Virus record (IMG/VR): IMGVR_UViG_3300030101_000509
Span: 1 to 20,933 of that record
Length of the DNA stretch: 20,933 bases
Origin: a virus
Reading direction: 5' to 3' (one strand)
The position numbers and the translations under genes are program-made. Positions 1 through 20,933 of the stretch are shown piece after piece; within the stretch, counting starts at the first letter, position 1, and every line of letters starts with the position of its first letter. Below the pieces are notes generated by a model. It saw nothing but the letters and a program-made list of their open reading frames with translations, did not search any database and had not been told where the DNA came from.

Positions 1-843
1 CAATCGCCCGGCGCATACTCCGCACTACCGGGCAGAGCTATCGTAGACGAACGCTTCTACCAATATCCCATGACAATGGTCGTACTCGCTCACTGCTGTG
101 GTCACGTTAACTACCACACAGCTATCTTCTGGGTAAACCAAAGCACCCTCGCCCGTCGTATGAATTGTACACAGCAAGCTATCTCTCAGCATATGCGTAA
201 ACTCGTACAATGGGGATACATAGAAAAGATACGCAAAGAAGCCCCCATCAGAGCCTACGGACGCAAAGGAGCCGCCTGGAGAGTTATCTACGACCCCAGA
301 GTATCATTAGACGAAGCACTCGCCACAATACCGTCAGATGCAGCTACCCCAGAGCAACAAGCAGAAGAGGCCAAGAAGACTATGGAACTCGCTACAACAG
401 GACCAAAAGGACAGAAGAAACGTACAAATAAAAACAAGCCCCAGCTTGTAGATGATAATGACAAGTACAAGCCCCAGCTTGTGCATAGCCACAAGGCACA
501 GCTTGTTCATAAAGACTTACATAGAACTATAGATAAAGAGATAAAGGATGTAGATTGCAAAAGACTATGCGAACGAATGAGCGCAGAAATAATGAAAAGA
601 TATGGGAAGGGTTGGGTATACGATATGAGACAGATGGAGTTGGCAAAAGAACTGTACAGTCTTGGCTACACTGTCGATAGCTTTGGTAAGGAAGCTGGGT
701 ATGTACTCGATTGGCTGGTAAAGAATAACAAGCAACACCCGGTATCGTTGCAATACTTCATAGCCAGAAAGCAGAACAACAAGAAGAACAAGACAGCGGA
801 GGACCGTATAAAACATCTGACAAACAAGATGCGAATTAGATAA
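1..843 (+). CDS. Replication initiator-like winged-helix protein, 5' partial
   Basis: The frame is open from the first base, and residues before the first internal ATG (position 70) read like family sequence (GRAIVDERFYQYP), so the true start is probably outside the window. At least 280 residues are present. A helix-turn-helix/winged-helix segment lies at 139-231 (QSTLARRMNCTQQAISQHM, then GYIEKI), the arrangement of phage replication proteins with an N-terminal DNA-binding domain such as the lambda O type. A hydrophilic Lys/Gln-rich linker follows, with three K-(P/A)-Q-L-V units at 436-450, 469-483 and 493-507, then a helical C-terminal domain (about 550-760) and a Lys/Asn-rich end. By analogy the N-terminus would bind origin DNA and the C-terminus recruit helicase; neither is shown. 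The linker repeats coincide with DNA dyads. A plain transcription regulator is the main alternative. Confidence 0.72.
   Translation, partial: QSPGAYSALPGRAIVDERFYQYPMTMVVLAHCCGHVNYHTAIFWVNQSTLARRMNCTQQAISQHMRKLVQWGYIEKIRKEAPIRAYGRKGAAWRVIYDPRVSLDEALATIPSDAATPEQQAEEAKKTMELATTGPKGQKKRTNKNKPQLVDDNDKYKPQLVHSHKAQLVHKDLHRTIDKEIKDVDCKRLCERMSAEIMKRYGKGWVYDMRQMELAKELYSLGYTVDSFGKEAGYVLDWLVKNNKQHPVSLQYFIARKQNNKKNKTAEDRIKHLTNKMRIR
434..506 (+). repeat. Three iteron-like 16-bp dyads inside the initiator-like gene
   Basis: ACAAGCCCCAGCTTGT occurs at 434-449 and 467-482, and a variant (ACAAGGCACAGCTTGT) at 491-506. Each has inverted arms ACAAG(C)/(G)CTTGT. Starts are 33 and 24 bases apart. The codon before each Lys differs in meaning (AAC Asn, TAC Tyr, CAC His) but always supplies the A and C that complete the dyad, so the DNA rather than the protein appears conserved. 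Initiator binding sites inside the initiator gene are known from lambda. A repeated protein motif is the alternative. Confidence 0.65.
434..560. other. Candidate replication origin
   Basis: The three dyads are followed by an AT-rich stretch (about 507-557, roughly 27% GC by hand count) that could act as a DNA-unwinding element. GC skew reverses here: in 1-360 I count about 110 C and 75 G, in 421-540 about 26 C and 22 G, and in 541-660 about 11 C and 36 G. Iterons, an AT-rich flank and a skew reversal next to an initiator-like gene together suggest an origin. All of this is inference from sequence. Confidence 0.5.
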
Positions 844-844
844 A

Positions 845-880
845 TGTACAAATGTAAAAGGTTCGGATACAGTTTGTACA
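845..880. promoter_or_regulatory. Inverted repeat TGTACAAA...TTTGTACA
   Basis: Perfect 8-base inverted arms lie at 845-852 and 873-880, separated by 20 bases, immediately after the stop of the initiator-like gene. The related palindrome TTTGTACAAA recurs at 7329-7338 over the candidate capsid promoter. It could be an operator or a weak hairpin. TTTGTACA also occurs inside a coding region near 8836, so the motif alone is weak evidence. Confidence 0.3.
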
Positions 881-893
881 ACCTACAAGCGGA

Positions 894-935
894 GGGGGGG
901 TATGCGTTATAAAAAAGGCACGTTATGCCCCCCCC
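894..935 (+). terminator. G-run/C-run hairpin, possible terminator or processing site
   Basis: Seven G (894-900) can pair with the C-run at 928-935, extended by a few A-U and G-U pairs around TATG/TTATG, enclosing an A-rich loop. No T-run follows, so it is not a canonical intrinsic terminator. A further run of C (937-941) makes alternative pairings possible. It separates the initiator-like gene from the terminase block. Confidence 0.35.
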
Positions 936-998
936 GCCCCCTGTCGCGTAGTATAGGGGCAACACAAAAATATTTTGGTAAAAAACATGGAGAAGTAA

Positions 999-1268
999 AT
1001 GGTTAAGATAATGGAAGTTAAGCAGCCGAGGGTTGGGAAGAATGGTAAGACGTACTGGCACAAGTTGGGTATTAAGTTTCTTTATGATGATGGGAAGGAG
1101 AGTATCAAGTTAGATTCTTTGCCTTTACCGAATGAGAAGGGCGAGGTTTGGATGAACTTGTTTGAACCCCGGCCTAAGGATGAGGCTGGTGCTACGGGTA
1201 CTTGGGATAAGCCTAACGACACGGCTACTACGCACGATACGGAAAAGCCTGATGAAATCCCCTTCTAG
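999..1268 (+). CDS. Small protein with SSB-like acidic C-terminal tip
   Basis: This gene encodes 89 residues. The start at 999 is supported by GGAGAAG at 989-995; the later ATG at 1011 has no comparable site. The N-terminal half (VGKNGKTYWHKLGIKFLYD) looks like a beta-rich module seen in small phage and plasmid proteins, followed by LDSLPLP and a short conserved turn. The last third is hydrophilic and disordered-looking, and ends in DEIPF. That closely resembles the conserved acidic tip (DDDIPF) of bacterial single-stranded DNA-binding proteins, which recruits replication and repair enzymes. Its place just after the initiator-like gene fits a role in replication, either as a minimal ssDNA-binding protein or as a mimic of the host SSB tip. 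The family is not firmly recognised. Its last 17 bases overlap the TerS start. Confidence 0.7.
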   Translation: MVKIMEVKQPRVGKNGKTYWHKLGIKFLYDDGKESIKLDSLPLPNEKGEVWMNLFEPRPKDEAGATGTWDKPNDTATTHDTEKPDEIPF

Positions 1269-1680
1269 TAAGCCGAAGGTTCCTCGTGTAACGCCGTTTG
1301 CCACACGGGGGATAACGAAGCGGCTGCGTGGTTCTAAGATAATTTATGAGCAGCGTGATGAGTTAGCGTTGGATTTGCTGGGTTTGTATTCTGCGAAGGT
1401 GACGGATGTTGTGGATATTGTTCATCGTGAGGATGGTTCTACGAGTGTGGACTTGAAGGATGTGGGGGATATTCCTGAGAATGCGTTGAGGGCTATTCGA
1501 AAGATTAAGGTGACCCCTACCCGGCATGGTGAGCAAGTTGAGGTTGAGATGATAGACAAGGTTAGGATAGGTCAGATGCTGGCGAAGTCGGCTGGGTTAC
1601 TGGATAATGAGAAGGAGATTGATAAGCCTGGTGTGGTGAGCATTGAGATGGTTATGCCGAAGGATGATGGTGATGAGTGA
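1252..1680 (+). CDS. terS: Terminase small subunit
   Basis: This gene encodes 142 residues from ATG 1252. The frame is open further upstream (ATG 1162), but those 30 residues would run under the preceding gene and look unlike protein, so 1252 is preferred; it has GGAAAAG about 5-8 bases upstream. The C-terminal half carries the signature of phage terminase small subunits: IRKIKVTPTRHG, then VEVEMIDKVRIGQMLAKSAGLL, an ending shared with Terminase_2-type proteins. The N-terminal region (DELALDLLGLYSAKVTDVVDIV) would be the helical DNA-recognition part. The protein selects viral DNA and regulates the large subunit. It overlaps terL by 8 bases, indicating translational coupling. Confidence 0.82.
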   Translation: MKSPSSKPKVPRVTPFATRGITKRLRGSKIIYEQRDELALDLLGLYSAKVTDVVDIVHREDGSTSVDLKDVGDIPENALRAIRKIKVTPTRHGEQVEVEMIDKVRIGQMLAKSAGLLDNEKEIDKPGVVSIEMVMPKDDGDE

Positions 1681-3199
1681 GCAACTAAGCAACATGAAGT
1701 TGGACTTTTCTTCGTCGCCTACGATAGCGAAGTTTTTTAAGAGCAAGGGTTTTGTTCGTGGGATTATGGGGCCTGTGGGTAGTGGTAAGTCTTACGCTTG
1801 CTGTGCGGAGATATGGCGTCGTGCTATTCAGCAGAAGCCTAGTCCTAGGGATGGGATTAAGTACACGAGGTTTGCGATTGTTCGTAATACCAACCCGATG
1901 TTGAGGACGACGACGTTGAAGACTTGGTTGGAGTTAATGCCTGAACACGTTTGGGGTCCGGTGAAGTATTCGCCGCCTATTGTTCATCATATCAAGTTAC
2001 CGCCCCGTGATGGTGCGGCTGGCATTGATTGTGAGGTTATATTCTTAGCTTTGGACGACCCCAAGGATGTACGGAAGCTGTTATCTTTGGAGTTGACGGG
2101 AGCGTGGGTGAATGAAGCTAGGGAGTTGCCTAAAGCGGTTATTGATGGATTGACGCATAGGGTTGGACGTTTTCCTACCAGGGCTGACGGCGGACCTACT
2201 TGGCACGGAGTTATTATGGACTCTAACCCAATGGACGACGACCATTACTGGTATCGTTTGGCTGAGAAAGAAAAACCTAGGGGCAAGTATGCTTGGGATT
2301 TTTTTAAGCAGCCCGGTGGTGTGTTAGAGGTTAGCATTGATGAATTGCCTGACCAAATGCCGGAAGCCCAAGGGTTTATTCATCAGGCGGGTCGCTGGTG
2401 GAAGACGAACCCCAAGGCTGAGAACGTAAAAAACCTACCTACGGGATACTACGAGCAGCTTCTGGGCGGTAAAAACCTTGATTGGATACAATGCTACGCT
2501 CAAGGCAAATACACGTTTGTTCAGGAAGGTAGACCCGTTTGGCCTGAGTACAATGATAGTTTGATGGCGGCTGACTTGGAGCCTGACCCGGAGTTGCCTG
2601 TTCATGTAGGATTGGACTTTGGTTTAACCCCGGCGGCTATCTTTGCCCAGAAAATGCGTAATGGCCGATGGCACGTTCTGCATGAGCTTGTCACGTTTGA
2701 CATGGGACTAAACAGGTTTGCTGAGATGCTCAAGAGCGAGTTGGAGTCCAGGTTTCCTAGATACGAAACTCTGATATGGGGTGACCCGGCGGGTATGCAG
2801 CGCGACCAGATATTTGAGACTACGGCGTTTGACCATCTTAAAACTCTGGGGTTGTTGGCAAAACCTACGGCTACGAACGAGTTTAGAACCCGGCGTGAAG
2901 CCTTGGCGATTCCGATGGGTAGGCTCATAGATAGCAAGCCCGGTTTTTTAATCAGTCGTAAGTGCAATCGGTTACGCAAGGCTTTGGCTGGTGGGTATCA
3001 CTTCAAGCGTGTAGCAATTGGAGCCGGGCAAGAACGGTTTAGAGATACGCCTAACAAGAACGAACATTCACACGTTGGCGATGCGGCGGGGTATTGCTTG
3101 CTAGGTTCTGAGCATAGAATTATGACCAAGGCCCCTACTCGTGGTCGTGTAGCGACGACACAAGCTAAAGTTTTAAGCTTTGATGTATTCGCTAACTGA
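1673..3199 (+). CDS. terL: Terminase large subunit (packaging ATPase/nuclease)
   Basis: This gene encodes 508 residues from ATG 1673. In-frame ATGs at 1643, 1664 and 1667 would overlap terS more deeply; 1673 gives the usual short overlap. Walker A is GPVGSGKS at residues 33-40. The Walker B/catalytic Glu region is LTGAWVNEAR at about 141-150. The RuvC-like nuclease domain has its acidic residues in GLDFG (Asp315), WGDPAG (Asp371) and HSHVGDA (Asp470). All key motifs are intact and the length is normal for the family. The enzyme docks on the portal, pumps DNA into the procapsid with ATP, and cuts concatemers. It sits directly after terS and before the GNAT-like gene, upstream of the portal, unlike T7 where the terminase is the last late gene. 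Confidence 0.95.
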   Translation: MSEQLSNMKLDFSSSPTIAKFFKSKGFVRGIMGPVGSGKSYACCAEIWRRAIQQKPSPRDGIKYTRFAIVRNTNPMLRTTTLKTWLELMPEHVWGPVKYSPPIVHHIKLPPRDGAAGIDCEVIFLALDDPKDVRKLLSLELTGAWVNEARELPKAVIDGLTHRVGRFPTRADGGPTWHGVIMDSNPMDDDHYWYRLAEKEKPRGKYAWDFFKQPGGVLEVSIDELPDQMPEAQGFIHQAGRWWKTNPKAENVKNLPTGYYEQLLGGKNLDWIQCYAQGKYTFVQEGRPVWPEYNDSLMAADLEPDPELPVHVGLDFGLTPAAIFAQKMRNGRWHVLHELVTFDMGLNRFAEMLKSELESRFPRYETLIWGDPAGMQRDQIFETTAFDHLKTLGLLAKPTATNEFRTRREALAIPMGRLIDSKPGFLISRKCNRLRKALAGGYHFKRVAIGAGQERFRDTPNKNEHSHVGDAAGYCLLGSEHRIMTKAPTRGRVATTQAKVLSFDVFAN

Positions 3200-3674
3200 A
3201 CTCAACCAGATGATGCCGTTGGACTATCCCCGGCACAAACTGGTCGATTGGTCACCCGCTCACTACCTGATGTGCGACCTCAACGATTTTGATGAAGACT
3301 TGGCTAGGTATCACGACGATTACCTATCTGTTCTTACGCACTATGCGAACTCTGGGGTTGCCTACACCGGGATTGGTGAGGGCGCGGTCTATGCCATGTT
3401 TGGTGTTTACGAGTATTGGAAAGGCAGCGCTGAAGCGTGGCTTATTCCTAGCAAACACATAGGCCGTAAAACGTTGTCGTTTCACCGTACCGCTTTGCAG
3501 TTTTTTGAGCTTGCTGCCAAGAAAATGTATATAAAACGTCTACAGTTTACCATTCATTCACACAACGTTCAGGCTCTCAAATGGGCTGAAAGATGTTACT
3601 TTGAGTACGAAGGAACTATGCGTCGGTATGGTCCTGATGGCAATGACTATAAAATTTATTCGAGGTTATTCTAA
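3183..3674 (+). CDS. GNAT-fold phage protein, T7 gp13-like (DUF2833 type)
   Basis: This gene encodes 163 residues from ATG 3183; a TTG at 3180 directly before it is a less likely start. It overlaps the end of terL by 17 bases. The protein has an acetyltransferase-like layout: an N-terminal helix and strand region, a central strand segment (AYTGIGEGAVYAMFGVY, then AWLIPSK), and the C-terminal helix with NVQALKWAERCYFEYEG, typical of GNAT proteins where a helix precedes the last strands. Similar proteins in T7-like phages are called internal virion protein A (gp13) and are needed for virion assembly without a known acetyl acceptor. No clear acetyl-CoA loop (Q/RxxGxG/A) is visible, so catalysis is uncertain. 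Confidence 0.72.
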   Translation: MYSLTELNQMMPLDYPRHKLVDWSPAHYLMCDLNDFDEDLARYHDDYLSVLTHYANSGVAYTGIGEGAVYAMFGVYEYWKGSAEAWLIPSKHIGRKTLSFHRTALQFFELAAKKMYIKRLQFTIHSHNVQALKWAERCYFEYEGTMRRYGPDGNDYKIYSRLF

Positions 3675-3938
3675 ATGGGCGGTCTATTCAAAAAACCTAA
3701 AGCTCCACCACCTGACCCCAAGATTGAAGAAAATCTACGGGAACAGGAAATAGCAGCCGAGCAAGAACGTATTGTCACTGGCAAAAAACTGGCAGCACAA
3801 GCCAAGTCTAGGGTCCGAGGTGGTAGAAGAGGTTTGATGGCTGAAGGTGTAACTGCTGGTACGCTGGGTCGAGAAACCGGGTCGGCAACGGGTACGCCAC
3901 TACAAACGACGTTAGGACGTAACCCTAGGTCCGGCTGA
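3675..3938 (+). CDS. Small hypothetical phage protein, Gly/Arg/Pro-rich
   Basis: This gene encodes 87 residues and starts on the base after the GNAT-like gene's stop, with CGAGG about 10 bases upstream. The N-terminus MGGLFKKPKAPPPDP is followed by a charged helix (about residues 18-47) and a Gly/Thr/Arg-rich tail with RVRGGRRGLM. Proteins with this MGGLFK..PPPPDP beginning are common between terminase and portal genes in podoviruses, function unknown. There is no signal peptide or membrane segment. Position suggests a head-assembly or minor virion role, but that is inference only. Its TGA overlaps the next possible ATG (3938) by one base. Confidence 0.75.
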   Translation: MGGLFKKPKAPPPDPKIEENLREQEIAAEQERIVTGKKLAAQAKSRVRGGRRGLMAEGVTAGTLGRETGSATGTPLQTTLGRNPRSG

Positions 3939-4066
3939 TGAAAAAATACATTCGCAACCCAAGACACACGGAGGTCCATGATGTACGGGGCAAAAAAAGG
4001 CAAGAAGCCATTAAGCAAGAAAATGAACAGCAAGATGACGAATCTAAGGAAAAAGATGGCGAGTAA
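3938..4066 (+). CDS. Possible 42-residue charged protein, overlapping alternative frame
   Basis: The ATG at 3938 shares a base with the stop of the preceding gene (TGATG coupling), and the frame runs 42 codons to TAA 4064-4066. The product would be very hydrophilic, basic at first (MKKYIRNPRH, then RGKKRQEA) and acidic at the end (DDESKEKDGE). The upstream Shine-Dalgarno match is weak (TAGG at about 3925-3928). It overlaps the 3981-4097 reading frame almost completely, and that frame has a far better ribosome site. Only one may be real, or both may be used. I include it because the coupling geometry matches that of its neighbours. Confidence 0.35.
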   Translation: MKKYIRNPRHTEVHDVRGKKRQEAIKQENEQQDDESKEKDGE

Positions 4067-4097
4067 ATATGGTAAAAAAGGCGCATCAAAATCCTGA
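3981..4097 (+). CDS. 38-residue Lys-rich protein
   Basis: ATG 3981 (or 3978) follows a strong GGAGG at 3970-3974; the spacing favours 3981. The product is 38 residues with 13 Lys (starting MYGAKKGKKPLSKKMNSK and ending GKKGASKS), with no hydrophobic core. Very small basic proteins of this kind occur in head gene blocks of related podoviruses; their function is unknown. DNA or scaffold binding is plausible from charge alone. It overlaps the next gene by 29 bases and the alternative 42-codon frame at 3938-4066. Confidence 0.6.
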   Translation: MYGAKKGKKPLSKKMNSKMTNLRKKMASKYGKKGASKS

Positions 4098-4341
4098 AGG
4101 TGGTCTGAATGAAGAGGGTCGTAGGCACTTTAAAAGAACTGAAGGTGCTAATCTCAAGCGGCCTCTACGAACAGGCACAAGTCCGAGGCGGGTTTCATTT
4201 GCGGCAAGGTTTGCTGGCATGAAGGGGCCAATGAAAGATGAACAAGGTAGGCCAACAAGAAAAGCTTTAGCATTAAAACGTTGGGGCTTTGGCAGTGTAG
4301 AAGCTGCTAGAAATTTTGCGAGAAGGAATAGACAAGCATGA
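4069..4341 (+). CDS. DUF6321-like small phage protein
   Basis: This gene encodes 90 residues. It has a conserved-looking pattern: GGLNEEGRRHFKRTEGANLK near the N-terminus, then RRVSFAARFAGMKGPMKD, and GRPTRKALALKRWGFG. I recognise this as the small phage family usually labelled DUF6321, found in head/packaging gene blocks. The molecular function is unknown. The protein is very basic and lacks a signal peptide or membrane segment. The start at 4069 lies inside the end of the 38-residue gene. The TGA stop overlaps the next ATG (ATGA at 4338-4341), so the two are probably translationally coupled. Confidence 0.72.
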   Translation: MVKKAHQNPEGGLNEEGRRHFKRTEGANLKRPLRTGTSPRRVSFAARFAGMKGPMKDEQGRPTRKALALKRWGFGSVEAARNFARRNRQA

Positions 4342-4490
4342 GCAGCTTGACCGACAGACAAAAAGAAACCTTAAAAAAACATAAAAAGCATCATAGCGAG
4401 CGTCATATGCGAATGATGCGAAAGCTAATGAGAGATGGCAAAACTTTTACTCAAGCTCATAAAGTCGCACAAAAAGAGGTAGGTAAATGA
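4338..4490 (+). CDS. 50-residue basic helical phage protein
   Basis: The start ATG at 4338 overlaps the preceding stop (ATGA), and the gene runs 50 codons to TGA 4488-4490. The N-terminus is MSSLTDRQKETLKKHKKHH, a Met/Arg helix follows (HMRMMRKLMRDG), and the end is KTFTQAHKVAQKEVGK. The compact pattern of Lys/His helix, RDGKTFTQAHK and final VGK looks conserved, and I recall similar small proteins in marine phages, function unknown. It is too short for a catalytic domain. It could bind nucleic acid or act as an assembly factor. It overlaps the next gene by 4 bases. Confidence 0.65.
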   Translation: MSSLTDRQKETLKKHKKHHSERHMRMMRKLMRDGKTFTQAHKVAQKEVGK

Positions 4491-4624
4491 AAAAGCCATT
4501 TGATAAAAAAGCAATGAATAAAATGGTTGGCAAGAAAGCTGATAAGATTATGAAAGAAGGTAAAGCCAAAAATAAAAAACAGGCTTTTGCCATAGCTTAC
4601 GCGACGCTTGGAAAAAAATCATAA
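4487..4624 (+). CDS. 45-residue Lys-rich phage protein
   Basis: ATG 4487 overlaps the previous stop (ATGA), with GAGGTAGG just upstream. The product is 45 residues with 15 Lys. The end, KKQAFAIAYATLGKK, is a short amphipathic helix of the kind that closes many tiny phage proteins (AFAIA / AIAIA motif). The function is unknown. It ends one base before the portal ATG, so it is part of the same transcript and may help couple portal translation. Confidence 0.65.
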   Translation: MKKPFDKKAMNKMVGKKADKIMKEGKAKNKKQAFAIAYATLGKKS

Positions 4625-4625
4625 A

Positions 4626-6173
4626 ATGTTAGACGTTAAAGAAATAAAGAAACGCTACAAGAAAGCCGCAACTCACAAGGAGCAATGGCGGTCTATCTAT
4701 GAGGAAGCCTACGAGTATGCGCTTCCTATGCGTAATCTTTACGACGGTTACTATGAGGGTAATGTTCCCGGTCAAAATAAAATGAAACGAGTGTTTGACA
4801 GTACAGCGCAACACTCAACGGCCCGGTTTGCTAATCGGATACAATCCTCCCTGTTCCCCCCACAGAGACCGTGGTGTAGATTAGAGCCGGGCCTAGAAAT
4901 ACCTGACGAGCAAAAAATAGAAGCCCAACAAGCATTAGATTTTTATTCTGAAAAAATGTTTGGCATCATGGCTCAGTCTGGTTTTGACCTGGCTATGGGG
5001 GAGTTTTTGCTAGACCTAGCTATTGGCACAGCGGTCATGCTTATTCAGCCTGGTGATGAGTTAACTCCCATACGTTATACGGCTGTTCCTAGTTATCATA
5101 TATCTTTTGAGGAAGGGCCAAACGGTCAAGTTGATACGGTATATCGAAAGTTCAAACGACCCTTCAATGTTATTCAGAGAGAATTTCCTGACGCAGAAAT
5201 TCCTGACCATATCATAAAAAAATATGAAGACGATGTAACAGAACCTCTTGAAATGATTGAGGCAACCTACACAATAGATAATCAAATTCATTATTGTATT
5301 ATTACAGCAGAGGAAGATTTTAAACTTTTACATAGAAAGCTAAAGTCTTTCCCTTGGGTTATCTCCAGGTACATGAAAGCTAGTAACGAGAGGTATGGTC
5401 GTGGCCCCGTGCTATACGCCCTACCTGACATTAAGACACTCAATAAAGTTGTTGAATTAACTTTAAAAAACGCCAGCATAAGTATTGGTGGCGTGTTTAC
5501 TGCGGTTGACGATGGCGTATTAAATCCACAAACTATCAGCATTGTTCCCGGCGCAGTAATAGGCGTTAGCTCAAACGGGGGTCCTCGCGGTCCATCTCTG
5601 CAACCTTTACCCCGTTCGGGCGACGCCAACCTAACACAAATCGTTAGCAATGACTTGCGTATAAACATTAAGAAAACATTGCTAGACGAAAGCTTGCCGC
5701 CCGACAATATGAGCGCCAGAAGTGCGACTGAGATTGTTGAACGTATGAAAGAACTATCGCAGAATTTGGGGTCAGCGTTCGGGCGGCTCATCAGCGAGAC
5801 AATGTTTCCAATCGTAAGACGTACCCTTGAGCTTATGGATGAAATGGGTGAGATAGAGCTTCCGTTAAAAATCAACGGACTTCAGGTCAAGGTCGTGCCA
5901 GTATCACCTTTGGCTATGGCTAACAATGCTGAGAAACTAAACGAGGTTATGCAGTTTATGCAGATATCTCAGATGATGGGTCCACAGGGTCAGACCTTAA
6001 TTAGAATGGATGCCGTGGGTGATTACATAGCTGACCAGCTAGGTATTCCGGCAAAACTTAGAACGACGCCACAAGAACGACAACAGATGCAAGAACAAAT
6101 GATGCAGATGGCACAGATGGCGGCACAGCAACAAGGCGTGTTACCGCCTGAAGGTGAGGAGCAAATGCAATGA
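4626..6173 (+). CDS. Portal protein (podovirus head-to-tail connector)
   Basis: This gene encodes 515 residues from ATG 4626. The frame continues upstream to a TTG at 4608, but ATG directly after the previous gene is preferred, although its Shine-Dalgarno match (TTGGA) is weak. The sequence is typical of the T7 gp8-like connector family (Head-tail_con): an N-terminal helix with YEEAYEYALP at residues 25-34, FDSTAQHSTARFANRIQS at about 57-74 followed by LFPP, and a helical C-terminus with a Gln/Met-rich tail (about 480-515). The portal forms the dodecameric ring at one capsid vertex that takes DNA in with TerL and later binds the tail. It overlaps the next gene by 4 bases. Size matches T7 gp8 (about 536). 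Confidence 0.93.
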   Translation: MLDVKEIKKRYKKAATHKEQWRSIYEEAYEYALPMRNLYDGYYEGNVPGQNKMKRVFDSTAQHSTARFANRIQSSLFPPQRPWCRLEPGLEIPDEQKIEAQQALDFYSEKMFGIMAQSGFDLAMGEFLLDLAIGTAVMLIQPGDELTPIRYTAVPSYHISFEEGPNGQVDTVYRKFKRPFNVIQREFPDAEIPDHIIKKYEDDVTEPLEMIEATYTIDNQIHYCIITAEEDFKLLHRKLKSFPWVISRYMKASNERYGRGPVLYALPDIKTLNKVVELTLKNASISIGGVFTAVDDGVLNPQTISIVPGAVIGVSSNGGPRGPSLQPLPRSGDANLTQIVSNDLRINIKKTLLDESLPPDNMSARSATEIVERMKELSQNLGSAFGRLISETMFPIVRRTLELMDEMGEIELPLKINGLQVKVVPVSPLAMANNAEKLNEVMQFMQISQMMGPQGQTLIRMDAVGDYIADQLGIPAKLRTTPQERQQMQEQMMQMAQMAAQQQGVLPPEGEEQMQ

Positions 6174-6469
6174 GTCAATCAGAGCGCATTCGCAGCATAA
6201 ACTCACCGGGTTGGGATGGTGTAGACTCAAGTGTTACACACTTAGAACTGCCCAACACATCGACACAAAGAGATTTAGATATTCAGTTCAAACGATGTTT
6301 TGATACTGAAGCCGGGCAAAAGGTATTAGAAAACTTACGGGCAATAACTATTGAACAACCCGCATGGATACCCGGCGCAGACCCTTCTTTTGGATACGCA
6401 CGGGAAGGGCAGAATAGTTTAGTGCGTGAAATAGAACAGAGGATAAAACGAGCAAATGAGCGAGAGTGA
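6170..6469 (+). CDS. Bbp19-like small phage protein
   Basis: This gene encodes 99 residues and starts in an ATGA overlap with the portal. The core FKRCFDTEAGQKVLENLRA, a short Pro-containing stretch, then AREGQNSLVREIEQRI matches the small conserved family represented by Bordetella phage Bbp19, typically found next to portal and scaffold genes. The function is unknown; location suggests a head-assembly factor. The N-terminal 35 residues are polar and probably flexible. It overlaps the scaffold gene by 14 bases. Confidence 0.7.
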   Translation: MSQSERIRSINSPGWDGVDSSVTHLELPNTSTQRDLDIQFKRCFDTEAGQKVLENLRAITIEQPAWIPGADPSFGYAREGQNSLVREIEQRIKRANERE

Positions 6470-7268
6470 CAACCAAGAAGCCCAGGGAACAACCGAAGAA
6501 GTTGCGGCTCCTGATGGCTTGATGGCCGCTACAGCTTTAGAAGAAGACAAGGCCGTAGAAGAAGGTGAAACTATTGAGCATCGTGCAGATGCCGAAGTAG
6601 AAGACCAGCCCACAGAAGAAGAAACGTTTGAGCGTCCTGAGTTCATACCAGCAAAGTTTTGGGATGAAAAAGAAGGGCCAGACCTAGAAAAGATGATGAA
6701 GTCTTATGACGAGTTAGAAAAAAAGTTTTCACAAGGTCAGCACAAAGCACCAAAAGAATATAACACCGAAGTTTTAACAGAGGCTGGATATGAAGCTGAT
6801 GACCCGCTTGTGTCTACTTATTTAGATTGGGCGCAAAAATATGGCGTCAATCAAGCAGCATTTGATGAACTAGCTGGCTCTATTACAAGCATGGCGGGTG
6901 AAGACATGGCGGCTGTAGAGTTAGACCTACAAAGGGAACGTGAGGCTCTTGGTCCTAATGCTGATGAAATATTGAAATCAAATATTAACTGGGCTGATTC
7001 CTTACAGCGTAAAGGTGTTATTTCTGAGGAAGAACGTGCTGAGTTAAACATTTGGGGCGGCTCTGCTATTGGTCAGCGTCTTATGCAAAAGGTGCGGTCA
7101 ATGACAGGTGATATGTCGAAAATTCCAATAGCGGATGTAGCGGAAGCTGGAGCAAGTGAAGATGATTTCAAACGTTCTATGCAGAGCAAAATGGCAGACC
7201 CACGCTACGGAAATGATATGGCATATACTCGCGGAGTAGAAAGGGAATTTGAGCAAAGATACGGATAA
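6456..7268 (+). CDS. Capsid assembly scaffolding protein
   Basis: This gene encodes 270 residues. It has a strongly acidic, low-complexity N-terminus (about residues 1-60), then RPEFIPAKFWDEKEGPDLEKM and a long helical middle rich in Glu, Lys and Gln. It ends with a conserved DPRYGNDMAYTRGVEREF segment. This organisation and its place between portal and major capsid protein match T7 gp9-like scaffold proteins, which guide shell assembly and leave before maturation. The basic/aromatic C-terminus is where such scaffolds usually touch the coat protein. The gene is followed within 30 bases by a strong terminator, so it closes this transcription unit. Confidence 0.85.
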   Translation: MSESDNQEAQGTTEEVAAPDGLMAATALEEDKAVEEGETIEHRADAEVEDQPTEEETFERPEFIPAKFWDEKEGPDLEKMMKSYDELEKKFSQGQHKAPKEYNTEVLTEAGYEADDPLVSTYLDWAQKYGVNQAAFDELAGSITSMAGEDMAAVELDLQREREALGPNADEILKSNINWADSLQRKGVISEEERAELNIWGGSAIGQRLMQKVRSMTGDMSKIPIADVAEAGASEDDFKRSMQSKMADPRYGNDMAYTRGVEREFEQRYG

Positions 7269-7296
7269 TGCCTGTGGCGTTATACTTCGCCTAACT

Positions 7297-7331
7297 GCCC
7301 CCGTTTTGTCCTTTTTACGGGGGCTTTTTTT
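7297..7331 (+). terminator. Intrinsic terminator after the scaffold gene
   Basis: A perfect 8-bp stem, GCCCCCGT (7297-7304) with ACGGGGGC (7317-7324), encloses a 12-base T-rich loop and is followed by seven T (7325-7331). This is a textbook rho-independent terminator for + strand transcription. It separates the packaging/portal/scaffold unit from the capsid unit. Confidence 0.9.
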
Positions 7332-7358
7332 GTACAAACTCTAAATGTAGGGTATAAA
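7330..7358 (+). promoter_or_regulatory. Candidate sigma70-type promoter for the capsid unit
   Basis: TTGTAC (7330-7335) and TATAAA (7353-7358) are 17 bases apart. The -10 matches 5 of 6 consensus bases, the -35 only 3 of 6, and the -35 lies in the palindrome TTTGTACAAA (7329-7338). Placement directly after a terminator and before the capsid gene, which needs very high expression, supports it. Predicted transcription starts around 7364-7366. Confidence 0.5.
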
Positions 7359-7363
7359 GTATT

Positions 7364-7381
7364 TACAAGCTACAGCTTGTA
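7364..7381. promoter_or_regulatory. Fourth copy of the origin dyad, possible operator
   Basis: TACAAGCTACAGCTTGTA is a perfect 8-bp inverted repeat with a 2-base centre. Its inner 16 bases match the dyads inside the initiator-like gene (434-449, 467-482) at 14 of 16 positions, differing only in the centre. It covers the predicted start of transcription, a position where a bound protein would repress. It also forms a short hairpin 7 bases before eight T (7389-7396), so weak termination is a rival reading. Confidence 0.5.
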
Positions 7382-7410
7382 GTATATCTTTTTTTTCAAC
7401 AGATAACCCT

Positions 7411-7487
7411 CTGGGCCTGTTTGGCGTGTAGAAATACACCGGGCGTGGACGTATCCACGAAGCCAAAGGCCGGAACTCCCGACAACC
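7411..7487 (+). ncRNA. Structured 5' leader of the capsid mRNA (three-way junction, possible pseudoknot)
   Basis: Nested complementarity gives a compact fold. The outer stem is GGCC 7414-7417/7468-7471, a 2-base bulge, and TTTGGC 7420-7425 with GCCAAA 7462-7467. Inside are a GAAA-tetraloop hairpin (GTGTA 7426-7430/TACAC 7435-7439) and a second hairpin (CGTGGA 7444-7449/TCCACG 7454-7459, loop CGTA). The junction linker CGGG (7440-7443) can pair with CCCG (7478-7481), giving a pseudoknot. I do not recognise a known riboswitch or ribozyme core. It lies about 40-50 bases before the capsid ribosome site. It could be a cis-regulator, an mRNA stabiliser or a processing element. Confidence 0.6.
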
Positions 7488-7534
7488 TATAACGGCGACA
7501 AATTTAACTGGTTCAATAATAGGAGCTATAAATT

Positions 7535-8383
7535 ATGTCTACGAACCTTAGTCCGGCGTTCGTTCAGCTATTTGAAGCGGAAGTACATCAAGCCTATCAA
7601 GGTGCTGCTGTTCTTCGTGGTGCTGCACGGACCCGAAATGGTGTGACGGGAGACACCGTAAAATTCCCGAAAGTTGGTAAAGGTACTGCGTCGGTTCGCG
7701 TTCCACAAACTGACGTAACTCCAATCAATGCAGCTTTTTCACAGGTTTCAATAAGTATGCAAGACTTTGTTGCTGCTGAATATTCTGATATATTTAATCA
7801 GCAAAAAGTTAACTTCGATGAGCGTCAAGAGTTAGCGCAAGTCGTGGGTAATGCTATTGGACGTCGTGAAGACCAAATCATTATTGATGCACTTAATGCC
7901 GCTTCGGCGGGTTCTACAGTTGCTAAAACTGTGGTGACCTCTGGTTCAGCTACAGCATCTAACTTAAATGTTGGTAAAATATTAGCTGCGAAAAAAGCTT
8001 TGGATGCGAAAAACGTGCCCCCAACTGACCGTCACTTTGTAATCCATGCTAATAACCTAGCTGGTTTGCTCGGTGATGAACGTGCGATTTCGAGTGACTT
8101 TCAGACTGTACAAGCATTAGTAAGCGGAAGCGTGAACTCAATGCTAGGCTTTCAGTTCCACATTGTAGGTGACCGAGATGAAGGTGGTCTACCATTGGCT
8201 ACTGCTGATAGAACTTGTTTTGCTTTCCATCGTTCAGCAATCGGTGTTGGTGTTGGTATCGCTCCAAAAACAGAAATCAACTACATCCCTGAGAAAACGT
8301 CTTTTCTAGTAACTGCGATGCTCTCAATGGGCAGTGGCGTTATAGATGTTGACGGCCTCGTTGATGTTGTTTGTGAAGAATAA
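7535..8383 (+). CDS. Major capsid protein
   Basis: This gene encodes 282 residues, with AGGAG at 7521-7525 ahead of ATG 7535. The sequence has the pattern of phage coat proteins of HK97-fold type: an N-terminal arm (FVQLFEAEVHQAYQG), TGDTVKFPKVGKGTA in the E-loop region, FVAAEYSDIFNQQKVNFDER in the spine, then GNAIGRREDQIIIDAL, and a C-terminal domain with FQFHIVGDRDEGG and PEKTSFLVTAMLSMG. It directly follows the scaffold gene and precedes a small decoration-like gene, the normal order. The HK97 fold is inferred from family knowledge. At 282 residues it is shorter than T7 gp10A (345). Expression is probably governed by its own promoter and leader RNA. Confidence 0.9.
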   Translation: MSTNLSPAFVQLFEAEVHQAYQGAAVLRGAARTRNGVTGDTVKFPKVGKGTASVRVPQTDVTPINAAFSQVSISMQDFVAAEYSDIFNQQKVNFDERQELAQVVGNAIGRREDQIIIDALNAASAGSTVAKTVVTSGSATASNLNVGKILAAKKALDAKNVPPTDRHFVIHANNLAGLLGDERAISSDFQTVQALVSGSVNSMLGFQFHIVGDRDEGGLPLATADRTCFAFHRSAIGVGVGIAPKTEINYIPEKTSFLVTAMLSMGSGVIDVDGLVDVVCEE

Positions 8384-8395
8384 GGAGAGATAATC

Positions 8396-8680
8396 ATGGC
8401 ATTTGCAGCAACTGGTATGTCCTCATTAGGTGGTCAAAGCATGAAGGGTACGGTTCCCGCACTCTACTGCTACACCACTACGGACGCACATACAGTCGTG
8501 GATGGCTCTGGCTATTTCAACGACTTGTCAGACACTCTGGCCGTTGGCGATATGATTATCGTTCATGGCTCTACGGGTGGTACACGAACAATTACTATGC
8601 ACGTTGTAGTCAGCAATGCCTCTGGCGTTGTTGATATGTCAGACGGCACAGTAATCGCTGTGGTAACTGACTCAGACTAA
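8396..8680 (+). CDS. Probable capsid decoration or minor structural protein
   Basis: This gene encodes 94 residues, with AAGGAGAG at 8383-8390 before ATG 8396. It is beta-rich, with SGYFNDLSDTLAVGDMIIVHG in the middle (the GYFN...L..GD.I pattern is common in small proteins after phage capsid genes) and ending in Val-rich strands (VIAVVTDSD). There is no Cys pair or enzyme motif. Position directly after the capsid gene suggests a head decoration protein, but that is inference. It is in the same frame as the capsid gene, separated by one TAA and 12 bases. Confidence 0.75.
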   Translation: MAFAATGMSSLGGQSMKGTVPALYCYTTTDAHTVVDGSGYFNDLSDTLAVGDMIIVHGSTGGTRTITMHVVVSNASGVVDMSDGTVIAVVTDSD

Positions 8681-8686
8681 TACTTT

Positions 8687-8709
8687 GGGGGCGGCAACGC
8701 CCCCTTACT
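8687..8709 (+). terminator. G/C hairpin after the decoration gene, weak terminator
   Basis: GGGGGCG (8687-8693) pairs with CGCCCCC (8698-8704) around a GCAA tetraloop. Only TTACTT follows, so termination is probably partial. It could set a step down in expression between capsid and tail genes, or protect the capsid mRNA 3' end. Confidence 0.55.
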
Positions 8710-8723
8710 TCTAGGAGATAAGA

Positions 8724-9353
8724 ATGGCTATTGGTGACACAGATATAAGCATTTGTAACAAAGCCTTAGTGTTCTTAGGAGCAAGCAAAATAACAAGTTT
8801 CGTGGAAGGGTCAGCAGCAGCCGACGCTTGTAATGTTTTGTACAATGAAATAAAAACCTCCACATTAGCAATGTATTCTTGGACTTTTACTCTTGGCAAA
8901 TCAACGTTGCCACGAGAAACGACCTCGCCTACAAGCGAATGGACATATCAGTACGCTTTACCTAATGATATGCTCACAGGTGTTCCGCGAGCCGTAAGAG
9001 CCAGCACAACGCCTGGTTCACCACTTATAAAAAACTGGGAGATAGGGCAGTCCTCAGTTGGTGGCACAGTTTTGTTTTCTGATGAAGAAACCATAACAAT
9101 AGATTATCAAAAGAATGTAAACGAAGGGGCTATGCCTAGTTATTTTGTTACCCTTTTGGCGTATCAGCTTGCGTGGCATTTAGCCGAAACAATTACAGAC
9201 CAGACGACTAAAGTAGAGTTATGGCGCAACATAGCATTGGGTAATCCTGGCGAAGGTATGCGGGGTGGTTATTTTAGACAGGCTGTTAGCATTGATAGTG
9301 CGGGTCAAACGCCGGGGGTTATATCTGATTATATGCTCACGGAGATTAGATGA
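8724..9353 (+). CDS. Tail tubular protein A-like (T7 gp11 family)
   Basis: This gene encodes 209 residues, with TAGGAGAT upstream of ATG 8724. It has the family hallmarks: ICNKALVFLGASKITSF at the N-terminus, then DACNVLYNEIKTSTLAMYSW, YQYALPNDML in the middle, and a helix AYQLAWHLAETITD. These proteins form the ring between the portal and the tail nozzle. T7 gp11 is 196 residues, so the length is normal. It ends in an ATGA overlap with the tubular protein B gene, starting a chain of coupled tail and ejection genes that runs to 17277. Confidence 0.9.
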   Translation: MAIGDTDISICNKALVFLGASKITSFVEGSAAADACNVLYNEIKTSTLAMYSWTFTLGKSTLPRETTSPTSEWTYQYALPNDMLTGVPRAVRASTTPGSPLIKNWEIGQSSVGGTVLFSDEETITIDYQKNVNEGAMPSYFVTLLAYQLAWHLAETITDQTTKVELWRNIALGNPGEGMRGGYFRQAVSIDSAGQTPGVISDYMLTEIR

Positions 9354-11416
9354 GCAAATTCCAAACATATCAGGCAAGTTTTACGGGTGGTGAAATGGAC
9401 CCCTTACTACGGGGTCGCACTGACTTACAGCAGTATTACAATTCTGTAGCTATCGCTGATAACGTTTTGTTTGAGCCTCAAGGTGGTTTTAGTCGGCGTC
9501 CGGGCTTACGTTTTCTTTTAGATATAACGTCAGACAATGCGGCTAATGGCGTTCTACTCATTCCTTTTGAGTTCAGCACGACGCAGAACTTTATGATTGT
9601 TGCTACAAGATTTGCAAACACAACTCTTAGATTTAGGTTTTTTGCTAACCAAGTTTTGCTTACTAACATAAATGGGTCAGGTAATAGCTATTTAGATTTT
9701 AACGTTGGCACGTTATATAACACTTCTGCCATAGATATGGATAAAATATATTTCACGCAAAGTGCTGATACTCTTATTCTTGTAAATGAAAACTTTGCTC
9801 CTATGAGGATTTTGAGAGGAGCCAACAACACAACGTGGACAGCTTCAACGCTTTCTTTGACCGTACCCAAAACAGGATTTACACTAACGACAAGTAACCC
9901 AGCTGGAACACTCACAGCGTCGGCTGTAACGGGTGCAATTAAGTTAACGGCGTCCTCTGCTATTTTTGCAAGCGATAAGGTTAATCAGTTTTACAATGTT
10001 ACGAATGGTTTTGGTCGTGCGAGAGTTACAAAGTTTCTAAGCACTACAAGCGTAGAAGCGGTAGTGGAAATACCGTTTCACAATACAGATGCTATTGCTA
10101 GCGGTGATTACGAACTTGAAAGCGGTTATGAAGACTCTTGGAGTAACACAAGGGGATGGCCTAGAACGTGTACATTCCATGAGGGGCGTTTGTATTTTGG
10201 TGGGGCTGCTTCTGAACCATCAACGCTTTTTGGGTCTAAGGTTGGAGACTTTTTTAATTTTAAAGCTGACGAAGGTTTAGACGATGATGCAATAAAAGTA
10301 ACGCTTTCTACGGATAGCGTGAACGCTATTACTGCGCTACGTTCTGGTCGTGACTTACAAATATTTACTTCAGGCGCAGAGTTTTTTATTCCGCAAGCTG
10401 ATTTAAGTCCAATCACCCCGGCAAACATAACCGTTAAGTCGGCAACTCGTCGTGGCTCTAAGTTTGGTATTAGACCCCAAGCTGCTGAAGGTGGTACGTT
10501 GTTTATTCAGCGTCAAGGTAAAGCACTACGGGAAATGCTTTTTAGTGATGTTGAACTAAGCTATGTGGCAAACAATGTGTCGTTGCTAAACTCACACCTT
10601 TTACTAGACCCTCAACGCATGGCGCTCAGAAACGCCACAGATACGACTGAGGGTGACTTGTTGATGATTGTTAACGGAACAGACACAACGGGTTACAGAG
10701 CGTCCTCTGTGGGGCTGACAGGCACTATAGCGGCCTATATGCTTAATAGACCCCAACAGATTGTTGCCCCGGCTGTGTGGACGACTGACGGTAACTTTGT
10801 GGACATTGGTGTAGACCTCGATACAATTTACACAGTGGTTAAAAGAACTATTGGCGGTTCTGTTAAATATTACCTTGAGGTTTTCGACGATGACCGCACA
10901 ACAGATAGCGCACTACAATATTTTTCTGGGTCGGTTAGCCCAGACCAAGCGTTGCCGGGAAGCACCACAGCCGGAAGTCTGTCACACCTAGAGGGCAAAA
11001 CTGTAAAGATAGTAAGAGATGATATTGTTGATACTGATAGGGTTGTAAGCTCTGGTAACGTTACCCTTAACGATACAGCGTCCTCTTACGTTGAGGTGGG
11101 TCTAGATTTTAGTGTTGAGGTAACCACCCAACCTGTTGAGTTACGTTTGCCCTCAGGTTCAATGCAGTCAACTAAGCGACGTATCTTAGAAGCGTCACCA
11201 GTTATGTTTTTAACCCAGAACCTAACAGTTGACGGTAAAGAAGTACCTACACAAGAAATACTATCAGGTGCTGGGGGTGTTACATCTTTTACGGGTATAA
11301 AAACGGTAGACGGTTTGCCGGGATTTTCGTTGGCGGGTCAGGTTACTATTAGCCAGGACAAGCCATTATTTATGACAGTTTTAAGTTTAGATTATAAAGT
11401 GAGTAGCGGAGCATGA
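9350..11416 (+). CDS. Tail tubular protein B-like nozzle protein (T7 gp12 family)
   Basis: This gene encodes 688 residues. It begins with the familiar YQASFTGGEMDPLLRGRTDLQQYYN and FEPQGGFSRRPGLRFL, diagnostic of the large tail tube/nozzle proteins in podoviruses. GWPRTCTFHEGRLYFGGA around residues 269-286 is another typical block, followed by beta-propeller-like repeats and a beta-rich C-terminus. The protein forms the distal tail tube to which fibres attach. T7 gp12 has 794 residues. The start overlaps the preceding gene (ATGA 9350-9353), as does the stop with the next gene (11413-11416). Confidence 0.9.
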   Translation: MSKFQTYQASFTGGEMDPLLRGRTDLQQYYNSVAIADNVLFEPQGGFSRRPGLRFLLDITSDNAANGVLLIPFEFSTTQNFMIVATRFANTTLRFRFFANQVLLTNINGSGNSYLDFNVGTLYNTSAIDMDKIYFTQSADTLILVNENFAPMRILRGANNTTWTASTLSLTVPKTGFTLTTSNPAGTLTASAVTGAIKLTASSAIFASDKVNQFYNVTNGFGRARVTKFLSTTSVEAVVEIPFHNTDAIASGDYELESGYEDSWSNTRGWPRTCTFHEGRLYFGGAASEPSTLFGSKVGDFFNFKADEGLDDDAIKVTLSTDSVNAITALRSGRDLQIFTSGAEFFIPQADLSPITPANITVKSATRRGSKFGIRPQAAEGGTLFIQRQGKALREMLFSDVELSYVANNVSLLNSHLLLDPQRMALRNATDTTEGDLLMIVNGTDTTGYRASSVGLTGTIAAYMLNRPQQIVAPAVWTTDGNFVDIGVDLDTIYTVVKRTIGGSVKYYLEVFDDDRTTDSALQYFSGSVSPDQALPGSTTAGSLSHLEGKTVKIVRDDIVDTDRVVSSGNVTLNDTASSYVEVGLDFSVEVTTQPVELRLPSGSMQSTKRRILEASPVMFLTQNLTVDGKEVPTQEILSGAGGVTSFTGIKTVDGLPGFSLAGQVTISQDKPLFMTVLSLDYKVSSGA

Positions 11417-11880
11417 GCGCAGCATTTTTTCAAATAGCGGGTTCAGTGTTAAGTGGCCTTGCACAATTAAGGCAAGCCCAAGCACAGCAAGTTCAATACG
11501 AAATGAAAGCCCGAAACGAGGTTATCCAAGCTCGTACCGATGCGGTAAACTATAAAGTAGAAGGTAACGAGCGAATGAGGGAACTTCTTAGGGCAATGAG
11601 TAGCTCCGTAGCAAATGCGGCGGCGGGTGGACTAGACCCCTACGGTGCGATGGAAACCAAAGACTTGATAAATTTAAATTCAATGAAAGTTGCGGGAATG
11701 GACATTCGTAAGCTTAACTTGAACTCTGAGATGGCAATACTGCGTGGCGAGTCAAACGCCCAGCAAGCTCGATTAGCTGGTAAGGCCGCTGTACAATATG
11801 GCACTATCGGAGCGATAGCAAATGTAGCTACGCAAGGTGCGGATGTTATGGCAACGTCTGGCAAGATACCGATAGAATAA
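11413..11880 (+). CDS. Internal virion protein, T7 gp14-like
   Basis: This gene encodes 155 residues. The N-terminus MSAAFFQIAGSVLSGLAQ is hydrophobic enough for membrane insertion, then a long Ala/Gln/Arg-rich helix follows (RQAQAQQVQYEMKARNEV), and AAAGGLDPYGAME in the middle. This is the pattern of gp14-type ejection proteins, which in T7 go into the host outer membrane at infection. T7 gp14 is 196 residues. It is coupled to both neighbours: ATGA at its start and TAATG at its stop (11878-11882). Confidence 0.82.
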   Translation: MSAAFFQIAGSVLSGLAQLRQAQAQQVQYEMKARNEVIQARTDAVNYKVEGNERMRELLRAMSSSVANAAAGGLDPYGAMETKDLINLNSMKVAGMDIRKLNLNSEMAILRGESNAQQARLAGKAAVQYGTIGAIANVATQGADVMATSGKIPIE

Positions 11881-13640
11881 TGGTTGAGAGTGTACTATAT
11901 CAAGGTCGCCGGGTAGCACTGCGTATACCTGAAACTCAAGCTCTTGAGGCTCAAGCTATAGAGCGGGGTCAAGCCACGTTACAACGTTCGCTAGACCGAA
12001 TGACCAACTTCTTTGCAGAGCAAAATCGTATAGTAGCAAAGATAGAGGGTGAGGAGTACGGAGCGGCTAATGCCCCTACCCTAGAACAAATCAAAGCGGC
12101 AAGAGAAACAGGCGAAGAATTAAAACTGCCCGGTAACAATAATAGTCTATTTGGTCGAGCGGCACGACAAGCGGCGGCAACAGTTGTAGCTTCTGAATTA
12201 GAGCTAGCAGCAAAACAAGAAATGAACGCTGCTATATTAGACTTTGAAACAAGAGAGGCTAACCCGGCTGGCTTACAAGATAAGCTAGATGCAATTATTC
12301 AAGGTTACTCGTCTACCTTTGATGAGACTGTTCCCTCAATGGCTAGGAGCATGAAAGCTAAGTTGGCTTTAAATGCAAACACTAAGTATGCAAGTTATCA
12401 TAGTTCATATATTAGAAATCAAAAAGATAAATCAAAGTCAGCGTGGATGGCTTCAGCACAAATTGACTTAGAAAACATGGGCGAACTTTTACAAGTAAAT
12501 TTAACTGGTTTGGATGCTAATGGTCAAATCGAAGCAAAGTTTGTTGATGCCGACACACTAGCATCTTTAAAAGCTAATAAACTTGCTGAAATGCAAGCCA
12601 GAGATTTTAGCCCTTCAGAGATTAAAGCTTGGAGTTCTGCATGGGATGCTCAATCAGTAGCCTCTGCCACGCAGCTTGTTAATGACAATATACTTACTTT
12701 AAAAAATCCTGATGCTTTGATTAGAAATATAGCACGGGGAGATGTTTCAAAGCTTGATGTAAAAACTAAAGCGGCAATATCTATATTACAAAATAATGAT
12801 TTATCATTTGCTGAGATAGCGCAAAACCTTCGTAACTTTAGAAGTAACGAGTTAGCAGCTAGAGCGCAGCAAGAGGCCGTTAATGACAAGAAACAAGATG
12901 AGTTAAATAATGGTTATGCGGCTACTATGCTAAAAGCTATAAACGAAGGCGATGCGACGTTATTTAATGAAAACTATGAGCTTCTAAATAAATTTGATAA
13001 ATTTAGGGCTGAAGAACTTAGAACAAAATATTTAGAGGCTGGGCTTGCGCCAGCTATTAGTGACGCTGGTTCTTTTAATTACCTTCAACGATTAGGGGCA
13101 AATATAGGTTTTGATGATGTTGATAAACATTGGCTAAATTTAAGTTTAGGTGACCGAGATGAGTTTTATAAAAAAGCAGAATTTTATCAAAATATCGAAA
13201 CTCAAAGAGCTGTTGATAAATTGCTCGGTGACATGAAGGTTCCTGAAAATTATCAATTACTTGATAAAAAAGACCCAAATTATAAAAAAGGTTTTTTAGC
13301 TCAAGGACTTGTAGCTAAATTAGAAAACGAAGCATTTACATTCCAAAGGCTTGACCAAGATTTTGATGCGTTAGGTTTTGTTCAAAGTTTATTAGATGAA
13401 TTTAATGATGACATAGAAGCGGCTGTAAAAAATGTTCAAGTTGTTGCGGCAAACAAATTTATCACTCTTATAAATACACAAGGTCAATTAAATTTAGAAT
13501 TAGGTGATTTTAATACGGCAATATCAACGCTTGAGGGTTTTAAAGGATTACTTGAAAACAGACAAGCATTACCGGGTGAATTAGACTTTAGTGTTCAAGA
13601 GCTTGATGCAATAATTTCTAAAATTGAAGAGGCTTTATAA
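11880..13640 (+). CDS. Internal virion (ejection) protein, probable gp15 analogue
   Basis: This gene encodes 586 residues, mostly predicted helix with many Ala, Gln, Glu and Lys, and no membrane segment or enzyme motif. It starts in a TAATG overlap with the gp14-like gene. By position (second of the internal proteins) and character it corresponds to T7 gp15 (747 residues), part of the channel that conducts DNA across the periplasm. Sequence similarity to gp15 itself is not obvious. Base composition falls along the gene, from about 48% GC at the start (11881-11940) to about 28-33% near the end (for example 13381-13440), suggesting a mosaic join or relaxed selection. Confidence 0.75.
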   Translation: MVESVLYQGRRVALRIPETQALEAQAIERGQATLQRSLDRMTNFFAEQNRIVAKIEGEEYGAANAPTLEQIKAARETGEELKLPGNNNSLFGRAARQAAATVVASELELAAKQEMNAAILDFETREANPAGLQDKLDAIIQGYSSTFDETVPSMARSMKAKLALNANTKYASYHSSYIRNQKDKSKSAWMASAQIDLENMGELLQVNLTGLDANGQIEAKFVDADTLASLKANKLAEMQARDFSPSEIKAWSSAWDAQSVASATQLVNDNILTLKNPDALIRNIARGDVSKLDVKTKAAISILQNNDLSFAEIAQNLRNFRSNELAARAQQEAVNDKKQDELNNGYAATMLKAINEGDATLFNENYELLNKFDKFRAEELRTKYLEAGLAPAISDAGSFNYLQRLGANIGFDDVDKHWLNLSLGDRDEFYKKAEFYQNIETQRAVDKLLGDMKVPENYQLLDKKDPNYKKGFLAQGLVAKLENEAFTFQRLDQDFDALGFVQSLLDEFNDDIEAAVKNVQVVAANKFITLINTQGQLNLELGDFNTAISTLEGFKGLLENRQALPGELDFSVQELDAIISKIEEAL

Positions 13641-14425
13641 TGGATATACTAGAAGCCAGAAGACAGTCTCACAACGTAAGACAAAACCCTATGCACGATT
13701 TGGTTTTTACATCAACGGGCGTTGAGGTAGCTAATATGCGTCCTAGAAACACCACCAAAGAACTGTTTGGATTTGATGCTCAAGATGTAGCGAATACAGC
13801 AAAAGCAGCGGGTCGAGCAATAGCTGGTGGTGTTCAAGATACTGTTACGGGCGTTGTTGGTTTAGCCGATGATATTGGTTCAGCGATTGACGAAAAAATT
13901 GGTGGCCTTGGTGGTTTTTATATGGGGCCAGACGGCCTTGAGTATAGGAGAGAAAAACCAGAAGATGCGCCTAGCTTAGATGAAATGTTTGACGCTGGGT
14001 TGCAAGAACTTGGTATTAAAGTTCCACAGGGTGACAGTAGCCTTGAGGCGTTAGGTCGTGGCTTAGTGCAGTTTGGGGCGGGTATGGTTGTTGCCCCTAT
14101 TCGTGGTGCGGGATACGTTAACACAATGTTGCGTGGTGGTTTTGCTGACGCACTGTTTGACCCGGAAGAAGGTAACCTTTCTACGCTTCTTAAAGAGTTT
14201 GGTTTAGATGGTGCGGTAACTGAGTATTTAGACAGTAAGGTAGATAATGATGCTAGTGCATCCGAAAGACTAGAGGGTAGATTTAAGCAAGCATTGGAAG
14301 GTTTGGGTCTAGGGGCTGGTATTGACCTTATTATGCAAGGCTTCAGAACTATCAAGTCTGACCAAGGTGCGACTGAAATAATTCGTAACAAACTGTCAAC
14401 TCTAAGCGAACAGGAAGGAACATAA
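13640..14425 (+). CDS. Internal virion protein, detached N-terminal gp16-like segment
   Basis: This gene encodes 261 residues from ATG 13640 (TAATG overlap). The N-terminal 90 residues are Ala/Gly-rich (AAGRAIAGGVQDTVTGVVG). GRGLVQFGAGMVVAPIRGAG at about 139-158 is a Gly-rich, mildly hydrophobic segment that could contact membrane. The end, with SASERLEGRFKQALEGLGLG, is the phrase usually seen inside very large phage internal virion proteins. Here it stands as a separate gene directly ahead of the 950-residue protein. No lysozyme or transglycosylase motif is visible. Probable role: part of the ejected core complex. Confidence 0.68.
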   Translation: MDILEARRQSHNVRQNPMHDLVFTSTGVEVANMRPRNTTKELFGFDAQDVANTAKAAGRAIAGGVQDTVTGVVGLADDIGSAIDEKIGGLGGFYMGPDGLEYRREKPEDAPSLDEMFDAGLQELGIKVPQGDSSLEALGRGLVQFGAGMVVAPIRGAGYVNTMLRGGFADALFDPEEGNLSTLLKEFGLDGAVTEYLDSKVDNDASASERLEGRFKQALEGLGLGAGIDLIMQGFRTIKSDQGATEIIRNKLSTLSEQEGT

Positions 14426-17277
14426 TGTCAGCCTATCGTGAATTAGTTGAGTTTATAACCAAGTCGGTAACGAACGCTGAGAATAAAGCTTATGGTAATT
14501 TAGTGCCAGATGAAGACATAACGCCCGGCCCCGGCGGTTCTCTCGTTATCAAAGGTTTAGATAATACTGACGTTGAGGCGTTGAATGATGTTTTGCGTGA
14601 TGGTGGTTTTGAACCGGGTTTGAACCTTGGGCGTATTGGTCAAATATTTGATGGCACGACAGATGACTTTAATCCAACAACCGTTTTTGAAAACATTAAG
14701 AAAAACAACGAAGCTTTGTTTAAGCATCTTAAAAGAGACAAACAGTCTATGGACGCTATGGTTGCGATGGCAAACGCAACCGGGTTTGAAAACATTGCAG
14801 TAAAATTTCTTAACAGAAAACCCGGTGAAATACTCCCAGCAGAGGATGTATTAGCTGGTATTTTAACGCTTATAAAATTTGGTAAAGAGTTACAGTATGG
14901 AGCGCACAAGGCTTACCGTAGCCTAGACCGTCAAACTAGGGAAACAGAATTTAAAAAGTTACAAGTTATGGCGGCTGTGCAATCTAATTTAGCCGCACAA
15001 GTTTCTGGTAATGTGTCTGAATATGGTAGAGGTTTGGGCGTTGTTAGTTCTATAGCAAAGCTAGAAAACTTAGATGTATCTGCTTATGCAGAAAGTTTAG
15101 ATACATGGGTGCGAGAAGCTGACGACGGTTTAGTTGATTATCATTTACATACTTTTTTACAGCTTTCTACACCAATGCAACGAGCCAGATATGCAGAAAA
15201 AGGTTTTGTTTCAAAGTCTTGGGATTTTGCAATGGAAAACTATATCAACGCTCTTTTGTCTGCCCCTTCTACGCATATCGTAAACATTGCGGGTAATGCT
15301 GGGTTTCAAGTGCAAACTATAGCAGAACGTGGGTTAGCTGGCGTAATAGGAAATATAAGAACTCTTGGCGGTTTGCGTGGAGATATAGGTGACCAAAGGT
15401 ATGTAGGCGAAGCGGCGGCTGAAGCTCATGGTCTTATGATGGCGCAAAAAGATGCTATGCTTCTTATGGCTCGAACTATGATGACTGGTGAAAGTGGTGA
15501 CCTTGTAAGTAAAATAGACTTGCGTACTAGACGGGCATTAGGAAGCACTGACAATTTAAACGATGTTAAAACAAGTTTTGCTCAAGGCGATTATTTTAAA
15601 TCCTTTGTTGACTTGATGGGCATTTCTACAAGGTTACCGGGAAGGTTCCTAGCAAGTGAAGATGAGTATTTCAAAGTTATTACAATGCGTCGTGTGCTGT
15701 ACAGAGAAGCGCACCGAGCATCTCAGATTGCTTACACAACAGCAAGGCGTGAAGGTATAGGCAGAGATGAGGCTAAAGAATTAGCGTCGCAAAAATACGC
15801 AGACATAATAACGACAACGCCTGACGAAATTAAAAAGATGATGACTACCGAAGCACGAAAGATGACTTTCCAAGGTTCGCCAGAAGGTTTTTTTGGTCGC
15901 ATGGGTTCTCTAGTAAATAGTATTCCTTTAGTAAAAACTGTTGTGCCTTTTTATAATACGCCAACAAATATTATTAACGAAGCGTTTGACCGAACCTTAA
16001 ACTGGTCACCAGTTTACAAAGCAATAAAAGGAAATATTAAAGGCGAACAAATTATCACAGGAAAAGAATTAGACGATGCTTTAGCCAAGCTTACTTTAGG
16101 CAACGGTATAGCCATGACGATGTTGTATATGGCTAGTGGAGAGTATGGTGATAACATTGTTATAACTGGCACAGGCCCCAGTGAGTTTGCCGCTAAACGT
16201 AATATTATGGACCCCGCTGGTTTTAACCCGGCATCTATAGGAATTAAACAACCTGACGGCACTTATGAAACATTTACTTTTAGTAGATTTGACCCGATGT
16301 CGGCTCTGCTTGTAATGGGTGCAGACTTAGCAAACTATATGAAATATGAGGATGACCCAAACTTACTGTCAGCCGTTATAAAAGGTTATGTTTTGGCGAC
16401 GGCTGAGTATGCATCTAGCCTACCATTTCTCCAAGGCGTAGCAGAAATGTCTGAGTTTGCTATGGGCCGAGGTACGAAAGAGGACGCTGGTGAAAGAATG
16501 ATGCAATACTTTGGTCAACTTTCAGCGGGTGTTGGTACGAATGTATTAGGTAATTTAGACCGTTCAACGTTTGGTTTAGGTAGCTACGCCGCACATTATT
16601 TAGGTGAAGGCCAGTATACACCAGTGACACAATCTAGCTTTCACGCAATGCTTGAAAGAATAAACGACCCAACTTCTAGCAATACGGGATTACCGCCGGG
16701 AAAAGACCCTATAACTGGCAAGCTAATTACTGATGCTCCTAAATGGGTGCAAGGATTTTATAGCGGATTGCAAAAAGCTAAAGCAAGAAACGCATACTTT
16801 GCAGATACTTTACCACCAGCATTAGATTTTTGGGGTAACGAAATAGTAAGAGGTCAAGGAACTCTTATCGAAAACTTTAACCCTACAAGACTTAGAACGG
16901 CTAAATATTCTAAAGTAGACCAAGAGTTGCTTAGATTAAGTGAAACGGGCATAGGTACTTTTTCAATGCACAACAAAAGCATAAATCAGGTTAAATTAAA
17001 CAATGAAGAAATTAACGAGTTTCATACGCTTATTAACACAGTTGATGCTAACGGTAACACACCAGAAGAAACGGGCTATGACCCAACAAGCACGTTAGCC
17101 AATGCTTTGTTGTTTGAGGTTCTCGACGCTGATTACCAATCATTAATTACAGATGAGGACAAATTCAAAGCACTAAACACAATTTTACAAGATAGGCGTG
17201 AGTTAGCCAGAACAGCGTTTGTTGAAAACTCATCACGGTTTGGGCTAATGAAAATGGTAGAGGAAGCAATGGAGTGA
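14425..17277 (+). CDS. Large internal virion (ejection) protein, gp16-like position
   Basis: This gene encodes 950 residues, preceded by GGAAGGAA and a TAATG overlap. It is mainly helical. A conserved-looking block MENYINALLSAPSTHIVNIAGN lies at residues 270-291, a form common in large core proteins of podoviruses and related polyvalent proteins. A mildly hydrophobic segment (NGIAMTMLYMASG, about 560-572) could insert in membrane. T7 gp16 is 1318 residues with an N-terminal transglycosylase; no Glu-containing lytic site or similar domain is evident here. It likely forms, with the two preceding proteins, the complex that carries the genome across the envelope. It ends the coupled chain, and its stop overlaps the -35 of the fibre promoter. 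Confidence 0.78.
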   Translation: MSAYRELVEFITKSVTNAENKAYGNLVPDEDITPGPGGSLVIKGLDNTDVEALNDVLRDGGFEPGLNLGRIGQIFDGTTDDFNPTTVFENIKKNNEALFKHLKRDKQSMDAMVAMANATGFENIAVKFLNRKPGEILPAEDVLAGILTLIKFGKELQYGAHKAYRSLDRQTRETEFKKLQVMAAVQSNLAAQVSGNVSEYGRGLGVVSSIAKLENLDVSAYAESLDTWVREADDGLVDYHLHTFLQLSTPMQRARYAEKGFVSKSWDFAMENYINALLSAPSTHIVNIAGNAGFQVQTIAERGLAGVIGNIRTLGGLRGDIGDQRYVGEAAAEAHGLMMAQKDAMLLMARTMMTGESGDLVSKIDLRTRRALGSTDNLNDVKTSFAQGDYFKSFVDLMGISTRLPGRFLASEDEYFKVITMRRVLYREAHRASQIAYTTARREGIGRDEAKELASQKYADIITTTPDEIKKMMTTEARKMTFQGSPEGFFGRMGSLVNSIPLVKTVVPFYNTPTNIINEAFDRTLNWSPVYKAIKGNIKGEQIITGKELDDALAKLTLGNGIAMTMLYMASGEYGDNIVITGTGPSEFAAKRNIMDPAGFNPASIGIKQPDGTYETFTFSRFDPMSALLVMGADLANYMKYEDDPNLLSAVIKGYVLATAEYASSLPFLQGVAEMSEFAMGRGTKEDAGERMMQYFGQLSAGVGTNVLGNLDRSTFGLGSYAAHYLGEGQYTPVTQSSFHAMLERINDPTSSNTGLPPGKDPITGKLITDAPKWVQGFYSGLQKAKARNAYFADTLPPALDFWGNEIVRGQGTLIENFNPTRLRTAKYSKVDQELLRLSETGIGTFSMHNKSINQVKLNNEEINEFHTLINTVDANGNTPEETGYDPTSTLANALLFEVLDADYQSLITDEDKFKALNTILQDRRELARTAFVENSSRFGLMKMVEEAME

Positions 17278-17302
17278 CAAAGGTATGTTAATAGTGTACA
17301 AT
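17274..17302 (+). promoter_or_regulatory. Sigma70-like promoter for the tail-fibre module
   Basis: GTGACA (17274-17279) and TACAAT (17297-17302) are separated by 17 bases; each matches 5 of 6 consensus positions. The -35 overlaps the stop codon of the large internal protein gene. It lies in the only gap of more than 40 bases between 8724 and the end of the window. AGAGG (17312-17316) follows as ribosome site for the fibre gene. Confidence 0.6.
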
Positions 17303-17324
17303 TCGCAAAGTAGAGGTTTACCAA

Positions 17325-18761
17325 ATGGCTACTTTTAGTATTACAGACCAGACAAGACGGGCGCAGTTTACTGCTAATGGCTCGACTACTGAGTTTAGTT
17401 TTAGTTTTCAGGTCAACAATACTTCAGATATTAAGGTCGATGTTGACGGTACATTAAAGACTGAAAGCACTCACTACGACATTAAAACGTCATCAAACTC
17501 TATTGGGTTAAATGCTGACGGTACGGGCAAGGTAGTGTTTAGAACTAGCCCATCTGACCATACCCCGGCCAACAATGCGGTTGTCAGTGTCTTTAGTGAC
17601 CTACCTCTTAGCCGGACTAGTGTATATACTACTGGCGGTAACATTACAGCAACCTCTCTAGAAAACGATTTCGACACAATAACGATGATACTAGCTAGTC
17701 ACGAAGAACGGCTAGATAGAACAATGGTTGCCCCGGTACGGGATGCGGTAGACGTAGACCTTACGCTACCCGACAAGGATGACCGTAAAGGTCGTGTGCT
17801 AGGTTTCAACGCTACTACGGGCGCAGCGGAGCAAGGGCCACAGATAGCCGACGTTCAAACACTATCCGCTATTACGGCTGACATTGCTGCCCTTGCAGAT
17901 ATAGAAGACGGAACAACGGCAACCGATGCCATATCTGGCTTGGCTGCAATAAAAACAAACGTAACTACGGTGGCTGGTATTGCCAGTAACGTAACTGCTG
18001 TAGCTAATAACGCCACTAATATAAATGCCGTTGCGGCTGACGCTACGGATATAGGCGCAGTGGCGGCAAAGGCTACGGAGATAGGACGTTTAGGTACGGC
18101 TGATGCTATATCTGATTTAAACACACTAGGCACGGCTGACGCTGTGAGTGACATGAATACACTTGCGGCGATTAGTAGTGACATATCTACTGTAAGTGCT
18201 AAATCATCTATTATAACCAGTACGTTAGCGGCAAACCTTACAACTGTATCGCCACAGATAGCAACACTTCAGTCTTTAGCATCTGTTTTTTCTGGCACAC
18301 AGTCGCTTACAGTAACAGTTGCAAGCGGTAATTTATATGGTGGCGGTGGGACAGGAAATGTTTTTTATATAAATGGCTCTTCTAATCCACCATTAACACT
18401 TGTTCGAGGCATTACTTATACATTTGATGTTAGTGACTCTTCAGTATCTGGACATCCATTAGCATTTAAAGATTCTGGCGGTAATGCTTTTACTACTGGC
18501 GTTACTACAAATGGCACTGCTGGTAGTGCTGGGGCAACAGTTGTTATTGCTGTTCCTTCTACTGGTACAATGCCAGCTTCATATTATTGCACAAGTCATG
18601 GTGCGGGCATGGGTAATACAATAGCTACACAAACTAATGACATAGCAACTGTAGCAACCAACATTGCAGACATAAACACAGTAGCAACCAATATCGGTAC
18701 AATAGCGCAGAAGGCAACGGTAGACGAGGCAACTGCATTAGCCATAGCGTTAGGAGGCTAG
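17325..18761 (+). CDS. Tail fibre with T7 gp17-type N-terminus and inserted cupredoxin-like domain
   Basis: This gene encodes 478 residues. The N-terminus (about 1-150) matches the tail-attachment domain of T7 gp17: MATFSITDQTRRAQFTANG, then FSFSFQVNNTSDIKV and ENDFDTITMILASHEERLDRTM. A coiled-coil-like repeat region follows (about 170-320), with units such as NINAVAADATDIGAV and two 12-residue repeats. Residues about 327-435 form a separate beta-rich domain with His377 (GHPLAF), Cys422, His425 and Met429 in YYCTSHGAGMG. This is the ligand pattern of plastocyanin-like blue copper proteins (Cys-x2-His-x3-Met here, -x4- in plastocyanin). A short coil resumes to the end. Metal binding is inferred. 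The stop TAG is in frame with the next gene. Confidence 0.85.
   Translation: MATFSITDQTRRAQFTANGSTTEFSFSFQVNNTSDIKVDVDGTLKTESTHYDIKTSSNSIGLNADGTGKVVFRTSPSDHTPANNAVVSVFSDLPLSRTSVYTTGGNITATSLENDFDTITMILASHEERLDRTMVAPVRDAVDVDLTLPDKDDRKGRVLGFNATTGAAEQGPQIADVQTLSAITADIAALADIEDGTTATDAISGLAAIKTNVTTVAGIASNVTAVANNATNINAVAADATDIGAVAAKATEIGRLGTADAISDLNTLGTADAVSDMNTLAAISSDISTVSAKSSIITSTLAANLTTVSPQIATLQSLASVFSGTQSLTVTVASGNLYGGGGTGNVFYINGSSNPPLTLVRGITYTFDVSDSSVSGHPLAFKDSGGNAFTTGVTTNGTAGSAGATVVIAVPSTGTMPASYYCTSHGAGMGNTIATQTNDIATVATNIADINTVATNIGTIAQKATVDEATALAIALGG
18090..18161 (+). repeat. Two tandem 12-codon repeats in the fibre coil
   Basis: LGTADAISDLNT (18090-18125) is followed directly by LGTADAVSDMNT (18126-18161). 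The DNA copies differ mostly at synonymous sites, so the duplication is not recent. It extends the coiled-coil shaft. Confidence 0.75.
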
Positions 18762-18764
18762 ACA

Positions 18765-19112
18765 ATGGCAAATACATTTAAAGTAATAACTAGGGATGTA
18801 GCGCCAGCTAGTGCTGGTACTCCCGAAACTATATACACTGTGCAGACAGGTAGTACGCTTGTTGTTCAAAGTATATTTCTAACAAACGTGCATACGGCTC
18901 AAGTTGATGTGACTTTGCAGTTAGAAAGTACAACAACGCAAACAAATCAGACGCAAAACACAACAGCCCACTTTCTTAAAGATGTTCCGTTGCCAGCAAA
19001 AAGCTCACTAGAGTTAAACAAGATCAACATGAACGAGGGCGATATTATTAAGGTTGATTGCTCCGTTGCTGACAAAGTTTCTGTGATAATGAATTATATG
19101 GAGATTACCTAA
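18765..19112 (+). CDS. Small beta-rich virion structural protein
   Basis: This gene encodes 115 residues with a strong TAGGAGG (18751-18757) seven bases before ATG 18765. The sequence (MANTFKVITRDVAP, then TLVVQSIFLTNVHTAQVDVTL and DIIKVDCSVADKVSVIMNYMEI) reads as alternating beta strands, like a small sandwich. Proteins of this form often sit between tail-fibre genes in marine podoviruses and are labelled virion structural proteins; the exact role is not known. A fibre adaptor or tail-associated protein is likely from context. It is separated from the upstream fibre gene by a single in-frame TAG and one codon. Confidence 0.7.
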   Translation: MANTFKVITRDVAPASAGTPETIYTVQTGSTLVVQSIFLTNVHTAQVDVTLQLESTTTQTNQTQNTTAHFLKDVPLPAKSSLELNKINMNEGDIIKVDCSVADKVSVIMNYMEIT

Positions 19113-19114
19113 CA

Positions 19115-20776
19115 ATGGCTGGATATATTGGTGCGAAGGTCGGCACGGTCACTGCTAATGCTGCTGATATAAAAGGTGACATAAGCAGCACTGATACCTC
19201 ACCAGACCTCACTCTTAAAAATACAACGCAAGAAGACACAGATGGTGGTCGTGAAAGTACTGTTACTTTTAAAGGCGAACAGTCTGGCGGTGAAGAAAGT
19301 ACATTAGCTCAAATAGAGGCAAATCATCACGGTTCATCGGACGATGAGCAAGGCCAACTTGTTTTTAAAACTAATGACGGTTCTGACGGTGCTAGTCCTA
19401 CTGAACGCATGAAGATTGATAGTGCAGGAGCCGTTACGTTTACATCTGATGATACCTCAGATCAATTTGTTATTCAAAATAATGATACAGGTTCAGGTTC
19501 TGCGCCTGATATGGTTTTGTATAGAAACTCAGCAAGCCCTGCTGATGGAGATACAATAGGTAGAGTTGATTATCGTGGTGAAGATGATGGCGGTACAGCT
19601 AGAGATTATGTAACATTATATAGCAAAATATCTGATGCAAGCACTGGAACCCCTGCTGGTAGTTTTCACATTCAAACAAGAAACGGAACGAACCAAACTG
19701 ATAGATTAGTGGTTGATGGAATTGGTAACGTGGGTATTGGAACGTCTTCGCCAACTGTTCCTTTAACAGTTTTTTCAAGTGCAGCCGCAGATAGCGCAAG
19801 ATTTACAGATAATACAAACTCAGAGCTATTTGTTAAACATGCTACTGGTAATTTATTGACTATTGCTACTGGTAGTACTTCTCAGCCTATGGCGTTTGGA
19901 CAAGGTAGCACAGAACGTATGCGTATCGACAGCAGTGGTAGAGTTATAGTTAACTCAACTTCAAGTTCTGACCCTGCAACAAATAATGCTGTTAATGCTA
20001 TAAGACTTGCTGCTGATACAGGTCGTGTTTCGGCTTCGGCTGACGGAACTCTAGCACTCAATCTAAATAGAAAGTCAAATGATGGAGACATTGCAGTGTT
20101 CCGCAAAGATGCCTCTGTTATGGGAAGTATTGGTAGTATTACAAGTGGATTGTATGTAGCTGATACAGCCACTGGTTTAAGATTTGATTCTGCTGGAACA
20201 GATAACATACTTCCTTGCAGTCAAACTGGAGGTTTAAGAGATAATATTATTGATTTAGGTGTGGCCTCAGGAAGATTTGATGATATTTTTGCAACCAACA
20301 CCTCAATCCAAACATCTGATGAAAACGAAAAACAAGACATTGCATCACTAACTAGCGCAGAGATTAGTGCTGCTACAGCTATTAGTAAGTTGTTTAAAAG
20401 TTACAAATGGAAAGACAAAGTAGAAGCTAAAGGTGATGCTGCTCGAACACATACTGGTGTTGTTGCACAGCAAGTACAAACAGCAATGTCAGACGCAGGG
20501 CTAGACGCAAACAAGTATGCTTTTTGGTGTTCTGATACTTGGTGGGAAACAGAAACAAAAGTTGCTGCTGTTAAGGCAGACGAAGAGAAAGGCATAGAAG
20601 CCCAAGACGCATACACACGCACTGATCATTATTACATAAAAGATGAAGCACCAGAAGGTGCAACAGAGCGTACTAGATTGGGTATTCGTTATGCTGAACT
20701 GTTAGCGTTTATTGGTGCAGCAACAGAACAAAGATTGACTAGCATTGAAGCTAGACTAGACGCATTGGAGGGCTAA
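19115..20776 (+). CDS. Tail fibre/spike with C-terminal S74 self-cleaving chaperone domain
   Basis: This gene encodes 553 residues. The long middle is beta-rich with repeated fibre units (TERMKIDSAGAVTF, TERMRIDSSGRVIV, GNVGIGTSSP). The last ~150 residues are an intramolecular chaperone of endosialidase type (Peptidase S74): TSDENEKQDIASL places Ser401 and Lys406 five residues apart, as in the Ser/Lys pair used for self-cleavage, followed by YKWKDK, HTGVVAQQVQ and a C-terminal coil (TSIEARLDALEG). The chaperone drives trimerisation and is then released, leaving a mature fibre of about 400 residues. The receptor-binding part would be just before the cut. ATG 19115 follows GGAG by about 10 bases. 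Confidence 0.88.
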   Translation: MAGYIGAKVGTVTANAADIKGDISSTDTSPDLTLKNTTQEDTDGGRESTVTFKGEQSGGEESTLAQIEANHHGSSDDEQGQLVFKTNDGSDGASPTERMKIDSAGAVTFTSDDTSDQFVIQNNDTGSGSAPDMVLYRNSASPADGDTIGRVDYRGEDDGGTARDYVTLYSKISDASTGTPAGSFHIQTRNGTNQTDRLVVDGIGNVGIGTSSPTVPLTVFSSAAADSARFTDNTNSELFVKHATGNLLTIATGSTSQPMAFGQGSTERMRIDSSGRVIVNSTSSSDPATNNAVNAIRLAADTGRVSASADGTLALNLNRKSNDGDIAVFRKDASVMGSIGSITSGLYVADTATGLRFDSAGTDNILPCSQTGGLRDNIIDLGVASGRFDDIFATNTSIQTSDENEKQDIASLTSAEISAATAISKLFKSYKWKDKVEAKGDAARTHTGVVAQQVQTAMSDAGLDANKYAFWCSDTWWETETKVAAVKADEEKGIEAQDAYTRTDHYYIKDEAPEGATERTRLGIRYAELLAFIGAATEQRLTSIEARLDALEG

Positions 20777-20779
20777 TAA

Positions 20780-20933
20780 ATGGCTTATATAGGTAGCACA
20801 CCCGTACCATCTGGAATAAAAGAAACGCAGTCTTTCGTAGCGAGTGCTGGGCAAACTACATTTAATACTTTGGGATACTCAAACGGTAATAATATCTCAG
20901 TATTTTTAAATGGTGTACGTCTTATAAATGGCA
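20780..20933 (+). CDS. Tail fibre protein, 3' partial
   Basis: The gene starts at ATG 20780, with GGAGGG at 20767-20772 just upstream, and remains open to the end of the window (51 codons seen). The N-terminus MAYIGSTPVPSG, then SAGQTTFNTLGY and ISVFLNGVRLING, is the small beta domain often found at the start of fibre proteins in marine phages, where it attaches the fibre to the tail. The remainder lies outside the window, so neither length nor tip domain can be judged. Confidence 0.78.
   Translation, partial: MAYIGSTPVPSGIKETQSFVASAGQTTFNTLGYSNGNNISVFLNGVRLING

Follow-up and report, generated by a model that had tools for sequence, protein, structure and literature searches.

The window analysed here, the whole 20,933-nucleotide stretch of the IMG/VR virus record IMGVR_UViG_3300030101_000509, opens within a gene, rep, that is located just upstream of terS and is predicted to encode a replication initiator. 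The features at this end of the window are the following.

1-843, plus strand: rep gene, encoding a winged-helix (wHTH) protein of O/DnaD type (Pfam HTH_36, PHROG, AF2); 5′ end lost at the contig start
172-195, plus strand: codons of the recognition helix QQAISQHM, with the variable residue Q63 (187-189), which tracks the DNA-site class in 30 contigs
434-449: origin dyad 1, ACAAGCCCCAGCTTGT, perfect 6-bp arms
467-482: origin dyad 2, ACAAGCCCCAGCTTGT, perfect 6-bp arms
491-506: origin dyad 3, ACAAGGCACAGCTTGT, one mismatch, perfect 5-bp arms
507-566: AT-rich tract by AT content, presumed DNA-unwinding element

The predicted initiator gene and the dyads within it

The truncation has removed about 20 codons of rep, which relatives supply (MLKSELTPDPVRDAPEGHG...). 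The window Rep matches HTH_36 of Pfam above the cut-off (E=5.5e-6) and has weak matches to several replication-initiation, O-like and DnaD-like families of PHROG, and 42 of the 45 Rep relatives scanned matched the replication-initiation family phrog_270. Phage_rep_O_N was absent among the Pfam matches to Rep at E<=1, the O-like matches being obtained via PHROG only. The AF2 model consists of a wHTH, a disordered linker (158-203) that coincides with the part of the protein encoded by the dyads, and a helical C-terminal domain; the mean pLDDT is 71, and a pTM of 0.40 limits the use of the model for the domain arrangement. When the model was compared with PDB folds, generic MarR-type dimeric regulators were retrieved, none below E 0.001, while replisome organizers and a lambda GpO N-terminal protein are among the viral fold matches. 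The gene is thus predicted to encode an initiator with an N-terminal winged-helix DNA-binding domain. No tblastn match to Rep was obtained in cultured phages, and a search for the host via genome contigs yielded no encoded relative. Two further elements were observed downstream of rep: a small protein (999-1268) ending in DEIPF, possibly a minimal SSB, at the position where the relative G014 encodes a true SSB whose C-terminal end is DDVIPF, and, between rep and this SSB-like gene, a G-run/C-run pair (GGAGGGGGGG ... CCCCCCCCGCCCCC, 890-945) that likely forms a strong hairpin.

The preliminary description of this DNA, made from its letters alone, had reported three 16-bp dyads at 434-449, 467-482 and 491-506, each preceded by a codon AAC, TAC or CAC, and both the dyads and the codons are present as reported. 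The pattern ACAAGN6CTTGT occurs four times in the window against 0.04 expected from dinucleotide shuffles, none of which reached 4. The copies are the three origin dyads and one at 7365-7380, in the predicted capsid promoter, which the earlier list had missed, and there are no others in the window.

IMG/VR searches first provided 12 close relatives; a further round brought 80 Rep loci with identities as low as about 40%, and 58 unique origin regions served as the conservation set. Each of these origins has 2-4 dyads in the linker-coding part of rep, and dyads were found in all three reading frames: those in frame 1 encode [NYHD]K-P-Q-L-V, those in frame 2 QAPAC or QAAPC, and those in frame 0 TSSSL or TSPTL. 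Between the two downstream dyads the distance is 24 bp in almost all relatives, and the upstream dyad lies 33, 34, 44 or 45 bp away in most three-dyad origins; these distances are roughly one turn of the helix apart, and in many cases they are not divisible by three. In the most divergent lineages (L140, L145, L152 and similar ones) one arm is degenerate, with CTAGT, GTTGT or ATTGT in place of CTTGT while ACAAG is kept. The selection on DNA proposed in the preliminary description is borne out across the family: the codon in front of a frame-1 dyad has C as its last base in 149/149 cases, compared with 54% of the N/Y/H/D codons elsewhere in rep genes, and leucine is encoded by CTT in 114/129, compared with about 7% elsewhere. 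That description had also held that relatives keeping K-P-Q-L-V while the dyads decay would speak against its reading; the situation found is the reverse, the dyads being kept while frame and peptide change, which indicates conservation of the DNA and not of the peptide. Judged from these sequence comparisons, the three dyads at 434-506 exist as described, exceed chance and are under selection at the DNA level.

Surroundings of the predicted origin

The AT-rich flank noted earlier is confirmed, since 507-556 is 74% AT and falls in the 99th percentile of the 50-bp stretches of the window. As a mean over the 58 origins, AT content reaches 0.67-0.81 over the 60 bp that follow the last dyad, compared with about 0.5 around it. 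In most relatives a perfect DnaA box (TGTGGATAA) is located 19-21 nt upstream of the first dyad; in L134/L036 the box is TTATCCACA, on the other strand and encoding a different peptide. The window clade has no perfect DnaA box at the origin, the matches in the window having one mismatch and being at chance level, and the box is also absent from four-dyad lineages. L129, L130, L149, L151 and L158, which belong to lineages without a box, carry a fourth origin dyad, as if one replaced the other. A gene for a stand-alone DnaA domain IV (Bac_DnaA_C, E=1.6e-14, no AAA+ domain) was observed at L169:8420-8875 (G006 25420-25875), with equivalents upstream of rep in most relatives. As a general rule, this gene was rejected as the partner of the DnaA box, because the gene was seen both where the box is present and where it is absent, and there are also boxes without the gene.

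The base counts made by hand in the preliminary description (C110/G75 in 1-360 and G36/C11 in 541-660) are exact, and the minimum of cumulative GC skew in the window is at position 520. As a marker of the origin, skew held up only in part: a local switch occurs 76-102 bp past the first dyad in three of eight long contigs, but it lies 1.2 kb upstream in another three and about 3 kb upstream in two, so that the minimum of cumulative skew is not at the origin in 5/8. The long C-rich zone matches a stretch of genes on the minus strand, an early operon encoding a LexA-like HTH protein (PF01726), RecT, a YqaJ exonuclease and a serine recombinase. The global skew minimum is confounded by this oppositely oriented operon, and global skew was therefore rejected as proof of an origin. 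Within rep itself, mean third-position GC skew changes sign at the dyads, from -0.14 before them to +0.18 after them, and such a flip was seen in 95% of the 58 loci. The serine recombinase (G006 23993-24778, minus strand) has a resolvase domain and a partial Recombinase domain, which could mean a temperate or formerly temperate lifestyle. The T7-like background that had been proposed applies to the structural genes only; near the origin, neither a polymerase nor a primase gene of T7 type was seen. The lambda-ori layout proposed with it stands, with a wHTH initiator, dyads in the linker-coding part of its gene and an AT-rich tract, and with conservation of DNA rather than peptide. In all, this arrangement of dyads and AT tract points to a probable replication origin of the lambda/SPP1 type inside the initiator gene.

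A fourth dyad in the predicted capsid promoter

The fourth copy of the dyad lies between the scaffold and major capsid genes, in a region with the following features.

7297-7332, plus strand: intrinsic-terminator-like hairpin and T-run closing the upstream unit, conserved with changes in relatives
7362-7390, plus strand: predicted sigma-70 promoter of the capsid gene (TTTACA 7362-7367, 17 bp, TATCTT 7385-7390)
7365-7380: fourth dyad, ACAAGCTACAGCTTGT, presumed operator, inside the 17-bp promoter spacer
7398-7490, plus strand: structured 5′ leader RNA of the capsid mRNA (RNAalifold consensus)
7535-8383, plus strand: major capsid protein gene (tblastn to annotated major capsid proteins)

Among 47 unique leaders, a set defined by a dyad preceded by TTT, TTTACA is present in 47 and the TAT at 17-bp spacing is matched by T in 39, A in 44 and T in 42; a separate count that did not require TTT found TTTACA in all 43 unique dyad-bearing leaders. 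Conservation of TTTACA-N17-TAT around the dyad indicates that the dyad sits inside a promoter of the sigma-70 type. Sister leaders without a dyad retain TTTACA-N18-TATC, and the TTT prefix was not seen at the origin dyads inspected, which supports a separate -35 function in the leader. A symmetric site between the -35 and -10 elements of a conserved promoter, as found here, is the arrangement of a repressor-type promoter-spacer operator. Long related contigs (31-35 kb), three of which are taken to be near complete from their terminal repeats, have essentially no copies of the dyad pattern outside the origin and the capsid leader; the exception is an additional, chance-like match in each of G018 and G020, at the capsid gene start near the leader. 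The structured leader RNA begins just downstream of the predicted transcription start, and its consensus includes 6 pairs with two-sided compensatory change. Searches with the leader gave sub-threshold matches in Rfam, none at gathering score, and its DNA has no match in cultured phages. The structure is also conserved in L014-L093 (the dyad family and more distant relatives), possibly representing a new cis-regulatory RNA.

The origin and the capsid promoter also appear to share a recognition class. In contig L193 the three origin sites and the capsid-promoter site all read ACAACN6GTTGT, and all six rep-bearing contigs of its lineage combine ACAAC origin dyads with the helix QQAVSRHF, most others having QQA[IV]SQH; a Q-to-R change in the Rep recognition helix thus stands alongside the switch in the site. 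Helix and leader were compared in the 30 contigs that hold both places, a count that ignores kinship and comprises few independent events: the QQA[IV]SQH helix goes with an ACAAG leader in 25/25, a 26th contig with an ACAAG leader has no helix to compare, and in the four remaining contigs (R, L, E and QQAASQ helices) the leader dyad is switched, diverged or absent. The full co-switch of helix, origin and leader represents one evolutionary event, seen with all three elements in one contig only. The class of the origin sites is not set by the helix residue alone, as ACAAG dyads are still present at the origins that accompany L and E helices. Leader dyads have been lost in at least two lineages and have diverged in a third while the origin dyads stay, implying that the operator is dispensable in those lineages. 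In L036/L134, L117, L217, L226, L227 and L230, where the leader dyad is lost or changed, the origin dyads remain wherever they could be seen, and the helices that are readable carry a changed recognition-helix residue. Altogether, shared recognition between the origin sites and the capsid-promoter site is well supported by these comparisons.

Could the dyads be something other than binding sites for Rep? In many relatives the linker again contains KPQLV-like peptides, so that the repeats might be selected as a peptide motif, for instance a linear motif binding a host factor, with the DNA symmetry as a by-product. The occurrence of dyads in all three frames, where they encode QAPAC or TSSSL instead, and of one copy in non-coding DNA at 7365, leaves this explanation virtually no room, and it was ruled out by the frame changes. 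Action as RNA hairpins, serving as terminators or processing sites, is very improbable: a 6-bp stem with a 4-nt loop could form, and in the window a T-run comes after the leader copy, which is scored as a terminator, but this T-run is not conserved, the leader copy has another terminator before it and the predicted start after it, and the array with its fixed 24/33-45 bp spacing fits DNA sites.

Binding of all four dyads by another protein, such as the LexA-like repressor, TerS or a host factor, which would make the dyads a regulon or a packaging site, appears quite unlikely. Dimeric regulators do use dyads, a LexA-type HTH protein (PF01726) is encoded by these phages, and terS follows shortly after rep. 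Yet the LexA-like recognition regions vary widely among genomes with the same site, the ACAAC genome resembles an ACAAG genome in this region, and the TerS of the R-lineage is ordinary; neither protein tracks the site class, and both were rejected as binders. The Rep recognition helix, by contrast, is nearly invariant and changes in the lineage with changed sites, and an origin would account for the position, the AT tract and the DnaA box. There is somewhat more to be said for a variant that keeps the origin reading but has the fourth site act on replication, as a Rep fork barrier or secondary origin that would trigger the switch from theta to concatemer replication. In SPP1, gp38 binds oriL in gene 38 as well as oriR in the late region, where a fork-barrier role has been proposed (PMC6316719, PMC3485210), and the gene complement of the present phages includes RecT, an exonuclease of the YqaJ type and an SSB or SSB-like protein. 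Nevertheless, we regard this as unlikely, because SPP1 oriR comprises a repeat array and its own AT-rich element, whereas here there is one dyad and no array, placed exactly in the spacer of a promoter whose TTTACA is conserved in all 47 leaders of the set.

A possible link between replication and capsid expression, and its relation to known systems

We therefore prefer the reading in which the Rep sites constitute an in-gene origin and the same site recurs in the capsid promoter, with repression and titration as the presumed consequences, and give it a probability of roughly 0.8. Rep dimers would bind the dyads via the N-terminal winged helix, the AT-rich flank at 507-566 would melt after binding, and the helical C-terminal domain may help recruit the host replisome; in most relatives a DnaA box would be added to the Rep sites. 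At 7365-7380 a Rep dimer would be placed between -35 and -10 and would block RNA polymerase at the capsid promoter, an effect proposed from the position of the site. With a spacer of 17 bp, repression is the expected effect of a bound dimer, MerR-like activation by twisting needing a longer spacer. Each genome would have one capsid operator and 3-4 origin sites, and as replication multiplies the latter, Rep could be titrated off the capsid promoter so that capsid expression rises. That the initiator doubles as repressor of the major capsid promoter, with a copy-number sensor built from the origin, is a tentative proposal, to which we give slightly less than an even chance.

The arrangement bears on how capsid production is timed relative to replication in small phages without an RNA polymerase of their own. 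With a predicted initiator site in both the origin and the capsid promoter, one protein could link genome copying to shell building. If so, capsid synthesis would turn on as genome copy number titrates the initiator, and changes in specificity would have to happen at the origin and the capsid promoter together; the natural specificity switch makes this link directly testable. The analysis also provides a well-defined predicted origin for a widespread family of uncultured marine podoviruses whose closest cultured relative has no described initiator.

In-gene origins as such are already known from lambda and SPP1. In the literature searched, most of it outside subscription journals, we did not find a site shared with a capsid promoter and accompanied by a natural joint specificity switch. 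In lambda, the origin lies in the middle of the initiator gene O, with inverted-repeat iterons bound by O and an AT-rich tract on one side (PMC7466680). The predicted origin resembles that of lambda and of Stx phages in its location within the gene, its several dyadic repeats and the AT-rich tract on one side, but the iteron is the 16-bp ACAAGN6CTTGT instead of a 19-bp imperfect repeat, Rep has no Phage_rep_O_N match, a DnaA box is present in most relatives, no P-type loader gene was seen near rep, and there is an extra site in the capsid promoter. With SPP1 gp38, Rep would share binding sites inside its own gene and at a second place in the late region. However, SPP1 supplies its own helicase and loader, and the oriR array with its AT element has as counterpart a single dyad in a promoter spacer; a second array with repeats and an AT-rich element was not found in the late region, which has the one dyad at 7365. 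The closest cultured relative, Methylophilales phage MEP301 (capsid 61%, TerL 69%), has a candidate wHTH gene, gp55, of 201 aa, which is shorter than Rep, and no ACAAGN6CTTGT array was found in it; the MEP301 paper names no initiator or origin. Iteron plasmids offer a regulatory parallel: their Rep proteins bind origin repeats as well as a promoter operator, leading to autoregulation and titration, and the present phages likewise have predicted initiator sites both at an origin and within a promoter. The difference is that the operator of the plasmids controls rep itself, whereas the one described here is located at the capsid gene.

Follow-up and report, generated by a model that had tools for sequence, protein, structure and literature searches.

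Two similar small hairpins acting as a pair in a 5′ UTR characterize the guanidine-II (mini-ykkC) riboswitch, and the T7 gene 10 leader with its RNase III site and the ompA 5′ stem illustrate how 5′ structure can raise the output of an abundant protein. Structured RNAs have also been described in phages. The manA and wcaG motifs of marine cyanophages were found by comparative analysis (PMC2864571), and putL of phage HK022 is a two-stem-loop RNA located directly after a phage promoter (PMC9378689). The locus analysed here belongs to a 20,933-base virus record, hereafter the window, which carries a podophage-like late region. Like HK022 put, it presents two stem-loops downstream of a promoter, with a middle domain that is extra here; it also combines the conserved structure and compensatory changes of a cis-regulatory leader RNA with a constant 5′ UTR position before members of a single gene family, that of the major capsid protein (MCP).

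The capsid transcription unit

The window encodes a replication-initiator-like protein (70-843; PHROG 270/428/391 matches), a terminase (1643-3199), a portal or connector (4608-6173), a scaffold (6456-7268) and, on the plus strand, the MCP (7535-8383; Pfam PF19821, E 4e-67; PHROG 3437), which is preceded by the Shine-Dalgarno (SD) sequence AGGAG (7521-7525, plus strand) and followed by a 94-aa gene (8396-8680) and tail genes. Between scaffold and MCP genes lie, all on the plus strand, an intrinsic terminator ending the scaffold operon (7297-7331; stem GCCCCCGT/ACGGGGGC followed by seven T), a sigma70-like promoter for the capsid transcript identified by promoter scan (TTTACA-17-TATCTT, 7362-7390), the pattern of which recurs in relatives, and the structured RNA. 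A GC-rich hairpin whose U tract is weak (8687-8704, plus strand) stands 3′ of the 94-aa gene, about 300 nt past the MCP stop, and is kept in most relatives examined; it is a candidate leaky terminator or 3′ stabiliser. Given the terminator upstream and this conserved hairpin downstream, the capsid unit appears to be bounded on both sides.

We note that the promoter contains a palindrome, ACAAGCTACAGCTTGT (7365-7380; strand not applicable), which is the same as the iterons at 434-506. The palindrome ACAAGCNNNAGCTTGT occurs at 434-449, 467-482 and 491-506 within the replication-initiator-like gene and once in the capsid promoter, the overall count being nine matches against 0.95 expected. In another record (G005), the promoter copy is likewise identical to clustered copies elsewhere in that record. 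The replication initiator may also regulate late capsid transcription.

The conserved RNA spans approximately 7398-7497, 37 nt upstream of the MCP start codon, with its first base at the predicted promoter +1; the extent of 7411-7487 given in a preliminary description of this DNA was too short. For 25 of 33 leaders, an automatic scan placed a TTTACA-17/18-hexamer promoter ending 5-8 nt before the first helix, P1; in the others it picked different sites, several of which fit a shifted box by eye. This spacing suggests that the RNA begins at the predicted +1 or directly beside it.

Fold, homologues and distribution of the leader

The leader opens with hairpin P1/P1a (7398-7421, plus strand), in which P1 (7398-7402/7417-7421) is separated from P1a (7407-7409/7413-7415) by the pair A7403.C7416 and the bulge UAA (7404-7406). 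The middle domain (7422-7465, plus strand), defined by covariation, is closed by P2 (7422-7425/7462-7465) and forms a three-way junction with P3 (7426-7430/7435-7439; GAAA loop), a linker starting with CG (7440-7441), and P4 (7444-7448/7455-7459; CG in the loop). The 3′ hairpin P6/P5 (7467-7488, plus strand) comprises P6 (7467-7469/7486-7488), C7470.A7482, the bulge CAA (7483-7485) and P5 (7471-7473/7479-7481), and is followed by a conserved GGCG (7494-7497, plus strand). A candidate alternative pairing, between this tail and the GCC on the 3′ side of P2, shows covariation in L041 and L044 but fails in L045, L047 and L154.

MCP relatives in IMG/VR carry a clearly homologous leader. A covariance model built from 18 close leaders (R1) retrieved the element from loci with far-diverged leaders at E values of 1e-13 to 1e-7 and weaker; two of its weak matches (L087:7291 and L083:8182, E about 0.3) were put aside as probable chance. 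A second model (R2) matched loci outside its training set at 1e-8 or better (L105, L151, L154, L196, L200, L203, L205, L209) and, less strongly, L197 (0.017) and L107 (0.043). In an alignment of 39 distinct sequences that was fitted to the model, a procedure that favours structure, 94.1% of cells pair against 68.8% in shuffles, and both partners vary in 30 of 30 consensus pairs. Covariation scores 0.614, compared with 0.192 for shuffles (0/500) and 0.05-0.10 for slid partners. Initial MAFFT alignments, which are structure-free, already show most of the same helices. Folding of the single sequence (106 nt) yields -32.5 kcal/mol (z -1.9), with 8 of 200 shuffles equally stable; as this signal is only modest, the case for structure is a comparative one.

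The preliminary description had proposed an unassigned structured RNA upstream of the MCP gene, together with a covariance-model search, a check for covarying pairs and an Rfam scan. That proposal is borne out by the very strong covariation, by the fixed place before the MCP and by the Rfam scan, in which the window and 36 related loci matched none of the 4227 families of Rfam 15 at gathering scores. Compensatory changes in the homologues likewise uphold its three-way junction with a GAAA-capped hairpin (P3, GUGUA-GAAA-UACAC) and a second hairpin (P4, CGUGG..CCACG). Its outer stem of 4+6 bp survives in part. The portion UUUGGC/GCCAAA, the inner four pairs of which are P2, shows compensatory changes, whereas the outer GGCC/GGCC pairing, although also predicted by single-sequence folding, is formed in 81.4% of cells against 81.5% in shuffles and shows no excess covariation. 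The CGGG/CCCG pseudoknot fares no better (72.2% against 70.8%). The bases of these two unsupported elements belong largely to the flanking hairpins that the earlier fold had missed, and which are the best-conserved part of the leader: the first GGCC lies on the 3′ side of P1, and the second GGCC and the CCCG lie in P6/P5.

A DNA pattern scan independent of the capsid gene found the element in 47 contigs (13 in an earlier 21-mer scan). Of 59 matches tested, 57 precede an MCP start by 88-110 nt, and the remaining two are near contig ends. Scans of whole records returned one element each, save for a 33.9-kb record with a copy at either end, a pattern that fits a circular genome opened at this site. 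Several IMG/VR contigs (L007, L015, L018, L025, L033, L046) start 90-190 nt upstream of the MCP gene, at or within the element, and assembly forks at a conserved stretch are a possible cause. A Blast search with the element as query found no match in 50,697 phage records, and isolates were therefore reached only via their MCP. Cultured members of the group include MEP301, which grows on Methylophilales, Vibrio phage CKB-S2 and Pelagibacter phage Baldr.

The twin bulges

P1/P1a and P6/P5 are two permutations of a single motif. Its A strand reads, 5′ to 3′, helix X, A-Y-A-A and helix Y, opposite Y′, one C and X′; the loop caps Y in the first hairpin and X in the second. Each bulge accordingly consists of a C facing the four nucleotides A-Y-A-A, that is, an A.C or G.U pair plus a three-nucleotide YAA. 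In bulge 1, all 48 aligned sequences have AYAA facing a C. The first letter of bulge 2 is A with C in 41 of the 48 and G with U in the other 7, never mixed, an exchange that fits expectation for an A.C wobble pair. The motif is rare elsewhere than in MCP leaders (0.09 and 0.19 per kb for types 1 and 2, respectively, in 608 kb), and two of the five ordered pairs present in those 608 kb are MCP leaders, those of the window and of Vibrio phage CKB-S2. The middle domain is dispensable, being absent from the CKB-S2 leader, which has the two hairpins only, and replaced by one short hairpin in L050, L058 and L059. The Baldr leader has two type-2 hairpins, and that of HTVC010P has a type-1 hairpin and a doubtful second.

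The letters of the bulges vary with lineage and resemble each other inside one leader (AYAA/AYAA, CAUA/CAUA, CCUA/CCUA). CCUA occupies both bulges of L107 (0/400 shuffles; 0/161 other windows), and CAUA both bulges of the isolate MEP301 (1/60 shuffles). MEP301-like leaders from the wider collection share the architecture, with CAUA/CAUA, CUAA/CUAA, CUCA/CUAA, CCUA/CAUA and others, and their middle hairpins covary as well. Over 24 distinct bulge-pair types gathered by hand from search outputs, the two bulges of a leader share 73 of 96 letters, where 53 would be expected (0/5000), in a permutation test that ignores phylogeny; the agreement is strong and not strict, as in CUUA/CAUA. Direct pairing of one bulge with the other was ruled out, their letters not being complementary. 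Since the letters are alike within a leader though they differ between lineages, both bulges are probably read by one partner, and the sequences suggest that they face the same one. That the letters drift by lineage yet stay alike in both sites makes a phage-encoded partner the most likely. The absence of the twin from some phages with related MCPs, namely Hodr, Vibrio phage 1.257 and several MAG contigs, counts against a shared binder; in Vibrio phage 1.257 (L097) and in L130, a plain GC hairpin stands at the same place before the MCP.

Candidate functions and known systems

The position of the element argues that it acts in cis, and the preliminary suggestion that it controls capsid translation or stability is plausible. 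Our preferred explanation, to which we attach a probability of roughly one half, is that this 5′-terminal element tunes the translation and/or stability of the capsid mRNA through a shared, probably phage-encoded binder. The leader would fold at the extreme 5′ end of the message, where the twin bulges would offer candidate binding sites for one partner and the optional three-way junction would act as a spacer; binding, together with the stable 5′-terminal stem, would set the lifetime and/or translation of the mRNA, whether by activation, protection or feedback repression, and so yield capsid protein in the appropriate excess. In a more specific and rather doubtful version, the bulges would serve as operator for one of the phage's structural proteins, the capsid or the scaffold. 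This would amount to RNA-level feedback on capsid synthesis in tailed DNA phages, with a co-evolving protein-RNA pair spread over phages, marine and other, that infect several host groups.

The best rival, unlikely as we judge it, is an RNA antiterminator of the put type, in which the nascent leader would bind RNA polymerase and carry it past the GC hairpin and later tail-operon terminators. The two stem-loops directly after the promoter recall HK022 putL (PMC9378689), the middle domain apart, and a conserved GC hairpin separates the capsid unit from the tail genes. Inspection of putL, however, revealed no AYAA/C hairpin, and the drift of bulge letters between lineages fits less well with so conserved a partner as RNA polymerase. 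Homology to put, characterised by the putL strands, G35.A9 and a triplex in stem I, was rejected on this comparison by eye with putL as located in HK022.

Quite unlikely, in our view, is a purely passive 5′ stabiliser, for which any stable 5′-terminal stem would suffice, in the manner of the ompA 5′ stem or the T7 RNase III hairpins. P1 does start at the predicted +1, and Vibrio phage 1.257 and L130, which lack the twin, have plain hairpins in the corresponding position, but the invariant YAA bulges, the exchange of A.C for G.U and the likeness of the two bulges would be left unexplained.

We regard as improbable a riboswitch in which the twin bulges are ligand pockets, recalling the hairpin pair of guanidine-II, and in which the output is release of the SD. 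Within a lineage the bulge letters are strict, and in several lineages a strand next to a bulge is complementary to the SD: one clade has UCACUCC/GGAGUGA, AUACUCC/GGAGUAU and UUACUCC/GGAGUAA, and another has CUCCCAU/AUGGGAG. The element nevertheless always accompanies one structural gene rather than metabolic genes, the bulge letters vary between lineages, the window appears to lack a conserved SD platform, and region 7250-7600 returned only chance-level Rfam matches at E 10, with no riboswitch or ribozyme among them.

Such strands are also a hint that the preferred explanation involves translation. Complementarity to the SD region reaches 7-8 nt in some lineages and is 4 nt in the window's own clade (CUCC/GGAG). 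The SD is less open than with shuffled leaders in several lineages, and it is more complementary to its own leader than to a mismatched one (5.51 and 4.70, respectively, 0/2000; 4.97 for a control upstream region), in a test that ignores relatedness. A general SD switch was rejected on the closeness of the control, this disregard of relatedness and the lack of such pairing in the window's clade; with the control scores near and the window's clade without the pairing, such a switch would be at most lineage-specific. The absence of SD pairing from L024, L046 and L063, and its minimal form in the window's clade, count against the preferred explanation. As a lineage-specific observation, in L030 (1866-2001), L026 (1866-2001) and L080 (1869-2001) the SD region shows 7-8 nt of complementarity to the strand beside one bulge, possibly a clade-specific translational switch.

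Finally, the G.U pairs, the restriction to one strand and the fixed promoter distance indicate that the element most likely acts as RNA, and a DNA-level packaging or recombination site or cruciform is highly improbable: several contigs do end nearby and one record has the element at both ends, but that record fits a circular genome broken there, and G.U pairs are numerous and, like the replacement of A.C by G.U, keep to one strand orientation, at a fixed distance from the promoter.

The paired bulges are a clear, mutable target, and the balance of capsid, scaffold and tail output is testable with the short leader and a reporter. The element represents a widespread, uncatalogued RNA class that heads the capsid gene in a large podophage group, cultured phages included; that gene is presumably one of those expressed most heavily. 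The open-access papers searched contain no description of the element. We know of no conserved bulge pair or three-way junction in the T7 gene 10 leader or the ompA 5′ stem. Guanidine-II differs in having its conserved letters in hairpin loops rather than bulges and in its association with metabolic genes, and has no Rfam match here; the manA and wcaG motifs also precede metabolic genes and are likewise unmatched. Ribosomal-protein leader RNAs, which exert autogenous control, resemble the element as structured 5′ UTRs of one abundant structural protein but belong to host genes rather than phage capsids, and no such Rfam leader matched at gathering scores. The put RNAs of HK022 (putL/putR) resemble it in their two stem-loops, about 70 nt in put, and in the location of putL directly after a phage promoter, and differ in serving early operons rather than the capsid and, by eye and for putL only, in having no twin C/AYAA bulges. 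Judged from sequence, the leader thus appears, as a class, to be new to what was searched, and as a kind it would join the phage 5′ leader RNAs already known.
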